The notes under the pieces: generated by a model
What the model was told of the DNA's origin: nothing
Databases searched by the model: none
The model's input: only the letters and a program-made list of their open reading frames with translations
Translations under genes and position numbers: made by a program
Shown here: one piece after another, positions 1 through 64,000 of the stretch
Layout of the letters: every line of letters begins with the position of its first letter
How positions within the stretch are numbered: position 1 is the stretch's first letter
DNA from: an uncultured Oscillospiraceae bacterium
Lineage (GTDB): Bacteria; Bacillota; Clostridia; Oscillospirales; Oscillospiraceae
DNA: 64,000 bases
Assembly (NCBI GenBank): GCA_947630785.1
Contig: CANRIW010000002.1
Coordinates: forward strand, 1 to 64,000
Direction: 5' to 3'

Positions 1-975
1 AAGTCCGGTTTGGGGGCGAGTATCTGGAAACCGACCGCAGTAATGCGGCACGGCGCTGGATGCTTAGCCTACCTGGACGTGACGGGCACCCTCCACCTGT
101 TCGGCGGCGACCCCAAAGCGCTGGCTGACCGCATCCGGGCGGAGGTCCGGGAGTCCCTGGGGCTGACCATCTCGGTGGGGGTGTCCTTCAACAAGATATT
201 CGCCAAGCTGGGCAGCGACTACAAAAAGCCGGACGCCACCACCGTCATCACCGCGGAGAACTTCCGGGACATCGTGTGGCCCCTGCCGGTGACCGACCTG
301 CTGTTCGTGGGCCGGGCGGCGGCCAGGGTGCTGGCCCGGTACGGGGTGGGCACCATCGGGGAGCTGGCCGCCTTCGACCGGCAGGCCCTGGTGGAGCTGC
401 TGGGCAAGCAGGGGGGCCAGCTGTGGAACTACGCCAACGGGCTGGACAACTCCCCCGTGGCCCCGGCGGGCCAGTACACGCCCCCAAAATCGGTGGGCAA
501 CGGGGAGACCTTTCCCCACAACCTGACCACCCGGGAGGAGGTGCGCCGGGGGGTGGCCCTGCTGGCCGACCAGGTGGCGGTGCGGCTGCGCCGGCACCGG
601 ATGAAAGCCGCCACCCTCCAGGTGTCCGTCCGGGACCCCAACTTCAAGGACATCTGCCGCCAGAGGCCGCTGGAGGTCCCCACCAACACCGCCAGGGAGC
701 TCTTTCGGGCCGCTCTGGACATCCTGGAGCGGAGCTGGAAGTCGGGGGCGCCTATCCGGGCCATCACCCTCACCGCCCAGAACCTGATCCCCGAGGACGA
801 GGCGGCGGAGCAGCTTGGCCTGTTCCGGCCCCAGGAGCCCGCCCGCCGGGAGCGGGTGGAGAAGCTGGAGCGGACCATGGACGCCATCCGGGCCAAGTAC
901 GGCAAGGGGGCGGTGTACACCGCCGCCCAGGCGGACGGCCGGCCGGACGGGGAGGAGGACGGCGTGCCGTTCTGA
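1..975 (+). CDS. dinB: DNA polymerase IV (Y-family), 5' end missing or disrupted
   Basis: Error-prone translesion DNA polymerase of the DinB family. Recognisable homology starts near base 64 (YLDVTGT, then HLFGGDP, a GVSFNKIFAKLGSDYKKP palm segment, a helix-hairpin-helix region and the little-finger domain) and runs to a normal C-terminus at 975. In intact DinB the preceding residues are S-I/L-D-E-A, which carry catalytic carboxylates, and about 100 residues lie upstream. Here the frame stays open to the window edge, but the roughly 20 codons before YLDVTG do not resemble DinB and the acidic pair is gone. Either the gene is broken by a junction near base 60 or the edge sequence is chimeric. 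The downstream part is intact enough to be sure of the family. As seen it could not encode an active polymerase. Confidence 0.8.
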   Translation, partial: KSGLGASIWKPTAVMRHGAGCLAYLDVTGTLHLFGGDPKALADRIRAEVRESLGLTISVGVSFNKIFAKLGSDYKKPDATTVITAENFRDIVWPLPVTDLLFVGRAAARVLARYGVGTIGELAAFDRQALVELLGKQGGQLWNYANGLDNSPVAPAGQYTPPKSVGNGETFPHNLTTREEVRRGVALLADQVAVRLRRHRMKAATLQVSVRDPNFKDICRQRPLEVPTNTARELFRAALDILERSWKSGAPIRAITLTAQNLIPEDEAAEQLGLFRPQEPARRERVEKLERTMDAIRAKYGKGAVYTAAQADGRPDGEEDGVPF

Positions 976-1010
976 GCGCGCGAAAAACCGGCGGCGGGCC
1001 GGGCGCCGCA

Positions 1011-2126
1011 TCAGCCCTCCAGCCCGCCGTGGACCAGCCTTCCGTCGATGAATACCGCTTTCAGGCGGAGCTCCTGATCCAGCACCAGCAGATCGGCGGC
1101 CCGCCCGATCTCCAGCGCGCCCATCTCGTCCTCCCGGCGGATGGCCCGGGCGGGGGCGGCGGTGAGGGCGTGTACCGCCCCCTCCAGCGGCAGGCCGAAC
1201 GAGACCACATTGCGCAGCTCCTCCGACAGATTGGTGGAAGAGCCGGCCAGGGTGCCGTCGTCCAGGGTGGCCCGCCCGTTCCGCAGGGTGACGGTGTGGC
1301 CCGCCATATCGAACTTCCCGTCGGGAAGGCCGGCGCAGCGCAGGGAGTCGCTGATGATGCACAGTTTATCGCCGAACATCCGCCAGGCTGCCGCCACTGC
1401 CGCCGGATGGACGTGGAGCCCGTCGCAGATGAGCTCCGCCGAGGCGCCCGCCGTCAGGGCGGCCCCCACCACGCCGGGCTCGCGGTGGAGCAGGGGAGGC
1501 ATGCCGTTGAACAGATGGGTGACGTGGCTGGCGCCGGCCCGAAACGCCTCCATGGCCGTGTCATAGCCGGCGGTGGTGTGGCCCAGGGATACGGCGCAGA
1601 CCTTGGCGGTCTCCCGGATAAACTCCATGGCCCCGGGCTCCTCCGGCGCCACGGTTATGAGCCGCACCTGGCCGCCGCTGGCCTCGTTGAGCCGGTAAAA
1701 CAGATCCAGATCCGGGGCCCGCAGGTTCTCCGGCGCCTGAGCGCCCCGCTTGGCGTAGGACAGGAACGGCCCCTCCAGGTGGACGCCGGCGCATTTGGCG
1801 CCGTCCTCCGGCCGGCGGAAGCTCCGGATGCCCTCCATAGCGGCAAACAGATGGGCCTCGTCCACCGTCATGGTGGTAAAGCAGAAGGCGGTCACGCCGT
1901 GGGAGGCGTAGTACCGGGACAGGGTGGGGATGGCCTCGCGCCGGCCGTCGCTGGCATCCTCTCCCACCGCTCCGTGGGTATGGATATCGATAAAGCCGGG
2001 GACCACATAGGCCCCCCCGGCATCCCGGCCGCCGCTGCCGTCGAACCCGGTGATCTTCTCCTCAAAGGAGATGCCGCCGGGGCGGAATGTCCCGTCCCGG
2101 TATATCTTCGCGTTTGTGAGGCGCAT
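1011..2126 (-). CDS. nagA: N-acetylglucosamine-6-phosphate deacetylase
   Basis: Cytoplasmic amidohydrolase that removes acetate from GlcNAc-6-phosphate to give glucosamine-6-phosphate, the substrate of the NagB encoded at 14.7 kb. The 371-residue protein has the family's metal-binding DIHTHG near residue 48, the HVTHLFNGMPPL block, CDGLHVHP and the catalytic-Asp region ISDSLRCAG, and matches the usual full length. The ATG follows a GGAGGG box. The gene stands alone, divergent from the etfB operon, with its own promoter (TTGGCG-17-TATACT) overlapped by a strong palindrome, so it is probably regulated separately from the PTS operon. Assignment is secure; an equivalent role on GalNAc-6-phosphate cannot be excluded. 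Confidence 0.95.
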   Translation of the reverse strand: MRLTNAKIYRDGTFRPGGISFEEKITGFDGSGGRDAGGAYVVPGFIDIHTHGAVGEDASDGRREAIPTLSRYYASHGVTAFCFTTMTVDEAHLFAAMEGIRSFRRPEDGAKCAGVHLEGPFLSYAKRGAQAPENLRAPDLDLFYRLNEASGGQVRLITVAPEEPGAMEFIRETAKVCAVSLGHTTAGYDTAMEAFRAGASHVTHLFNGMPPLLHREPGVVGAALTAGASAELICDGLHVHPAAVAAAWRMFGDKLCIISDSLRCAGLPDGKFDMAGHTVTLRNGRATLDDGTLAGSSTNLSEELRNVVSFGLPLEGAVHALTAAPARAIRREDEMGALEIGRAADLLVLDQELRLKAVFIDGRLVHGGLEG

Positions 2127-2162
2127 ATCATTTCCCTCCTGTGTGTTTATCAGAATAGAAAC

Positions 2163-2202
2163 AGTATATCACATGCCGTGTTCTCCGCCAACGGAGAACG
2201 CG
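2163..2202 (-). promoter_or_regulatory. nagA promoter with overlapping palindromic operator
   Basis: Reading on the minus strand, TTGGCG (2191-2186) and TATACT (2168-2163) are separated by 17 bp. The -35 box lies inside an inverted repeat GTTCTCCG-CCAA-CGGAGAAC (2180-2199) that extends, with one G-T pair, to 2177-2202. A dyad over a -35 box is typical of a repressor site. It could instead form an RNA hairpin only if transcription starts further upstream. Confidence 0.6.
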
Positions 2203-2242
2203 GATAATTTTTGCCGGGTTTTGTCATTCTACCCCATTTTAC

Positions 2243-2271
2243 TTGAAAGGAGATAAAACAAATGGTATAAT
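2243..2271 (+). promoter_or_regulatory. promoter of the etfB-etfA-lctD operon
   Basis: TTGAAA (2243-2248), 17 bp, TATAAT (2266-2271): a near-consensus sigma-A promoter 32 bp upstream of the etfB ATG at 2304. The likely transcription start is near 2278. A G-rich ribosome binding site lies just before the ATG. Confidence 0.75.
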
Positions 2272-2303
2272 TTGACCATATTCGGCGAGGAACGGGGGAT
2301 TCT

Positions 2304-3098
2304 ATGGATATCATCGTGTGCGTCAAGCAGGTGCCCGGCACCACCCAGGTGGACATCGATCCTGACACCGGCGTGATGCGCCGGGACAGCGCCTCCACCA
2401 AGCTCAACCCCTATGACCTTTTTGCCATCGAGGCGGCGCTGGCTCTGGTCAGAGAGACCGGCGGCAGCGTCCGAACCCTGACCATGGGGCCGCCCCAGGC
2501 CAGGGCCGCCCTGCTGGAGACCGTGTGGATGGGGGCGGACAGCGGCGTGCTCGTCAGCGACCGGCGGCTGGGCGGCGCCGACGTGCTGGCTACCGCCCGC
2601 GCGCTTGCCCAGGCCGCGCGGGCCATGGGCCGGTATGATCTGATCCTCTGCGGCAAGCAGACCACCGACGGCGACACGGCCCAGGTGGGGGCGGAGCTGG
2701 CCGAGCTGCTGGGGATCCCCCACGCGGGCAATGTGCTGTCCGTCGCGCCGGGGGAGGGCTTCGTGGACGCCCGCGTCAGCCTGGACGACCGGGACGAGCT
2801 CCAGCGGCTGCCGCTGCCGTGCCTGGTCTGCGTGGACAAGAACATCAACACCCCCCGGCTGCCCTCCTATTTCCGGAAAAAAGCTCTGGCGGCAGACCCA
2901 GTGACCGTGCTGACGCTGGATGATTTCCCTGACCGGGACGAGAGGCGCTACGGCCTGTCCGGCTCGCCCACCCAGGTGGAGCGCACCTTTTCGCCGGAGC
3001 GCGCGGAGCACAGGGCCATGCTGTCCGGCGACCCGGAGGAGGCGGCGGGGCAGCTGGCGGACCTGCTGCTGGCGGGAAAATTCGTCCGGGAGGTGTGA
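2304..3098 (+). CDS. etfB: electron transfer flavoprotein beta subunit (LctB-type)
   Basis: Beta subunit (264 aa) of an electron transfer flavoprotein. The start MDIIVCVKQVP and the GKQTTDGDTAQVG segment are diagnostic of EtfB; in bifurcating Etfs this loop contributes to binding the bifurcating FAD. It is the first gene of a three-gene operon, three bases before etfA, followed by an FAD-dependent lactate/glycolate-type dehydrogenase. The order etfB-etfA-lctD matches the lctBCD genes of Acetobacterium woodii, whose complex uses reduced ferredoxin to drive lactate oxidation with NAD. The exact substrate is inferred from this order. No lactate permease or racemase gene follows. Confidence 0.92.
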   Translation: MDIIVCVKQVPGTTQVDIDPDTGVMRRDSASTKLNPYDLFAIEAALALVRETGGSVRTLTMGPPQARAALLETVWMGADSGVLVSDRRLGGADVLATARALAQAARAMGRYDLILCGKQTTDGDTAQVGAELAELLGIPHAGNVLSVAPGEGFVDARVSLDDRDELQRLPLPCLVCVDKNINTPRLPSYFRKKALAADPVTVLTLDDFPDRDERRYGLSGSPTQVERTFSPERAEHRAMLSGDPEEAAGQLADLLLAGKFVREV

Positions 3099-3101
3099 GC
3101 G

Positions 3102-4298
3102 ATGGCGGGACTGTACATCGACCAGAGCAGAGTGACGGCGGAGACCGCCGCCGCGCTGCAGGCGCTGTGCCCCTTTGGGGCCTTCACCTATGAAAAAGGG
3201 CGGCTGGATATCACCGCGGCCTGCAAAATGTGCCGCTCCTGCATCCGGAACGGCCCTGACGGGGTCGTCACTCTGGTGGAGGACGATGCCCCCGCGGCCT
3301 GCGACAAGTCCGCCTGGCGGGGGATTGCGGTCTTCGCCGAACTTGAGGAGAGCGGCCGCGTCCACAATGTGGTGCCGGAGCTGCTGGGGAAGGCCCGTGA
3401 GCTGGCGGCGGTGACCGGCCACCCGGTCTACGCGGTGCTCATCGGCCACGGCGGACGGCCCGCCGCCGAAGACCTGCTCCGCTATGGGGCGGACAAGGTG
3501 TTCCTCTACGACCACCCGGCGTTCGCCTCCTTCCTGGTGGACGCCTACGCCAACGCCTTTTCCGACTTCATCCGCCGGGTGAAGCCCAGCTCCGTCCTGG
3601 TGGGGGCCACCAATATGGGCCGCACCCTGGCCCCCCGGGTGGCCGCCCGGTTCCGGACCGGCGTCACCGCCGACTGCACCGTGCTGGAGATGCGGGAGAA
3701 CACCGACCTGGTGCAGATCCGCCCCGCCTTCGGCGGCAACGTCATGGCCCAGATCGTCACCACCCGCACCCGGCCCCAGTTCTGCACCGTGCGGTACAAG
3801 ATATTTTCCGCCCCCGCCCCGCTGGAGCGCCCCGCCGGCCAGGTGGTGGAGATGGAGGTGACCGACGGGATGGCCGCCTCCGCCGTCCGGGTGCTGGAGA
3901 CTATCCCTAAGCCCCGGGAGGTGGATATCTCCGAGGCCAGGGTGATCGTAGCCGTTGGCCGGGGCGTGAAAAAGGAGAGCGACCTGGCAGCCGTCCGGGA
4001 GCTGGCCGGACTGCTGGGGGCCCAGATGGCCTGTACCCGCCCGCTGGTGGAGCAGGGGTGGTTCGACGCCAAGCGTCAGATCGGCCTGTCCGGGCGGACG
4101 GTGAACGCGGACCTCATCATCACTGTCGGCGTGTCCGGCTCGGTGCAGTTCGCCGCCGGCATGAAGGGCAGCGCCTGCATCGTGGCCATCAACAGCGACC
4201 CGGAGGCCCCGATCTTCAATATCGCCCACTACGGCGTCCGGGGGGACTGGTACAGCGTGGTCCCCGCGCTTCTGCGCCGGCTCAGGGAGGGACATTGA
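3102..4298 (+). CDS. etfA: electron transfer flavoprotein alpha subunit with N-terminal [4Fe-4S] domain (LctC-type)
   Basis: Alpha subunit, 398 aa, longer than a plain EtfA because of an N-terminal ferredoxin-like module of about 60 residues. Cys23 and the cluster Cys41-x2-Cys44-x2-Cys47 would hold one [4Fe-4S] centre. The rest is a normal EtfA: a nucleotide-fold domain with [17 protein letters not shown], then the C-terminal FAD domain with [20 protein letters not shown] and [11 protein letters not shown]. The iron-sulfur extension is a feature of Etfs that bifurcate with ferredoxin, as in the A. woodii LDH/Etf. The stop is followed one base later by the ATG of lctD, suggesting translational coupling. 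Confidence 0.92.
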
Positions 4299-4299
4299 G

Positions 4300-5697
4300 A
4301 TGACATATCACAGACTGACCCAGGAGGATATCGCGTTTTTCCGCTCGGTCACCGCGCCCCAGCGGGTGCTGGCCGGGGAGGAGGCGGGCGAGGACTATTT
4401 CCACGACGAGCTGGGCGGTGTGCGCAGCGCCCCGGAGGCCGTGGTGAAGGTCCTGTCCACCGGGGAGGTCTCCCGCCTGCTGGCCTACGCCAACGAGCGC
4501 CGCATCCCCGTAGTGCCCCGGGGCGCCGGCACCGGGCTGGTGGGGGCGTCGGTGGCGGTGGAGGGCGGGCTCATGCTGGACCTCACCGGAATGGATCGGA
4601 TCCTGGAGCTGGACGGGGACAACCTGACCGTCACGGTCCAGCCGGGCGTGCTGCTCATGGAGCTGGCCGCCTTCGCCGACGAGCACGGCTTCCTCTATCC
4701 GCCTGACCCCGGAGAGAAGTCCGCCACCATCGGCGGCAACATCTCCACCAATGCCGGCGGGATGCGGGCGGTGAAGTACGGCGTCACCCGGGACTATGTC
4801 CGGGGGCTGACGGTGGTCCTGCCGGACGGGCAGGTGATGGAGCTGGGCGGCAAGGTGGTGAAAAACAGCTCGGGCTACGCCCTGAAGGATCTGATCGTGG
4901 GCTCGGAGGGGACTCTGGCCGTTATCACCGAGGCCGTTTTGAAGCTGGTGCCCAAACCCGCGGTGTCGGTGAGCCTGCTGATGCCCTTCGACACCATGGA
5001 CGAGGCCCTGGACGCGGTGCCTGAGATCGTCCGCTCCCAGGCCGCCCCCACCGCCATCGAATACTTTGCCCGGGAGACCATCCTCTTCGCGGAGGACTAC
5101 CTGGGCAAGCGCTTTCCGGAGGACACCCACGCCGCCTATCTGCTGCTCACCTTCGACGGGGCCGGTCCCGCCCAGGTGGAGGCGGAGTACAGCGCCACGG
5201 CGGACCTGTGCCAGGTCCTGGGGGCCAGAGACGCCCTCATCATCGACACGGACGAGCGGAAGGACTCCGTCTGGCCCGCCCGAGGGGCCTTTTTGGAGGC
5301 CATCAAGGCGTCCACCACCGAGATGGACGAGTGCGACGTGGTGGTGCCCCGCAGCCGGATCGCCGATTTTATCAAGTTCACCCACCGCCTGGCGGAGGAG
5401 CTGAACGTGCGCATCCCCAGCTTCGGCCACGCGGGAGACGGCAACCTGCACATCTACATCTGCCGGGACGCGCTGGAACAGGGCGACTGGGAACAGGTCC
5501 TGGAGACCGCCTTTGACCGGATGTACGCCAGGGCGGCGGAGATGGGCGGGCTGGTGTCCGGCGAGCACGGCATCGGCTGGGCGAAGAAGAAATACATGGC
5601 CGCCCAGTACGGGCCGGAGGAGATGGCCCTGATGGGCCGGATCAAGGCGGCGTTCGACCCCAACAACATCCTGAACCCGGGCAAGGTGTGCCAATAA
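4300..5697 (+). CDS. lctD: FAD-linked lactate/glycolate dehydrogenase (LctD/GlcD family)
   Basis: Cytoplasmic FAD enzyme of 465 aa with an N-terminal FAD-binding-4 domain ([32 protein letters not shown]) and a C-terminal oxidase domain carrying the substrate-site histidines in [11 protein letters not shown] and [11 protein letters not shown]. Family members oxidise D-lactate, glycolate or other 2-hydroxy acids. The tight operon with etfB and the cluster-containing etfA points to a ferredoxin-consuming, NAD-dependent lactate dehydrogenase complex. A 2-hydroxyglutarate or glycolate substrate is possible because the specificity residues cannot be read here. A strong hairpin at 5702-5738 closes the operon. 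Confidence 0.88.
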
Positions 5698-5701
5698 GCG
5701 A

Positions 5702-5738
5702 AGACCGGCCCCTCCGGCTCAGCCGGAGGGGCCGGTCT
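5702..5738. terminator. hairpin between convergent lctD and ptsI
   Basis: Nearly perfect GC-rich inverted repeat with 17-18 bp arms (AGACCGGCCCCTCCGGCT and its complement), placed between the two convergent stop codons. There is only a short T-run afterwards (GTTTTC) on the plus strand. It probably serves as a bidirectional terminator. Confidence 0.65.
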
Positions 5739-5747
5739 CTGGCGTTT

Positions 5748-7358
5748 TCAGCTTTGGATGACCGCCCGCTTGACCTTGGGGATGGAGGAGGGGGAGACGG
5801 ACAGCTCGTCGATCCCGGCGGACATATAGAACTCAGTCAGGGCGGTGTTGGCCGCGGACTCGCCGCAGATGCCCACCCAGATGCCGGCGGCGTGGGCGTT
5901 TTTGGCGGTCAGCTCCACCAGGCGCAGCACCGACGGGTCCGCGGAGTCGAACAGGTCGCTGATCCGGGCGTTCATCCGGTCGGCGGCCATGGTGTACTGG
6001 GTCAGATCGTTGGTGCCGATGGAGAAGAAGTCCACCTCCCGGGCCAGCACGTCGCTCATGACGGCGGCGGCGGGGGTCTCGACCATGATGCCGTACTGCA
6101 CGTCCCGGCTGAAGGGGACGCCCTCCGCCTCCAGCTCGCCCTGCACCTGAGCCAGGATCGCCTTGATCTGGAGCACCTGATCCAGCTTGGTGATCATGGG
6201 GAACATGACGTTCAGATTCCCGTAGACGGAGGCCCGCAGCAGGGCCCGCAGCTGGGTGCGGAAGATATGGGGCTCCTTCAGGCAGATGCGGATGGCCCGG
6301 TAGCCCATAGCGGGGTTTTCCTCCCCTTTGATGCCGAAATAGGGGGCCTGCTTGTCGCTGCCCAAATCCAGGGTGCGCACTACCACCGGCCGGGGAGCCA
6401 GCCGCTCCAGCACCTCCTTATAGATCTGGAACTGGGCCTCTTCCGTGGGGAAGTCCGCGCTGTCCAGGTAGATGAACTCGCTGCGGAACAGGCCGACCCC
6501 GTCGCCTCCCTGGGCCAGCACCGCGTCGATGTCCTCCAGGGAGCCGATGTTGGCCGCCACCAGCACTTTATGACCGGAGGAGGTCACCGCCTCCCGGCGC
6601 TTGAAGTCCTCCAGGGCGTCCCTGTCCGCCAGATAGGCCGCCCGGCGGGCCCGGAAATCGGCCAGAGCGTCCTCGTCCGGGTCGGGGAGCACCTCGCCGG
6701 AGCCGCCGTCTATCGCCACGACGCCGGACAGGGGCAGGCGGTCGAAGTCATCGCCCATGCCCACCACGCAGGGGATGCCCAGGGTCCGGGCCAGGATCAC
6801 GGAGTGGGAGGTGGAGGAGCCGAGCCTGGTGATAAAGCCGGCGACCATCTCCTTGTCCAGCCGGACGGTCTGGCTGGGGAGCAGGTCCTCCGCCGCCACG
6901 ATGACGGGCCGGTCGAACCTGGCGTCCACGTCCCGGACGCCCTTGAGGATGCGGATGAGCCTGCCGGACACGTCCTGCACGTCGGCGGCGCGGGCCTGCA
7001 TGTACTCGTCCCCCTCCATGGCGCGGAACATGCCGGCCAGGGCGTCGGCGGTCCGGCGCACGGCGTACTCGGCGTTGATCCCCTCTTCCAGCGCCTCGGA
7101 AATGCCGTCGCAGAAGTCGGGGTCCTCCAGCATCATGCGGTGGATATCGAACACCTGAGCGGTCTTTTCATCCGTCTGGCACGCCCTGTCGTACAGCGCG
7201 TCCAGCTCGGCCGCCGCCTGGGCCGCGGCCGCGTCATAGCGGGCCCGCTCGGCGGCGGGGTCCAGCCCCTCTGTGAGAGAGACGGTCAGATCGGGCTCCT
7301 CCAGCCGGAACAATTCTGCCACGGCCACTCCGGGCGAGGCGGCGATTCCTTTCAACAT
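5748..7358 (-). CDS. ptsI: phosphoenolpyruvate-protein phosphotransferase (PTS enzyme I)
   Basis: Cytoplasmic enzyme I that moves phosphate from PEP to HPr, the entry step for PTS sugar uptake. The chosen ATG at 7358 gives 536 aa, follows a GGAGGAA box by 8 bases and starts with the conserved MLKGIAASPGVA; the open frame runs further upstream to 7439 but without a better site. The phosphorylated histidine is His185 in SSTSHSVILARTLGIP. The PEP-binding barrel shows RTLDLGSDKQ, ENPAMGYR, MFPMITK and the GTNDLTQY motif. It ends slightly short of the usual 570-575 aa. Its functional partners IIABCD and HPr lie 2-6 kb away on the other strand, and both regions share an inverted repeat. Confidence 0.96.
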   Translation of the reverse strand: MLKGIAASPGVAVAELFRLEEPDLTVSLTEGLDPAAERARYDAAAAQAAAELDALYDRACQTDEKTAQVFDIHRMMLEDPDFCDGISEALEEGINAEYAVRRTADALAGMFRAMEGDEYMQARAADVQDVSGRLIRILKGVRDVDARFDRPVIVAAEDLLPSQTVRLDKEMVAGFITRLGSSTSHSVILARTLGIPCVVGMGDDFDRLPLSGVVAIDGGSGEVLPDPDEDALADFRARRAAYLADRDALEDFKRREAVTSSGHKVLVAANIGSLEDIDAVLAQGGDGVGLFRSEFIYLDSADFPTEEAQFQIYKEVLERLAPRPVVVRTLDLGSDKQAPYFGIKGEENPAMGYRAIRICLKEPHIFRTQLRALLRASVYGNLNVMFPMITKLDQVLQIKAILAQVQGELEAEGVPFSRDVQYGIMVETPAAAVMSDVLAREVDFFSIGTNDLTQYTMAADRMNARISDLFDSADPSVLRLVELTAKNAHAAGIWVGICGESAANTALTEFYMSAGIDELSVSPSSIPKVKRAVIQS

Positions 7359-7422
7359 ACTGAGTTCCTCCATTTCTGCGCGGGGAGCGCGCCCCGGCGC
7401 TGATTCGCGGGCAGGACAAAAA

Positions 7423-7439
7423 TTGACGGAAACAGTCAA
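7423..7439. promoter_or_regulatory. inverted repeat TTGAC-N7-GTCAA (copy 1)
   Basis: Perfect 5-bp dyad with a 7-bp centre, in the divergent region between ptsI and the HAD gene. The same dyad and spacing recur at 8991-9007 ahead of the PTS operon. It is likely the binding site of a shared regulator, with the RpiR protein encoded at 13.7 kb as first candidate. Confidence 0.5.
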
Positions 7440-7449
7440 GCGCGGCCGA

Positions 7450-7479
7450 TGGACAAACGGACGGGACAGACGGTATAAT
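7450..7479 (+). promoter_or_regulatory. promoter of the HAD gene giving a leaderless transcript
   Basis: TGGACA (7450-7455), 18 bp, TATAAT (7474-7479). The start codon ATG begins at 7486, only six bases after the -10 box, which is where transcription should start. No Shine-Dalgarno sequence precedes the ATG. Confidence 0.6.
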
Positions 7480-7485
7480 GGGCTT

Positions 7486-8307
7486 ATGAGAGCTGATGAA
7501 GTGACAATCTATACCGATATGGACGGCACCGCCCTCACCGATTGGGACCGGGGCCCCGTCGTCCCGCGGCGCAATCTGGAGGCGGTCCGGGCCTTCGTCG
7601 CCGCGGGCGGGGCGTTCTCGGTGGCCAGCGGCAGAGAGGCGGCGGCCGTGCTGCGCCTGTTCCCCGGCGTGGAGTTTCGGGCGCCGCTGGTGTGCGGCAA
7701 CGGCGCGGTGATCTACGACGCGGAGGCGGGGCGGATCATCCGCCGCGTCCCCCTCCCGAAACGATATAAGGAGGAGTGCGCGGCCTATGTGCGGCCCCGG
7801 TCCGGCCTCTGGGTCGTGGCCGCCGATTCGGAGCGGATCTATCAGGTCACCTTCGGCGACGCTCAGAAGGACGCTCCCATCGGGGACTGGGACCGGCCGT
7901 ATGTCCCCGTGGAGGAATTCCTGGCCGATGACAGATTCATCAAGGCGGTATATGTGCTGCCGCCGGACGGCGCCGGCATGCCCCGGCTGAAAGCGGAGAC
8001 GGCGGCTTTCCCCTCTGCGGGGCTGGTGACCGGGTTCCAGTCCAGCCACCGGTATCTGGAGGTGGTGGAGCGCGCCGTCAACAAGGCGGAGGGCATCCGC
8101 TTTGCGCGGCGGGCGGCGGGGCTGGAGGGCCGCCGGCTGGTCTGCATCGGGGACTACTTCAACGACCTTCCCATGCTCCGCATGGCGGACATCGCGGCCT
8201 GCCCCTCCAACGGGGCGGAGGAATTGCGGGCCATGTGCCGGATCGTCACCTGTGACAACAACGAAGGGGCCCTGGCCGATCTCATCGAGCGCCTGGGACT
8301 GATTTGA
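7486..8307 (+). CDS. HAD-superfamily (Cof-type) sugar phosphatase
   Basis: Predicted cytoplasmic phosphatase of 273 aa. Motif I is YTDMDGTAL (the nucleophile and acid aspartates), motif II lies in FSVASGRE, and motif IV is GDYFNDLPML, with a C2-type cap between residues of about 85 and 190. Cof-type HAD enzymes dephosphorylate sugar phosphates or cofactors; the substrate is not readable. Being divergent from ptsI and next to an amino-sugar PTS suggests a role in phosphosugar overflow. The ATG at 7486 is preferred because DMDGT falls near the N-terminus as usual and the promoter ends immediately before it. A terminator follows at 8314-8347. Confidence 0.85.
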   Translation: MRADEVTIYTDMDGTALTDWDRGPVVPRRNLEAVRAFVAAGGAFSVASGREAAAVLRLFPGVEFRAPLVCGNGAVIYDAEAGRIIRRVPLPKRYKEECAAYVRPRSGLWVVAADSERIYQVTFGDAQKDAPIGDWDRPYVPVEEFLADDRFIKAVYVLPPDGAGMPRLKAETAAFPSAGLVTGFQSSHRYLEVVERAVNKAEGIRFARRAAGLEGRRLVCIGDYFNDLPMLRMADIAACPSNGAEELRAMCRIVTCDNNEGALADLIERLGLI

Positions 8308-8313
8308 CAGCGG

Positions 8314-8347
8314 CCGCGCGGGGCAATCGCCCGCGCGGTCCTTTTTT
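8314..8347 (+). terminator. rho-independent terminator of the HAD gene
   Basis: Stem CCGCGCGGG / CCCGCGCGG (8314-8322 with 8330-8338) and a run of six T (8342-8347). The T-run overlaps the stop codon of the convergent gene that ends at 8346. Confidence 0.8.
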
Positions 8348-8882
8348 ATGTTTCCTCGTCGTCCTGCTCGTCGTAATTGACGGGGCCCGGCTCCGGCTCC
8401 GGCTCCGGGACCGGCCCGGGGGCCGTTTTGCCGTCCTTTTCGGGCAGCGAGGGGCGGAACCGCGCCCCCAGCGCCTCCGCCAGCCGCTGGGCCGTCCGCT
8501 CGCAGGCTCTCTCGCTGCTGCCGTTGAGCGTCGGGATCACGGCCAGTTCCCGGCCGTCCGCCCCCTCCGCCACCACCATGCGGGTGCTCTGGCTGCCCAC
8601 GACGGCCGCCCGGGTGTAGACCCGGCGGGCGCCGGACAGGTCCAGCCGCTGGTTCTGGATCCCCCGCAGGGCGGCCGTTCCGTTCTCCGGGTCCACCAGG
8701 ATGGCGGCGCGGAACACCAGCACAGTATACAGCCCCAGAATAAGGGCGGCCACCGCCGCCACTGCCGCCACCAGCCAGGAAAATGCCCTGGTCAGCCACA
8801 GGGCGGCCAGCGCCGCCAGGATCACATCCACGGCCAGGCAGAAACCGCGGACGGCCGGGCCGGCGAGCGGGATACGCTTCAC
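8346..8882 (-). CDS. uncharacterised small membrane protein
   Basis: 178-residue protein starting at a GTG (8882) placed 9 bases after AAGGGAG; an upstream TTG at 8912 has no comparable site. Two hydrophobic helices near residues 8-30 and 36-58 are followed by a soluble domain of about 80 residues (ILVDPENGTAALRG onward) that may be a small beta-rich, PH-like fold. The tail is rich in Pro and Glu (PVPEPEPEPGP) and ends DEQDDEET, an acidic cytoplasmic tail. I do not recognise the family. It sits alone between the HAD gene and the PTS operon with its own promoter. Confidence 0.65.
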   Translation of the reverse strand: MKRIPLAGPAVRGFCLAVDVILAALAALWLTRAFSWLVAAVAAVAALILGLYTVLVFRAAILVDPENGTAALRGIQNQRLDLSGARRVYTRAAVVGSQSTRMVVAEGADGRELAVIPTLNGSSERACERTAQRLAEALGARFRPSLPEKDGKTAPGPVPEPEPEPGPVNYDEQDDEET

Positions 8883-8933
8883 GTTCGTCTCTCCCTTCTT
8901 TTGGTACGACAAAATGTATTTTACTATATTGTG

Positions 8934-8961
8934 ATTTTATCATATATCCACAAATGGTCAA
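8934..8961 (-). promoter_or_regulatory. promoter of the small membrane protein gene
   Basis: On the minus strand TTGACC (8961-8956), 16 bp, TAAAAT (8939-8934), about 50 bp before the GTG at 8882. The surrounding 8910-9000 stretch is markedly AT-rich compared with the window. Confidence 0.45.
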
Positions 8962-8990
8962 TGGCATTTTCATTTATTTTATGTTAATAA

Positions 8991-9007
8991 TTGACATAAT
9001 CGGTCAA
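8991..9007. promoter_or_regulatory. inverted repeat TTGAC-N7-GTCAA (copy 2), PTS operon operator
   Basis: Same dyad and 7-bp spacing as at 7423-7439. It ends 4 bp before the -35 box of the PTS operon, a position that would suit an activator or a repressor that occludes RNA polymerase. Confidence 0.55.
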
Positions 9008-9011
9008 ACTG

Positions 9012-9040
9012 TTGCCCTTTTGATAACGGTCTGTTAAAAT
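9012..9040 (+). promoter_or_regulatory. promoter of the mannose-family PTS operon
   Basis: TTGCCC (9012-9017), 17 bp, TAAAAT (9035-9040), 47 bp before the IIB start codon. TTGACA at 8991 is not at promoter distance from any good -10 and is better read as half of the dyad. Confidence 0.55.
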
Positions 9041-9087
9041 GGGCTCATCAAGCGGACGGCTGGCGCCGTCAGAAAGGGTGAACACTC

Positions 9088-9579
9088 ATGGGAAAAACTT
9101 ATTTGCGGGTCGATGACCGGCTCATCCACGGACAGATCGTCACCGCGTGGTGCGGCACGCTGAAGATCAGCGAGATCATTGCCATCGATGACAGCCTTGC
9201 CCAGAACCCGATGCTGCAGTCGATCATGACGATGGGCGTCCCAGCTCAGTACCACCCCCATATCGTGACGTGCGCGAAGGCCTGCGAGATCCTTGCGGTG
9301 CCCAGCGACAAAAACCGTCTGATCATCGTGCGCTTTGCCCGCATGATCGAGCAGCTGCGCGCCTTCTGGTCCCAGATCGACCACATCAACCTGGGCAACT
9401 GCTCCAAGCAGGCGGACTCCGCCTACACCCTTCCCAGCGGGGCGGGGCGCTATCTCAGCCTGACGGAGGCGGATATGTCCGCCCTGCGGGCTGCGAAGGA
9501 CAGCGGCTGCGAGATCATCTGCCAGCTCCTTCCGTCTGAGAAGCTCCGCACCTGGGCACAGCTCACCAGCGGGATCTGA
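9088..9579 (+). CDS. PTS mannose/fructose/sorbose family IIB component
   Basis: Cytoplasmic phosphocarrier of 163 aa that passes phosphate from IIA to the incoming sugar. The active-site histidine is His14 in RVDDRLIHGQ, the hallmark of the family; IDDSLAQNP and the later GRYLSL region also match, and the length is typical. It opens an operon IIB-IIC-IID-SIS-IIA-membrane protein-HPr-RpiR, with nagB downstream. The linked nagA and nagB suggest the sugar is an amino sugar (GlcNAc, GlcN or GalNAc); specificity cannot be settled from sequence. An AAAGGG box precedes the ATG. Confidence 0.95.
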   Translation: MGKTYLRVDDRLIHGQIVTAWCGTLKISEIIAIDDSLAQNPMLQSIMTMGVPAQYHPHIVTCAKACEILAVPSDKNRLIIVRFARMIEQLRAFWSQIDHINLGNCSKQADSAYTLPSGAGRYLSLTEADMSALRAAKDSGCEIICQLLPSEKLRTWAQLTSGI

Positions 9580-9667
9580 CCGCTCCCATCCGTATGTTTG
9601 GGCGTCGGTGCGCAAGGCGCCTTGACATAAATCCACGAATGCTTTTTTGAATTGAGGAGGGAAATTA

Positions 9668-10465
9668 ATGACTGTCTTACAAGCCGTTCTGGTCTCTCTG
9701 TTTGTCTATCTCGGCGCCATCGGCTCCGTGGTCGGCAACACGATCGGCTGGTACAATCTGGGACGTCCCCTTGTAGCGTCCTTCATTGTAGGCCTGATCA
9801 TGGGCAACGTGCCTGTGGCGCTGACGCTGGGCCTGTTGCTCCAGTTGGCAAACCTCGGCTCAGTCACGCCTGGCGGCGCAGTGGGCTGGGACCTTTCCTA
9901 CGCGACCTACATCGGCGTGGCCGGGGCGCTGGCGTTCCATACCGGTGACATCGCCGCCACCACCGCTCTGATGTGGGCCTTCTCCACCATCGGCGGCGCC
10001 ATCGGCGTGGCCATGTGGAACCTGGTCTACGTGCTGGATCTGGCCTGCAACCGCGTGGCTCAGCGCGGCGCGGAGAACGACAACCCCCGTCTGATGGCCT
10101 TCGCCAACGCCGGCCTCGGCAACATCATCGGCTTCGTGTGCCGCTTCTTCCCGGCTCTGGTCATCCTGGTCACCACCGCCGTGGCCGGTTCCCAGAGCGG
10201 CGTCAACGTGGCGGAAATGATCCCCTCTTGGCTCGTCACTACGCTCACCACCTTCGGCGGCATGATGGCTGCCCTCGGAATGGGCATCCTGCTGAGCTTC
10301 CTGATGAAGAAGGGCGTCCATTTCTGCATCTTCCTGGCGGGCTTCATGCTGGTGGCCTATCTGGGCCTCAACTCTATGGCCCTGGCCGCCTTCGGCATCG
10401 TCGTGGCGATTATCTACTACTACATCCTGTCCTCGAAATCGGAAAGTGAGGTGACTGGTCTATGA
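9668..10465 (+). CDS. PTS mannose/fructose/sorbose family IIC component
   Basis: Integral membrane permease subunit of 265 aa, with about seven hydrophobic segments. It carries typical IIC features: an N-terminal helix, the glycine-rich GSVVGNTIGWYNLGRPL and a LGLLLQLANLGSVTPGG segment that resembles the substrate loop. It forms the transmembrane channel with IID and overlaps the IID gene by 4 bp (ATGA), which implies coupled translation. An 88-bp spacer with its own GAGGAGG site separates it from IIB. Confidence 0.94.
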   Translation: MTVLQAVLVSLFVYLGAIGSVVGNTIGWYNLGRPLVASFIVGLIMGNVPVALTLGLLLQLANLGSVTPGGAVGWDLSYATYIGVAGALAFHTGDIAATTALMWAFSTIGGAIGVAMWNLVYVLDLACNRVAQRGAENDNPRLMAFANAGLGNIIGFVCRFFPALVILVTTAVAGSQSGVNVAEMIPSWLVTTLTTFGGMMAALGMGILLSFLMKKGVHFCIFLAGFMLVAYLGLNSMALAAFGIVVAIIYYYILSSKSESEVTGL

Positions 10466-11310
10466 GCGAACGCAAAGTAATCAGCCCCAAGACGATGAAA
10501 AAGGCCTTCTGGCTGTGGTTCTTCTGGAACGGCAGCTCTCAGCAGGCCGAAACGATCGTCGGCAACTGCCTCGGTCACGCCATGACTCCGGTCATCACCG
10601 AACTGTATGCCGACAATAAGGAAGAGCGTATCGCCGGCTACAAGCGCAGTCTGACCCTGTTCAACACCGAGCAGCAGGTCGGCTCCATCTGCCCCGGTAT
10701 CTTCTGCGGCATGGAGGAGGCCAAGGCCAACGGCGAGTGCACCGAGGAGGTCATTTCCGCCGTCAAGGTGGCCCTCATCGGCCCCACCTCTGCCATCGGC
10801 GACTCCCTGTGGGTGGCTACGGTCATCCCCATCCTGCTCACCCTGTGCATGGCCATCACCAACGCCGCCGGCAATATGGGCTGGATCGGCCCCCTGCTGT
10901 ATCTGGTCGGCTATCCCATCGGCACCTGCATCCTGGCCTGGAACCTGTGGAAGCTGGGTTACAAGGCCGGCGTGGAAGGGATCCACAGATTCATGGCCTC
11001 CGGCAAGCTGGACCAGCTCACGAAGGCCATGACCGTGCTGGGCTTGATCGTGGTGGGCGGCCTGACCGCCTCCAATGTCGCTTTGACTGTCCCCGTTCTG
11101 ATCACTCCTCCCGGCGGCGAGGCGGCTGCGGTCAATTTGGACGCCCTTATCAACCAGATTTTCCCGAATCTGCTGCCTCTGCTGCTGACGCTGGGCGTCT
11201 GGCAGCTCTACGCCAAGAAAAAGTGGGCGCCGCTGGCGATCATGGGCCTGATCCTGGTCCTGGCTCTGATCCTGACCGGCCTGGGCTATCTCACCGGTGT
11301 CTATGTCTGA
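10462..11310 (+). CDS. PTS mannose/fructose/sorbose family IID component
   Basis: Second membrane subunit (282 aa) specific to the mannose-type PTS. The N-terminal cytoplasmic part shows the family block WNGSSQQAETIVGNCLGHAM, then KRSLTLFNTEQQVG and GPTSAIGDSLWV. Hydrophobic helices dominate the C-terminal half, and the protein ends GLGYLTGVYV as is usual. It sits between IIC (4-bp overlap) and a SIS-domain gene. Confidence 0.95.
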   Translation: MSERKVISPKTMKKAFWLWFFWNGSSQQAETIVGNCLGHAMTPVITELYADNKEERIAGYKRSLTLFNTEQQVGSICPGIFCGMEEAKANGECTEEVISAVKVALIGPTSAIGDSLWVATVIPILLTLCMAITNAAGNMGWIGPLLYLVGYPIGTCILAWNLWKLGYKAGVEGIHRFMASGKLDQLTKAMTVLGLIVVGGLTASNVALTVPVLITPPGGEAAAVNLDALINQIFPNLLPLLLTLGVWQLYAKKKWAPLAIMGLILVLALILTGLGYLTGVYV

Positions 11311-11346
11311 TGGCTCGCCCATCAACATCCATAAGGAGGAATCCGC

Positions 11347-12108
11347 ATGTCTCAACTTGAATACATCACCAAGATCCTGGACGTGATCGAGAAGATCGAC
11401 AGGGAGCAGACGGAAAACATCCAGGCCGCCGCCGATCTGTGTGCCGCCGCCATCCACTCCGGCAAGCTGGTCCACCTGTTCGGCAGCGGGCACAGCGTGC
11501 TCCCCATCCAGGACGTGTTCCCCCGCTATGGCGGCGTGGTGGGCTGGCATCCCCTGATGGACCCCCGGCTGATGTGGAACAATGTCATCGGCCCCGGCGG
11601 CGCCCGGGAGCTGCTGTGGATCGAGCGCCAGGAGGGCTATATCGCCAACTTCCTGCAGAGCTATAACCTGCAGGAGGGAGAGGTGCTGATCGTCTTTTCC
11701 CACGGCGGGCTGAACGCGGCTCCCATCGAGGCCGCCATGTACGCCAGGGAGCGGGGCCTGAAGGTCATCGCCATCACCAGCGGCGACAACTATAAGAGCG
11801 CCGTGCCCAATCATTCGTCCGGCCTCAAGCTGGGCGATGTGGCCGACATCCTCATCGACAACTGCTGCCCGCTGGAGGACGCGCTGGTGTCCATCCCCGG
11901 CTACCACCAGAAGGTGGGCGCCTCCTCTACGGTGGCCGTCATCACCATCGCCCAGTCCATCGCCTCTGAGACCGCCCTGCGCCTGCAAAAGATGGGGCAT
12001 GAGATGTTCATCTTCGTCTCGCCCAACGTGACCGAGGTGCCCAAGGACTACATGCACGAGGTCTACGCCGACTATCGCCGGGCGGTGTTCCAAAACTCCA
12101 ATATGTGA
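11347..12108 (+). CDS. SIS-domain phosphosugar-binding protein (UPF0309/COG4821-like)
   Basis: Predicted cytoplasmic sugar-phosphate isomerase or sensor of 253 aa. One SIS domain: the phosphate-binding HLFGSGHSVLPI near residue 43, then VFSHGGLNAAPIEA and KVIAITSGDNY. The lone-SIS architecture and the sequence fit the COG4821 group, whose members often lie beside amino-sugar or muramic-acid genes. Inserted between IID and IIA, it probably acts on the phosphorylated product of this transporter. Whether it isomerises or merely binds is unknown. AAGGAGG precedes the ATG; a long intercistronic hairpin follows. Confidence 0.82.
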   Translation: MSQLEYITKILDVIEKIDREQTENIQAAADLCAAAIHSGKLVHLFGSGHSVLPIQDVFPRYGGVVGWHPLMDPRLMWNNVIGPGGARELLWIERQEGYIANFLQSYNLQEGEVLIVFSHGGLNAAPIEAAMYARERGLKVIAITSGDNYKSAVPNHSSGLKLGDVADILIDNCCPLEDALVSIPGYHQKVGASSTVAVITIAQSIASETALRLQKMGHEMFIFVSPNVTEVPKDYMHEVYADYRRAVFQNSNM

Positions 12109-12125
12109 GCGATCCTCTTTCTCTG

Positions 12126-12157
12126 CCCGCGGGGAGGGATGTGTCCTTCCCCGCGGG
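12126..12157 (+). other. intercistronic hairpin after the SIS gene
   Basis: 14-bp stem CCCGCGGGGAGGGA / TCCTTCCCCGCGGG with a TGTG loop, inside the PTS operon and without a T-run. It could stabilise the upstream mRNA or reduce transcription of IIA and the genes beyond it. Confidence 0.5.
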
Positions 12158-12265
12158 TCCCAACGGGGAATCGCGCGGACAAAAAGAGGCAAGGTCCCGT
12201 GTAAAAGCCGGAAGGCCGGCCTTTGCACTGGACTTTGCTTTCCCATTAGAAAGGAAGCGGAACGG

Positions 12266-12655
12266 ATGACCAAGGTCATTGTCAGCGGCCACGGCGGATA
12301 CGCCACCGCCATGCGGCGGAACCTTGCCATGCTGGTGGGGGAGCTGGACGGTTTCTATTACGTGGATTTCAACGAGACGGACTCCCTGGACATCCTCCGT
12401 GCCAGGCTGGACGAGACGCTGGCCGGCCTGGACGGGGCGGACGTGCTGTTTGCCTGCGATCTGGCGGGGGGGTCCCCCTTCCGGGTGGCGGCGCAGCTGT
12501 GCCTGGAGCACCCCGGCTGGGCTGTGGCGGCGGGGCTGAACACCTCCGCCTATTCGGAGATGTCCTTCAATCTGGAGATGAGCCCCGCCGAGCTGGCGGC
12601 GCTGGGCTGCGACGTGGCCAGGGAAACCATCATGATGTACCCCGCGAAGGAGTGA
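12266..12655 (+). CDS. PTS mannose-family IIA component
   Basis: Soluble 129-aa IIA domain that takes phosphate from HPr. The active histidine is His9 in VIVSGHGGYA, and LFACDLAGGSPFRVAAQL matches the second conserved block of the family. It is a stand-alone IIA rather than a IIAB fusion. It ends 4 bases before the next gene's ATG, and an AAAGGAAG site precedes its own ATG. Confidence 0.93.
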   Translation: MTKVIVSGHGGYATAMRRNLAMLVGELDGFYYVDFNETDSLDILRARLDETLAGLDGADVLFACDLAGGSPFRVAAQLCLEHPGWAVAAGLNTSAYSEMSFNLEMSPAELAALGCDVARETIMMYPAKE

Positions 12656-12659
12656 GCGT

Positions 12660-13394
12660 ATGGACGTTCTGAGCCTGGCCGCCGCGGGAGGGCTGACGAT
12701 AGGCTGGTGGATCGTCATCCCCACCCTGGTGATGATCGTGCTGGTGTTCCTGGGGCTGTGGCTGCTGTCCTCCCTGCGGACCCAGGCCGAGCGGGAGCTG
12801 AAGGAGCTGTACCGGCGGGACGTGGCGCTCTATCTGGAGCGGCTGGAGAACAACCGCCGGCTCTCCCTGGTGTTCCGGCGCTCGGTGCTGCTGCTCTACA
12901 AGCTGGAAGGATACATGAAGGCCGGGCGGGACGAACAGATCCGCTCCACCATCGCCCGGCTGGACGGGATGCGCCTGCCCCCCCGGGACGAGCTGCTCTT
13001 TCTTCAGGAGCGGCTCTCCTATTTCGTCTCTGTGCGGGACAGGGAGGAGGCCCTGGCCAGCCGGGACAGGATGATCCGCCTGCTGGAGAAGACAAAGGCG
13101 GACCGGGAGGAGCGCTATCAGAAGATCCTGCGGGACGCGGACCAGATCGTGAAGGTCTATCTGGACCGGGACGTCTCTTTCCTGCCCGAGCTGGTGCGGG
13201 AGGCGGGGGAGACGGCCGCCAGCGCCCAGCGGGGCGTCCTGCAGTACCGGGCCGCGATCCTGTACCATTTTGCCGGGGACGAGGAAAAAACAGAAATCTA
13301 CCTGAAACGGGCTTCAAAAAACTTGAAAAATTCCTATTATTCGGTTATGATAAAAGAGGCTCTGGAGGACCATACCGCTCTGGAGCGCCAGTGA
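12660..13394 (+). CDS. uncharacterised membrane-anchored helical-repeat protein in the PTS operon
   Basis: 244 aa. One transmembrane helix near residues 14-36 (WWIVIPTLVMIVLVFLGLWL) is followed by about 200 residues of charged amphipathic helices resembling a TPR or similar alpha-solenoid (for example YRAAILYHFAGDEEKTEIYLKRASKNL). There is no enzyme motif. Its position between IIA and HPr, 4 and 13 bases from each, argues for co-expression with the phosphorelay. It may tether or sense PTS proteins at the membrane, but this is speculation. I do not recognise the family. Confidence 0.7.
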   Translation: MDVLSLAAAGGLTIGWWIVIPTLVMIVLVFLGLWLLSSLRTQAERELKELYRRDVALYLERLENNRRLSLVFRRSVLLLYKLEGYMKAGRDEQIRSTIARLDGMRLPPRDELLFLQERLSYFVSVRDREEALASRDRMIRLLEKTKADREERYQKILRDADQIVKVYLDRDVSFLPELVREAGETAASAQRGVLQYRAAILYHFAGDEEKTEIYLKRASKNLKNSYYSVMIKEALEDHTALERQ

Positions 13395-13407
13395 GGAGAA
13401 TCAGGCA

Positions 13408-13671
13408 ATGGTATCTTTTGAATATCTGATCCATGACCCCATGGGCCTTCACGCGAGGCCGGTGGGCACGCTGGTCAAGGCGGTCAAGCCTTTCCAGAAC
13501 GTTAAGATCACCGTGCGCCTCAACGAAAAAGAGGCTGACGCGAGGCGGATGTTTGCTCTGATGGCGCTTCAGGCAAAACAGGGAGACACCATCGCCGTCG
13601 CGGTAGAGGGTGAGAACGAGCAGGAGGTCGCCGATACCGTGCGGAAGATCCTGGAGACGGAAGAGCTGTGA
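13408..13671 (+). CDS. ptsH: HPr-like phosphocarrier protein lacking the regulatory Ser46
   Basis: 87-aa phosphocarrier between enzyme I and IIA. The catalytic His15 is present in PMGLHARPVG. Position 46, serine in Gram-positive HPr and the target of HPr kinase, is Arg here (KEADARRMFALMAL where KSIMGVMSL is usual). It should carry PEP-derived phosphate but cannot be phosphorylated by HprK at that site, so it cannot act as the usual CcpA corepressor. Either another HPr exists for catabolite repression or this lineage does not use that route. The overall length and fold pattern are normal. Confidence 0.92.
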   Translation: MVSFEYLIHDPMGLHARPVGTLVKAVKPFQNVKITVRLNEKEADARRMFALMALQAKQGDTIAVAVEGENEQEVADTVRKILETEEL

Positions 13672-13705
13672 CCGGCTGCCTGCCCCGGCAAAGGAGGGGA
13701 CCGTT

Positions 13706-14569
13706 TTGGGCAATATTCTGATCAAAATGGCCGAGATCAAGGACCTGTCGCCGTCAGAGCGCCATGTTGTGAATTATATCCTGGAGAACTATCAGGATGT
13801 CTGCAACATGGGCATCGTGGAGCTGGGGGAGAAGTCGTTCACCTCTACCACCACAGTCAAGCGGCTGTGCAGGAAGCTGGGGATCGACAGTTACACCAAC
13901 TTTCGCATGATGCTGTCCGCCGCGCAGGACAACTATATGCGCCAGGATATCCTGCACAGCAACCGCGCGCCCGTCAGCCGTTATGACTCGGTGCCGGAGG
14001 TGCTGAAAAAGGTATCCCAGCAGAACGCGGCCTCCATTATGGAGACCAGCCGAGTCATCGACGCGGAAACGCTGGAGAAGGTCGTGGCGCTGATGGCCTC
14101 GGCCCAGCGCATCGACTTTTACGGGGTGGGACCCTCCCACATGGTGGCGGAGGACGCCTCGCTGAAGTGCCTCCGGCTGAAGATCGACTCCACCGCGTTC
14201 TGTGACCGGGTCTCCATGCTCATGCGCGCCAAGAACAGCGGGGAGGACGCGCTGGCGTTCCTCATCACCTATACCGGGGAGACGGACGATATCGTTGAGG
14301 TAGCTCAGGAGCTGCGGCGCCATCGGGTTCCCTCGGTGGCCCTGACCGCCTCCACCAGTAATACGGTGGCCCGGCTGTGCCAGTACACGCTCTGCGTGGA
14401 CGCCAGCGAGAGCTGGGACCGGCTTGGAGGCATGTCCAGCCGCATTTCCACCCTCAACGTGGTGGACGCGCTTTTCACCGCCCTGCTGAACACCAACTAC
14501 GACAAATATATCCGCTACATGGTGGACACCTGCGTCAACAACCGGAAAGTGCCCGGAGTCCCCATATGA
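13706..14569 (+). CDS. RpiR/MurR-family transcriptional regulator
   Basis: 287 aa from a TTG start at 13706, chosen because AAAGGAGG lies 8 bases upstream and the protein then begins with a normal HTH_6 domain (LSPSERHVVNYILENY, then FTSTTTVKRLCRKLG for the recognition helix). A C-terminal SIS domain, residues of about 120-260, contains RIDFYGVGPSHMVAED and AFLITYTGETDDIVE and should bind a phosphosugar. RpiR proteins control sugar-phosphate catabolism, so this is the likely local regulator. The TTGAC-N7-GTCAA dyads near ptsI and the IIB promoter are its best candidate sites. Confidence 0.9.
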   Translation: MGNILIKMAEIKDLSPSERHVVNYILENYQDVCNMGIVELGEKSFTSTTTVKRLCRKLGIDSYTNFRMMLSAAQDNYMRQDILHSNRAPVSRYDSVPEVLKKVSQQNAASIMETSRVIDAETLEKVVALMASAQRIDFYGVGPSHMVAEDASLKCLRLKIDSTAFCDRVSMLMRAKNSGEDALAFLITYTGETDDIVEVAQELRRHRVPSVALTASTSNTVARLCQYTLCVDASESWDRLGGMSSRISTLNVVDALFTALLNTNYDKYIRYMVDTCVNNRKVPGVPI

Positions 14570-14574
14570 CCGGG

Positions 14575-14611
14575 AAAAGGGCCGATTCCGCATGGGGGAT
14601 CGGCCCTTTTT
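14575..14611 (+). terminator. terminator between rpiR and nagB
   Basis: Stem AAAAGGGCCGAT / ATCGGCCCTTTTT (14575-14586 with 14599-14611) with a 12-base loop. It lies within the rpiR-nagB gap, so nagB is partly uncoupled or has its own promoter. Confidence 0.75.
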
Positions 14612-14672
14612 CTGACTTCACGGCCGGACCCGCTCCGGCCTGGTCCGGAATATACAAAGGAGAATACGAATC

Positions 14673-15425
14673 ATGAGGATCTGCGCGGCAGAAAACTATG
14701 AGGACATGTGCCGGAAAGCGGCGGAACGCATCGCCGCGCTGGTGGTCACCGAACCCGACTGTGTCCTGGGACTGGCCACGGGCTCCACCCCTGTCGGCAT
14801 CTATGATCTGCTCTCCCGCTGGTGCGCGGGCGGGCACGTGAGCTTCAGCCGGGTGAGCACCGTGAATCTTGACGAGTATCTTGGCCTGGAGGGGACCCAT
14901 CCCCAGAGCTACCGGTATTACATGGAGCACAACCTGTTCCGCAACGTGGATATATGCCCCGGACACACTCATCTGCCGGACGGCACGGCCTCCGATCTGG
15001 CGTCCGAGTGCCTTCGGTACGATGAACTCATCGCCTCGCTGGGCGGAATCAGGCTGCTGCTGCTGGGACTGGGGCACAACGGCCACATCGGCTTCAACGA
15101 GCCGGGGGACGTTTTTGTGCCGGGCACCCATGTGGTGGAGCTGGAGGAGAGCACCGTCCGGGCCAATTCCCGCCTGTTTGACAGCGCCGATGAGGTGCCG
15201 CGCCGGGCTGTCACGATGGGGATGCGGGACATCATGGGGGCCAGGAGCGTGTTGCTGGCCGTCAGCGGCGCGGGCAAGGCGGAGGCGGTCGCCCGGGCCT
15301 TTTCCGGGCCCGTGACCCCCCGGGTGCCGGCCTCCATCCTCCAGCTCCACCCCGACGTGACGCTGGTGGCGGATAAAGCGGCCCTGTCCCTGTTGACGGC
15401 GGGCAGAGAGGATCTTTTCAAATAG
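14673..15425 (+). CDS. nagB: glucosamine-6-phosphate deaminase
   Basis: Converts glucosamine-6-phosphate to fructose-6-phosphate and ammonia, feeding amino sugars into glycolysis. The 250-aa protein shows VLGLATGSTPVGIY, NLDEYLGL with the catalytic Asp, and LGLGHNGHIGFNEPG with the ring-opening His, all in the usual places and at full length. It follows the RpiR gene after a terminator and has a clear AAAGGAG site. With nagA at 1.0-2.1 kb it completes the pathway for sugars taken up by the adjacent PTS. Confidence 0.97.
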   Translation: MRICAAENYEDMCRKAAERIAALVVTEPDCVLGLATGSTPVGIYDLLSRWCAGGHVSFSRVSTVNLDEYLGLEGTHPQSYRYYMEHNLFRNVDICPGHTHLPDGTASDLASECLRYDELIASLGGIRLLLLGLGHNGHIGFNEPGDVFVPGTHVVELEESTVRANSRLFDSADEVPRRAVTMGMRDIMGARSVLLAVSGAGKAEAVARAFSGPVTPRVPASILQLHPDVTLVADKAALSLLTAGREDLFK

Positions 15426-15455
15426 AGCCGGGCCAAGTCTGAATATCGAATGTTC

Positions 15456-15488
15456 AAGGGTCCTGCCTGAAAAGGCAGGACCCTTTTT
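15456..15488. terminator. terminator between convergent nagB and TIR-STAND 1
   Basis: Stem AAGGGTCCTGCCT / AGGCAGGACCCTT with a 4-base loop and TTTTT on the plus strand. Almost the same hairpin recurs at 22101-22129 at the other end of the STAND/channel cluster. Confidence 0.85.
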
Positions 15489-15521
15489 GGCCGGGTCCCC
15501 CGGGCCGCCCCATATGGGCGT

Positions 15522-17936
15522 TTACCCCTGTTCCCCCCGCAGGAGGGCCAGAGTGCGCTGCTCCAGCCGGGTTAAATTCAGCTTGCGGTAGATGGCCGCC
15601 GCCTGGGTGTAGCAGCCCTTGGCCCGCTCCTCGTCGCCCATGGCACGGCAGATGTCGCCCCGCATCACCAGGTTGCCGGCGAACCCTGAGCTTTCGCTGC
15701 CTTCTTTGGATACCAAAACATCCTGTGCCTGCTGATTCAGGGCCAATGCCTGTTCAAAATGTCCCCGCTTCATCTGAATCTGTCCCAGGGCATCATTGCA
15801 GGAACAGATAGACCATTTGTCATCGATCTCAGAAAACAGGGACACGGCCCGGTCCATGTGCTGCTCGCTCTCGTCCAGGTCGCCATTCATGTACAAAGAG
15901 CGGGACAAATGGTATTCCGCCCAGCCCAGGTAGTGCTGCCAGGGCGAGCGGGGGAACCGCTCCGCCAGCAGGACCGACTGCCTTCCGTATTCAATGGAGG
16001 TCTGATAGTCTCCCAGATCACGGCTGGACTCCGTCAGGCGCCACAAAAGGCTGACGCATATGCCGCCGATCTCCGGGGTCAGCTCATCCGTCGGAATGTC
16101 CCTGATCAGAGAATACCCTTCCTGTGCGATGTCCCGGCACGCTTCCGGATAACCCAGCATCATCTTGGAATGGGCGATCTGATTGTATGCGAACAGCTTG
16201 TCATACAGATCCTGCGCTGTGGCAAGCAGTTCCTGATAAAGACTGATGCTGATCTCAAACAGGCTCAGATTTTTGCTGGCCTGAGCCCTTGCAAGCAGTA
16301 CCTTTCGCCGCATCGGGTGATCGGCCGGGAGCCTCGCAAAGGCGGCCTCGGCCATATCCAGAAGCCGCAGCTTCATCTCGTATTCCGTGTTGAACGAGTA
16401 ACCGATCGTATCGATCATGGTCTCCAAAAACTTGTTGCAGCAGTCCGGGTCGGCGGCCAGCTGCTCCTGGCACAGATCGGCCACCAGGGGGTGGAGGTGG
16501 ACCTCGTCGGTGGCCGGGTTGTGGATGACCCAGCTCTTTTTGATGAGCTCGTCGATGACGTCGAAGTCGTCCGCCCCGCACCAGTCGAAGAGAGTCTCCA
16601 CCCCGATGCCGCTCAGCGGCACAAGGATAAGATTCTTCAGCAGGTACTGCTCCTCCTCGCTGAGGGTGGACAGCCGGAAGACCTCTTTCAGCTGGCCGAA
16701 GATCATATCCGCCGCCTTCAAGTTTTCCCTCGCCATGTTTTCCGCGCCGCTTTTCAGCAGGGCGGCCATCTTCTCCGGCTGGATGCGCCGGTGCTGCATG
16801 GCCGACGCCACCAGCCGGATGCTCAGCGTGTGCCCGTTCAGCTGCCGGATGATGGCTTTCACCTGCTCCAGGGCGGCGGCGTCCAGCGTCCGGGTGTACT
16901 CCGCCCGGAACAGGGCCAGCAGCTCCGCCTCGTCGGTCATCTCGGTGACTTCCACCTCCGGCAGGCCCGTCCCCTCCTGATGATAACGGGTGGTGAACAG
17001 CACGGCATACCTCCCGGCGCAGAAGTCCTCCAGGTCCGGGTCCTCCGCCACGTCGAAGTTGTCAATGACCAGGAGGATACGCCGGTCGGCCAGCTCTTTC
17101 AGTACCCGCAGCTTCCGCCGGAAGTACGCCCGGTCGTCGTCCTCCGGGAAATCCGTGCGGCTCAGGCCCTGGATGGGGAAGGCGTAGTCGTTGACGACCG
17201 TCTGCTCCAGGCTCCCGGCGAAGGACACCCAGAGGATCACGTCATAATCGGCCTGATGCCGCTTGATATACATTTTGGCGATCTCGCTCTTGCCGATGCC
17301 CCCCATGCCCACCAGGAACATTTTATTCTCCGCTCCCGTGAGGGCGGAGTGGATGTCGGCCAGTTCCCGCTCCCGGCCCACGAAGTGCCCGTCCGGGTAG
17401 ACCATGGAGCCGGTGAGACGGTAGGTCTTCCCCTCCGGGGCGGCGGCCCCGCCCTGGGGCGCGGCAGTCTCCTCCGGGATGGTGACGGTCCGCCCGGCGC
17501 TCCGGCCCAGGATCGCCGAGAGCCGGTCCACCAGCTCCTGGACCCGCTGCACCTCCGGGGGCAGGCTCCCGTTCATGATGTGGATGCGTCCCAGGTAGTA
17601 GTACACGTCGTCGCTCAGCTGGCAGTCGTCGATGCGGAAGGGGAGAAGGGTGATGTCCTCGTGGTTTTTGAAGCGGTCGAAGGCGCAGTTGACCTCGTTG
17701 AGCACGTGGGCCGACAGATTGGACTGCTTGTTCAATATCAGGAGGAACACCCGGCAGGCCCGGATGGCCTCCACGATGGACTGGGCGTAGTTGGCCCCCA
17801 CGTTCCGGGGGGCGTACCAGCAGGAGATGCCCGCTCCCTCCAGGGCGGCGCAGATCTTCCGCACCGCATCCCCGGCGCTGTCGGTGTGGTAGCTGATAAA
17901 GACCTCGCGGGGCTCGCTCTGTGTATGTTCCGTCAT
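15522..17936 (-). CDS. TIR-NB-ARC-TPR STAND protein 1
   Basis: 804-aa NLR-like protein. Residues ~11-130 form a TIR domain (VFISYH, CWYAPRNV) with a candidate catalytic glutamate at Glu81 in HVLNEV, as in NAD-cleaving TIRs. Residues ~185-490 form an NB-ARC ATPase: P-loop GMGGIGKS (210-217), Walker B ILLVIDNFD (287-295), FTTR (314-317), a GLPL-like NGHTLSI and an MHD-like LHPLV. The C-terminal ~300 residues are TPR-type helical repeats suited to ligand sensing. Such STANDs are generally switches that oligomerise on a trigger and activate the TIR. It lies 33 bases after its paralogue in the same operon. Its TPR half has visibly lower GC than its front half. Confidence 0.9.
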   Translation of the reverse strand: MTEHTQSEPREVFISYHTDSAGDAVRKICAALEGAGISCWYAPRNVGANYAQSIVEAIRACRVFLLILNKQSNLSAHVLNEVNCAFDRFKNHEDITLLPFRIDDCQLSDDVYYYLGRIHIMNGSLPPEVQRVQELVDRLSAILGRSAGRTVTIPEETAAPQGGAAAPEGKTYRLTGSMVYPDGHFVGRERELADIHSALTGAENKMFLVGMGGIGKSEIAKMYIKRHQADYDVILWVSFAGSLEQTVVNDYAFPIQGLSRTDFPEDDDRAYFRRKLRVLKELADRRILLVIDNFDVAEDPDLEDFCAGRYAVLFTTRYHQEGTGLPEVEVTEMTDEAELLALFRAEYTRTLDAAALEQVKAIIRQLNGHTLSIRLVASAMQHRRIQPEKMAALLKSGAENMARENLKAADMIFGQLKEVFRLSTLSEEEQYLLKNLILVPLSGIGVETLFDWCGADDFDVIDELIKKSWVIHNPATDEVHLHPLVADLCQEQLAADPDCCNKFLETMIDTIGYSFNTEYEMKLRLLDMAEAAFARLPADHPMRRKVLLARAQASKNLSLFEISISLYQELLATAQDLYDKLFAYNQIAHSKMMLGYPEACRDIAQEGYSLIRDIPTDELTPEIGGICVSLLWRLTESSRDLGDYQTSIEYGRQSVLLAERFPRSPWQHYLGWAEYHLSRSLYMNGDLDESEQHMDRAVSLFSEIDDKWSICSCNDALGQIQMKRGHFEQALALNQQAQDVLVSKEGSESSGFAGNLVMRGDICRAMGDEERAKGCYTQAAAIYRKLNLTRLEQRTLALLRGEQG

Positions 17937-17969
17937 ACGGTGTCCCTCCTCAAAACAGGTGCGGCCCCT

Positions 17970-20471
17970 TCAGCGGGCCTGTCCCTCCAGGGCGTGCAGT
18001 TTCTCCCGGATCGTCCTGATCTGTTGATGCTCCGGGCCGAACAGCCCATCCAGGGCGTTGACGGCCGCCTCGTACTCCCCGGCGGCCTCGGCGATCCGGC
18101 CCATGGCGGCGTACACGTCGGCCAGACACTCCCGGTTGTCGATGGTGTCCGCGGCGATGTCCCCCCGCATTTGGCTGTTGATCTCCAGGGCCTGTTCCAG
18201 GTTCTCCGCGGCGGCCTTCCACTGCCCGGCGGCCTCCGCCCCGTCTCCCCGCTCCCGGGCCTCCAGACCCAGGTGGTAACGGCACACCCCCGCGTCATAG
18301 AGGCGGTACGCGTAGCCGGACCGGTTTTCCGTAAAATCGCTGTACTGCTCGTAGCTGTCCGTACACTCCAGCGCGCGGGCATAGTCCCCCGCCGCCTGAT
18401 ACATCCGGCCCAGCTCCATGTAGATCTCACCGAGCTGGTTCCGCGCAGTGGTGAGCGTCAACGCATGCCAGGGCTGATGGGCGAACTTCTCCTCCCCCCG
18501 CCGGACAGCCTCCTCCAGGCGCAGGCGGATCTCCAGTGACTTTTTGAGGTTCTCCTCCGCCAGCGCGAAGTCCTGCTCGTACTCCCAGGTATAGCAGCGG
18601 CCCACCTTTTCATAGGACATGGCCAGGTCCTCGCTCTCCTCACCGCCGGCGGCCAGCATACACCGCAGGCCCTCCTTGTACCAGGGGATGCTCTCCTTCG
18701 TGCGGCGGCCGTTGAAGCAGCAGCCGCCCACCGTCTTGGCCACGCAGCCCGTCTCCATGCTGGCCTCGCCGAACCGGCGCACACAGGCGTGGTAGAGCGT
18801 CTCGGCGTAGTGGATCGACTCGTCGAACCGGGCCACCTGCCAGAGATAGTTGGCCATCCCGTCGAACGCCTCCACATCGCCGCTGTCAAAGGGGGCGAAG
18901 TACCGCATCACGGCCAGAAGGCTCTCCACCACCGAGAGATTCTCGCTCACCGGCCGGAGCCAGGCGGAATAACAGAATTTTGCGATCTGCGCCAAAAGCC
19001 CCGCGCAGTTGTCCGCGTCCGGCTCCAGCACCGCGTGGACCACCTCGATGACCATGGGGTGGAGGGAAAGCCGCTTCTCCCGGCTCCGGTCCCGGCGGAC
19101 CCAGCTCTTCTGCTCCAGGGAGTTGACCACCTCGAAGGAGTCCAGCTCCGCCCACTCCCGGAACCACTTGGCGGGCACGCCGCCGATCCCCATGAGGGAC
19201 AGCTTGCGCAGCACGTCCTTTTCCTCCTCGGACAGGCCGCTGGTGGAGAACACCGCGCAGATGTGGCCGAAGGCCGTTTTGCGGCCCGCCCGCCCCGCCA
19301 CCGTCTCGGACTGGCTCTGGAGCTGCCCTTTTTTGAACAGCTCCAGCAGCTCCTCGCCGGTGAGCATGCTGGCGTCCATCTGCTTGGCCAGCAGTTCGAT
19401 GGTATAGGTGTGGTATTCGATGAGCTGGAACAGCTCCTGAAGGCAGGACCGGTCCTCCGGCTCCACCGGGGCGCCGTAGTTCTTCTCGAAGATGCGGAGC
19501 AGGGCCTTGGGGTCCCCGATGGCGGGCACCCGAACGGAGCAGCCCGTGTCATGCCGGAGGCGGGTGGTGAAGATGGCCCTGTACCGGCCGCTCAGGAAGA
19601 ACTCCAGGTCCGGGTCGTCCTCCACGTCGAAGTTGTCCACGATGAGCAGGGTGCGCTCCCCGGCCAGGGACTGGAACACCCGCCACTTCCGGGTGAAGAA
19701 CTCGTCCTCGGTCTCCTCCGGACGCTGGGAGACCCCGTCGATGACGATGGCGCCGGGGTCGCAGACCAGATTTTTCAGGCTGCCGCCGTAGGTGACGAAC
19801 AGCACGTCGTCGTAGTCGTCCTTGTTCCGCAGGGCGTACTGCTTGGCCAGCTCGCTCTTTCCGATGCCCCCTACGCCCTCCAGGAACAGCACCCGCTCGC
19901 CCTCCCGAAAACAGGCGGCGATCTCCTCCAGAAGGTCGTCCCGGCCGTCGAAGATGGTCCGGGCCTGGGGCGGGTTGGAGCGCAGGCGGTACTCCTCCCG
20001 GGCCTTCGCCGGAGCGGCCGGCTTCCCGGCCGCCGGGGAGGCGGAGGGCTGGCGGCCCAGCAGGAACAGCACCTTGTCGGTCAGCTCGCCGATGCGCTCG
20101 TCCATGGGGGGCCTGATGGCGTCGATCCAGTGCATCCGGCTGATGTAATACTCCGCGTCGGGGGGCATCTCCAGGTCCTCGTCCGCGATGTGGAAGGGCA
20201 CGATGGTGACGGACTCCTTCCGGCCCAGCCGGCTGGTGACGATGTTCAGCTCGTTGAGCACCTGGGGGGACTCGGCGGCGGGCTGGTTGAGCATCAGAAT
20301 GAACACGGAGCAGGCCTTGATGGCCTGCACGATGCTGCCGGCGTAGGAGCCCACCACATCCCGGGGGGCGTACCAGCAGCGGATGCCCACGCCCTCCAGG
20401 CGGTTGACCACCGCCTCCACCACGGCGCGGGACGAGTTGGTGTGATAGCTGATAAAGACGTCGATCTCCAC
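17970..20471 (-). CDS. TIR-NB-ARC-TPR STAND protein 2
   Basis: 833 aa from a GTG at 20471, preferred because AGGAGG lies 7 bases upstream; the ATG at 20513 has no such site. TIR domain ~4-110 (VFISYHTNS, CWYAPRDVV, candidate catalytic Glu74 in VLNEL). NB-ARC ~175-480 with P-loop GVGGIGKS (199-206), Walker B TLLIVDNFDVEDDPDLEFF and MHD-like LHPMV. The C-terminal TPR region includes LAEENLKKSLEIRLRL and LEQALEINSQM. It is a clear paralogue of the protein encoded at 15.5-17.9 kb, but the sensor repeats differ strongly, so the pair may read two triggers or work together. It is first in the operon, behind the promoter at 20531-20559. Confidence 0.9.
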   Translation of the reverse strand: MEIDVFISYHTNSSRAVVEAVVNRLEGVGIRCWYAPRDVVGSYAGSIVQAIKACSVFILMLNQPAAESPQVLNELNIVTSRLGRKESVTIVPFHIADEDLEMPPDAEYYISRMHWIDAIRPPMDERIGELTDKVLFLLGRQPSASPAAGKPAAPAKAREEYRLRSNPPQARTIFDGRDDLLEEIAACFREGERVLFLEGVGGIGKSELAKQYALRNKDDYDDVLFVTYGGSLKNLVCDPGAIVIDGVSQRPEETEDEFFTRKWRVFQSLAGERTLLIVDNFDVEDDPDLEFFLSGRYRAIFTTRLRHDTGCSVRVPAIGDPKALLRIFEKNYGAPVEPEDRSCLQELFQLIEYHTYTIELLAKQMDASMLTGEELLELFKKGQLQSQSETVAGRAGRKTAFGHICAVFSTSGLSEEEKDVLRKLSLMGIGGVPAKWFREWAELDSFEVVNSLEQKSWVRRDRSREKRLSLHPMVIEVVHAVLEPDADNCAGLLAQIAKFCYSAWLRPVSENLSVVESLLAVMRYFAPFDSGDVEAFDGMANYLWQVARFDESIHYAETLYHACVRRFGEASMETGCVAKTVGGCCFNGRRTKESIPWYKEGLRCMLAAGGEESEDLAMSYEKVGRCYTWEYEQDFALAEENLKKSLEIRLRLEEAVRRGEEKFAHQPWHALTLTTARNQLGEIYMELGRMYQAAGDYARALECTDSYEQYSDFTENRSGYAYRLYDAGVCRYHLGLEARERGDGAEAAGQWKAAAENLEQALEINSQMRGDIAADTIDNRECLADVYAAMGRIAEAAGEYEAAVNALDGLFGPEHQQIRTIREKLHALEGQAR

Positions 20472-20530
20472 GACGATCCCTCCTGCTCTTAGGCGCCTCC
20501 ACCGGGCGCGCATTTGATGTACTGCGTTAA

Positions 20531-20559
20531 ATTATAGCATGTCCCGCGGGACCCTTCAA
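20531..20559 (-). promoter_or_regulatory. promoter of the TIR-STAND operon with a palindrome in its spacer
   Basis: On the minus strand TTGAAG (20559-20554), 17 bp, TATAAT (20536-20531). The spacer contains a perfect 12-bp palindrome GTCCCGCGGGAC (20541-20552), well placed for a repressor that keeps the operon silent. Confidence 0.7.
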
Positions 20560-20571
20560 GAGCATTATGAC

Positions 20572-20600
20572 TTGTCTGACCCTCCGCGGTGTGATATGAT
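20572..20600 (+). promoter_or_regulatory. promoter of the RyR-channel gene
   Basis: TTGTCT (20572-20577), 17 bp, TATGAT (20595-20600), followed by GGAGGG and the ATG at 20627. Its -35 box lies 12 bp from that of the divergent STAND promoter, so one bound regulator could affect both. Confidence 0.65.
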
Positions 20601-20626
20601 ATCCACAGTGAAACGGAGGGATCGTT

Positions 20627-22045
20627 ATGAAGCGTTCCGCGCGATGGGCAAGACTCCTGCTCCTGCTCCCCCTGGTCATGGGCGTGTGCGGTTTCGTGTT
20701 CCTGGAGGGGACGCCCCTCCTGGACGCCCTGTTCAAAAGCGTGACCATGTACGTCCTCAACTTCGGGGACACCCCGCCCAACCCCCTGGTGGAGGCCGCC
20801 CGCTGGACGGCCCCTCTGGCCACGGCCAGCGGCGTGGCGCTGGCGGTCAGCTCCCTGCGGGAGTGGGCGTCCGCCCGCTGGAAATACCTGCGGGGCGGCA
20901 GCGTGGCCGTGTACGGCCCGGAGGAGGAGAAGGCCCCCATCCTGGCCCAGCTGGGCCGCCGGGGCATCGACGGGCGCGGCGCTTTTTTCAAGGCGGACCG
21001 GTACATCCTGCTGGACGGCGAGCGGGAGAATTTCGCCTTTTACGAGGCCCACGCGGACCGGCTCCGGGGCCATCGGGTCTACATCCGCTCAGAGCTCCCC
21101 GCTCAGAGCGTCTCCCGGCCGGAGCTGAAGCTGTTCTGTCCGGAGGAGATCGCCGCCCGCCTGTACTGGCGGGAGCGGGACCTCTATTCCATCTGGAAGG
21201 GCACCTCCGGCACGGCGCGGATCGTCCTGCTGGGTTTCGGCCGGCTGGGGGAGGAGCTGGTGAGCCAGGGGCTGCAGAACAACATCTTCTCCCCGGAGCA
21301 GCGCGTGGAGTACCACGTCTTCGGCGACTGCGCCCGGTTCCTGGCCTCCCACACCAGCCTGTCCATGATCTCCGACCCGGTGGTGGGCCACGACGAGCCC
21401 TGGTTCCGGGCGCTGCCCCTGCTGGAGGAGGCCGACCTGGTGCTGGTGCTCCGGCAGGAGGACCAGCCCGCCCTGCTCCAGGCCCTGCTCGCCGCCACCC
21501 TGCGGCGGGAGATCGACGTGTTCTCCGCCGGGGATCCGGAGCTGGACCTTCTGGCCCAGCGGGAGCGGCTGCGGCCCTTCCCCTGGCGGGACCGGGCCCG
21601 GCAGCTCCCCTATCTGATGGACGACGTGCTGGACCGGCGGGCCAAGCGCATCAACCTGCGGTACAGCCATCTGTACGAGGGCGTGGCGGAGAACGATGAG
21701 AATATGGAGAAGGAGTGGGCCGCGCTGGACGCCTTTACCCGCTACTCCAACATCAGCGCGGCGGACTACCATGAGCTGCGGCTGAAGCTCATGGATGCCC
21801 AGGGCCTTCCCCGGGACCCCGGGGCCCTGTCCCCGGAGGACATGGAGCGGCTGGCGGAGCTGGAACACATCCGCTGGTGCCGCTATCACTTCCTGAACAA
21901 CTGGCGGCCGGGCAGGCCGGAAAACGGGAAGGCGAAGGACCCCGCCCGCCGCGTCCACACCCTGCTGTGCCCTTACGGCGACCTCCCGGAGGCGGAAAAA
22001 GAAAAGGACCGGGAGAACATCCGCATCCTTCTCTCCCTGGACTGA
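20627..22045 (+). CDS. two-helix channel-like protein with TrkA/RCK-type domains and C-terminal RyR domain
   Basis: 472 aa. Two hydrophobic helices (~8-26 and ~61-77) flank LLDALFKSVTMYVLNFGD (31-48), which has the spacing of a potassium-channel pore helix and filter, but with LNFGD instead of T-x-GYGD. Residues ~90-170 (SVAVYGPEEEK) and ~196-310 (IVLLGFGRLGEEL, a G-x-G-x-x-G nucleotide loop at 203-208) look like two tandem Rossmann domains of the TrkA/RCK kind. Residues ~405-470 fit the RyR domain: E413-H414-x2-W417, NNWRPG, CPYGDLPEAEKEKDR. RCK domains gate channels by nucleotide binding, and bacterial RyR domains are predicted ligand sensors. It is divergent from the TIR-STAND operon, which suggests it responds to a TIR product. 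Confidence 0.8.
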   Translation: MKRSARWARLLLLLPLVMGVCGFVFLEGTPLLDALFKSVTMYVLNFGDTPPNPLVEAARWTAPLATASGVALAVSSLREWASARWKYLRGGSVAVYGPEEEKAPILAQLGRRGIDGRGAFFKADRYILLDGERENFAFYEAHADRLRGHRVYIRSELPAQSVSRPELKLFCPEEIAARLYWRERDLYSIWKGTSGTARIVLLGFGRLGEELVSQGLQNNIFSPEQRVEYHVFGDCARFLASHTSLSMISDPVVGHDEPWFRALPLLEEADLVLVLRQEDQPALLQALLAATLRREIDVFSAGDPELDLLAQRERLRPFPWRDRARQLPYLMDDVLDRRAKRINLRYSHLYEGVAENDENMEKEWAALDAFTRYSNISAADYHELRLKLMDAQGLPRDPGALSPEDMERLAELEHIRWCRYHFLNNWRPGRPENGKAKDPARRVHTLLCPYGDLPEAEKEKDRENIRILLSLD

Positions 22046-22100
22046 TCGGACCGGCGGCGCCGGAGCCCTCCGCCGTTTTCCAATAGAAAGATACAGACGA

Positions 22101-22129
22101 AAGGGTCCTGCCATAAAGGCAGGACCCTT
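22101..22129. terminator. hairpin between convergent RyR-channel and hydrolase genes
   Basis: Stem AAGGGTCCTGCC / GGCAGGACCCTT with a 5-base loop, nearly identical to the hairpin at 15456-15488. The T-run is weak on both strands. Confidence 0.65.
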
Positions 22130-22145
22130 AAATCATGGATATGAT

Positions 22146-23165
22146 TCAGGCCAGAAATTCTTTGACGGCGGCGGCGAACTGGTCCGGGCACTCTAAGAAA
22201 TGACAGTGGCCGCCGGGCTGGACCACCTCCCGGTAGCTTCCGCCGCCTTCGGCGTAGCGGTCCAGCACGTACCGGGTCTGGGACACCATGGGCTGGGGCG
22301 GGGCGAGCTCCTCGCCGGGCCAGCCCGGAACGGCGCCCAGCTTGCCCAGGAACGCCAGATCGCAGGCGGAGGTGTCGCTGACCATGGTGTCGCTGTCCCC
22401 CCGGAGCCAGAGCACCGGCGGCTTGGGGTCGATCCCGGCCAGGCCGGACAGGTCGCCGTGGAGGATGGACATGGTGTTGCAGACGCCCCTGTCGCCCGCG
22501 GCCACAAAGGGCCACTGAGGGACCTGACGCGCGTCGCCGGGGTACATCCCGTCCCCCACTTTGGTCTTGGCCATGGCCTCCACCAGCCGGTCCTCCCACG
22601 CGGGCTCCAGCTGGAAGCCCGGCTTGAAGAAGACGGTTTTGGTGAGGGTGAAGCGGACGAAATCGGTCTGGCCGGCGGCCAGCGCCTGCACCAGCTGGGC
22701 GTTCACCGCCCCCGCGCCGGAGGCCAGCCCCGGCGGGTCCAGCGGCTGCCCGTCCGGCCCCTTGGTGCCGCCGAAGCCGTAGGGGGAGCCCGGATTGATG
22801 AGGATCAGGGCGGTGAGCTGTTCCGGATGGTCGATGGCGTACTGCATGGCGGCGCAGCCGCCCATGGACCAGCCGCCCAGGGCGAACCTGTCCCACCCAA
22901 GGGCGGCGGCGAATTCGGCCACGTCCTCTGTCCAGTCCCGGAAGCCGCGGCGCGCGTCCACCGGCAGGGCGCTGGAGTCGCCGAAGCAGCGCAGGTCGGG
23001 GGCGACGACGTCAAAGTCCTGTTCCAGCAGGGGGAACAGGGGCAGGAAGAACACCGAGGACGACACGTTCCCGTGGAGCAGGAGCAGCTTCTTGCCGTTC
23101 CCTTCGCCCGCCCGGTAGTAGGCGGTGGTCAGCCGTTCGGTGGTGAGAAATCGCTGCTGATACAA
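22146..23165 (-). CDS. alpha/beta hydrolase with cap insertion
   Basis: 339 aa, longer than the two other hydrolases of the cluster. The oxyanion HGN is in LLLLHGNVSSS, the nucleophile elbow is GGWSMGG, and the catalytic His is likely in GGHCHFLE near the C-terminus. An insertion after the elbow (~150-250) should form a lid over the active site. The family includes esterases and C-C bond hydrolases, so the substrate is open. It lies 21 bases after the TetR gene and is probably co-transcribed with it as the end of the catabolic cluster. Confidence 0.85.
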   Translation of the reverse strand: MYQQRFLTTERLTTAYYRAGEGNGKKLLLLHGNVSSSVFFLPLFPLLEQDFDVVAPDLRCFGDSSALPVDARRGFRDWTEDVAEFAAALGWDRFALGGWSMGGCAAMQYAIDHPEQLTALILINPGSPYGFGGTKGPDGQPLDPPGLASGAGAVNAQLVQALAAGQTDFVRFTLTKTVFFKPGFQLEPAWEDRLVEAMAKTKVGDGMYPGDARQVPQWPFVAAGDRGVCNTMSILHGDLSGLAGIDPKPPVLWLRGDSDTMVSDTSACDLAFLGKLGAVPGWPGEELAPPQPMVSQTRYVLDRYAEGGGSYREVVQPGGHCHFLECPDQFAAAVKEFLA

Positions 23166-23186
23166 AGAGATCCCTCCTTGGTGAGA

Positions 23187-23918
23187 TCACGGCGCGTCCT
23201 CGCCGGGGCCTTCGTTCCCCTCCGGCTCGTCCTCCAGGTCCACATCGTCGAAGTCCACGGTGATCCGGATGGGGAGCTGAGGCTCCTCCGGCGGAGGGGG
23301 AGGCAGCCGCTTTTCGTTGAAGACGCCGCCGTCGATGATATACATGAAGCTCTCGACGACTTTTTCCACGTCGATGGGGTAGTCCTTGAACAGCCCCCAG
23401 TTGAGCCCCAGAAAGTTGGAGGCCCCCATGAGGGTGTAGGCCAGTACCTCGCTGTCGATCTCGGAGCGCACCTCGCCGGTCTTCTTGGCCGCGTCGATGC
23501 CCTCCATGTAGGCCCGGGCGAAGCTGACATAGTAGTCCACGAACAGGGCCTTGTCGATATACATGGACTCCCAGATCACGTGGTACATATACCGGTTTTC
23601 CCGGACGAACTGGAGCCAGGCCCGCAGGCCCACCTCCTCCGCCTCCCGGCGGGTCTTGCAGTTCCGGATGGAGCGGCTCAGGTGTTTGCGGATCATGTGG
23701 CTGCACTGGAGCAACAGGAACTTGTAGAGGTTATACTTGCTCTCAAAATAGGTGTAGAAGGTCCCGGCGCCCACGCCCGCCCGCTTGGTGATATCGTTGA
23801 TGGAGGTGTTGTAATACCCCTTTTCGTAGATTTCCTGGGCGGCGGCGCTGAGGATGTTGTTGAGGGTCTCCAGACCCCGTTTGGTCCTGGGCCGGTTGAT
23901 CAGTGTCCTGTAGTCCAA
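23187..23918 (-). CDS. TetR-family transcriptional regulator
   Basis: 243 aa from a TTG at 23918, preceded at 7 bases by AAAGGGGG. Upstream in-frame ATGs exist at 23939 and 23963, but the second lies before the predicted transcription start. The N-terminal helix-turn-helix shows ILSAAAQEIYEKGYYNTSINDITKRAG with GTFYTYFESKYNLY, standard for TetR; the remaining helices form the ligand pocket. An acidic, proline-rich tail (PPPPPEEPQLP, then EDEPEGNEGPGEDAP) is unusual. It likely represses its own and neighbouring catabolic genes and releases on binding a pathway acyl-CoA or substrate; this is inferred from position. Confidence 0.85.
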   Translation of the reverse strand: MDYRTLINRPRTKRGLETLNNILSAAAQEIYEKGYYNTSINDITKRAGVGAGTFYTYFESKYNLYKFLLLQCSHMIRKHLSRSIRNCKTRREAEEVGLRAWLQFVRENRYMYHVIWESMYIDKALFVDYYVSFARAYMEGIDAAKKTGEVRSEIDSEVLAYTLMGASNFLGLNWGLFKDYPIDVEKVVESFMYIIDGGVFNEKRLPPPPPEEPQLPIRITVDFDDVDLEDEPEGNEGPGEDAP

Positions 23919-23965
23919 TGCAAGTCCCCCTTTGATCATACTCTTTCGTTCGGTTTCCTGCATTG

Positions 23966-23994
23966 ATTATAATCCTTTTTTCCGTTTTCCGCAA
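23966..23994 (-). promoter_or_regulatory. promoter of the tetR-hydrolase unit
   Basis: On the minus strand TTGCGG (23994-23989), 17 bp, TATAAT (23971-23966). The expected start point near 23959 rules out the ATG at 23963 as start codon of the regulator. Confidence 0.65.
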
Positions 23995-24002
23995 CTGGAT
24001 CG

Positions 24003-24818
24003 TCAGGTGATCTGGTATTCAGTTTTGGAGGTGTTGCAGAAGCCCAGGGTCAGGGCGGTGAACAGCAGGGGCTGCTCGTACATGGAGGCGTGGCCGCTGC
24101 CGGGCAGGATGACGTGCTTGCTGTTGGGTATTTTGGAACAGATCAGCTCCTGCTCCGCCATGGGGGTCAGATAGTCCTCCCGGCAGGACACCACCAGGGT
24201 GGGGGCGGCGATTTTGTGGAGGTCTTCCGTCACGTCGTAGTTCCGGGCGCTGTCGGTGAGCCGGATCATGGCCCGGATGAAATCCTGATTGGAGAACACG
24301 GCGTGGAGCGCCTCATGCCGGCGGGTCATCCAGTCGTTTTTGCTCAGATAGAATTGTGGGGAGTAGATCACCGGGATGGTGGCGTAGTAGTAGGACTCCG
24401 GGTCCCTGGCCGCCAGGTTCCACCCCTCGCCGATGTCCCCCAGCCAGGGGCCGGTGCGGGGGGTGGTGTTGAACAGCACCAGCCGGTCCACCCGGTCCGG
24501 GTGGTCGATGGCGAACCGCTGGGCCACCTCTCCGCCGTAGGAGATGCCCACCAGGCAGGCTCTCCCGATCTTCAGATGGTCCAGAAGGGCCAGCACCACC
24601 TCCGCCTGGACGGCCTGCTCATAGGGCCCGTCCATCCGGGCGGACTTCCCCTGGTCCAGCAGGTCCAGCAGGAGCAGCCGGTTGCACTCGGAGAGGGGGT
24701 CGATGAACTCCTTCCAGCTGGCGCAGGACATCATGATGCCGTTGAGGATGACCAGGGGCCTGCCCTGGCCGTATTCCTCAAAATAGATCCGCTTTCCGTT
24801 GAAATCGAAGGTGGCCAT
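24003..24818 (-). CDS. alpha/beta hydrolase
   Basis: 271 aa from an ATG at 24818 with GAGGAGG upstream. It has PLVILNGIMMS at the oxyanion position, the nucleophile elbow VGISYGGE, and GSGHASMYEQP with the catalytic His. It resembles the hydrolase encoded at 26226-27053 in length, start (MATFDFNGKRIYFEEYG against MPTFDINGVQLYYEVHG) and the N-G oxyanion variant, so the two are paralogues that flank a CoA-transferase. Possible jobs include cleaving a beta-diketone, ester or lactone. It starts 11 bases after the end of the CoA-transferase gene. Confidence 0.87.
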   Translation of the reverse strand: MATFDFNGKRIYFEEYGQGRPLVILNGIMMSCASWKEFIDPLSECNRLLLLDLLDQGKSARMDGPYEQAVQAEVVLALLDHLKIGRACLVGISYGGEVAQRFAIDHPDRVDRLVLFNTTPRTGPWLGDIGEGWNLAARDPESYYYATIPVIYSPQFYLSKNDWMTRRHEALHAVFSNQDFIRAMIRLTDSARNYDVTEDLHKIAAPTLVVSCREDYLTPMAEQELICSKIPNSKHVILPGSGHASMYEQPLLFTALTLGFCNTSKTEYQIT

Positions 24819-24829
24819 GGGCAGCCTCC

Positions 24830-26146
24830 TCACCGGCGGCAGCCCAGGATGCCCACCTTTACCGCCTGCTCCCACAGTTCCTCCCGGAACCTGGGGTGGG
24901 CGATCTCGATGAGCCGGGCCACCCGCTCCCGCAGGTTGGTGCCCCGCAGCTCGGCCACGCCGTACTCGGTGACCACCCGGTCCACATCGTTCCGGGACAG
25001 GGTCACCGCCGCGCCGGGCATGAGCTGGGGCACGATCTTGGAGACCTCCCGCCGCTCCCCGGTGACGGGGTCCTTGACCATGGCGGTGGAGTACAGGGCG
25101 ATGATGGACTTGCCGTTTTTGGACATCTGCGCGCCGATGGCGGTGTCCGCCTGCCCGCCGGTGCCGGAGAACTGCCGGGAGCCGATGGACTCGGAGCAGC
25201 ACTGGCCGGTCAGGTCCACCTCGATGGAGGTGTTGATGGAGATCTGGTTGTCGTTCTGGGCGATGACGTAGGGGTCGTTGGTCCAGGCGCCGTCCATCAT
25301 GGCCACGCCGGGGTTGTAGTCCATGAACTCATAGAGCTCGGGGATGCCCATGGCGAAGGTGGTGACCATCTTGCCCCGGTTGATCTGCTTGCATCTGCCG
25401 GTGATGACCCCCATCTTGGCCAGGTGCATCATGCTGGTGGTGAGCATCTCCGTGTGGACGCCCAGATCGTTTTTGGTCTCCAGGGCGGCGGCCACCGCGT
25501 TTGGGATGCCGCCGATGCCCAGCTGGATGCAGGCCCCGTCGGGCACCATGTCGGCGATGAACCTGCTGATGGCGGCGTCCTTCTCCCCGAAGGGGGCGTC
25601 GGGGGTGACGGGGGGCTTGTAGTCCGCCCGGATCAGATAGTCCACCTCGGACATATGGAGGATGGACTCCCCCAGGGTGAAGGGCATATTGGGGTTGACC
25701 TCCAGGATCACCAGGTCGGCGGCGTGGATCATCCGCATCTCATAGGTGTTGGACAGGGACAGGGAGATATACCCGTGCCTGTCCGGCATGGAGGCCGCCC
25801 CCACGAAGATGTTGGGCTTCACGTGGTACAGCCGCTTGGAGGCCGCCAGGTGCAGGTGGTTGGGGATGTAGGCCATATTGCCCTGGATGTGGGCTTTGCG
25901 CATCTGGGGGGAGAAAAACCAGCCGTCCACGTTGAAGGAGTCCACGTACTCCGGCTTGTAGATCTCAGAGGGGTGGGTGGGCAGGCAGTTGGTGACGGTG
26001 ACGTCCCGCACCCGGTCGGCGATGGTGTGGAGCTGCCCCATGAACAGGCCGGCCTCCGCCGCGCCCAGCCCCGTGACGATGGTGTCCCCTGACTTCACAT
26101 AGGACAGGGCCTGCTCCACGGAGATATATTTTTCCTCAAAACTCAT
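24830..26146 (-). CDS. acetyl-CoA hydrolase/transferase family CoA-transferase
   Basis: 438 aa from the ATG at 26146 (AAGGAG at 8 bases; an in-frame GTG three codons earlier is less well placed). Family I CoA-transferase of the Cat1/4-hydroxybutyrate CoA-transferase group: IVTGLGAAEAGLFM at the N-terminus, IQLGIGGIPNAVA in the middle, the catalytic glutamate in SIEVDLTGQ, and ESIGSRQFSGTGGQAD. It moves CoA from acetyl-CoA or butyryl-CoA to a carboxylic acid. Between two alpha/beta hydrolases and downstream of a Liv-type importer, it probably activates a carboxylate released from the imported compound. Confidence 0.9.
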   Translation of the reverse strand: MSFEEKYISVEQALSYVKSGDTIVTGLGAAEAGLFMGQLHTIADRVRDVTVTNCLPTHPSEIYKPEYVDSFNVDGWFFSPQMRKAHIQGNMAYIPNHLHLAASKRLYHVKPNIFVGAASMPDRHGYISLSLSNTYEMRMIHAADLVILEVNPNMPFTLGESILHMSEVDYLIRADYKPPVTPDAPFGEKDAAISRFIADMVPDGACIQLGIGGIPNAVAAALETKNDLGVHTEMLTTSMMHLAKMGVITGRCKQINRGKMVTTFAMGIPELYEFMDYNPGVAMMDGAWTNDPYVIAQNDNQISINTSIEVDLTGQCCSESIGSRQFSGTGGQADTAIGAQMSKNGKSIIALYSTAMVKDPVTGERREVSKIVPQLMPGAAVTLSRNDVDRVVTEYGVAELRGTNLRERVARLIEIAHPRFREELWEQAVKVGILGCRR

Positions 26147-26177
26147 GTTCTTCACTCCTTCTGCATGATAGGGCCGG

Positions 26178-26222
26178 AGGGCCCGCGGAGGCGGGAGAGG
26201 GGGACCGTCCCCCGCGGGTCCC
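26178..26222 (-). other. intercistronic GC-rich hairpin
   Basis: In the gap between the 26226-27053 hydrolase gene and the CoA-transferase gene, complementary GC-rich segments (inner GGGGGA / TCCCCC, outer CCGCGG-type arms) can form a strong stem. No T-run is seen, so this is more likely a processing or stability element than a terminator. Confidence 0.4.
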
Positions 26223-26225
26223 GGC

Positions 26226-27053
26226 TCAGCCTGCGTAGGGCTCGCAGTGTTTCATAACGAAGCCGAAGATGGCGCTCTCCAGCTCCCGGGGACGCTCAAA
26301 GATGGCAACATGGCCGCTGCCTGGAATAGTGACGTACTCTGCGCCTTTGATGTTGTCCGCCAGTATCTTGGAAAACTTAGGGGGTTTCAAAATGTCCTGT
26401 TCACCGCAGAGGATCAGGGCAGGGCACTGGATTTTGGGTAGCTCGTCCGTCATGTATACGTCTTGGGCGAAGGTATCGTACAGGGTTTTTTGACCTTCAA
26501 GGTAGCCGTTGGGGTTGTCTTTGATTGCGCGGGCCCGGGCGGCCAGCATCTCCTGGTTGTCCCGGATGAAGTCTGGCCCGTAGATGCTTGGGGCCATGCC
26601 CCAGAAGAAGGTTTCGCCGTCACCGGTGTCGCACAGGACCTTCCAGCCCACCACGAACCCCTCGCACACCGGGTCCAGTTCGCTCACAGAATCGATGACC
26701 GAGATGGAAGCGGTCATTTCGGGATACAGGGCGGCAAACTTCATTGCTACCTCTCCGCCGTAAGAAGTGCCCACCAGGTGAACTTTCTCTGCGCCCAAGT
26801 GCTCGAACAGAGCTTTTGCCTCGGCACAGTGCTGGGCGAAGGAGTAGGGCCCCTCCGGCTTAGACGATTTGAGCTGGCCCTTGAAATCGTGCAGGATCAC
26901 CCGGAACCCCGCCCGCTCGAACACAGGGTAGAGAAAGGCCCAACTGGACACCGAGGCCATCACTCCGTTGAGGAACGCGATGGTCTCTTTTCCATTGGGG
27001 TCACCATGAACCTCATAGTAGAGCTGAACGCCGTTAATATCAAAAGTTGGCAT
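26226..27053 (-). CDS. alpha/beta hydrolase, lower GC than its neighbours
   Basis: 275 aa from an ATG at 27053 (AAGGAGGGAAATT upstream). Oxyanion region AFLNGVMAS, nucleophile elbow VGTSYGGE, acid region ALILCGEQD, and catalytic His in GSGHVAIFERP. It is a paralogue of the hydrolase encoded at 24003-24818. Codon choice is visibly more AT-rich than in the genes on either side (for example TTG, GTA and AAA codons), which hints at separate acquisition. It lies between the binding-protein gene and the CoA-transferase gene in the catabolic operon. Confidence 0.87.
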   Translation of the reverse strand: MPTFDINGVQLYYEVHGDPNGKETIAFLNGVMASVSSWAFLYPVFERAGFRVILHDFKGQLKSSKPEGPYSFAQHCAEAKALFEHLGAEKVHLVGTSYGGEVAMKFAALYPEMTASISVIDSVSELDPVCEGFVVGWKVLCDTGDGETFFWGMAPSIYGPDFIRDNQEMLAARARAIKDNPNGYLEGQKTLYDTFAQDVYMTDELPKIQCPALILCGEQDILKPPKFSKILADNIKGAEYVTIPGSGHVAIFERPRELESAIFGFVMKHCEPYAG

Positions 27054-27075
27054 AATTTCCCTCCTTGTAGTATGA

Positions 27076-27109
27076 CCCAAGGGGAGGAGAGCCTGCTCCT
27101 CCCCTTGGG
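27076..27109. other. intercistronic hairpin after the binding-protein gene
   Basis: Perfect 14-bp stem CCCAAGGGGAGGAG / CTCCTCCCCTTGGG with a 6-base loop and no T-run, just downstream of the binding-protein gene. Hairpins here commonly protect binding-protein mRNA and help it exceed the rest of the operon. Confidence 0.6.
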
Positions 27110-27156
27110 AATTCTGTTCGGCTATGGTTTGTTATACGTTTCTGTCTGTTCCGTTC

Positions 27157-28542
27157 TCAGCCCACAGAGGCCCACACGTCATCCAGGGAGGTAATGGGGC
27201 TGACGGTCTCCAGCGCGTAGTTGCCGTTCTCATCGGGCGTCAGAGTAACGGTGTTCAGGGCCAGATCGGTAACGCCAAGGCGGTCGCCGCCGGCGAAACT
27301 GATGTCGCCGCCCATGGGAATGTGGAATGGGGCGTTCTCCATGGCCGCGATGTAGTTCTCCCAGGTCAGATCCTTGCCCATAGCATCCAGTTGATTCAGG
27401 CCGTGGATAAAGGTCTGCGCGGCCACATAGCCGGCCATGGCGTAGGAGTTGATGGAGTAGGTATCGGCGGCGGCGATGCCGTTCTCGGCCTCCCAGGCCA
27501 GCATCACAGCGGCGAACTCGCCGTAGTCAGCCATACCCTGTTCAGTGGCAATGTCCATCCAGGAGGTGGCATAGATGGGCCGGTCGGCGGTGACGGAGCC
27601 GTCGGCCACCAGAGTGCCCATGAATACGGCGGAGGCGCTGACGTAAGAGGTGATGACCTTGGCGCTGAAGTTGGCGTCCCGCATGGCGGGCATCAGCTTG
27701 GCGACAGGGTCCTGGTTCATGGCGGCGATGACCACGTCGCACCCGGCGTTCTTCAGCACGTTGACGGCGGCGGAGTAGTCGGTGGCGTCGGCCTGGACCT
27801 CCTGATAGGTGATGTCGAAGCTGCCCTCCTGGGCCTGGCGCTTGATGCCGGCCAGGATGCCCTCGCCCGCGTCGTCGGTGGTGGAGATGACGCCAATCTT
27901 CTTGCCGCCGAGACCCATGCCGTTTTCGGTGGAGGCCAGGGCCCGGGCCAGCAGCACCCGGCCCTCGGCGTTATAGATGGGCTGGACGGAGAACACGCAG
28001 GCGTCCTTGCCGGTGGCGCCCTCCTGATACAGGCCGGAGATGCCGGTGGCGGCGTAGACCATGGGGATGCCCAGACCCTTGATATAGTCCAGGGTGGCGC
28101 CCACGGTGTTGGTGCCGAAGTGGCCCACCAGGGCGAACACCTTGTCGCTCTCGGCCAGGGTCTTGGTGTAGGTCATGCCCTGGGCGGCGTCGAACCCGTC
28201 GTCATAGTGGATGAGGCGGACGGACTTGCCGTGGAAGCCGCCGGCGTCGTTATAGGCTTTCAGCGCGGCCTCCAGTCCGGCGTTGAAGGGCACGCCCACC
28301 ATGGCGAAGGCGCCGGTGGTGGCGGCGGTGTTGCCCACCAAAATTTCGGTGTCGCTCACGCCCTGGACGGTGCCGGCGGGCTGGTCGTCCACAGGTTCAG
28401 AGGGCTGGTCGCCGGCGGGCTCGGAGGGATTCGTGCCGGGGTTGCTGGCGGGGCCGGGCTCGACAGTGGGAGTCTTGGGACCGCAGGCGGCCAGGGCGAA
28501 CACCATGACCAGGGCCAGAAGCAGGGCGATCAGTTTTTTCAT
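27157..28542 (-). CDS. branched-chain-type ABC transporter substrate-binding lipoprotein
   Basis: 461 aa. A lipoprotein signal peptide (KKLIALLLALVMVFALAAC, lipobox LAAC) is followed by a Pro/Thr/Glu-rich tether to about residue 57. The mature part is a periplasmic-binding type I fold (ILVGNTAATTGAFAMVG, IHYDDGFDAAQG, ALVGHFGTNTVGA) of the LivK class. It captures the substrate outside the cell for the LivHMGF-like complex encoded next to it. Such proteins bind branched-chain amino acids but also aromatic acids, amides and urea. The surrounding CoA and hydrolase genes favour an organic acid over an amino acid, but this is an inference. Confidence 0.92.
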   Translation of the reverse strand: MKKLIALLLALVMVFALAACGPKTPTVEPGPASNPGTNPSEPAGDQPSEPVDDQPAGTVQGVSDTEILVGNTAATTGAFAMVGVPFNAGLEAALKAYNDAGGFHGKSVRLIHYDDGFDAAQGMTYTKTLAESDKVFALVGHFGTNTVGATLDYIKGLGIPMVYAATGISGLYQEGATGKDACVFSVQPIYNAEGRVLLARALASTENGMGLGGKKIGVISTTDDAGEGILAGIKRQAQEGSFDITYQEVQADATDYSAAVNVLKNAGCDVVIAAMNQDPVAKLMPAMRDANFSAKVITSYVSASAVFMGTLVADGSVTADRPIYATSWMDIATEQGMADYGEFAAVMLAWEAENGIAAADTYSINSYAMAGYVAAQTFIHGLNQLDAMGKDLTWENYIAAMENAPFHIPMGGDISFAGGDRLGVTDLALNTVTLTPDENGNYALETVSPITSLDDVWASVG

Positions 28543-28607
28543 TTTTTATTCTCCTTTTTATGATTTTGGCGGATCACAGACCGGTTGATAAGCGCTCTCC
28601 ACGGGTT

Positions 28608-29324
28608 TTACGCCTTTTTGCCGCCCAGATAGGCGTCGATGAGGCGCTGGTCGTGGATGAGTTCGCCGGCGGGGCCCTTCATGCTGATGAGCCCCAGCTC
28701 CAGCACGTAGGCGTAGTCGGCGATCTTCAGGGTGGCCAGGGCGTTCTGCTCCACGATGAGGATGGTGGTGCCCTCCGCCCGGATCTCCTGAAGGGTGCGG
28801 AAGATGTCTTTGATGATGAGGGGGGCCAGGCCCAGAGAGGGCTCGTCCAGCAGGAGGATCTTCGGGTCGGCCATCAGCGCGCGGCCGATGGCCAGCATCT
28901 GCTGCTCCCCGCCGGAGAGGGTGGAGGCCTGCTGCTTTTTGCGCTGCTCCAGCACCGGAAAGAGCTGATAGACCCGTTTCAGGTTCTGCTGGAGCCGGGC
29001 GCCGCTCCGCAGGGTGTAGGCCCCGGCCCGGAGGTTCTCCTCCACCGTGAGCCCGTAGAACACCAGCCGCCCCTCCGGGGACATGCTGACGCCCTGCCTG
29101 GCCACCTTGCAGGCCCGCCGGCTCAGGGGGACGCCGCTCTCGTTGATGGTGCCGCCGGAGGGCTTCACCACCCCGCTGATGGCCCGCAGGGTGGAGGTCT
29201 TGCCGGCGCCGTTGGCGCCCAGGAGGGCCACGATCTGGCCCTCCTCCACGTCCAGGTCCACGCCCCGGACGGCCTGGATGGGACCGTAATTCACCCGGAG
29301 GTCCCGCACTTCCAACAGCGCCAT
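28608..29324 (-). CDS. livF: branched-chain-type ABC transporter ATPase LivF
   Basis: 238-aa ATPase starting at the ATG at 29324 after GGGAGG. Walker A GANGAGKT, signature LSGGEQQM, Walker B ILLLDEPSLGLAP and the H-loop replaced by the LivF-typical VEQN. It pairs with LivG to power uptake by LivHM and lies two bases from the end of livG. Length and motifs are normal. Confidence 0.94.
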   Translation of the reverse strand: MALLEVRDLRVNYGPIQAVRGVDLDVEEGQIVALLGANGAGKTSTLRAISGVVKPSGGTINESGVPLSRRACKVARQGVSMSPEGRLVFYGLTVEENLRAGAYTLRSGARLQQNLKRVYQLFPVLEQRKKQQASTLSGGEQQMLAIGRALMADPKILLLDEPSLGLAPLIIKDIFRTLQEIRAEGTTILIVEQNALATLKIADYAYVLELGLISMKGPAGELIHDQRLIDAYLGGKKA

Positions 29325-29326
29325 GG

Positions 29327-30283
29327 TCACACCTCCCCGTCGTCGCCGCCCAGATAGGCGGCCTGTACGTCCTTGTCGGCCTGGACCTGCCCCGGGGTGC
29401 CGATGGCCAGCAGCTTGCCGAAGGAGATGGCGCACACCGTGTCGCAGATGTCCATGACCAGGCCCATGTCGTGCTCCACCAGGAGGATGGTGCAGCGGTA
29501 TTCCTCCCGGATGCGGCGGATGAGCCGGGACAGCTCGGCGGTCTCGGTGTCGTTGAGGCCGGCGGCGGGCTCGTCCAGGATGATGAGCTGGGGCTCGCAC
29601 ATAAGGGTGCGGGCGATCTCGATCTTTTTCAGCACGCCGTAGGGCAGGCCGAAGGCGTACCAATCCTTGTAGGCGGTGAGGCCCATGAAGTCCAGCACCT
29701 TCATGGCCCGCTCCCGCACCGCCCGCTCCTCTTTGCGGAGGATGGGCAGGTGGAGGGCCTGCTGGACCAGGTTGGAGGTGTACTGCCGGTGGCCCGCCAC
29801 CAGCAGGTTGTCCAGCACCGACAGCTCCCGGATGACCTCCACGTTCTGGAAGGTGCGGACGATGCCCTGCAGGATGACGTCGTGGACCTTTTCCCGGTTC
29901 AGGTCCACCACCTGGCCGGACTTGTTCTCAAAGTGCAGGGTGCCGGCGGTGGGCTTGTAGAACTGGGTGATGCAGTTGAATACGGTGGTCTTGCCGGCGC
30001 CGTTGGGGCCGATCAGGCCGAAAATTTCGCCTTTTTTCACCTGGAAGGTGAGGCCGTCCACCGCCTTGACGCCGCCGAAGTACATGCACAGCCCCCGCAC
30101 GTCCAGCACCACCCCCTCCGGGAGGGTGAGGCCGGTGGAGGGAAGGGCGGCGCGGGCGTTCTCCAGCTTTTGCCGGGCGCCCCGGGCCTTTTTGCCGTAC
30201 TTTTCGGCGTTTTCCAGAACGGCCAGCTCCTCGTAGAGCTCGACCCGGCGGCGGAGCCGCTCTACCTGGCTGTAGCTGCTCAT
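29327..30283 (-). CDS. livG: branched-chain-type ABC transporter ATPase LivG with N-terminal extension
   Basis: 318 aa from the ATG at 30283. About 60 residues of charged, helical sequence (ERLRRRVELYEELAVLENAE) precede the normal ABC domain, an addition not usual in LivG. The ATPase core has Walker A GPNGAGKT, the LivG-type FNCITQFYKPTAGT, IVRTFQNVEV, an LSGGQ signature degenerated to LPYGVLKK, Walker B LIILDEPAAGLN and VEHDMGLVMDIC. The altered signature motif may affect ATP hydrolysis. The start overlaps the livM stop by 4 bp. Confidence 0.92.
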   Translation of the reverse strand: MSSYSQVERLRRRVELYEELAVLENAEKYGKKARGARQKLENARAALPSTGLTLPEGVVLDVRGLCMYFGGVKAVDGLTFQVKKGEIFGLIGPNGAGKTTVFNCITQFYKPTAGTLHFENKSGQVVDLNREKVHDVILQGIVRTFQNVEVIRELSVLDNLLVAGHRQYTSNLVQQALHLPILRKEERAVRERAMKVLDFMGLTAYKDWYAFGLPYGVLKKIEIARTLMCEPQLIILDEPAAGLNDTETAELSRLIRRIREEYRCTILLVEHDMGLVMDICDTVCAISFGKLLAIGTPGQVQADKDVQAAYLGGDDGEV

Positions 30284-31299
30284 GCCGCCGCCCCCTTTCT
30301 CAGCTTCGTCCGGACCCAGCCGGTGAACTGGGCGAAGATCTGGGCAAAGCCGCCGGGGAAGAACATGACCACCAGGATGATGAGCACGCCGGTGACCATG
30401 GTGATGAACGCGGGGTTTTTCACGAAGAAGGGGATCTTGCTGAGGAACATGGACTGGATGCCGTAGATGATGAACACGCCGAAGGTGGTGCCCCAGGGGC
30501 TCTTGGCCCCGCCGATGATCACCGCGCCCAGGATGTTCAGCGAGGTGGACAGGGTGAGCAGGGTGGAGGTGGCGGTGGTCATGTTCCGCACGAACATCAT
30601 GTACAGCAGCCCGCCGATGGCGGCGAACACGGTGGAGATGACGAAGGCCAGCAGCCGGTACTTCATCAGGGAGATGCCCATGGCCTGGGCCGCCGAGGTG
30701 GAGTTCTTCATGGCCAGCATGGCCCGGCCGGTGGGGCTGTTGATGAGATTGGACAGCAGCCACATCAGCACGGCCAGGGTGACCAGCACCAGGAAGTATG
30801 CCTCCCGGTCGCCGATCTGGATGCCGAAGAGCTTCACATTGGACAGGTCGATCTTCACGGTGGACTTGATGACCATCAGCAGGTTGCGGATGATCTCGGC
30901 CAGGCCCAGGGTGAGGATGGCCAGATAGATGCCCTCGATCCGCAGGGAGATGAACCCCACCACCACGCCGATGACGATGGAGACCGCCAGGGTGACCAGG
31001 AAGGCCACGGTGTAGGGCAGGCCGAACTCCTGGATCACATAGAAGGCGGCGTAAGCGCCCAGGCCGATGAATCCGGCGGTGCCCAGGGAGGCCAGGCCGG
31101 AGTAGCCCAGCAGCAGGCAGAAGCCGATGGCGATGACGGCGTAGATCATGGTGTTGCCCAGAGCGTACACGAAGGACGAGGAGATGAGCCCGGCGGAGGA
31201 CAGGACCTGGAGCAGGGCCATCACCGCCGTGAACAGGAGGATCTGGGCCAGGGGATTCCGCATCAGGTCCCGGACGGGATTCTTTTTCTGTGTCGTCAT
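30280..31299 (-). CDS. livM: branched-chain-type ABC transporter permease LivM
   Basis: 339-aa integral membrane permease with about nine to ten hydrophobic helices and the LivM signature IGFCLLLGYSGLASLGTAGFIGLGAYAA (seen as IGFCLLLGYSGLAS followed by LGTAGFIGLGA). The later GALLYM-like and SLNILGAVIIGGAKSP segments also match. It forms the channel with LivH. The gene overlaps livG by 4 bp and follows livH by 13 bases. Confidence 0.93.
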   Translation of the reverse strand: MTTQKKNPVRDLMRNPLAQILLFTAVMALLQVLSSAGLISSSFVYALGNTMIYAVIAIGFCLLLGYSGLASLGTAGFIGLGAYAAFYVIQEFGLPYTVAFLVTLAVSIVIGVVVGFISLRIEGIYLAILTLGLAEIIRNLLMVIKSTVKIDLSNVKLFGIQIGDREAYFLVLVTLAVLMWLLSNLINSPTGRAMLAMKNSTSAAQAMGISLMKYRLLAFVISTVFAAIGGLLYMMFVRNMTTATSTLLTLSTSLNILGAVIIGGAKSPWGTTFGVFIIYGIQSMFLSKIPFFVKNPAFITMVTGVLIILVVMFFPGGFAQIFAQFTGWVRTKLRKGAAA

Positions 31300-31312
31300 A
31301 CCGGCCCCCTCC

Positions 31313-32248
31313 TTATACTTTTTTGGCCACCGGCTTGCCCACCAGTCCCTGGGGCCGGATGAGGATCACGATGAGCATCAGCACGTAGACGATGACCATG
31401 TTCCAGCGGGAGATGCCGGAAAAGGCGGGGAAGTTGGCCAGGAACCCCACGCAGCTGGCGGCCACCGGGATGCACACCGCCCCGATCACCGGGCCGTGGA
31501 AGGTGGAGAATCCGCCCAGGATGCCGGCCAGAAAGGCGTTGACCTGCACCGTGGTCATAAAGCTGGTGGAGATCTTGGTGCCGCCGCCGGCGTACATCAC
31601 CGCGGCCAGCACCCCCAGCGCCCCGGCGATCCCCCAGGACACCGCGGTGATGACGTGGGTGTTGATGCCCATCAGCTCCGCGGTGAACTCGTTGGAGGCG
31701 GTGGCCCGGACCCCCAGGCCCCACTTGCTGTACTTCAGCAGCAGGAACAGGGCCCCCAGGACCACCACGGTGATGGCCAGGCAGATCAGGGAGTGCCTGG
31801 TGACGACGATCTCCCCGCCGAAGGCCGGAATGATGAAGTTGGGGGAGACCCCGGCTTTCTGGGGGTTGAAAAAGGGCTCGAAGGGGATGGATTCCGGGTT
31901 GCCGAAGATGAGGGGAATGGCGCCGAAGATGATGGACACCAGTCCCATGGTGATGATCTGCTTGCCCACGGCGTTGACGTTCCTGCCGTTGCGGAAGATG
32001 ACGATGTCCACGAACAGGCCGGCCAGGACGCCCACGAGCACGCCGGGGATGACCCCGACGCATACCGGGACGCCATAGGCGCCGAACAGCTCCGCCGTGA
32101 CATAGCACCCCAGCGCGGCGATGGAGCCCTGGGCAAAGTTGGTGGTGGTGGAGGTTTTGAAGATCAGCGTGACCGCGAAGGCCGCCATGGCTGTGATGCA
32201 AACGCTGAGCAGCGTGCCGCACAGGGTGGAGAGGAACGCGGCTGCCAT
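31313..32248 (-). CDS. livH: branched-chain-type ABC transporter permease LivH
   Basis: 311-aa membrane permease of the LivH family: TTNFAQGSIAALGCYVTAELF near residue 34 (the family's N-F-A-x-G block), GVRATASNEFTAELMGIN and GGTKISTSFMTTVQVNAFLAGI. It is the second permease subunit with LivM. It is the first transporter gene after the KAS III-like gene, four bases away, so importer and enzyme are co-transcribed. Confidence 0.92.
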   Translation of the reverse strand: MAAAFLSTLCGTLLSVCITAMAAFAVTLIFKTSTTTNFAQGSIAALGCYVTAELFGAYGVPVCVGVIPGVLVGVLAGLFVDIVIFRNGRNVNAVGKQIITMGLVSIIFGAIPLIFGNPESIPFEPFFNPQKAGVSPNFIIPAFGGEIVVTRHSLICLAITVVVLGALFLLLKYSKWGLGVRATASNEFTAELMGINTHVITAVSWGIAGALGVLAAVMYAGGGTKISTSFMTTVQVNAFLAGILGGFSTFHGPVIGAVCIPVAASCVGFLANFPAFSGISRWNMVIVYVLMLIVILIRPQGLVGKPVAKKV

Positions 32249-32252
32249 GGCA

Positions 32253-33278
32253 TCACCCCCAGCGAATGACGTTGGCCGCCCAGGTGTAGCCGATGCCGGC
32301 GGCGATCATGGAGACGACGGTGCCGTCCTTCACCTGGCCCGAGTCCAGCGCCAGCTTCAGGGACAGGATCTGGTCCACCTGGCCCACATGCCCGTAGCGC
32401 TCCAGGTAGATGGACTGGTCCTCCCGCAGCCCCAGGTCGGCCAGCATGGCCCTGTGGCCGGAGCGCTTCATGTGCAGGATGTCCAGAAAGCCGATGTCCG
32501 CCCGGGTCAGGCCGGACTTGCGGAGGGCCTCGTCGATGCAGTGATACCAGTTCTGCATGGAGGTGGAATTCAGCAGGGCCTTCATCTTCACCCCGTCCAT
32601 CAGGCGGAGCTTGAAGTGCTCGCAGCAGTTGTCCACCCCGGTGGGGTCCAGGATGCCGCCCACGGGACAGCCGGCGGTGTGGACCACGGAGCCGTCGCTC
32701 ATCAGGTGGGTGCCCAGCAGCAGGTTTTTGTCGTACCCCTTCCGCATGAGGATGGCGCCTCCGCCGGCGGAGAGGTTATACATGAAGGACAGGTCGTTGT
32801 CGGTGTAGTCGATCAGGTCGCAGTTGCGGTAGCCGCCGCACACCAGGATGTTGTGGCAGTCGTCGTCGGCGATCAGGATGTCCTTGGCGATCTTCATGGC
32901 GGACACGCAGGTGCAGCAGCGGTTCTGCACGTCGATGCCCCAGGCGTTCCGCGCGCCGATGCGGTCCTGGATGTAGCAGGCGGAGGTGGTCAGGGGGTAC
33001 TCCTTCCACTCCTCCCCGAAGCACAGGATGGCGTCGATGTCCAGCGGATCGACGCCGGTGTTCTTCAGGCAGTCCAGAGCGGCCAGAGCGCCCATCTCCT
33101 GGGTGCCGTCGCAGGGCTCCCTGGAGGGGACGAACTTCTCGATGATGCCCAGCTTGTTGATGACTGCGTCCTCCGACCACCTCCCGTTGGTGGCGGCGGA
33201 GATCTCGGCGGCGGTCATCTTGTTCCGGGGCAGATAGAGCCCCAGACCCACGATGCCGACAGTGGGTTTCTTTTCCAT
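32253..33278 (-). CDS. KAS III / HMG-CoA synthase-like condensing enzyme
   Basis: 341-aa thiolase-fold protein of the 3-oxoacyl-ACP synthase III family, first gene of the catabolic operon. The nucleophile should be Cys121 in DVQNRCCTC, aligned with DVNAACSG of FabH. A histidine lies in DILHMKRSGH where FabH has PHQAN. The asparagine of YGNTSAAS is replaced by His (RYGHVGQVDQ), so the Cys-His-Asn triad is not standard. Linked to an importer, CoA-transferase and hydrolases, it is unlikely to be the fatty-acid FabH; it may condense or cleave an acyl-CoA in the degradation path. Start ATG follows GGAGGAAAG. Confidence 0.82.
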   Translation of the reverse strand: MEKKPTVGIVGLGLYLPRNKMTAAEISAATNGRWSEDAVINKLGIIEKFVPSREPCDGTQEMGALAALDCLKNTGVDPLDIDAILCFGEEWKEYPLTTSACYIQDRIGARNAWGIDVQNRCCTCVSAMKIAKDILIADDDCHNILVCGGYRNCDLIDYTDNDLSFMYNLSAGGGAILMRKGYDKNLLLGTHLMSDGSVVHTAGCPVGGILDPTGVDNCCEHFKLRLMDGVKMKALLNSTSMQNWYHCIDEALRKSGLTRADIGFLDILHMKRSGHRAMLADLGLREDQSIYLERYGHVGQVDQILSLKLALDSGQVKDGTVVSMIAAGIGYTWAANVIRWG

Positions 33279-33628
33279 CTGCTTTCCTCCTTCCGGTTGG
33301 TTTACCCGCTGTAATCAAGTAAAGCGTAAAACTGAATTATCATTCTACTTAATTGGCCGACAGACGCCCCTGAAAGCCAGAAAAACAGCGGGTTAGTAGA
33401 ATAACGGTTCAACTTACAGTATTAGAATACAATAATCATCCAGCCGTGTCAAGCACTATTTGTATAATTGGCAAAAAAATTTTAAATTTAGCGCAACAAT
33501 TTGTTGACAATTTCAAATACAAGCTGTATATTAAAAACAGAATGACGGTTCAAGTAACTGAATAGAGGTTCAGATAAGCGGCGTCACGGGGAGCGCCCGC
33601 CCCGGCCACCGAAAACAAGGAGGTCTCC
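33279..33628. promoter_or_regulatory. divergent AT-rich control region of the catabolic cluster
   Basis: 350 bp without a gene, strikingly AT-rich for this genome, between the KAS III-like operon (minus) and the MaoC gene (plus). It holds the MaoC promoter at 33504-33532 and repeated boxes: AACGGTTCAACTTAC near 33412, GACGGTTCAAGTAAC near 33543 and GAGGTTCAG near 33566, plus TCAAGTAA near 33316. These GGTTCAA repeats look like binding sites for one regulator, perhaps the cluster's TetR protein. I could not place a convincing minus-strand promoter. Confidence 0.55.
33504..33532 (+). promoter_or_regulatory. promoter of the MaoC hydratase gene
   Basis: TTGACA (33504-33509), 17 bp, TATATT (33527-33532). 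Transcription would start near 33539, so two of the GGTTCAA boxes fall just downstream, where a bound repressor would block elongation. Confidence 0.75.
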
Positions 33629-34042
33629 ATGAAAACCATCGACACCATTCAGATCGGCGACAGCGCCTCGTTCACCAAAACGGTGACCGAGAGCGACATC
33701 GCCCTGTACGCGGGCATCAGCGGGGATTTCAACCCCGCCCACATCGACGCCGAGTCGGCAAAGGAGGGGATGTTCGGCCAGCGCATCGCCCACGGGATGC
33801 TCTCCGCCGGCTTCATCTCCAACGTGCTGGGCAATCAGCTCCCCGGCCCCGGGACCATCTATATGGGCCAGGAACTGCGGTTCGTCAAGCCGGTGTTCAT
33901 CGGCGACACGGTCACCGCCACTGTCACGGTGAAGGAGAAGATTCCCGAGAAAAACCGCCTGAAGCTGGACACCGTTGTCACCAACCAGAGGGGCGAGGCC
34001 GTCATCACCGGCGCCGCCACCGTCATGCCGCCCCGGGCGTGA
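33629..34042 (+). CDS. MaoC-family (R)-specific enoyl-CoA hydratase
   Basis: 137-aa hot-dog fold protein of the PhaJ type. The catalytic pair is seen in GISGDFNPAHID (Asp, with His) and the hydratase motif continues in RIAHGMLSAGFIS; the length is typical. It hydrates trans-2-enoyl-CoA to the (R)-3-hydroxyacyl-CoA or the reverse. Divergent from the KAS III/Liv/CoA-transferase operon, it likely handles an acyl-CoA intermediate of that pathway. An AAGGAGG site precedes the ATG, and a strong terminator follows. Confidence 0.9.
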   Translation: MKTIDTIQIGDSASFTKTVTESDIALYAGISGDFNPAHIDAESAKEGMFGQRIAHGMLSAGFISNVLGNQLPGPGTIYMGQELRFVKPVFIGDTVTATVTVKEKIPEKNRLKLDTVVTNQRGEAVITGAATVMPPRA

Positions 34043-34082
34043 CGCGGGTCCATGCGGTTCCCGATATTTTGGCCAAAGTTAA

Positions 34083-34119
34083 AAAAACAGCCGTTTCCAA
34101 TGTGGAAACGGCTGTTTTT
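34083..34119. terminator. bidirectional terminator after maoC and the tRNA genes
   Basis: Stem AAAAACAGCCGTTTCC / GGAAACGGCTGTTTTT with a 5-base loop. It has a T-run on each strand, serving maoC (plus) and the tRNA pair (minus). Confidence 0.9.
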
Positions 34120-34120
34120 A

Positions 34121-34196
<76 letters not shown>

Positions 34197-34201
34197 ATAT
34201 G

Positions 34202-34288
34202 TGGTGCCGGAGACCGGGGTCGAACCGGCACGGGATCTCTCCCACGGGATTTTAAGTCCCGGGCGTCTGCCAATTCCGCCACTCCGGC
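34202..34288 (-). tRNA. tRNA-Leu (TAA)
   Basis: 87 nt with encoded CCA, a long variable arm (class II), anticodon loop ACTTAAAAT and acceptor GCCGGAG / CTCCGGC. It lies 5 bases upstream of the initiator tRNA in the same transcript. Confidence 0.95.
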
Positions 34289-34379
34289 TTATCGGCACTG
34301 TGTTATGATAGCACGTTTCCCCGGCGCTGTCAACCCCCCAGGCGGGAGAACATTTCGCCTTTTTTTGACGGGCCCGCCC

Positions 34380-34408
34380 TTGACGGCGGGGAAAAATCGT
34401 GGCAAACT
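34380..34408 (+). promoter_or_regulatory. promoter of the GreA-type gene
   Basis: TTGACG (34380-34385), 17 bp, CAAACT (34403-34408), 26 bp before the ATG. The -10 is poor, so this is a moderate call. Confidence 0.4.
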
Positions 34409-34433
34409 AAAACCGCGCAAGGAGGAGAGAACT

Positions 34434-34940
34434 ATGGCGACGGAACTGACCAAAAAGGATATCGAGCTGCTGAAGCAGGAGCTGGAGCACCGGCAGACGG
34501 TGCTGCGCCCCCAGCTCATCGAGGCGGTGAAGGAGGCAAGAGGGTTCGGCGACCTGAGCGAGAACTTCGAGTACAAGGCCGCCAAGCGGGAGAAGAACCG
34601 CAACGACAGCCGGTGCCGCTATCTGGAGAACCTGATCAAAAACGCCCGGGTCATCCCGGACAGGCCCGCCCCGGAGGGGGTGGTGTCCCTGTACGACAAG
34701 GTCACCCTGTATGTGGAGGAGGACGACGACACCGTCACCTTCCAGATCGTCACCACCGTGCGGCAGGACGCGCTCAAGGGCCTCATCAGCAAGGAGTCCC
34801 CGGTGGGGAAGGCGGTGCTGGGCCGCCGGGTGGGGGAGAAGGTCACCATCCAGGTGAACGACTCCTACAGCTATGACGCGGTGATCCAGGCGGTGGAGCC
34901 GGGGGAGGACACCGGCGAGGCCCCTCTGCGGGCTTTCTGA
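34434..34940 (+). CDS. greA: GreA/GreB-family transcription elongation factor
   Basis: 168 aa from the ATG at 34434 (GGAGGAG upstream). An N-terminal antiparallel coiled coil carries the tip motif GDLSENFEYKAAKREK with the acidic residues that stimulate transcript cleavage by RNA polymerase. The C-terminal FKBP-like domain includes ISKESPVGKAVLGRRVGEKV. A central stretch (VTLYVEEDDDTVTFQIV) is more divergent than in housekeeping GreA, so this could be a second, GreB-like or Gfh-like paralogue. It is a single-gene unit. Confidence 0.87.
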   Translation: MATELTKKDIELLKQELEHRQTVLRPQLIEAVKEARGFGDLSENFEYKAAKREKNRNDSRCRYLENLIKNARVIPDRPAPEGVVSLYDKVTLYVEEDDDTVTFQIVTTVRQDALKGLISKESPVGKAVLGRRVGEKVTIQVNDSYSYDAVIQAVEPGEDTGEAPLRAF

Positions 34941-34952
34941 GACAGAAGCGTA

Positions 34953-34981
34953 TTTACAAGGCCGCCAAAATCCGGTATACT
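34953..34981 (+). promoter_or_regulatory. promoter of the DUF1576 gene
   Basis: TTTACA (34953-34958), 17 bp, TATACT (34976-34981). The predicted start near 34988 lies after the ATG at 34985, which makes the ATG at 35015 the true start codon. Confidence 0.65.
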
Positions 34982-35014
34982 GGAATGGAGATCAGCCGGA
35001 GAGGGGTGGAGGCC

Positions 35015-36343
35015 ATGGGAAAGACCGTCGTTTCCCGCTATCATCGCGCCATTCTTCCCGGCAGCGCGGCGTTCGGCCTGGCGCTGGTGCTGTTCGGCCT
35101 GACCCAGGCGCCCCCGGCGGAGATCGTGGAGGGGCTGCGGGCCATCGTCCGCTCGGAGGATGTGCTCATCACCGACTACATCGCCGTGGCGGGGGTGGGG
35201 CCCGCCTTCGTCAACGCGGGGCTGGTCACCCTCATCACCGTGGCCGTGCTGAAGCTGGTGGACGACCCCCTGAACGGGGCCACCGTCGTCACCGTGGGGC
35301 TGATGGCGGGGTTCTCCCTGTTCGGAAAGAACATCGCCAACATCTGGCCCATCATCATCGGCACGGGGCTGTACGCGCTGCTGCGGAGGGAGACCTTTGC
35401 CCGCCACGTGAACGTGGCCCTGCGGGCCACCGCCCTGGCGCCGGTGGTCAGCTTCCTGTCGGCGGAGGTGCGGCCGGCGGCCGGCATCATCACCGGGCTT
35501 ATCATCGGGTTCCTCATCCCGCCGGTGGCGGAGCACGCCCACCGGATCCAGAACGGCATGAACCTGTACAGCTTGGGCTTCACCTGCGGGCTCATGGGGA
35601 TGATGCTGGTGCCCGCCTTCAAGGCATTCGGCATGGAGCCCAGCTCTGCTCTGGTGTGGTCTGAGGGCAATGATCTGCTGCTGGGCGCCGCCCTGGGGGC
35701 GCTGTGCCTGTTCTTCGTGGCGGCGGGGCTGGGGCGGAGGCCCCTGGAGACCCTGCGGGCCTACTGGAGACTGCTCCGCACCTCCGGACGCGTCCCCAGC
35801 GACTATGTACGCACCTTCCCGGCGGGGGCGGTGCTGCTGAACATCGGCGTCAACGGGCTCATCGCCGCCGGCTGGATCCTGCTCACCGGGGGAGACCTGA
35901 ACGGCGCCACCATCGGGGCGATCTTCACCGTCATGGGCTTCTCCGCCTACGGGAAGCACCCCTTCAACATCCTGCCCGTGATGGCGGGGGTGCTGCTGGG
36001 CAGCCTCACCAACCACGTGGAGTTCAACGCCCCCGCCCTCCAGCTGGCCGCCCTGTTCGGCACTACCCTGGCTCCCATCGCCGGCACCTTCGGCTGGCCC
36101 TTCGGGATCCTGGCGGGGCTCATCCACTCCTCGGTGGTGCTCCAGGCGGGCCTGCCCCTGGAGGGGATGAACCTCTACAACAACGGCTTCTCCGGCGGCC
36201 TCATCGCCATCGTGCTGTACCCCATCCTCACCGCCCTGGTGAAGCGCCGCCGGCCGGTGCTGGAGGAGGAGGACCTGTTCGCCATGTTCGAGCAGGCGGA
36301 GCCTCAGACGCCCGAGGAGCTGCCGCACGACGGGCATCACTGA
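35015..36343 (+). CDS. DUF1576-family multi-pass membrane protein
   Basis: 442 aa with about 11-12 hydrophobic helices arranged in two similar halves (compare LNGATVVTVGLMAGFSLFGK with LNGATIGAIFTVMGFSAYGK), a repeat suggesting internal duplication as in transporters. The conserved blocks fit DUF1576; no function is established. The tail is acidic and cytoplasmic (EEEDLFAMFEQAEP). The start at 35015 has GAGGGG 8 bases upstream. A flavodiiron protein gene follows after 28 bases, so the two may be one operon. A transport role is a guess from the fold. Confidence 0.8.
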   Translation: MGKTVVSRYHRAILPGSAAFGLALVLFGLTQAPPAEIVEGLRAIVRSEDVLITDYIAVAGVGPAFVNAGLVTLITVAVLKLVDDPLNGATVVTVGLMAGFSLFGKNIANIWPIIIGTGLYALLRRETFARHVNVALRATALAPVVSFLSAEVRPAAGIITGLIIGFLIPPVAEHAHRIQNGMNLYSLGFTCGLMGMMLVPAFKAFGMEPSSALVWSEGNDLLLGAALGALCLFFVAAGLGRRPLETLRAYWRLLRTSGRVPSDYVRTFPAGAVLLNIGVNGLIAAGWILLTGGDLNGATIGAIFTVMGFSAYGKHPFNILPVMAGVLLGSLTNHVEFNAPALQLAALFGTTLAPIAGTFGWPFGILAGLIHSSVVLQAGLPLEGMNLYNNGFSGGLIAIVLYPILTALVKRRRPVLEEEDLFAMFEQAEPQTPEELPHDGHH

Positions 36344-36371
36344 TTTTTATGACCTGAAGGAGGTTTTACCA

Positions 36372-38174
36372 ATGGATATCAAGATCACCGAGACCGTGAA
36401 GTACGCAGGGGTCAACGACCGCCAGATCGACCTGTTCGAGGGGCAGTACGTGGTCCCCAACGGCATGGCCTACAACTCCTACGTGCTCCTGGGGAGCAGG
36501 ACCGCCGTGATGGACACGGTGGACCGGCGCTTCACCCACGAGTGGCTGGACAACGTGGCCAGGGCCCTGGGCGGCCGGAAGCCCGACTACCTGGTGGTCC
36601 AGCACATGGAGCCCGACCACGCCGGCAGCATCGCCGCCTTCGCCAGGGCGTACCCGGAGGCCGTCATCGTGTCCTCCGCCAAGGCGTTCGCCATGATGGG
36701 CCAGTTCTTCGGCAATGACTTCTCCGACCGCCGCCTGGTGGTGGGGGAGGGGGACACCCTGGACCTGGGCGGCCACAGCCTTACCTTCGTCACCGCCCCC
36801 ATGGTCCACTGGCCGGAGGTCATCGTCACCTATGACGCCGCCGATAAGATCCTGTTCTCCGCCGACGGCTTCGGCAAGTTCGGCGCCCTGGACGCGGAGG
36901 AGGACTGGGACTGCGAGGCCCGCCGGTACTATTTCGGCATCGTGGGCAAGTACGGCGCCCAGGTCCAGCGGCTGCTGAAAAAGGCCGCCGGGCTGGACAT
37001 CCGGATCATCTGCCCCACCCACGGCCCCGTGCTGAAGGAGAATCTGGCCCACTATATCAATCTGTACGACACCTGGTCCTCCTACCGGCCCGAGTCCGAG
37101 GGCGTGCTCATCGCCTACACCTCCGTGTACGGCCACACCAAAGACGCGGTGAACCTGCTGGCGGACAAGCTCCGCGCCAAGGGCTGCCCCAAGGTGGTGG
37201 TCACCGACCTGGCCCGGGACGACATGGCCGAGGCGGTGGAGGACGCCTTCCGCTACAACAAGCTGGTGCTGGCCACCACCACCTACAACGCCGACATCTT
37301 CCCCTTCATGCGGACCTTCATCGAGCATCTCACCGAGCGGGCGTACCAGAACCGCACCGTGGCCCTGATGGAGAACGGCTCCTGGGCCCCCCAGGCGGTG
37401 AAGGTGATGCGCTCTATGCTGGAGGGCGGCAAGGACCTGACCTTCACCAACACGGCGGTCCACATCCTCTCCGCCCTGAACGACGGCAGCCGCGCCCAGA
37501 TCGAGGCCCTGGCCGACGAGCTGTGCAGGGACTACATCGCCCGGGGGGAGGAGGCCGCCAACAAGAGCGACATGACCGCTCTGTTCAAGATCGGCTACGG
37601 CCTGTACGTGGTCACCTCCAACGACGGGCAGAAGGACAACGGCCTCATCGTCAACACCGTGACCCAGCTCACCGACAACCCCTACCGGGTGGCGGTGAAC
37701 ATCAACAAGGCCAACTACTCCCACCACGTCATCAAACAGACGGGGGTCATGAATGTGAACTGCCTGTCGGTGGAGGCCCCCTTCAAGGTGTTCGAGACCT
37801 TCGGCTTCCAGAGCGGCCGCGCGGCGGACAAGTTCGCCGGCTGGGAGGGGGAGCTGCCCCGCACCGGCAACGGCCTGGTGATGCTGCCCAGGTACGTCAA
37901 CGCCGTGCTGTCCCTGAAGGTGGAGCAGTACGTGGACCTGGACACCCACGGCATGTTCATCTGCTCGGTGACCGAGGCCCGGGTCCTCTCCGACAAGGAG
38001 ACCATGACCTACACCTACTACCAGAAGAACGTGAAGCCCAGGCCCGACACCGAGGGCAAGAAGGGCTGGGTCTGCAAGGTCTGCGGCTACGTGTACGAGG
38101 GCGACGAGCTGCCCGATGACATCGTCTGCCCCCTGTGCAAGCACGGCGCGGCGGACTTCGAGCGCATCCAGTGA
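36372..38174 (+). CDS. fprA: flavodiiron protein fused to flavin reductase and rubredoxin domains
   Basis: 600-aa oxygen or nitric oxide reductase protecting an anaerobe. Domains in order: metallo-beta-lactamase fold with diiron ligands (HMEPDHAG, MVHWPEV, FSADGFG, CPTHGPV), flavodoxin (YTSVYGHTKDAVNLLA onward, ~250-390), flavin reductase (~400-540, LYVVTSNDGQKDNGLIVNT) and a C-terminal rubredoxin with CKVCGY and CPLCK. All diiron ligands and the four rubredoxin cysteines are present. The last two domains correspond to the separate Hrb protein of acetogens, so this is a one-chain electron path from NAD(P)H to the diiron site. GGAGG lies upstream of the ATG. Confidence 0.94.
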   Translation: MDIKITETVKYAGVNDRQIDLFEGQYVVPNGMAYNSYVLLGSRTAVMDTVDRRFTHEWLDNVARALGGRKPDYLVVQHMEPDHAGSIAAFARAYPEAVIVSSAKAFAMMGQFFGNDFSDRRLVVGEGDTLDLGGHSLTFVTAPMVHWPEVIVTYDAADKILFSADGFGKFGALDAEEDWDCEARRYYFGIVGKYGAQVQRLLKKAAGLDIRIICPTHGPVLKENLAHYINLYDTWSSYRPESEGVLIAYTSVYGHTKDAVNLLADKLRAKGCPKVVVTDLARDDMAEAVEDAFRYNKLVLATTTYNADIFPFMRTFIEHLTERAYQNRTVALMENGSWAPQAVKVMRSMLEGGKDLTFTNTAVHILSALNDGSRAQIEALADELCRDYIARGEEAANKSDMTALFKIGYGLYVVTSNDGQKDNGLIVNTVTQLTDNPYRVAVNINKANYSHHVIKQTGVMNVNCLSVEAPFKVFETFGFQSGRAADKFAGWEGELPRTGNGLVMLPRYVNAVLSLKVEQYVDLDTHGMFICSVTEARVLSDKETMTYTYYQKNVKPRPDTEGKKGWVCKVCGYVYEGDELPDDIVCPLCKHGAADFERIQ

Positions 38175-38238
38175 CCGGACCGGAATGAACTCCCCGCCCA
38201 AAGGGCCGCGGCGGCGGGAACGATACGGAAGAGCGAAC

Positions 38239-38268
38239 GCGGGGGCCTCCCGAAAGGGAGGCCCCCGC
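38239..38268. terminator. GC-rich hairpin between fprA and the HD gene
   Basis: 13-bp stem GCGGGGGCCTCCC / GGGAGGCCCCCGC with a GAAA loop between the convergent stop codons. No clear T-run, but its position fits a bidirectional terminator. Confidence 0.55.
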
Positions 38269-38278
38269 ATTCGGCGTC

Positions 38279-38839
38279 TCAGTCCACCGCGGAGCTGGCC
38301 CGCATGGCCAGGATGGTCTTTTCCATGAGCTCGTCCAGGGTCCAGCCCAGCCGGTCGGCCCCCAGCTGGATGGTGTCTCTGGAGCAGCCGGCGGCGAACT
38401 TTTTGTCCTTGAACTTCTTCTTCACCGACTTGACCTCCAGGTCGTCCACGCTCTTGGAGGGCCGCATGATGGCCACGGCCCCGATGAGGCCGGTGAGCTC
38501 GTCCACGGCGAACAGGACCTTCTCCATTTGGTGGACGGGCTCGATGTCCGCCCCGGTCATGCCCCAGCCGTGGCTGGCGGCGGAGCGGATCAGGGACTCG
38601 TCGATGCCCTCGGCCCGCATGAGCTCCTGGCACTTGACGCAGTGCTCCTCGGGCCAGCGCTCAAAGTCCAGGTCGTGGAGGATGCCCACGGCCTCCCAGT
38701 AGTCCGCCTCCCCGGCGTACCCCTGGTCCACGGCGAACCAGCGCATCACGTCGCCCACGGTGCGGGCGTGTTTGCGGTGAAACTCCCCCTCGTTATAGCG
38801 GCACAGCAGCTCCCATGCCTGCTCCGGTGTCGGGATCAT
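38279..38839 (-). CDS. HD-domain phosphohydrolase
   Basis: 186 aa. The metal-binding HD motif is GILHDLDFE near residue 53, with a first histidine in EFHRKHARTVGDVM and later SHGWG. HD proteins of this size act on nucleotides or small phosphates, sometimes tRNA-related. The substrate is not evident. It is the last gene of a minus-strand run, 25 bases after the transglutaminase-like gene, and may be co-transcribed. Confidence 0.85.
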   Translation of the reverse strand: MIPTPEQAWELLCRYNEGEFHRKHARTVGDVMRWFAVDQGYAGEADYWEAVGILHDLDFERWPEEHCVKCQELMRAEGIDESLIRSAASHGWGMTGADIEPVHQMEKVLFAVDELTGLIGAVAIMRPSKSVDDLEVKSVKKKFKDKKFAAGCSRDTIQLGADRLGWTLDELMEKTILAMRASSAVD

Positions 38840-38864
38840 AGCGATTACCTCCTGTATGATGATC

Positions 38865-41168
38865 TTATAGGATATCCTTCTGTTTCGGCCCGCCCCACAG
38901 CCAGAGGAAGGTGAGCCGCCGCCAGCCGTACAGCCGCATCCAGAGGGCGTGCCGCTGCCCGTCCACCAGGGCGGCCATGGTCCGCTGTTCCTCGCCGGTG
39001 AGGGCGTGAGCGCTGTACATGGCCTTTTCCGCCAGGGCCCTGGCCTCGGGCGGGATCTTGCCGCCCCAGGGGCCCATCCGGCTGAGACAGCGGTAGCCGA
39101 ACAGGACGGCCCGGTTGGGGTCCGGCCCGTTCAGCCGGCGGAGCCGCCTCCGCTTCAGGCAGAACTGGACCAGCCACAGCAGGGCGGCGGCCGCCGCCGG
39201 CACGGCCAGGACCCTTGCCAGTACGCCCAGGACCGCCAGCGCCGTCCGCCAGGCCGCCCCGCCGGGGGAGGGCTCCTCCGGGGCGGGGGCAGGCGCGGGT
39301 CCGGGGCTTTCGCTGGGGGCCGGGGCGGGGGTGGGCGCCGGCGGCTCGGTCTCCTCCGGCGGGAGGGTGGGGAGCCCGGCGCCGGGGAGCTGGCCGCCGC
39401 TCTCGGTGATCCGCTCCGGGTCGAACTCGTCGGAGAAGCCGGGGGTGACCTCCACCGGGTACCAGCCCCAGCCGTCGATGTAGACCTCCACCCAGGCGTG
39501 GGCGGCGGAGTCGGGCACGTAGCTGACGGTGTTGGCGGCGAGGTCCGCCGTGTAGCCGCTCACATACCGGGCGGGAAAGCCCAGGGCACGGAACATCAGG
39601 GTGGCGGCGGTGGCGAAGTGCATACAGTAGCCCTGCCGGCTCTCATTGAGGAACCAGGTCACGTAGTCCTCTCCCTCGGGGGTGGCGGGGGTGTCCAGAT
39701 CGTAGGCGCACCGCTCCGCCAGCAGTTCGGGGATGAGCTCCGCCGCGTGGGCCGCCGAGGGGGGACCGGCGCCGTCGCGGGCCAGCTGGGCGAGCAGGCC
39801 GGACACCGCCTCCCGGGCGGGATCGGGCACCTCCAGATAGTGCCGGTACACGTACTCCCGGTAGATCTCCTCCGCCTGAGCGGCGGGGCCGGCGAGGGGG
39901 CTGAGGGCCCCGTCGTGGGTGAGCGGCCAGTAGACGAGGGCGTACAGGTCCCGGTCATAGGCGGTGATGGCCGTGGTGAAGCTCCAGGCCCCCTCGGCCG
40001 GGACGAAGCCCTGGTCCCGGACGGGCCAGGCGTGGGCCTCCGCCCAGAGCTGGTCCACCGGCTGGTAGGGCAGGAAGACCGAAGCGCTCTCCCGGTCCGC
40101 GTTCTCCACCACGGCGAAATAGGTCCGGTAGGGGCTGGCACAGCCCAGGAACAGCAGCGGGGAGCCGGTCCAGCCGTCCTCCGGCAGGGCGGAGGCGTAC
40201 TCCTCCCACACCCCGTCGGGGAAGGGCTCCCAGCCGGAGCCGGTGTACACGTCCGAGGAGAAGCCCCGCAGATAGTAGTGGCCGCTCGCCGCGGTCCGCA
40301 CCAGCAGCACGGGCCTGCCGGTGTAGTTCCGCTCGCCGCTCTCGGACAGGGACACCGACACGTCGAGGGGGGCGGCAGCGGGGCCGTCAGGGCGGTGGAA
40401 GGGGCCCCTCCAGTCCCGGAGGAAGGTCAGGCACCGGTCGCCGAAGTCCACGATGGCCCGCTCGGTGTCCACCGCCCACTGGGGGCGGGCATAGCCCTCC
40501 GCCGGGAACAGGGCGCCGATCCCCGCCAGCAGGAGCGTGCAGGCGGCGATGGCGGCCAGCGTCAGCCGGCCCCGGCTCTCCTCCTCTCGGCAGAGGGCGG
40601 TGAGCAGCATGGCGCACCAGAACACGCACAGCGCCCCAAAGCCCGCCCAGTGGGGCAGGGCGCTGGTGACCATGGCGGGGGCCAGGGGGGGCAGGGTGAG
40701 CAGCATCGCCAGCCACCAGCATCTCAGCCGGACCACCGCGCCCCCCAGCAGCAGGGCGATGAGGGCCAGGGCCAGGGTCAGAAAGGCGGCGGTGATCTCC
40801 GCTTTGGAGACGCCGGCGGGCGGCTCATAGCGGAACAGGGGGTCGTATCCCAGCCGCTCCGCCACAAAGGCCAGGCAGCGGGAGAACACCAGCATGGCCC
40901 CCCGGAGGGCGCTCTGCCGGTTGAGGAACACATTGAAGGCCCACAGGGCGGCCAGACCCAGGCACACCCGGCCGGACCACCGGGGCAGGGACCAGGCCGC
41001 CAGGGAGACCAGGGCGAAGATGACCGCCTGGGGCAGCAGGGCGGTGGGCTCCACGCCCACCGGGTAGGCGGTGACGAAGGACAGGGCCAGCCCCACCAGG
41101 GCGCAAAGCAGCAGCGCACCGTTGCCCAGGGTGAGGACGGCGAAGTCGAGGCGGGAGGACCTATCCAT
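38865..41168 (-). CDS. membrane-anchored transglutaminase-like protein (TgpA-type)
   Basis: 767 aa. Six or so N-terminal transmembrane helices (to ~220) are followed by a large extracytoplasmic region with a transglutaminase-like domain: catalytic Cys in RQGYCMHFATAAT, His in SAAHAWVEVY, and WYPVEVTPGF where the third residue is normally Asp and here is Glu. A Pro/Glu-rich linker (PTPAPAPSESPGPAPAPAPE), one more helix (~650) and a cytoplasmic tail complete it. MoxR-DUF58-transglutaminase operons are common and thought to act in envelope protein assembly or processing. It overlaps the DUF58 gene by 8 bp. Confidence 0.9.
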   Translation of the reverse strand: MDRSSRLDFAVLTLGNGALLLCALVGLALSFVTAYPVGVEPTALLPQAVIFALVSLAAWSLPRWSGRVCLGLAALWAFNVFLNRQSALRGAMLVFSRCLAFVAERLGYDPLFRYEPPAGVSKAEITAAFLTLALALIALLLGGAVVRLRCWWLAMLLTLPPLAPAMVTSALPHWAGFGALCVFWCAMLLTALCREEESRGRLTLAAIAACTLLLAGIGALFPAEGYARPQWAVDTERAIVDFGDRCLTFLRDWRGPFHRPDGPAAAPLDVSVSLSESGERNYTGRPVLLVRTAASGHYYLRGFSSDVYTGSGWEPFPDGVWEEYASALPEDGWTGSPLLFLGCASPYRTYFAVVENADRESASVFLPYQPVDQLWAEAHAWPVRDQGFVPAEGAWSFTTAITAYDRDLYALVYWPLTHDGALSPLAGPAAQAEEIYREYVYRHYLEVPDPAREAVSGLLAQLARDGAGPPSAAHAAELIPELLAERCAYDLDTPATPEGEDYVTWFLNESRQGYCMHFATAATLMFRALGFPARYVSGYTADLAANTVSYVPDSAAHAWVEVYIDGWGWYPVEVTPGFSDEFDPERITESGGQLPGAGLPTLPPEETEPPAPTPAPAPSESPGPAPAPAPEEPSPGGAAWRTALAVLGVLARVLAVPAAAAALLWLVQFCLKRRRLRRLNGPDPNRAVLFGYRCLSRMGPWGGKIPPEARALAEKAMYSAHALTGEEQRTMAALVDGQRHALWMRLYGWRRLTFLWLWGGPKQKDIL

Positions 41169-42150
41169 AGCTGTCCTCCTCTCCGGCGGCGAGGTGGAGG
41201 CGGAACACGGGCTCCCCGGCCAGCTCGATGAGTCTGGGGAGGTTGTCCAGCCTGGTCCCGGCGGGGGGCGGCGGGGAGGACAGGACGGCGGTCAGGCAGT
41301 CCTCCAGCTCTTTCTCGTCCCCCACCCGGCGGAGGAGGGGGGTCCCGTCCCCGCCCGGCCACAGCACGGCGAAGGGCCGCCGGGCGGTGAGCAGAAAGCG
41401 GCACCGGGCCTCCAGCTTGTCCATGATCTTGTCCTGGTCCTCCGCGGTCCCGTCCCGGTCGAAGGTGAGCAGGGGCAGGGGGGAGGGGCTCTCGGTCCGC
41501 TCCCGGACGATGAGCTCGTCCCACTTGGAGGACAGCTTCCAGTGGACGGCGCGGAGGGGATCGCCGGGGCGGTACTCCCGCAGGTCCCAGTCCTCCCCGG
41601 AGCCCTTCCGGGCGGTGCCGGCGGGGGAGATATGGGAAAAGCCTCCTTCCGGCTGGGGGACGGGGCGGACCTCCCCGAGGACGGGGGCCACCAGGATGTG
41701 GGCGGGCTCCGGGGCGGGGCCGCGCAGGGAGAACAGGCCCAGATAGTCCAGCACCTTCACTTTGGAGGCGGACAGCTCCAGCAGGCCGCAGTGGGCGGTG
41801 TCCGCGTCCACCGTCACGGGGGTTTCGGACAGGGTGAGGGCGTGCCGCCATGTCTCGCCGGTGAAGGGATTGCGCTCGGTGACGCGGAGGCTCAGCCGGG
41901 CCAGGGGCAGGCCCCCGCGCCCCTCCAGCGCCAGCTGCCAGTCGGCGTCCTCCCCCCGGAGGACCCGGGCGGGCGCGGCGGAGAGGACCGGCCCGGTCCG
42001 CAGCATCCCCGGCAGGGACAGCAGCAGGGACAGCGCCGGCAGGGCCAGGGTCAGCACGAACAGGAACTGGCCCAGGTAGCTGTCGCTGGTGATCTGCAGG
42101 ATAAAGGCGGCCAGGAGGACCGCCAGATAGATCAGGCGGCGGTGGACCAT
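41161..42150 (-). CDS. DUF58-family protein
   Basis: 329 aa. Two N-terminal hydrophobic helices (RRLIYLAVLLAAFILQI and FLFVLTLALPALSLLLSL), an extracytoplasmic beta region, and the DUF58 signature RPGDPLRAVHWKLSSKWDEL near residue 205. DUF58 proteins work with MoxR ATPases and resemble vWA domains. It lies between moxR (4 bases) and the transglutaminase gene (8-bp overlap), the standard order. Confidence 0.92.
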   Translation of the reverse strand: MVHRRLIYLAVLLAAFILQITSDSYLGQFLFVLTLALPALSLLLSLPGMLRTGPVLSAAPARVLRGEDADWQLALEGRGGLPLARLSLRVTERNPFTGETWRHALTLSETPVTVDADTAHCGLLELSASKVKVLDYLGLFSLRGPAPEPAHILVAPVLGEVRPVPQPEGGFSHISPAGTARKGSGEDWDLREYRPGDPLRAVHWKLSSKWDELIVRERTESPSPLPLLTFDRDGTAEDQDKIMDKLEARCRFLLTARRPFAVLWPGGDGTPLLRRVGDEKELEDCLTAVLSSPPPPAGTRLDNLPRLIELAGEPVFRLHLAAGEEDSYG

Positions 42151-42154
42151 GGCC

Positions 42155-43096
42155 TTACCGGGGGAGGCGGGGGGCGGGGACGGAGGCCAGCACCGTGTCC
42201 GCGATCCGGACGGCCCGCTCGGTGCTGCCCACCGCGCCGGTGGGCAGGATGAGCCGGTGGGCCACCGCGTCGGTCCACACGAATTTCACGTCCTCCGGGA
42301 CGACGAAGTCCCGGCCACGGGTCCAGGCCGCGGCGCGGCTCAGGGCGGCCACGGCGATGGCGGCCCGGGGGCTGGCCCCCTGAGCCAGCTGGGGGCTCTC
42401 CCGGGTGGCCCGGACCAGCCGGATGATGTAGTTCAAAATGATGTCGCTGACGTGTACCCGGTCCACCTCGCTCCGGAGCCGGGCCAGGTCCTCGTGGGTG
42501 GCGGCCTGGACGACGGCGTCCAGGGGGTTGCCGTTCGCCTTGCGGCGGAGCAGCTCCAGCTCGTCCTCCGGGGAGGGGTAGCCCATGGACAGCCGCATGG
42601 CGAACCGGTCCAGCTGGGAGTCGGGCAGCAGCTGGGTGCCCGAGGCCCCCGCCGGGTTCTGGGTGGCGATGACCAGGAAGGGCTCCGGGATGGGGTGGGT
42701 GACCCCGTCCACGGTGACCCTGCCCTCCTCCATGGCCTCCAGCAGGGCGGACTGGGTGCGGCTGGTGGCCCGGTTCAGCTCGTCGGCCAGGAACAGGTTG
42801 CACAGCAGCGCGCCGGGCTGATATTCCATCCGCCCGGTCTCCTTGCTGTAAAGGGAAAAGCCCGTCAGGTCGGAGGGCATCACGTCGGGGGTGAACTGCA
42901 CCCGGCTGTAGCTGAGGCCCAGGGCTTTGGAGAAGGCCAGGGCCAGGGTGGTCTTGCCCACGCCGGGGATGTCCTCCAGCAGCAGGTGGCCCCTGGCCAG
43001 GATGACCAGCAGGGCCTTGAGGATCACGTCGTCCTTGCCGACCACGGCCTTTTTCACCTCATTGACCACGGAAACGGCCAGATTTGTCTCGCTCAT
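42155..43096 (-). CDS. moxR: MoxR-family AAA+ ATPase
   Basis: 313 aa. Walker A GVGKTTLAL near residue 41, Walker B LFLADELNRA, sensor-1 LVIATQNPAG, and the arginine-rich SRAAAWTRGRDFVVPEDV in the lid. MoxR ATPases are chaperone-like and act with DUF58 or vWA partners; the partner gene follows directly. The ATG lies 15 bases after the cysteine desulfurase stop codon. Confidence 0.93.
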   Translation of the reverse strand: MSETNLAVSVVNEVKKAVVGKDDVILKALLVILARGHLLLEDIPGVGKTTLALAFSKALGLSYSRVQFTPDVMPSDLTGFSLYSKETGRMEYQPGALLCNLFLADELNRATSRTQSALLEAMEEGRVTVDGVTHPIPEPFLVIATQNPAGASGTQLLPDSQLDRFAMRLSMGYPSPEDELELLRRKANGNPLDAVVQAATHEDLARLRSEVDRVHVSDIILNYIIRLVRATRESPQLAQGASPRAAIAVAALSRAAAWTRGRDFVVPEDVKFVWTDAVAHRLILPTGAVGSTERAVRIADTVLASVPAPRLPR

Positions 43097-43111
43097 GGGG
43101 ATACCTCCGAA

Positions 43112-44251
43112 TCAGGACAGGGTGGTGAACAGGGAGCCCGCCGCCTCTTTCAGGGCGGCCACCAGGACGTCGGCCTGCTCTCTGGTGCTCTCCGGGGAGA
43201 AGGACAGCCGCAGGGCCCCGTCCAGCCAGGGCTTTGGGAGGCCCATTGCGGCGAACACGTGGCTGGGCTTCCCCTTGTGGCAGGCGGAGCCGGAGGAGAC
43301 GCAGACGTTTTTGTCCCCCAGCACCCGGACCACCACCTCGCTCTTGTAGCCGGGGAGAGTGATCGCGCAGATGTGGCCCGCGTCCCCGGCGGAGATGACC
43401 TCCAGCCTGGGGAGGGCGGCCTTCAGCTGCGTGAGGGTATACTCCTTTACAGCGGCGGTCTTTTCCAGCCTGGCGAGGTTCGCCGTCACAGCGGAGACTG
43501 CGGCGGCGAAGGCGGCGATCTGGCCGGTGGCCTCGGTGCCGGAGCGGAGGCCTTCCTCCTGGCCGCCGCCGGTGAGCAGGGGGGCCAGTTTGACGCCTTT
43601 CTTCACGTACAGGGCGCCGATCCCCTTGGGGGCGCCGATCTTGTGGCCGCTGACGGTGATCAGGTCCGCCCCGGTGGAGCACAGGGGGAAGGGTACCTTC
43701 AAAAAGCCCTGGACGGCGTCGGTGTGGAACAGGACGGCCCGGTCTTTCGCTTTGACCGCTTTGACGGCCTCCGCCACGGGGAAGAGCACCCCCGTCTCGT
43801 TGTTCACCAGCATCATGGACACCAGGGCGGTGTCGGGCCGGAGGGCGGCGGTCACCTGCTCCACCGTGATCCGGCCCGCCCGGTCGGGTTTGAGGTATGT
43901 GACCTCGCATCCCTGGCGCTCCAGGTCTTTGCAGGTCTCCAGCACGGCGGCGTGCTCCACGGCGGTGGTGATGATGTGCCGCCCCTTCCGCCGGTTGACC
44001 TCCACCCCCCGGCGGAGGGCCCAGTTGTCCCCCTCGGTGCCGCAGGAGGTGAAGTACACCTCGCCGGGGGCGCAGCCCAGCGCCCGGGCGACGGTCTCCC
44101 GGTCCTGCCGTACCCGCTGGGCGGCCCGGCGGCCGTACTCATACCGGGAGGAGGGGTTGCCGAACTGCCCCAGGGCGTCCATCATGGCGGCGGCGGCCTC
44201 GGGTCTCACCGGGGCGGTGGCGGCGTAGTCGAAATAAAACAGCTCGTCCAT
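43112..44251 (-). CDS. cysteine desulfurase (NifS/IscS family)
   Basis: 379-aa PLP enzyme that takes sulfur from cysteine for Fe-S clusters or thio-modified tRNA. The ATG at 44251 begins MDELFYFDYAATAPV, the usual start; PLP-binding Lys is in TVSGHKIGAPKG, His in TTAVEHAAVL, and the sulfur-carrying Cys in CVSSGSACHKGKPS. No IscU-like scaffold or MnmA gene is adjacent, so which sulfur acceptor it serves is unclear. It heads the moxR-DUF58-transglutaminase run from a strong promoter. Confidence 0.93.
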   Translation of the reverse strand: MDELFYFDYAATAPVRPEAAAAMMDALGQFGNPSSRYEYGRRAAQRVRQDRETVARALGCAPGEVYFTSCGTEGDNWALRRGVEVNRRKGRHIITTAVEHAAVLETCKDLERQGCEVTYLKPDRAGRITVEQVTAALRPDTALVSMMLVNNETGVLFPVAEAVKAVKAKDRAVLFHTDAVQGFLKVPFPLCSTGADLITVSGHKIGAPKGIGALYVKKGVKLAPLLTGGGQEEGLRSGTEATGQIAAFAAAVSAVTANLARLEKTAAVKEYTLTQLKAALPRLEVISAGDAGHICAITLPGYKSEVVVRVLGDKNVCVSSGSACHKGKPSHVFAAMGLPKPWLDGALRLSFSPESTREQADVLVAALKEAAGSLFTTLS

Positions 44252-44283
44252 AAGACGGCTCCTTTCCTCAAGTAAACATAGCA

Positions 44284-44312
44284 ATTGTATGCTCACGGGG
44301 GCCAAAAGTCAA
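44284..44312 (-). promoter_or_regulatory. promoter of the desulfurase-moxR operon
   Basis: On the minus strand TTGACT (44312-44307), 17 bp, TACAAT (44289-44284), about 32 bp upstream of the ATG at 44251. Confidence 0.7.
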
Positions 44313-44325
44313 GACGGGGGCTTCA

Positions 44326-44354
44326 TTGACAGGCCGCCGGTTTTGCGGTAAGAT
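44326..44354 (+). promoter_or_regulatory. promoter of the csbB-yfhO pair
   Basis: TTGACA (44326-44331), 17 bp, TAAGAT (44349-44354), 34 bp before the ATG at 44389. It lies back to back with the desulfurase promoter. Confidence 0.7.
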
Positions 44355-44388
44355 AGCACCATCATTTACCGCAAAGGAGGGGAATGGG

Positions 44389-45333
44389 ATGGAGCTTCTG
44401 TCCATCGTGGTCCCCTGTTACAATGAGGAGGCGGCCCTGGGGGCCTTTTACAAGGCGGTGAAAGCCGCGGCCGCCGGACTGCCCGGCGTGGAGGTAGAGT
44501 ACCTCTTTGTGGACGACGGCTCTGCCGACGGCACCCTGGCCGTCCTCAAGGGATTGGCGGCGGAAGACCCGGCGGTGCGGTGGCTGTCCTTCAGCCGGAA
44601 CTTCGGCAAGGAGGCGGCGCTGTACGCCGGATTGGAGCACGCCAAAGGGGATCTTGTGGCGGTGATGGACGCCGACCTCCAGGACCCGCCCGCCCTGCTG
44701 CCGGAGCTGCTCTCCGCCATCCGGGAGGGGTACGACTGCGCGGCGGTGCGCCGGGTGGACCGGAAGGGGGAGCCCCCCATCCGCTCCTTCTGCGCCCGGC
44801 AGTTCTACAGGCTCATCAACAGGATGAGCGACACCGAGATCGTGGACGGGGCCCGGGACTTCCGGCTCATGACCCGGAAGATGGTGGACGCGGTGCTGGC
44901 GGTGAAGGAGTACAACCGCTTCTCCAAGGGCATCTTCTCCTGGGTGGGGTTCAAGACCAAATGGGTGGAGACCGAGAACATCCCCCGGTCCGCCGGGGAG
45001 ACCAAGTGGTCCTTTTTCAGGCTGGTGCTCTACGCCCTGGACGGCATCGTGGCCTTCTCCACCGCGCCGCTGGCCATCGCCTCGGTGCTGGGGCTGATTT
45101 TGTGCGGGGTGTCGGGTCTCGCCATCGTGTTTATCATCGTCCGGGAGCTGATCTGGCGGGGGAGCGCCTACGGCTGGCCCTCTCTGGTGTGCATCATCCT
45201 GCTCATCGCCGGCATCCAGCTGTTCTGCGTGGGCATTTTGGGGCAGTATCTGGCCAAGACCTACCTGGAGACCAAAAAGCGGCCCATCTATATCCTGCGG
45301 GAGCAGGGGGGAGGCGCCCATGACGGCGAGTAA
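44389..45333 (+). CDS. polyprenyl-phosphate glycosyltransferase, family 2 (CsbB/GtrB-like)
   Basis: 314 aa from the ATG at 44389 (AAAGGAGGGG upstream). The GT-A domain begins SIVVPCYNEEAALGAFY and has the metal-binding MDADLQDPP near residue 92; KGIFSWVGFKT and two C-terminal transmembrane helices (~225-295) are typical of enzymes that load a sugar on undecaprenyl phosphate. Its gene overlaps the following yfhO-like gene by 14 bp. In Bacillus subtilis CsbB and YfhO together add GlcNAc to lipoteichoic acid, so the same kind of envelope glycosylation is likely. No GtcA-like flippase gene is seen between them. Confidence 0.9.
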   Translation: MELLSIVVPCYNEEAALGAFYKAVKAAAAGLPGVEVEYLFVDDGSADGTLAVLKGLAAEDPAVRWLSFSRNFGKEAALYAGLEHAKGDLVAVMDADLQDPPALLPELLSAIREGYDCAAVRRVDRKGEPPIRSFCARQFYRLINRMSDTEIVDGARDFRLMTRKMVDAVLAVKEYNRFSKGIFSWVGFKTKWVETENIPRSAGETKWSFFRLVLYALDGIVAFSTAPLAIASVLGLILCGVSGLAIVFIIVRELIWRGSAYGWPSLVCIILLIAGIQLFCVGILGQYLAKTYLETKKRPIYILREQGGGAHDGE

Positions 45334-47644
45334 GCGGAGAGAGCGGCTGGTGTGCCTGCTGGCCTTCCTCGTTCCGGCGGCTGTGATGCTGTGGGCCTAC
45401 GCGTCTATGGGCATGGCCCCCTGGGGGGACAAGACCATCCTGGCCTCCGACATGGCGGACCAGTACGTGGAGTTCTTCTGTGCCCTCAAGAGCGGAGACG
45501 TGTTCTTCTCCTGGTCGAAAGCGCTGGGGACCTCCTACATCGGGGTGTTCTCCTACTATGTGTCCAGCCCCTTGTCCGCGTTGACCCTGCTGGTCCCCAA
45601 CGAGTCCATGCCGGTGGGACTCCTGTTCCTCACCGTGCTGAAGATCGGGCTGGCGGGGGCGGCCTTCGCCCTCTATTCCCAAAAGATGTTCCCCGGCTCC
45701 GGGGCGGCCTCCCTGATCTGCGCCGTCAGTTGGGCCCTCATGAGCTACAACGCCGCCTATTCCCTGTGTATCATGTGGCTGGACGGGGTCATCTGGCTGC
45801 CGCTGATCCTGCTGGCCCTGGAGCGGGTCCTGGCGGGGCGGGGCTTCGGCCCCTTTGCGGCGGCGCTGGCGGTGTGCTTCCTCTCCACCTGGTATATCTC
45901 CTATATGATCGGGGCCTTCTGCCTGCTGTACTTCATCGCCCGGTGCGTGATGCTGGAACTGACGGGAAGGGAACTGGCCCTGGCCTCGGGCAGATTCATT
46001 GGCGGGGCGGCCTGCGCTCTGGGGCTGACGGCCTGGATGTGGCTGCCCACCTTCCTGGCCATGTTCAACGGCAAATTCAGCGGCGGCAACGTGGACTACG
46101 CCGGCCTCCTCACCGGGGAGCTGGTGGATATCCTGGGGCGGCTGTTCTCCGGGTCCTATACCTCCATCACCTACGCGGCCCTGCCCTATGTGTTCTGCGG
46201 GACGGCCGCGGCGCTGCTGGCGGTCCTCTACTTCTACCAGCGGCACCCCCTCCGGGAGAAGCTGGCCTGGGGAGGGCTGCTGTGCGCCATGGCGGCCTCC
46301 CTGCTGCTGTCCCCCCTGGACAAGCTGTGGCACCTGCTCCAGAAGCCCAACTGGTTCCCCTGGCGGTACGGGTTCGCGGTGTCCTTTGTGGTGATCGCCC
46401 TGGCCAACATGGCCCTGCCGCCCATCCTGGCCGCCGCGGGGAAGCGGAGGCCCGCCCTGGAGCGGTGGGCGGCGGCCGCCCTGGCCGTCCTCACGGTGGT
46501 GGACCTGGGCCTGAACACGAAAGACATCCTCCGGGGGATGGACGGACAGTTCCGGTACCAGTCCTTCGCCGCCTATCAGGCGGACTACCGGGCCAACGCC
46601 GCCCTCACCGCCGCCGCCTATGCCGACAGCGCCGAGGTGTTCTTCCGCATGGGGGCCGCCGAGGACCGGGGCCACAACGGGCCGCTGGCCTTCGGCTACC
46701 CCGGCATCACCCACTACAGCAGCCTCTACAACTACGACGTGAACGAGCTCACCCGCAAGCTGGGCTTCGCCCAGAGCTGGATGTGGTGCGCCTATTACGG
46801 CTCCACCCCGGTCACCGACGCGTTGATGGACTTCCGCTACGTCATCTCCAAAGGCGGGACGCCCTATGAGGCGCTGGCCCGGAGCGGGGAGTACACCCTC
46901 TATAAAAACCCGGACGTCCTGCCCGTCGCCTTTCTCAGCGCCGGGGAGAGCACCCCGGCCCTCAGCGCCGCCGCCACCCCCTTTGAGCGGCAGAACGATC
47001 TGCTTTCCGATGTGGCGGGGGAGGGGGCGGAGGCCTTCGTCCCCATCGAGGCTGAATGGTGGGACGAGGGGGGCGCGGTCCGGTTCGCCTTCACCGGCAC
47101 GGGGCGGCCCGTCTACGCCGACCTGTCCGGCTCCGGCCTGATCCAGGTGTGGATGGAGGGGGGCGAGACGGTGGGGCTGGGGACCTCCGAGGCGGCCAGC
47201 GTCCGCTATCTGGGGACTCCCGCCGAAGGGGAGGAGTGCCTGGTCACCGTCTGGCACGACGGCAGCTGGGCCCCGCCGGACGATTTCCTCTGGACCCTGG
47301 ATCGGGAGGTCCTGTCCGCCGCCGTGGCCGCCGTGGACACGGCGGAGGTGCTGTCCGTGGGGAAAGACGGGACGGCGCGGCTGACCGTGACGGCGGACGG
47401 GCCCCGGACGCTGCTCACCACCGTCCCCGCCGAGGAGGGCTGGACCGTCCTGGTGGACGGGGAGAGGGCGGTCCCCGGCGTCTGGCTGGACACCTTCCTG
47501 GCGGCCCCCCTGTCCGCCGGGGAACACGCGGTGGAGCTCCGGTACACCCCGCCGGGGCTGTATCCGGGGATCGCCCTGGGGGCCCTGGCCGCGGCTGCGC
47601 TGATTGGGGCGGCCCTCGTCACGAGGCGGAAGAAGAAAAATTGA
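45320..47644 (+). CDS. yfhO: YfhO-family membrane glycosyltransferase
   Basis: 774 aa. About 12 hydrophobic helices across residues ~10-400, with the acidic first loop typical of GT-C enzymes (ILASDMADQYVEFF near residue 42) and WLDGVIWLPLILLALE. A large extracytoplasmic domain (~410-740) and one final helix before a basic KKKN-type end follow. GT-C proteins use a lipid-phosphate sugar outside the membrane; the overlapping CsbB-like gene would supply it. The acceptor (lipoteichoic acid or another glycopolymer) is inferred from the Bacillus pair. Confidence 0.88.
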   Translation: MTASKRRERLVCLLAFLVPAAVMLWAYASMGMAPWGDKTILASDMADQYVEFFCALKSGDVFFSWSKALGTSYIGVFSYYVSSPLSALTLLVPNESMPVGLLFLTVLKIGLAGAAFALYSQKMFPGSGAASLICAVSWALMSYNAAYSLCIMWLDGVIWLPLILLALERVLAGRGFGPFAAALAVCFLSTWYISYMIGAFCLLYFIARCVMLELTGRELALASGRFIGGAACALGLTAWMWLPTFLAMFNGKFSGGNVDYAGLLTGELVDILGRLFSGSYTSITYAALPYVFCGTAAALLAVLYFYQRHPLREKLAWGGLLCAMAASLLLSPLDKLWHLLQKPNWFPWRYGFAVSFVVIALANMALPPILAAAGKRRPALERWAAAALAVLTVVDLGLNTKDILRGMDGQFRYQSFAAYQADYRANAALTAAAYADSAEVFFRMGAAEDRGHNGPLAFGYPGITHYSSLYNYDVNELTRKLGFAQSWMWCAYYGSTPVTDALMDFRYVISKGGTPYEALARSGEYTLYKNPDVLPVAFLSAGESTPALSAAATPFERQNDLLSDVAGEGAEAFVPIEAEWWDEGGAVRFAFTGTGRPVYADLSGSGLIQVWMEGGETVGLGTSEAASVRYLGTPAEGEECLVTVWHDGSWAPPDDFLWTLDREVLSAAVAAVDTAEVLSVGKDGTARLTVTADGPRTLLTTVPAEEGWTVLVDGERAVPGVWLDTFLAAPLSAGEHAVELRYTPPGLYPGIALGALAAAALIGAALVTRRKKKN

Positions 47645-47694
47645 CGTGAAAAAGCTCCTCCGGGGAAGCCAGGTGGTCGTAAAACAGTATAATT

Positions 47695-47728
47695 AAAGGA
47701 CGGTATGGTAGCTGCCATGCCGTCCTTT
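47695..47728. terminator. terminator between convergent yfhO and the small beta-domain gene
   Basis: 14-bp stem AAAGGACGGTATGG / CCATGCCGTCCTTT with a 6-base loop, flanked by A/T-rich bases on both sides. Confidence 0.7.
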
Positions 47729-47770
47729 CCTTTGACAAGGGGAGCGACGAAACCTCTTCCCGTGTTCTTG

Positions 47771-48361
47771 TTACCGAAACAGCGCGGCGCAGCCAAATCG
47801 CCCGTCGCTGTCCCGGACCGTGATGTCCACCCGGGTCCATTCGTCGGCGTCCCGCGGGACAGAAGCCTGGAGCAGATACGCGGTCAGCAGGCCGGCATCT
47901 TCACCGGCATACTCTTGCACCCGGTTGAGAGAATATACCTCGCTTTGCTGTCCGTCGACCAGGACAGTGATGCTGCGCTTGTCCAGTTTAGGCGCGATGT
48001 CGTGAGCGCCGGATCTGAACTTTTGCAGGCTCATTGGACGGAAATAGACCGTCAGAGCGTTTGCCGCTCCTTTTACATGAAAAGCGTGCAGCCCGTAGAC
48101 CTCCAGCGTGTCAATACACACGTCAAGCGTCAATTCTCCCTGCGCCGGGACGTTCTGCGCCCAGTATTCCAGATAGCGGTCGCCGTACTCCCGGACGGCG
48201 GTCAGAAAAGGGTATGTCCCATCTGGAACAGAGAGGGAGAAGCGTCCGGCTTCGTCGCTGACGGTCTCATATATCGTCTCGAACCGCTCGTTCTTGAGTT
48301 CAACGGAGACGTCGGAGAGGACGCCCTCCCCACCTATCGCCGTACCATGAATGATTGCCAT
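47771..48361 (-). CDS. uncharacterised protein with a transthyretin-like beta domain
   Basis: 196 aa from the ATG at 48361 with AAGGAGG upstream. Residues ~3-90 (SDVSVELKNERFETIYETVSD, then EAGRFSLSVPDGTYPFL) read like a carboxypeptidase-regulatory or prealbumin-like beta sandwich. The second half (TVYFRPMSLQKF, ITVLVDGQQSEVYSLN) is also beta-rich. No signal peptide or membrane segment is seen, so it is probably cytoplasmic. GC is lower than in the flanking genes. I do not recognise a family beyond the fold resemblance; whether it works with the debranching enzyme gene upstream is unknown. Confidence 0.72.
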   Translation of the reverse strand: MAIIHGTAIGGEGVLSDVSVELKNERFETIYETVSDEAGRFSLSVPDGTYPFLTAVREYGDRYLEYWAQNVPAQGELTLDVCIDTLEVYGLHAFHVKGAANALTVYFRPMSLQKFRSGAHDIAPKLDKRSITVLVDGQQSEVYSLNRVQEYAGEDAGLLTAYLLQASVPRDADEWTRVDITVRDSDGRFGCAALFR

Positions 48362-48441
48362 GACTTTGTGCCTCCTTAGCCGGTGGGTTACTGAGCGGCT
48401 GTCCCCAGCGACTAACATGATACCGCCCAAATGGGAAGAGG

Positions 48442-50562
<2,121 letters not shown>

Positions 50563-50607
50563 GGAGGGGCCCTCCTTGCCGTGCGCCGGGCACAGGCGGT
50601 TTTTAAA

Positions 50608-50628
50608 CATATACAGAAAAAGTATATG
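50608..50628 (-). promoter_or_regulatory. inverted repeat CATATAC-N7-GTATATG at the glgX promoter
   Basis: Perfect 7-bp arms with a 7-base A-rich centre, 46 bp upstream of the glgX ATG. The minus strand carries TATACT (50626-50621), a possible -10. It is a good operator candidate. Confidence 0.5.
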
Positions 50629-50731
50629 GCGCGGAGCGGCCCGCGTCAAGGAAAAGTTGGCCGGACCGGGCGGATTCGGCCCTTTTCATATTTTTATAAG
50701 AAAGTATTTGCCAGATTTTCAAAAACTTCTC

Positions 50732-50759
50732 TTGTTTTCCCCCAAAATTCTGCTATACT
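50732..50759 (+). promoter_or_regulatory. promoter of the TVP38-family gene
   Basis: TTGTTT (50732-50737), 16 bp, TATACT (50754-50759), in an AT-rich patch. Confidence 0.55.
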
Positions 50760-50811
50760 TATGCACTGGCGCCGACGGGGAGACCGCCGGTTTCGGGAGG
50801 GGGGAGCGCCG

Positions 50812-51519
50812 GTGAAGGAGAGGACCGTGAAGATATCGCTGTGGGCGGCCACCGTTTTGCTGCTGGCCGGCACTCTGCTGGCCCTGTGGGGCACCGGCTT
50901 TTTCGAGGCCGCCGCCTCCCCCGGGGCCATGGAGGAGTACATCGACCGGTGCGCTCCCTGGTCCCACCTGGCCTATTTCGGCATCCAGCTGGCCTCGGTG
51001 ATCATCGCCCCCATCCCCAGCAACATCACCGCGGCGGCGGCGGGCTGGCTGTTCGGCGTTCTGCCCGCCTTCCTGCTCACCTGGGGGGCGGTGGCGGCGG
51101 GCTCGGTGCTGGTGTTCGCCCTGGCCCGGGGGCTGGGGCAGGAGTTCGTCCGGCGGCTGGTGGGGGAGCGGTCCTCCGGCCGGTATCTGGAGATCATCCG
51201 CCGCAAGCGGGACGTGTTCCTGTTCGTCGCCTTCCTGTTCCCCTTCTTCCCGGACGACGTGCTGTGCATCCTGGCCGGTCTCACCGATATCCCCCTCAGG
51301 CGGTTCGTGCTGATCGTGGTGCTGGCCCGGCCCTGGGGGCTGCTGGCGGCCTGCGCCGTGGGCGGGAACGCGGTCAGACTGCCGCTGCCGGCCATGATCG
51401 CCCTGGGGGCGCTGGGGCTGGCGGTGATGGTCCTGACGCTGAAATACGGCGACCGGGCGGAGACGGCCATCCTGCGGCGGCTCAACAAAACAGAGAAAGA
51501 ACGGCAGGGGCGGGAGTGA
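50812..51519 (+). CDS. TVP38/TMEM64-family membrane protein
   Basis: 235 aa from a GTG at 50812, 7 bases after GGGAGGGGGG. Six or so hydrophobic segments with the family's SNITAAAAGWLFGVLPAFLLTWGAVAAGS block, FLFPFFPDDVLC near residue 142 and LARPWGLLA. The group shares the VTT/DedA fold and is thought to move lipids or ions across membranes. It is a single-gene unit closed by a terminator that overlaps its stop codon. Confidence 0.88.
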   Translation: MKERTVKISLWAATVLLLAGTLLALWGTGFFEAAASPGAMEEYIDRCAPWSHLAYFGIQLASVIIAPIPSNITAAAAGWLFGVLPAFLLTWGAVAAGSVLVFALARGLGQEFVRRLVGERSSGRYLEIIRRKRDVFLFVAFLFPFFPDDVLCILAGLTDIPLRRFVLIVVLARPWGLLAACAVGGNAVRLPLPAMIALGALGLAVMVLTLKYGDRAETAILRRLNKTEKERQGRE

Positions 51520-51536
51520 CCGCCCCGCTGTTTTTT
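51505..51536 (+). terminator. terminator of the TVP38-family gene
   Basis: Stem GGGGCGG / CCGCCCC (51507-51513 with 51520-51526), loop holding the stop codon, then six T (51531-51536). Confidence 0.75.
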
Positions 51537-51595
51537 GTGGTTGATTCTCCCCCACCGGTATGATATGATAGCGTGGCGAAAGGGGGAACGCCGTT

Positions 51596-51973
51596 TTGGA
51601 CCGGTTCAAAACACATCGAAACGACGTGCTCCTCATCGCCGCCCTGCTGATTTTAGCCGGGGCGCTGGCTCTGTTCCTGCGCCTGGGCCGGCACGATGGC
51701 GGGACCGTGTCCGTCTCCGTGGACGGGGAGACCGTGGCCGAACTGCCCCTGGACCGGGACGCCTCCCTCCCCATCGAGGCGGAGGGCGGGAACAACCTGC
51801 TGGTCATCGAGGACGGCGCGGCCCGCATGGAGTCCGCCGACTGCCCCGACCGGCTGTGCGTGAAGATGGGCTCCATCCGGTACGCCGGCGAGTCCATCGT
51901 GTGCCTGCCCCACCGGGTGGTGGTCACGGTGGAGGAGGGCCCCGACGGCGGCTTCGACGCCGCCGCCCGGTGA
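51596..51973 (+). CDS. NusG domain II-containing protein
   Basis: 125 aa from a TTG at 51596 (AAAGGGGG upstream). One N-terminal membrane helix (VLLIAALLILAGALALFL) anchors a small beta domain with two cysteines in ADCPDRLCVKMG and one in SIVCLPHRVVV, the standard pattern of the NusG-II/DUF family in Bacillota. It almost always precedes a Gx-transporter gene, as here (9 bases). The function is unknown; redox or flavin-related roles have been suggested from the neighbourhood in other genomes. Confidence 0.85.
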   Translation: MDRFKTHRNDVLLIAALLILAGALALFLRLGRHDGGTVSVSVDGETVAELPLDRDASLPIEAEGGNNLLVIEDGAARMESADCPDRLCVKMGSIRYAGESIVCLPHRVVVTVEEGPDGGFDAAAR

Positions 51974-51982
51974 GGTGGTATC

Positions 51983-52474
51983 ATGAGAGCCTCAAAGATC
52001 GCCCGATACGGGCTGCTGGTAGCCCTGGCCCTGGCGCTGTCCTACGCCGAGTCATTGATCCCCTCCCCCGGCGTGCCCGGGGTGAAGCTGGGCCTGCCCA
52101 ATCTGGTCGTGGTGTTCGCCCTGTACCGGCTGGGCACGGTCGACGCCTGGGCCATCTCCCTGATCCGGGTGGGGCTGGTCTTTCTCCTGTTCGGCAGCGG
52201 GGCCGGCCTGGCCTACAGCCTGGCGGGGGCGGTGCTGTCCCTGGCGGTGATGTGTCTGCTGAAACAGAGCGGCAAATTCTCCGAGACGGGGGTCAGCGTG
52301 GCGGGGGGCGTGGCCCACAACGCCGGCCAGATCATCGTGGCCGTCTTTCTGCTGGAGACCACCCGCCTCGCCTGGTATCTGCCGGTGCTGTGCCTGTCGG
52401 GCACGGTGGCCGGCGTGCTCATCGGCGTCGTCTCGGCCCTGCTGGTGAAACGGGTGCCGGAGTTCAAATCATAA
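51983..52474 (+). CDS. Gx transporter family protein (heptaprenyl diphosphate synthase component I-like)
   Basis: 163 aa with five or six hydrophobic helices and the family motif PGVKLGLPNLVVVFALY, then GGVAHNAGQII. It resembles small S-component-like transporters despite the historical prenyl synthase name. It is paired with the NusG-II gene and lies 20 bases before the acetyltransferase gene, so the four genes 51596-54531 may be one operon. Confidence 0.88.
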   Translation: MRASKIARYGLLVALALALSYAESLIPSPGVPGVKLGLPNLVVVFALYRLGTVDAWAISLIRVGLVFLLFGSGAGLAYSLAGAVLSLAVMCLLKQSGKFSETGVSVAGGVAHNAGQIIVAVFLLETTRLAWYLPVLCLSGTVAGVLIGVVSALLVKRVPEFKS

Positions 52475-52494
52475 TTAATAAGGAGTTCTGACCT

Positions 52495-53160
52495 ATGGAC
52501 CTGACTGTGACCGGTCTGCTGGACCTGAGCCACACCCTGGCGGGAGACTATCTGTCCCGCTTCACCTACCCCTGGGAGGCCCTGGACGGCATCAAAGCGC
52601 TGATCCTGGCCCTGGGCCCGACGCTGGGCCCCGACTACGAGGAGCGCGCCCCCCAGGTGTGGGTGCATAAGACCGCGAAGGTGTTCCCCTCGGCGTACCT
52701 GGGGGCCCCCTGCATCATCGGGCCGGAGACGGAGGTGCGCCACTGCGCCTTCATCCGGGGCTCCGCCCTGGTGGGGGCGAACTGCGTGGTGGGCAACAGC
52801 GTGGAGCTGAAAAACGTCATCCTGTTCGACAATGTCCAGACCCCCCACTACAACTACGTGGGCGACTCCATCCTGGGCTACAAGAGCCACATGGGGGCGG
52901 GCTCCATCACCTCCAACGTGAAGTCCGACAAGACCCTCGTCGTGGTCAAGGACGGGGATACCCATATCGAGACCGGCCGGAAGAAGTTCGGGGCCATCCT
53001 GGGCGACCACGTGGAGGTGGGCTGCAACAGCGTGCTCAACCCCGGCTCGGTGATCGGCCGGAACAGCCATATCTACCCCGTGTCCTGCGTCCGGGGGGCT
53101 GTCCCGGCGGACAGCATCTATAAGACGGGGGGCGTCATCGTCCCCCAAAAAGGAGAGTAA
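52495..53160 (+). CDS. left-handed beta-helix acyltransferase (GlmU C-terminal-like)
   Basis: 221 aa. A short helical N-terminus is followed by hexapeptide repeats (VWVHKTAKVFPSAYLGAPCI, then GPETEVRHCAFIRGSALVG) typical of left-handed beta-helix acyltransferases. It corresponds to the acetyltransferase half of GlmU and lacks the N-terminal uridylyltransferase domain. It lies four bases before glmM, so it likely acetylates glucosamine-1-phosphate for UDP-GlcNAc synthesis, with uridylylation done by another protein. The substrate is inferred from position. Confidence 0.82.
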   Translation: MDLTVTGLLDLSHTLAGDYLSRFTYPWEALDGIKALILALGPTLGPDYEERAPQVWVHKTAKVFPSAYLGAPCIIGPETEVRHCAFIRGSALVGANCVVGNSVELKNVILFDNVQTPHYNYVGDSILGYKSHMGAGSITSNVKSDKTLVVVKDGDTHIETGRKKFGAILGDHVEVGCNSVLNPGSVIGRNSHIYPVSCVRGAVPADSIYKTGGVIVPQKGE

Positions 53161-53163
53161 GTC

Positions 53164-54531
53164 ATGGGCAAGTATTTCGGCACCGACGGCTTCCGGGGCG
53201 CGGCCAACGAGGGCCTCACCGCCGACCACGCCTACCGCATCGGGCGGTTTTTGGGCTGGTACTACGGCAGGAGCAAAAAGCCATCCATCGTGGTGGGCAA
53301 GGACACCCGCCGGTCCAGCTACATGCTGGAGTACGCCATCAGCGCGGGCATGGCCGCCTCCGGGGCGGACGTGTACCTGCTCCACGTGACCACCACCCCC
53401 TCCGTGTCCTATGTGACGCGGGTGGACGGCTTCGACTGCGGCGTGATGATCTCCGCCTCCCACAACCCCTTCTCCGACAACGGCATCAAGCTGTTCAACC
53501 GGGAGGGCGAGAAGATGGACGAGGGCACCATCCGCCTGCTGGAGGGCTATCTGGACGGCTGCCTGGAGCTGGACGGCCAGCCCTGGCAGGAGTTGCCCTT
53601 TGCCACCGGGGACCGGATCGGCTCCATCGTGGACCACACCTCCGGCCGGAACCGGTACATGGGCTATCTGATCTCCCTGGCGGTGTACTCCTTCCGGGGC
53701 AAGAAGGTGGCCCTGGACTGCGCCAACGGCTCCGCCTGGTCCATCGCCCCCAACGTGTTCCGGGCCCTGGGGGCCGATGTGCTCACCATCAACGACCACC
53801 CCGACGGCCTGAACATCAACCTGGACGCCGGCTCCACCCACATCGAGGGCCTGCGGAAGTTCGTGGTGGACAACGGCTGCGACGTGGGCTTCGCCTTCGA
53901 CGGGGACGCCGACCGCTGCCTGGCCGTGGACGAGAAGGGCGGCCTGGTGGACGGCGACAAGATCATGTACGTGTACAGCCGGTACATGAAGGAGCGGGGC
54001 AAGCTGGTGACCAACACAGTGGTGACCACCGTCATGTCCAACTTCGGCCTCTATAAGGCCCTGGACAGGGAGGGGATCGGCTACGCCAAGACCAAAGTGG
54101 GCGACAAGTACGTCTACGAGGAGATGGTGAAACACGGCCACCGCATCGGCGGCGAGCAGTCGGGCCACATCATCCTGTCCAAATACGCCCGTACCGGCGA
54201 CGGCATCCTCACCGCCCTGAAGGTGATGGAGGTCATCCTGGCCCGGCGGGTGTCCCTGAGCCGTCTGGCCGAGCCGGTGACCATCTATCCCCAAGTGCTC
54301 ATCAACATCCGGGTGAAGGACAAGCGGGCCGCCCAGGAGGACCCCGCCGTGAAGGCGGCGGTGGAGGCCGTGGCGGTCGAGCTGGGGGACACGGGCCGCA
54401 TCCTGGTCCGGGAGTCCGGCACCGAGCCCCTGGTCCGGGTGATGGTGGAGGCCCCCGACAGGGACCAGTGCCAAAAGCTGGCCCAGGGCGTGGCGGACAT
54501 GATCCGGGCCCAGGGCCACGAGGCGGTATAA
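53164..54531 (+). CDS. glmM: phosphoglucosamine mutase
   Basis: 455 aa. Converts glucosamine-6-phosphate to glucosamine-1-phosphate for peptidoglycan precursors. It begins KYFGTDGFRGAANEG, has the phospho-serine in MISASHNPFSDNGIK, the metal loop FDGDADRC, the sugar loop GGEQSGHII and the phosphate loop RESGTEPLVRVM. All are typical of GlmM. It is the last gene of its operon; a terminator follows at 54548-54575. Confidence 0.94.
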   Translation: MGKYFGTDGFRGAANEGLTADHAYRIGRFLGWYYGRSKKPSIVVGKDTRRSSYMLEYAISAGMAASGADVYLLHVTTTPSVSYVTRVDGFDCGVMISASHNPFSDNGIKLFNREGEKMDEGTIRLLEGYLDGCLELDGQPWQELPFATGDRIGSIVDHTSGRNRYMGYLISLAVYSFRGKKVALDCANGSAWSIAPNVFRALGADVLTINDHPDGLNINLDAGSTHIEGLRKFVVDNGCDVGFAFDGDADRCLAVDEKGGLVDGDKIMYVYSRYMKERGKLVTNTVVTTVMSNFGLYKALDREGIGYAKTKVGDKYVYEEMVKHGHRIGGEQSGHIILSKYARTGDGILTALKVMEVILARRVSLSRLAEPVTIYPQVLINIRVKDKRAAQEDPAVKAAVEAVAVELGDTGRILVRESGTEPLVRVMVEAPDRDQCQKLAQGVADMIRAQGHEAV

Positions 54532-54547
54532 CGATCGTATGCGCGGA

Positions 54548-54575
54548 GAGGGCGGCCGAAGGCCGCCCTCTTTTT
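54548..54575 (+). terminator. terminator of glmM
   Basis: Stem GAGGGCGGCC / GGCCGCCCTC with a GAA loop and five T. Confidence 0.9.
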
Positions 54576-54655
54576 GCGTCTCCGCTCATCTGGGAAAGGC
54601 GCGGCTTTGGAGGGCGGGAGCCCTCCGGCGGCGGGCGGGTTTCGCCTGCCGGCGA

Positions 54656-54683
54656 CCTACTTTCTGCGCGCGCAGAAAGTAGG
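54656..54683. repeat. 28-bp perfect palindrome
   Basis: Arms CCTACTTTCTGCGC and its exact complement meet without a loop. As DNA it could extrude a cruciform; as RNA it would be a long hairpin. Confidence 0.7.
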
Positions 54684-54828
54684 CAAAGACGCGCATAGGG
54701 GGCAGAGCCGCGGTTCGCGTTGGGCTGAGAGGGCGTCCAACGCTCTCAGCGTCCCCTTCGGGCGCCTGGATGGGTGGCTCGGCGGGCCCGGCCCGCCTTT
54801 CGGTGGTGCGGCGCTTTGTTCGAGGGGT

Positions 54829-54983
54829 AAACCTTCAGTCACCGCCTGCGGCGGCGACAGCTCCCTTCGCGAAGGGAGCTTGGTACGAACCCTGCACCGC
54901 AGTGCGTATCACGCACCAACCTCCTTTCGCAAAAGGAGGTGGCAGCCGCGCAGCGGCTGACGGAGGATTTTCCCCGCCCTTAA
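54829..54983. repeat. ~155 bp dispersed repeat, copy A
   Basis: Shares both ends and the inner hairpins with 60643-60794. The left arm holds CAGTCACCGCCTGCGGCGG and CTCCCTTCGCGAAGGGAG; the right arm is a degenerate inverted version holding CTCCTTTCGCAAAAGGAG and GCCGCGCAGCGGC and ends near CCCCGCCCTTAA. The middle ~30 bp differs between copies. Paired REP-like or MITE-like structure, non-coding. Confidence 0.7.
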
Positions 54984-55222
54984 CCGCCGCTGGCGGTGCG
55001 TGAGTGCCCACCCAGGCACGGGTGGGCAGACGCAGAATTTTTCGACTTTAGACGCTAAGCGCATAGCGCGAAATCAAGCGGAAACGGGGCGACGACCTCG
55101 TGCCGGCCGCGATTGCCAGGCTGCCGAATCGGGCGCCCCCGTAGACGGGGGTCCTCAGGGGGCAAGGCGGCCTGTGGAGCGGTACGCTCCAACCCGGCCG
55201 CCGGCCCCTTGAGCGGCCTTTT

Positions 55223-55252
55223 GGTCACTTTTCCCCCGTGGGAAAAGTGACC
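55223..55252. repeat. 13-bp stem hairpin in the repeat island
   Basis: Perfect arms GGTCACTTTTCCC / GGGAAAAGTGACC with a CCGT loop. It is not followed by a T-run and no gene ends nearby. Confidence 0.6.
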
Positions 55253-55420
55253 CGCCCGGAGGCGGAACCTCCCCTATCGCGTGAGAGAAAGTACCCCGCC
55301 GGAGGCCGCCCTCGCCGAGGGGGTGTTTTTGGTTCCTTCTGACGAAGGAACTCGCCGCCGGCTCCGCCGCCGCCCGGGGCTTGTGCCCCGCAAAAACACC
55401 CTGACGGAATGTTTCCGCAC

Positions 55421-55450
55421 AAAAAAGGGGAGGGCCTTTCGGCCCTCCCC
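55421..55450 (-). terminator. terminator of the rnf operon
   Basis: On the minus strand GGGGAGGGCC, loop GAAA, GGCCCTCCCC, then six T (55426-55421). Confidence 0.9.
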
Positions 55451-55465
55451 CAAACGGGTATTCCC

Positions 55466-56290
55466 TTATTCCGCGTTGACGACCTCGGCGGCGGAGATGT
55501 TCAGAGCGACCAGGCAGCCGGCCTTGCAGACCTCGATGCACTTGCCGCAGCCGTCGCACTTGGAGTAGTCGATGGAGGCCAGGTTGTCGGTGACGGTGAT
55601 GGCCCCGGTGTGGCAGTTCTTCTCGCACAGGCGGCAGCCGATGCAGCCGGCCTTACAGGCCTTGCGGGTGCCGGCGCCCTTCTGCCGGCTGTTGCAGTCC
55701 ACCACCATGCGGGCGGAGGCGGGCCGGATGGCGATGACCCCGTTGGGGCAGGTCTTGGCGCACTTGCCGCAGCCGATGCACACGCCGGTGTCCACCCTTG
55801 CCAGGTTGCCGCCGATGTGGATGGCGTTCACCGGGCAGACCCTGGCGCAGTCCCCCAGGCCGATGCAGCCGTAGACGCAGGCGCCGGTGCCGCCGAACAG
55901 CAGCTTGGCGGCGGCGCAGCTCTCCAGGCCGTTGTAGTCCTCCTTGACGGAGGTGGCGTCGCAGGTGCCGGAGCAGCGGACCTCGGCCACCATCTTCTCC
56001 ACGTCGCCGGCGGCGCGGCCCAGCACCTCGCCGATGCTCTGGGCGGCGGTGGCCCCGCCGGGGACGCACAGGTTCACGGCCAGCTCCGGGTCCTCCACCA
56101 GGGCCTTGGCGTAGCCGTCGCACCCGGCGAAGCCGCAGGCGCCGCAGTTGGCGCCGGGTAGGCACTCACGGACCTTGGGGATGCGCTCGTCCACCTCCAC
56201 CGCCATGAATTTGGAGGCCACGGACAGCCCCGCGCCGCAGATGATGCCGATGACGGTGACGGCCACAACCGCGATGATGATTCCAGTCAT
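55466..56290 (-). CDS. rnfB: Rnf complex subunit B (ferredoxin-binding iron-sulfur protein)
   Basis: 274 aa. One N-terminal membrane helix (IIIAVVAVTVIGIICGAGL), then the NCGACGFAGCDGYA cluster motif and several ferredoxin-type motifs (CIGLGDCARVCP, CIGCGKCAKTCP, CIGCRLCEKNC, CDGCGKCIEVC). Rnf oxidises reduced ferredoxin, reduces NAD and pumps Na+ or H+; RnfB is the entry point for ferredoxin electrons. It is the last gene of rnfCDGEAB, 13 bases after rnfA, and ends before a terminator. Confidence 0.96.
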   Translation of the reverse strand: MTGIIIAVVAVTVIGIICGAGLSVASKFMAVEVDERIPKVRECLPGANCGACGFAGCDGYAKALVEDPELAVNLCVPGGATAAQSIGEVLGRAAGDVEKMVAEVRCSGTCDATSVKEDYNGLESCAAAKLLFGGTGACVYGCIGLGDCARVCPVNAIHIGGNLARVDTGVCIGCGKCAKTCPNGVIAIRPASARMVVDCNSRQKGAGTRKACKAGCIGCRLCEKNCHTGAITVTDNLASIDYSKCDGCGKCIEVCKAGCLVALNISAAEVVNAE

Positions 56291-56303
56291 ACCGCAGCCC
56301 TCC

Positions 56304-56924
56304 TTAACCCAGCAGGTTCTCCACCAGGCCCGCGAAGCCCATGAAGGACACCGACAGGATGGCGGCGGAGATCAGGGTGATGGGCATGCCCTTGAAGGAC
56401 TCGGGGCAGTCGCACTTGTCCACCCGGCTGCGGACGCCGGCGAACAGCACCATGGCCAGCAGAAAGCCCAGGCCGGAGCCGGCGGCGTTGAACAGGGCCT
56501 GCACGAAGGAGGGGCCGAAGGCGGCCTTCTCCAGCATATAGCTGTCCACGTTGCTGATGCACACGCCCAGCACCGCGCAGTTGGTGGTGATCAGGGGCAG
56601 GTACACGCCCAGAGAGGCGTGGAGGGCGGGGATGTACTTCTTCAGGATGATCTCCACCAGCTGCACCAGGGCGGCGATGACCAGGATGAACACGATGGTC
56701 TGGAGATAGCCCATGTCGTTGGGGTTCAGCAGGAAGAACTGGATGGGATAGGTGACGGCGGTGGCCAGCACCATGACGAAGATGACGGCCACGGACATGC
56801 CGGCGGCCTGGTCCAGCTTCTTGGACACCCCCAGGAAGGGGCAGATGCCCAAAAACTGCTGGAGCACGTAGTTGTTCACCAGGACGGCGGCCATGACGAT
56901 GGCGATCAATGCCTTGATATCCAT
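56304..56924 (-). CDS. rnfA: Rnf complex subunit A
   Basis: 206-aa integral membrane protein with six helices. Starts MDIKALIAIVMAAVLVNNYV and has QQFLGICPFLGVSKK, with the conserved cysteine thought to help bind the membrane-embedded iron-sulfur centre shared with RnfE, and ITTNCAVLGVC with a second. Length and order (after rnfE, 1-bp overlap) are standard. Confidence 0.96.
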   Translation of the reverse strand: MDIKALIAIVMAAVLVNNYVLQQFLGICPFLGVSKKLDQAAGMSVAVIFVMVLATAVTYPIQFFLLNPNDMGYLQTIVFILVIAALVQLVEIILKKYIPALHASLGVYLPLITTNCAVLGVCISNVDSYMLEKAAFGPSFVQALFNAAGSGLGFLLAMVLFAGVRSRVDKCDCPESFKGMPITLISAAILSVSFMGFAGLVENLLG

Positions 56925-57610
56925 TATGCGGCCTCCTCCTTCCTGTCACAGCCCTTCTGGCCGCAGGCCCCGGCGGAGGGACAGCCCTCGCAGCCGAATT
57001 CCTTCTTCTTGATGGCCTTGCCGTGGCTGGCCTTGTTGATGATGGCGATGAGCAGGCCGAACACGGCGAAGCCGCCGGGGGCCATGGTCATGATGGAGAT
57101 GTTGTTGTCCGCCAGCACGGGGATCTTGATGCCGAACCAGGTGCCGGCGCCGAAGATCTCCCGGATGGAGGCCATCACCAGCATGGCCAGCATGTAGCCA
57201 ACGCCCATGCCGATGGCGTCCAGGGCGGAGTCCACGATGCCATTCTTGTTGGCGAACATCTCCGCCCGGCCCAGGATGATGCAGTTGACCACGATCAGGG
57301 GCAGGTACAGGCCCAGGGCGGTGTCCAGGGCGGAGAAATAGGCCTTGACGATCATCTGCACCAGGGTGACGAAGGAGGCGATGACCACGATGTAGCAGGG
57401 GATGCGGACCTTGTCGGAGATGACGTTCCGCAGCAGGGAGATGATCACGTTGGAGCACAGCAGCACGAAGGTGACCGCCGCGCCCATGCCGATGGCGTTG
57501 GACGCCTGGGTGGTGACCGCCAGGAAGGGGCAGGTGCCCAGGATCAGCACCAGGATGGGGTTCTCCTTGATGATGCCGTTGGTGAGGATGGCGAGTTTAC
57601 TTTTTTTCAT
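56924..57610 (-). CDS. rnfE: Rnf complex subunit E
   Basis: 228-aa membrane protein homologous to RnfA: ENPILVLILGTCPFLAVTTQ, LIVVNCIILGRAEMFANKNG, each with a conserved cysteine. About six helices. The C-terminus has extra cysteines (EFGCEGCPSAGACGQKGCDRK), a tail that is uncommon and might bind metal. The gene lies between rnfG (6 bases) and rnfA (1-bp overlap). Confidence 0.95.
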   Translation of the reverse strand: MKKSKLAILTNGIIKENPILVLILGTCPFLAVTTQASNAIGMGAAVTFVLLCSNVIISLLRNVISDKVRIPCYIVVIASFVTLVQMIVKAYFSALDTALGLYLPLIVVNCIILGRAEMFANKNGIVDSALDAIGMGVGYMLAMLVMASIREIFGAGTWFGIKIPVLADNNISIMTMAPGGFAVFGLLIAIINKASHGKAIKKKEFGCEGCPSAGACGQKGCDRKEEAA

Positions 57611-57616
57611 AGCGGA

Positions 57617-58174
57617 TCAGCCCTCCTTTACCAGATCATAGACCGCGAACGCGTCGCGGACGGCGTTGATATAGAAATTGGACGACTTGGTGGCGCCGGA
57701 GATGGTGTCGATGGCGCCGTTTGCCAGGTCCTCGTCGGTCTTGCCGGGGAACTGCCCCTTGAAGTCGTCCCCGGTGACCTTGGAGCCCATGCCGGGGGTG
57801 GCCTTGTGGCTGATGACCTTGGTGTCCACGATCTTCCCGTCGCCGTCGATGCCCACGCTCATGACCAGGGTGCCCTTGCCGCCGTAGCCCTCGGCGGCCA
57901 GCATGAACACGTAGCCCGCGCCGTTGTTGGCCTTGTAGATCCCGGTGACGGGGCTGCCGTCGGGCACGGCGAACTCGACCTTCTCGAAGGAGTCGGCGGC
58001 GGGGAGGACCTCCAGCCGGGCCTCCTCCTCGATGCGGGCCTGGGTGGCGGCGATGATGGGGGCGGTGATGTAGTTGGTGACGGCCAGCAGCAGGGTCATC
58101 ACCAGGCAGATGGCGGTGAGCACCCCGATGGGGGCCACGAAATCGCTCATCACATTGGACTTGGTCTTCGTCAT
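57617..58174 (-). CDS. rnfG: Rnf complex subunit G (FMN-binding)
   Basis: 185 aa from the ATG at 58174. One N-terminal helix (GVLTAICLVMTLLLAVTNYI) anchors an extracytoplasmic FMN-binding domain; DTISGATKSS supplies the threonine that carries FMN through a phosphoester bond. It is a one-electron carrier in the Rnf chain. The start overlaps the rnfD stop by 4 bp. Confidence 0.95.
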   Translation of the reverse strand: MTKTKSNVMSDFVAPIGVLTAICLVMTLLLAVTNYITAPIIAATQARIEEEARLEVLPAADSFEKVEFAVPDGSPVTGIYKANNGAGYVFMLAAEGYGGKGTLVMSVGIDGDGKIVDTKVISHKATPGMGSKVTGDDFKGQFPGKTDEDLANGAIDTISGATKSSNFYINAVRDAFAVYDLVKEG

Positions 58175-59133
58175 GCCTTCACACCTCCAAACGGCTTGGT
58201 GCGGGTCCACTGGCAGATGTACGGGTTCAGGATGTTCATCAGCAGGATGGAGAAGGACACGCCCTCGGGGTAGTTGCCCCAGACCCGGATGCACACGGTG
58301 ATGAGGCCGCAGCCCACGCCGAAGATGAGCTTGCCGGCGGGGGTGGGGGGAGAGGTGGTGTAGTCGGTGGCCATGAAGAAGGCGCCGATGAACAGGCCGC
58401 CGGCCATGACCTGATAGAGGGGCTGCTGGCCCAGCAGGGCGGTGAGCACCAGCACGGTGCCGATGAAGGCCACCGGGGTGTGCCAGGTGATGACCTTGCG
58501 GGCGATCAGGTAGACGCCGCCGAGGAGCAGGGCCAGGCAGGAGGTCTCGCCCAGGGAGCCGCCCCGGGCCCCCAGGAACATATCCAGCAGGGAGGGCAGG
58601 TCGGCCACCGTGTTGGTCCCGGCGGACACGCCGTTGATCCCGGCGATGATGGACAGGGGGGTGGCGGCGGTGACCGCGTCGGCCGGGGCGCCGGAGAAGG
58701 CGGCGGGGGCCCAGTGGGTCATGTTGGCGCCGAAGGCCACCAGCATGACGATGCGGGCGGTGATGGCCGGGTTGGCGAAGTTCATGCCGATGCCGCCGAA
58801 CAGCTGCTTGACCACCACGATGGCCACCAGCGCGCCGAAGGCGGCCTGCCACAGGGGGATGGTGACGGGGAGGTTCAGGGCCAGCAGCAGACCGGTGACC
58901 ACGGCGGACAGGTCGCCGATGGTGACGGGGCGCTTGCAGATCTTCTCAAAGCCCCACTCGCACAGCACGGCCACGATGACGCACACCGCCTCCACCAGCA
59001 GGGACCGGACGCCGAAGAACAGCACCGAGGCCACCACGGCGGGGCACAGGGCGATGATCACGTCCCGCATGATGGTGGTGGTGGTTTCGGGGGCGTAGAC
59101 GTGGGGGTTGACGGATACTACCCTGTTAGCCAT
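58171..59133 (-). CDS. rnfD: Rnf complex subunit D
   Basis: 320-aa membrane protein with about nine helices, of the NqrB/RnfD family. Conserved blocks include TGLLLALNLPVTIPLW, FNPA-type FANPAITARIVML, and GDLPSLL-like ADLPSLLDMFLG; the covalent FMN threonine region is near VSAGTNTVA. It contributes to the ion pathway. It overlaps rnfC by 8 bp and rnfG by 4 bp. Confidence 0.95.
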   Translation of the reverse strand: MANRVVSVNPHVYAPETTTTIMRDVIIALCPAVVASVLFFGVRSLLVEAVCVIVAVLCEWGFEKICKRPVTIGDLSAVVTGLLLALNLPVTIPLWQAAFGALVAIVVVKQLFGGIGMNFANPAITARIVMLVAFGANMTHWAPAAFSGAPADAVTAATPLSIIAGINGVSAGTNTVADLPSLLDMFLGARGGSLGETSCLALLLGGVYLIARKVITWHTPVAFIGTVLVLTALLGQQPLYQVMAGGLFIGAFFMATDYTTSPPTPAGKLIFGVGCGLITVCIRVWGNYPEGVSFSILLMNILNPYICQWTRTKPFGGVKA

Positions 59134-60490
59134 TGACGCCCGCCTCCTTCCGCGCCGCCTCTTTGGCCTTTTTCTTCTCCTCGGCCTCTTTCAGCTCGGC
59201 GTTGTATTTGTTCAGCACGCCCTTGGCCAGCTTGTTGATCTGGACCAGGGGACGGCGGGCGGGGCAGCCGTAGGAGCAGCACCCGCACTCCATGCACAGA
59301 TTGACCTTCAGCGCCTTCAAAGCGGCGCCGTCCCGCTCGTTATAGGCCCGCTCGATCTCCAGCGGCATGAGATGGAAGGGGCAGTGGGCCACGCACCGGC
59401 CGCAGCGGATGCAGGCGGTGGGGGTGGGGTCGGCGGCCTCCTTCTCGGCGAAGGCCAGGATGGCGTTGGTGTTCTTCATGACGGGGGCGTCCAGATTGGG
59501 CACGGAGATACCCATCATGGGGCCGCCGTAGAGGACCTTCCGGGGCTCGGCCTTGAGACCCACGTAGTCCAGCACGTCCTTGATGGGGGTGCCCACCGGG
59601 ACGATGAGGTTCTGGGGGTTGGCTACTGCGGAGCCGTCCACGGTGATGACCTTTTCCACCAGGGGCATGCCCGTCTCGATGTACTTGGCGATGACCGCCA
59701 GGGTGGTGCAGTTGATGACGATGCACCCCACGTCGATGGGCAGCTTGCCCTCGGGGACGATCTCGCCGGTGGTGTTGTAGATCAGCACCTTCTCGCCGCC
59801 CTGGGGGTAGAGGGCGGGCAGCTCGGCCACCTCGAACCCGGGGACGCCCCGGCCCGCCTCCTTCATGATGGTGATGCACTCGGGCTTGTTGTCCTCGATG
59901 CCGATGATGATGTTGTCGGCGGTGTAGTACTTCTGGAGGAGCTGGGCCCCGTTGATGATGCGGCTGGCGTTGTCGATCATGGTGCGGGTGTCGGAGGTGA
60001 TGTAGGGCTCGCACTCCGCGCCGTTGATGATGATGTGATGGACCCGGTCGGGGTCCACGTTCAGCTTCACCGAGGTGGGGAAGCCGGCACCGCCCAGGCC
60101 GATGACGCCGCAGGCGCGCACCGCGTCCACAAAGGACTTCTGGTCGGTGATCACGGGCTTCTCCAGCCCCTCGTACTCGGTCTGGAGCCCGTCGCTCTCG
60201 ATGACGATGGCGGTGTCGAACCGGCCGTTGGAGCTGAGGATCTCGTCCAGCCGCTTCACCTTGCCGGACACGCCGGAGTAGATGGGGGCGGACATGAAGC
60301 CGCCCGCCTCGGCGATGAGCTGGCCCACCTTGACCTCATCGCCCGGTTTGACCACCGGTTTCGCCGGCGCGCCGATGTTCATGGACATGGGCACCGTGAT
60401 CATCGGAGGCACCGGCATCCGGGTGGGTCTGTTCCCCGCGGTGTTTTTCATGTGCGGGGGGTGGACGCCGTGTAACTTGCCCTTAAACAC
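59126..60490 (-). CDS. rnfC: Rnf complex subunit C (NADH-binding)
   Basis: 454 aa from a GTG at 60490 with GGAGGAAGG upstream. A barrel-sandwich N-terminus (PAKPVVKPGDEVKVGQLIAEA), the nucleotide/FMN domain with GLGGAGFPTSVKL and INGAECEPYITSD, and two iron-sulfur motifs (CIRCGRCVAHCP and CMECGCCSYGCP). RnfC is the NAD-reducing subunit. It is first in the operon, about 80 bp after the predicted transcription start. Confidence 0.96.
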   Translation of the reverse strand: MFKGKLHGVHPPHMKNTAGNRPTRMPVPPMITVPMSMNIGAPAKPVVKPGDEVKVGQLIAEAGGFMSAPIYSGVSGKVKRLDEILSSNGRFDTAIVIESDGLQTEYEGLEKPVITDQKSFVDAVRACGVIGLGGAGFPTSVKLNVDPDRVHHIIINGAECEPYITSDTRTMIDNASRIINGAQLLQKYYTADNIIIGIEDNKPECITIMKEAGRGVPGFEVAELPALYPQGGEKVLIYNTTGEIVPEGKLPIDVGCIVINCTTLAVIAKYIETGMPLVEKVITVDGSAVANPQNLIVPVGTPIKDVLDYVGLKAEPRKVLYGGPMMGISVPNLDAPVMKNTNAILAFAEKEAADPTPTACIRCGRCVAHCPFHLMPLEIERAYNERDGAALKALKVNLCMECGCCSYGCPARRPLVQINKLAKGVLNKYNAELKEAEEKKKAKEAARKEAGVNG

Positions 60491-60579
60491 TTACCTTCCT
60501 CCTTCTTCGCAAGTCTCCGCCGGAGCGGACGGGGCGGAGCTGTCTCTTGCTGAGCGGCCTGCCGGCCGCATTGACTTAT

Positions 60580-60607
60580 ATTATAGCACGTTCCAGCACA
60601 AAAGCAA
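60580..60607 (-). promoter_or_regulatory. promoter of the rnfCDGEAB operon
   Basis: On the minus strand TTGCTT (60607-60602), 16 bp, TATAAT (60585-60580). The 380-bp gap 60491-60870 holds this promoter, a ~80-base GC-rich rnf leader, repeat copy B and the promoter of the next plus-strand gene; I see no small gene in it. Confidence 0.65.
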
Positions 60608-60642
60608 GGAGCAATCCCCACGGGAACTTTATTTTTTGGAGA

Positions 60643-60794
60643 AAACCCTCAGTCACCGCCTGCGGCGGCGACAGCTCCCTTTGCGAAGGGAGCCTTGGTG
60701 CTTCTATTGCAACAGCTGCAAGCAACGCACCAAGCCCCCTTTCGCAAAAGGGGGTGCCGAGCGCAGCGAGGCGGGGGATTTTCTCCGCCCTTAA
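60643..60794. repeat. ~152 bp dispersed repeat, copy B
   Basis: Second copy of the element at 54829-54983. Outer and hairpin parts agree closely (CAGTCACCGCCTGCGGCGG, AGCTCCCTT-GCGAAGGGAGC, CCTTTCGCAAAAGG, GGATTTTC-CCGCCCTTAA), while the centre is unrelated. It sits between the rnf promoter and the next gene's promoter. Confidence 0.7.
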
Positions 60795-60811
60795 AGCCGT
60801 CTGCCACCATC

Positions 60812-60840
60812 TTCCCTTTTCCGCCCAGACGTGCTATAAT
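60812..60840 (+). promoter_or_regulatory. promoter of the 60871 membrane-protein gene
   Basis: TTCCCT (60812-60817), 17 bp, TATAAT (60835-60840), just after the repeat copy. The -10 is perfect and the -35 weak. Confidence 0.55.
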
Positions 60841-60870
60841 CGACCCAGACCAGCAAAAGGAGGCGCGGGG

Positions 60871-61530
60871 ATGAGGCGGGCGGTGCCCATCGGGTTTATT
60901 GTTGTGGAGGCGGCCCTGTACGCCGCCTTTCTGATCATGGATATCGCGGCCATGGGCCCCTCCACCGTGCCGGTGAAGTACGCCGGGATCCTGCTGTGCG
61001 TCCTCTTCGCCCTGTACGCCGCCGCGGGGGGCGGGGACCGGCTGGTGTTCCCGGCCCTGGTCCTCACCGCCCTGGCCGACTGGTTCCTGCTGGTGCGGAA
61101 CGACGGGTATGTCATCGGCGTGGCGGTGTTCCTGTGCGTCCAGACGGTGTATTACCTCCGGCTGCGGAGGCTGGGGGCGGGGAGCGGCTGGCTCCTCCGG
61201 GCGGCCCTGGCCCTGCTGATCGGGGCGGGGCTGTTCGCCCTCCGCATGGCCACGCCGCTGAATCTGCTGGCGGGGCTGTACTTCTCCCAGCTCGTGTCCA
61301 ACACGCTGCTGGCCTGGTCTGTAAGGGAGAAACGCCTCACACTATTTGCCCTGGGCCTGACCCTGTTCGCGGGCTGCGACGTGTGCGTGGGTCTCACCAA
61401 CTCCGGCCTGGTGCCGCCGGGTATCCTGCGCTTTGTCTCTGTCGGGATGTGGCTGTTCTATCTGCCCTCCCAGGTATTGATCGCCCTGTCCGCCCTGCCC
61501 GAAAAGGAGGTGTCCCATGAAGACAAGTAA
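60871..61530 (+). CDS. multi-pass membrane protein, possibly YhhN/TMEM86-like
   Basis: 219 aa from the ATG at 60871 (AAAAGGAGG upstream). Seven or eight hydrophobic helices fill nearly the whole protein. LVLTALADWFLLVRNDGYVIGVAVFLCVQTVYYLRL has a pattern loosely like the YhhN lysoplasmalogenase family (an Asp-containing helix followed by a G-x-x-x-F helix), but I am not confident. It overlaps the next gene by 14 bp, implying coupled expression. Confidence 0.6.
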   Translation: MRRAVPIGFIVVEAALYAAFLIMDIAAMGPSTVPVKYAGILLCVLFALYAAAGGGDRLVFPALVLTALADWFLLVRNDGYVIGVAVFLCVQTVYYLRLRRLGAGSGWLLRAALALLIGAGLFALRMATPLNLLAGLYFSQLVSNTLLAWSVREKRLTLFALGLTLFAGCDVCVGLTNSGLVPPGILRFVSVGMWLFYLPSQVLIALSALPEKEVSHEDK

Positions 61531-62176
61531 GCTGCTGACCGTCCTGCTGGCGGTGACGCTGGCGGTGCTGCTGCTCACCGCCGCCATCGCCGTGCCCATC
61601 CTGTGCCGGCCCTTCTACTACGCCCACATCGGCCCGCTGCGTATCGTGGAGGACACCGGCTTCACCGAGGCGCAGATCAAAACGGCGTTCAATGAGATGC
61701 TGGACTACTGCCTGGGGGCGGAGACCTTCTCCACCGGGGACTTGCGATGGTCTCAGAGCGGCAAGGACCACTTCACCGACGTGCGGGGGCTGTTCCTGCT
61801 GGACCTGCGGCTGCTGGCGGCGTCGGCGGCGGCTTTGATCGCCCTGCTGATCGTCGGAAAAGCGGCGAAGATGCGGGCCGCCCCTCTGCTGGGACGGGGG
61901 CCCTCCTTCTGGGCGGGGGTTGGCCTGGGCGGGGCCTTTCTGGTGATCGGGGGGCTGGCCGCCCTGGACTTCGACCGGGCCTTCGTGATCTTCCACTCCC
62001 TGTTCTTCCCCGGCAAGACCAACTGGCTGTTCGACCCCGGCACCGACCAGATCATCCTGATTTTGCCCGAGGTGTTCTTCCGCAACTGCGCCATTCTGAT
62101 CCTGGCCATCCTGATCGCCGGGTGCGCCGCCTTTATTATATTCGATTTGACACGCAAAAAGCCGCCGGTCGGTTGA
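61517..62176 (+). CDS. DUF1461 (TIGR01906) integral membrane protein
   Basis: 219 aa. N-terminal signal-like helix (LLTVLLAVTLAVLLLTAAIAV), an extracytoplasmic loop, then helices at ~100, ~135 and ~190. The family signature is FHSLFFPGKTNWLFDPGTDQ, followed by ILPEVFFRNCA. The function is unknown. It overlaps the upstream gene by 14 bp, and its stop codon lies inside the terminator hairpin of the convergent gene. Confidence 0.88.
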   Translation: MKTSKLLTVLLAVTLAVLLLTAAIAVPILCRPFYYAHIGPLRIVEDTGFTEAQIKTAFNEMLDYCLGAETFSTGDLRWSQSGKDHFTDVRGLFLLDLRLLAASAAALIALLIVGKAAKMRAAPLLGRGPSFWAGVGLGGAFLVIGGLAALDFDRAFVIFHSLFFPGKTNWLFDPGTDQIILILPEVFFRNCAILILAILIAGCAAFIIFDLTRKKPPVG

Positions 62177-62184
62177 CCGGCGGC
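62156..62184 (-). terminator. terminator of the coiled-coil gene
   Basis: On the minus strand GCCGCCGGTC, loop AACC, GACCGGCGGC, then five T (62160-62156). It overlaps the end of the DUF1461 gene. Confidence 0.8.
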
Positions 62185-62191
62185 GCCGCTG

Positions 62192-62659
62192 TCATTGGGC
62201 TTTTTTCAGCTGTTCGATGTCCCTGCTGTGGGAGGCCACCACGGTTTTGATCACCTGGAGCTGGTCCCGGACGTCCTGGACCTCCTCCTTGGTGGCCAGC
62301 TGTTTGATCATCTGGTGGGTCATCTCCTGGCCCTCCACCAGGGCGTTGATGGCGGGGAGGACGATGTTCTCCTGGGTCAGGGCGGTGCGGGTGGCCAGCT
62401 CAAGTGTGCTGGCCTGCTGCTTTTCCAAATTGTCCAGACGCGCTTCGATCCTGTCGAACCGCTTGTCCTGGGCGTCGAACCTGGCGTCGATCGCCGCGAA
62501 TCTGGTGTCGATCGCCGCGAATCTGGTGTCGATCGCCGCAAATCTATCCTCGAACCGCTTGTCCTGGGCGTCGAACCTGGCGTCGATTTGCTGCGCGAAA
62601 GACGCCAGTTTGACGTCCATCAGCTGCGAAATGGCCTGCAGATCTTCTTTGTCCAGCAT
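62192..62659 (-). CDS. repeat-rich coiled-coil protein
   Basis: 155 aa, highly charged, without membrane helix or signal. Residues ~25-80 are heptads of the form RFAAIDT / RFDAQDK, a continuous coiled coil; the C-terminal half (VLPAINALVEGQEMTHQMIK) is also helical. The repeat is exact at DNA level: 21-bp units at 62486-62548 and a 38-bp direct repeat at 62454-62491 and 62550-62587. The function is unknown; similar small proteins in Clostridia are unannotated or DUF1640-like. It stands alone beside hflX. Confidence 0.75.
   Translation of the reverse strand: MLDKEDLQAISQLMDVKLASFAQQIDARFDAQDKRFEDRFAAIDTRFAAIDTRFAAIDARFDAQDKRFDRIEARLDNLEKQQASTLELATRTALTQENIVLPAINALVEGQEMTHQMIKQLATKEEVQDVRDQLQVIKTVVASHSRDIEQLKKAQ
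62486..62548 (-). repeat. three 21-bp tandem units encoding RFAAID heptads
   Basis: Two identical units and a diverged third, each one heptad of a coiled coil. Copy number could vary by slippage in steps of seven residues without frameshift. Confidence 0.75.
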
Positions 62660-62700
62660 AGAGGTCCCCCCCTGTGTTCGATATGGCTGCGCCTATTCTA

Positions 62701-63972
<1,272 letters not shown>

Positions 63973-64000
63973 AATTTCTCCTTTGTCAGGCTCCTTCTTT

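What the first reader, a model, noticed from the sequence alone, without database searches (positions are those of the whole stretch)
15522..22045. TIR-STAND pair divergent from an RCK/RyR channel-like protein: a candidate undescribed defence or cell-fate system
Seen: two tandem TIR-NB-ARC-TPR proteins, each with an intact P-loop and a candidate TIR catalytic Glu, and a divergent gene for a protein with two membrane helices, tandem Rossmann domains and a C-terminal RyR domain. Known: many bacterial TIR domains cleave NAD and some make cyclic ADP-ribose-type signals; eukaryotic ryanodine receptors are linked to cADPR; RCK domains gate channels by nucleotide binding. Inference: the STANDs sense an invader, their TIRs make an ADP-ribose signal, and the RyR/RCK protein responds by opening a membrane pore.
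Basis: partly seen in the sequence, partly recalled or inferred. Interest (0 to 1): 0.88.

Follow-up and report, generated by a model that had tools for sequence, protein, structure and literature searches.

The report
TIR sensors paired with RyR-domain channels
A gut bacterium carries two immune-type sensor proteins beside a membrane channel that ends in a piece of the animal ryanodine receptor, and related bacteria often keep such pairs together, which suggests that the sensors make a small signal that acts on the channel, probably as a defence against viruses.

Summary
Two tandem TIR-NB-ARC-TPR genes (15522-17936, 17970-20471, minus strand) face a plus-strand gene (20627-22045). That third protein is a K+-channel-type pore with a diverged filter (VLNFGD; distant relatives have TVGYGD), RCK-like tandem Rossmann domains and a C-terminal RyR (PF02026) domain. 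Four residues matching the cyclic-ADP-ribose contacts of phage RyDEP are invariant in an alignment of it and 14 relatives. In a survey of one family (46 of 400 genomes positive), 23 of 47 RyR loci have a TIR match within 6 kb; uniform placement predicts 0.4. TIR partners vary in sensor and orientation; one protein fuses TIR, NTPase, TPR and RyR. Channels with degraded pockets have no TIR nearby (0 of 8; intact 13 of 18). Against: a same-genus genome keeps both TIR-STANDs without a detected RyR channel, and 11 of 21 loci of this channel clade show no TIR gene nearby (one has DUF4062). Best reading: a Thoeris-like system in which TIR sensors make an ADP-ribose signal that gates an RyR-RCK channel. 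Signal, gating and phage resistance are untested. A preprint surveying TIR systems could not be read.

The parts
17970..20471 (-). TIR-NB-ARC-TPR (STAND) protein P0002, about 833 aa from GTG 20471
20112..20459 (-). TIR_2 domain of P0002 (candidate catalytic Glu73, or Glu74 counting the start codon)
15522..17936 (-). TIR-NB-ARC-TPR (STAND) protein P0001, 804 aa
17607..17903 (-). TIR_2 domain of P0001 (candidate catalytic Glu81)
20472..20626 (.). 155-bp intergenic region between the divergent TIR-STAND and channel genes; GGAGG-type ribosome sites on both sides (read from the sequence)
20627..22045 (+). RyR-RCK channel-like protein P0003, 472 aa
20651..20866 (+). two-helix pore with P-loop (residues 9-80; filter region MYVLNFGDTPPN, diverged from TVGYGD)
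20900..21616 (+). tandem RCK/TrkA-like Rossmann domains (residues about 92-330)
21842..22030 (+). RyR (PF02026) domain, residues 406-468, with His414, Trp417, His444, Asp461

Best explanation
A two-part, Thoeris-like immune signalling cassette. The TIR-NB-ARC-TPR proteins are intracellular sensors. When their TPR/STAND part detects an invader they oligomerise and the TIR domains turn NAD+ into an ADP-ribose-type signal, probably a cyclic ADP-ribose isomer. The signal binds the RyR domain of the membrane protein, which moves the RCK gating ring and opens a cation-permeable pore; loss of the membrane gradient stops the infected cell. Shown here: the domains, the predicted channel fold, pocket conservation, and recurrent TIR-RyR gene association including a fusion. 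Inferred: sensing, oligomerisation, NAD+ cleavage, which isomer, binding, opening, ion selectivity, phage defence.
For: Domain content and predicted folds. TIR_2 match within 6 kb of 23 of 47 RyR loci, 0.42 expected, at most 6 in 200,000 simulations. TIR_2 in 28 of 32 good-quality RyR-channel genomes against 67 of 245 good-quality family genomes. K+-channel and TIR genes overlapping by 4 to 11 nt, with mechanically chosen starts, in L031, L035, L037, L039, L040. TIR-NTPase-TPR-RyR fusion L062. Outside the family, of 4 RyR loci followed, 2 have TIR neighbours and 1 has DUF4062. RyDEP cADPR-contact residues invariant in A1 (15 rows) and A2 (12 rows), P0003 included in both. Degenerate-pocket channels: 0 of 8 with a TIR nearby against 13 of 18 intact. 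PMC13232231: PF02026 phage proteins bind 2'/3'cADPR. A3 profile matches plant TIR-NLR Roq1 (E 5e-6).
Against: No biochemistry or phenotype is available. G306, same genus, carries P0001 and P0002 orthologues and a third TIR gene but no RyR channel hit. Of 21 loci of this channel clade, 10 have no TIR or DUF4062 nearby; several end at contig edges and 3 have degraded pockets. Several non-channel RyR proteins beside or fused to a TIR have T, N or S at the His444 place (L054, L056, L062), so pocket and TIR do not go together in every class. The window is not in a defence island: neighbours look like sugar-PTS, nagB, hydrolase and CoA-transferase genes, and none of 10 tested had a PADLOC hit. RyDEP's catalytic His/Asp both have counterparts in P0003, so it might degrade the signal. 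Defence genes cluster anyway, so the uniform-placement expectation is too low.
Confidence: 0.6

Rival explanations
1. The RyR-RCK protein is a brake: its RyR domain binds or hydrolyses the TIR product (as phage RyDEP does), protecting the cell from accidental TIR activity or ending the response; the pore part only anchors it or couples it to the membrane.
For: PMC13232231 reports an RyR-domain hydrolase and sponges, and both catalytic residues (H75, D117) have counterparts in P0003 (His414, Asp461), invariant in A1 and A2. In the window the channel gene is divergent from the TIR genes rather than in their operon.
Against: Distant relatives keep a canonical K+ filter in 15 of 16 rows, which a sponge would not need. 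In PMC13232231 only the DyoEdafos protein cleaved; the other tested homologues did not, despite high conservation. Other RyR proteins beside TIRs have HD-like or AAA+ parts instead, as expected of swappable effectors.
Confidence: 0.13
2. The TIR-STANDs act alone by depleting NAD+; the RyR channel is an independent gene that travels in the same islands.
For: G306 has the TIR-STAND pair without RyR; G043 has a TIR-STAND with no adjacent RyR. Some bacterial TIR proteins act by direct NAD+ depletion (e.g. TIR-STING, passage in PMC13142454).
Against: Small gene overlaps, a fusion, recurrence across TIR architectures and orientations, and pocket decay in channels without nearby TIRs.
Confidence: 0.13
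3. The RyR/RCK protein senses a common adenine nucleotide (ATP, ADP, NAD+, ADP-ribose) and responds to the energy or NAD+ collapse that TIR activity causes, not to a dedicated cyclic signal.
For: RyR3 Repeat12 structures hold ATP or AMP-PCP, and GsuK, a structural match, binds ADP and NAD (entry titles). DUF4062 neighbours (L012, L073) belong to a family reported as NADases that make plain ADP-ribose (PMC13174449, start of abstract and passages).
Against: The RyR pocket residues are those that contact the ligand in the RyDEP-3'cADPR complex (PMC13232231), and in channels they decay where TIRs are not nearby.
Confidence: 0.1
4. A housekeeping K+ or stress channel with no role in defence.
For: 8 of 19 paired K+-channel loci and the degenerate-pocket channels (L027-L029, L041, L043-L045, L047) have no TIR gene nearby.
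Against: Patchy distribution (46 of 400 genomes); 91% identical channel in another genus beside an integrase gene.
Confidence: 0.04

Closest known systems
Thoeris types I and II (ThsB TIR plus ThsA effector)
   Same: A TIR gene beside an effector gene with a nucleotide-binding module; Thoeris signals are cADPR isomers or His-ADPR (PMC13232231 abstract, PMC12948488 passages).
   Different: The effector carries RyR plus RCK and a channel pore, not SIR2-SLOG or a macrodomain; the likely sensor is a STAND/TPR part on the TIR protein itself.
RyDEP phage RyR-domain proteins (PMC13232231)
   Same: PF02026 domain with residues matching the four ligand contacts.
   Different: RyDEP is a phage anti-defence protein; here the domain ends a bacterial membrane channel next to TIR genes.
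RCK-gated K+ channels (MthK, GsuK, CASTOR/DMI1 ring) and TrkA
   Same: Two-helix pore and tandem RCK-like ring by predicted fold.
   Different: P0003 lacks the TVGYGD filter and adds an RyR domain.
Animal ryanodine receptors, Repeat12 domain
   Same: Repeat12-like domain on a cation-channel-like protein; cADPR has been implicated in RyR function (PMC13232231).
   Different: Only this one domain was found in common; pore and ring resemble prokaryotic K+ channels.
Plant TIR-NLRs (RPP1, Roq1) and Avs/STAND immune receptors
   Same: TIR-NB-ARC order with a C-terminal repeat part.
   Different: TPR instead of LRR (the LRR is recalled); paired with a bacterial channel.
Swarozyc / DUF4062 TIR-like NADases (PMC13174449)
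   Same: DUF4062 proteins stand beside the RyR protein in L012 and L073.
   Different: The window has true TIR_2 domains; the words RyR and channel do not occur in that paper's text.

Membership tests
Thoeris | TIR gene adjacent to an effector gene | tested here: met
   Window; TIR_2 match within 6 kb at 23 of 47 family loci
Thoeris | ThsA-type effector with SIR2-SLOG or macro domain | tested here: not met
   Pfam found only RyR in P0003, NCBIfam and PADLOC nothing, at E up to 0.1
Thoeris | ThsB-family TIR protein | tested here: inconclusive
   P0001 ThsB hit E 0.015 only; a relative's TIR hits PF08937 ThsB_TIR below cut-off
Thoeris | Signal made by TIR activates effector; phage resistance | not testable with these tools
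   needs biochemistry and phage assays
RyR domain family PF02026 | Score above curated cut-off | tested here: met
RyR domain family PF02026 | Ligand-contact residues of RyDEP (H75, W78, H100, D117) | tested here: met
   His414, Trp417, His444, Asp461 by spacing and by alignment to the Bacteroides/human RyR chain 6uhi; RyDEP's own sequence was not aligned
RCK K+ channel | Two-helix pore with P-loop | tested here: met
   sequence match to MthK weak
RCK K+ channel | TVGYGD selectivity filter | tested here: not met
   P0003 has VLNFGD; 15 of 16 K+-type relatives have TVGYGD
RCK K+ channel | RCK gating-ring fold | tested here: met
TIR NADase | TIR domain with catalytic Glu | tested here: met
   Both window TIRs; 37 of 40 rows have E
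TIR NADase | NAD+ cleavage | not testable with these tools
   needs enzyme assay
STAND NTPase | NB-ARC with P-loop | tested here: met
   GxGGxGKS in both; NB-ARC over cut-off in P0001, below it in P0002; Foldseek match 6mfv, CED-4, Apaf-1

The most novel reading that the evidence does not exclude
Clostridia and relatives use the RyR domain as a general receptor module for TIR-made cyclic ADP-ribose signals. It is fused to interchangeable effectors (canonical RyR-K+ channels, diverged-pore channels as in this window, HD-like and AAA+ proteins, and even a TIR-STAND itself) and paired with interchangeable TIR or DUF4062 sensors. This would be an independent bacterial counterpart, perhaps the source, of the cADPR-ryanodine-receptor link in animals.
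Probability: 0.45. Interest if true: 0.93.

Novelty: new variant of a known kind. Interest (0 to 1): 0.8.

Why it matters
Whether cyclic ADP-ribose acts directly on ryanodine receptors, and through which domain, is a long-standing question. A compact bacterial channel with a Repeat12-like domain, encoded beside TIR proteins that could make its ligand, makes that question testable in a single small protein. It would also add ion channels gated by TIR signals to the effectors of bacterial immunity, and show bacteria using for defence the same domain that phages are reported to use against Thoeris.

Tried and rejected
Local TIR profile, first version, missed the divergent TIRs beside paired K+ channels. 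Pfam TIR_2 on whole genomes exposed this; the counts use the second profile or TIR_2.

Empty-site test: nagB copies in 8 other genomes of the genus are only 51-63% identical to the window's, so I did not pursue it.

PADLOC on the three proteins and on 10 neighbours: weak or no hits. NCBIfam FxSxx_TPR hits lie far below cut-off and were rejected as a name.

NUDIX-type genes beside L005 (Pfam) and L011 (same local family) were considered as signal-degrading partners: 2 of 21 loci, not tested further.

The phylum-wide search with A4 matched 52 of 398 genomes, mostly pore-only hits to other K+ channels. I followed the 4 genomes besides the window's whose match reached the RyR end.

Stand-alone RyR proteins of about 100 aa were not followed.

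The VIA-align list for P0002 is filled by TPR proteins and says little about TIR or NB-ARC.

Whether TIR-RyR systems are in print: searches (listings seen) and term look-ups in PMC9503650, PMC7159879, PMC3482391, PMC13174449, PMC13142454 and PMC12948488 show none. Two sources were not held: Burroughs 2015 NAR (recalled) and Yirmiya 2025 bioRxiv (only its title seen, in reference lists).
Full report
WHAT IS THERE. The window holds two minus-strand genes (15522-17936 and 17970-20471, 33 bp apart) and one divergent plus-strand gene (20627-22045). Both minus-strand products are TIR-NB-ARC-TPR proteins. They are 37% identical over about 500 residues. The profile of seven such proteins matches, below many TPR chains, the plant TIR-NLR Roq1 over TIR and NB-ARC (E 5e-6). 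The P0002 model matches a STAND-TPR protein, RPP1, CED-4, Apaf-1 and Avs3 in Foldseek, with low TM-scores.

THE LIGAND POCKET. [quoted passage not shown] By spacing (3 between the first two, 17 between the last two) and by the printed alignments to 6uhi these correspond to His414, Trp417, His444 and Asp461 of P0003. All four are invariant in A1 (P0003 and 14 relatives) and A2 (12 rows, P0003, L007 and L012 again among them). Over 87 RyR ORFs in the loci then held (two duplicate loci left out, one duplicate locus, L038, still in): H 87, W 79, H 70, D 71. Some of the D gaps, as in the HD-like class, look like alignment ends. RyDEP itself was not aligned. Many of these RyR calls, among them the 585-aa membrane proteins L054 and L064, the HD-like L008 protein and the K+-channel partner L037:5837-7750, rest on my local profile only; Pfam gave no hit for those four.

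ASSOCIATION WITH TIR, FAMILY SURVEY. With the A1 profile, 46 of 400 genomes of the window's family have a match. The 63 places listed were collapsed by me to 47 loci (16 further rows of the same loci dropped). TIR_2 was then sought in the 46 genomes: 36 have it. In 23 of 47 loci a TIR_2 match lies within 6 kb; uniform placement predicts 0.42, and the highest of 200,000 simulations was 6. Defence genes cluster, so this expectation is too low. Among genomes at least 90% complete and at most 5% contaminated, TIR_2 is in 28 of 32 RyR-channel genomes and 67 of 245 family genomes, RyR-positive ones included. Counting by hand from the lists, 27 of 31 RyR-positive against 42 of 219 other genomes have TIR_2 (Fisher p 1e-13); that split assumes that the 219 lack the channel, and it ignores kinship. 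In the 21 genomes behind the first loci, 19 have TIR_2.

ASSOCIATION, BY CLASS. These counts use the loci that I fetched: 40 of the 46 family loci other than the window, three more, and G407, G150 and G165 never; L049 was dropped because my RyR profile found nothing in it. Diverged-pore channels like the window's: 10 of 21 distinct loci, window included, have a TIR gene nearby (window, L002, L003, L006, L007, L008, L009, L010, L024, L025) and L012 has a DUF4062 gene. Without either: L004, L005, L011, L013, L014, L015, L026, L027, L028, L029; L013 is a 3-kb contig and L026 ends 57 bp after the gene. The TIR partners are STAND-TPR in 4 loci and TPR, TPR/Sel1 or MORN proteins in 5; the one in L025 was not scanned. 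Paired K+-channel loci: 11 of 19 have a TIR gene, 2 of them 2.3-2.5 kb away (L033, L034, where the nearer TIR lacks the Glu); in L031, L035, L037, L039 and L040 it overlaps the channel gene by 4-11 nt as the starts were called. Stand-alone K+ channels L041, L043-L045 and L047: 0 of 5. Other RyR architectures: 11 of 18; L066-L068 were fetched because a TIR was already known nearby and L064 because of its TIR-STAND, so that fraction is biased upward. L062 is one ORF with TIR_2, NPHP3-type NTPase, TPR and RyR. Outside the family, of four RyR loci followed, L070 and L072 have TIR neighbours, L073 has a DUF4062-TPR neighbour and L071 has none.

POCKET DECAY. Among channel loci of the family survey, 8 have lost pocket residues (G127, G243, G193, G143, G261, G299, G067, G398). 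None has a TIR_2 match within 6 kb against 13 of 18 with intact pockets (p 8e-4), and 2 of 8 of their genomes have any TIR_2 against 17 of 17 (p 1.6e-4). I chose this comparison after seeing the data, and limited it to channels. These 8 come from four genera, so the p-values overstate independence; some of the 6 TIR-free genomes are incomplete (71-89% for G127, G193 and G243). The G398 call rests on a partly unaligned end. G406 (L042) reads Q at the Asp column and was counted as intact. Outside the channel classes the rule is looser: RyR proteins beside or fused to TIRs in L054 (second), L056 and L062 have T, N or S at the His444 place, and L058 has F at Trp417.

RECIPROCAL TEST. Full-length homologues of the TIR-STANDs: 10 genes in 7 genomes. 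An RyR gene is next to them in 5 genomes (G000, G410, G257, G178, G154) and not in G043 (RyR elsewhere) or G306 (no RyR channel hit; both orthologues and a third TIR gene present). In L054 (G257) a P0001-like protein (54% identical) follows a different RyR membrane protein, and a second TIR-STAND follows an HD-like RyR protein.

MOBILITY. L002 (the same contig as G410:C38), placed in another genus, has a 91% identical channel and a 90% identical TIR-STAND, with an integrase-type ORF cut by the contig end beside the channel. NagB copies within the window's genus are 51-63% identical to the window's, paralogues not excluded. This suggests recent transfer. In the window the cassette sits between nagB and a hydrolase gene, with no PADLOC hit among 10 neighbours tested.

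MECHANISM. My reading is that TIR sensors make an ADP-ribose signal, the RyR domain receives it, and the RCK ring opens the pore. Gene association and the pocket are shown; each biochemical step is inference from PMC13232231 and from Thoeris. The strongest rivals are that the RyR protein removes the signal, since counterparts of RyDEP's catalytic pair are conserved, and that the TIR-STANDs act alone, as G306 allows. The canonical K+ filter in relatives and the exchange of channel for HD-like or AAA+ parts argue for an effector.

NOVELTY. It works like Thoeris, but it fails the SIR2-SLOG/macro effector criterion, so I do not file it as Thoeris. No held paper found by the ten searches describes TIR-linked RyR channels, but the Yirmiya 2025 survey of TIR systems could not be read, so I call it a new variant of a known kind.

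Noticed in passing
L062:8309-11749: One ORF of 1146 aa with TIR_2, NPHP3-type NTPase, TPR repeats and a C-terminal RyR domain, 243 bp from a divergent 119-aa stand-alone RyR ORF.
   Followed up: partly
L008:7621-9609, L025:6082-8073, L048:6124-8172, L051:6345-8036, L054:9997-11724, L067:7009-9036: RyR proteins, most with a printed HD-like motif (HRDHY...HDIGYPFE or similar), with no convincing Pfam hit for that part in the two scanned (L008, L048); a TIR gene is adjacent in all of these but L051.
   Followed up: partly
L058:4471-6855, L059:867-2825, L070:4312-6504: AAA+ ATPase fused to C-terminal RyR domains (Pfam AAA in L059 and L070; P-loop motif only in L058, not scanned); TIR next door in L058 and L070.
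   Followed up: no
L065:5208-13098 (G306): Three tandem TIR genes, two orthologous to the window pair, with no RyR channel detected in the genome: a natural case of the sensors without this effector.
   Followed up: partly
L027, L028, L029: Relatives of P0003 in one genus with RyR pocket residues lost and no TIR_2 found in their (71-89% complete) genomes.
   Followed up: partly
L068:4699-8820: Tight cassette of membrane-type RyR protein, TIR protein and 101-aa stand-alone RyR protein.
   Followed up: no
L072:8670-10472 and L073:5986-7773: A protein with a VGVTGHRPGG motif (weak DUF4231 hit in L072; L073 not scanned) next to the RyR protein in two genomes.
   Followed up: no
phages collection, e.g. 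Pseudomonas F116-like phages, Cellulophaga phi38:1, Aeromonas Aeh1: RyR-like genes in phages (291 records match at E up to 10, many probably chance), fitting RyR-based anti-TIR proteins.
   Followed up: no
window 15759-18539 and 18789-20492, + strand: Very long open frames antisense to the TIR-STAND genes (926 and 567 aa), probably a by-product of base composition.
   Followed up: no
G000:C6:3678-3956: A third TIR_2 match elsewhere in the window's genome (704-aa frame), on another contig than the RyR gene.
   Followed up: no
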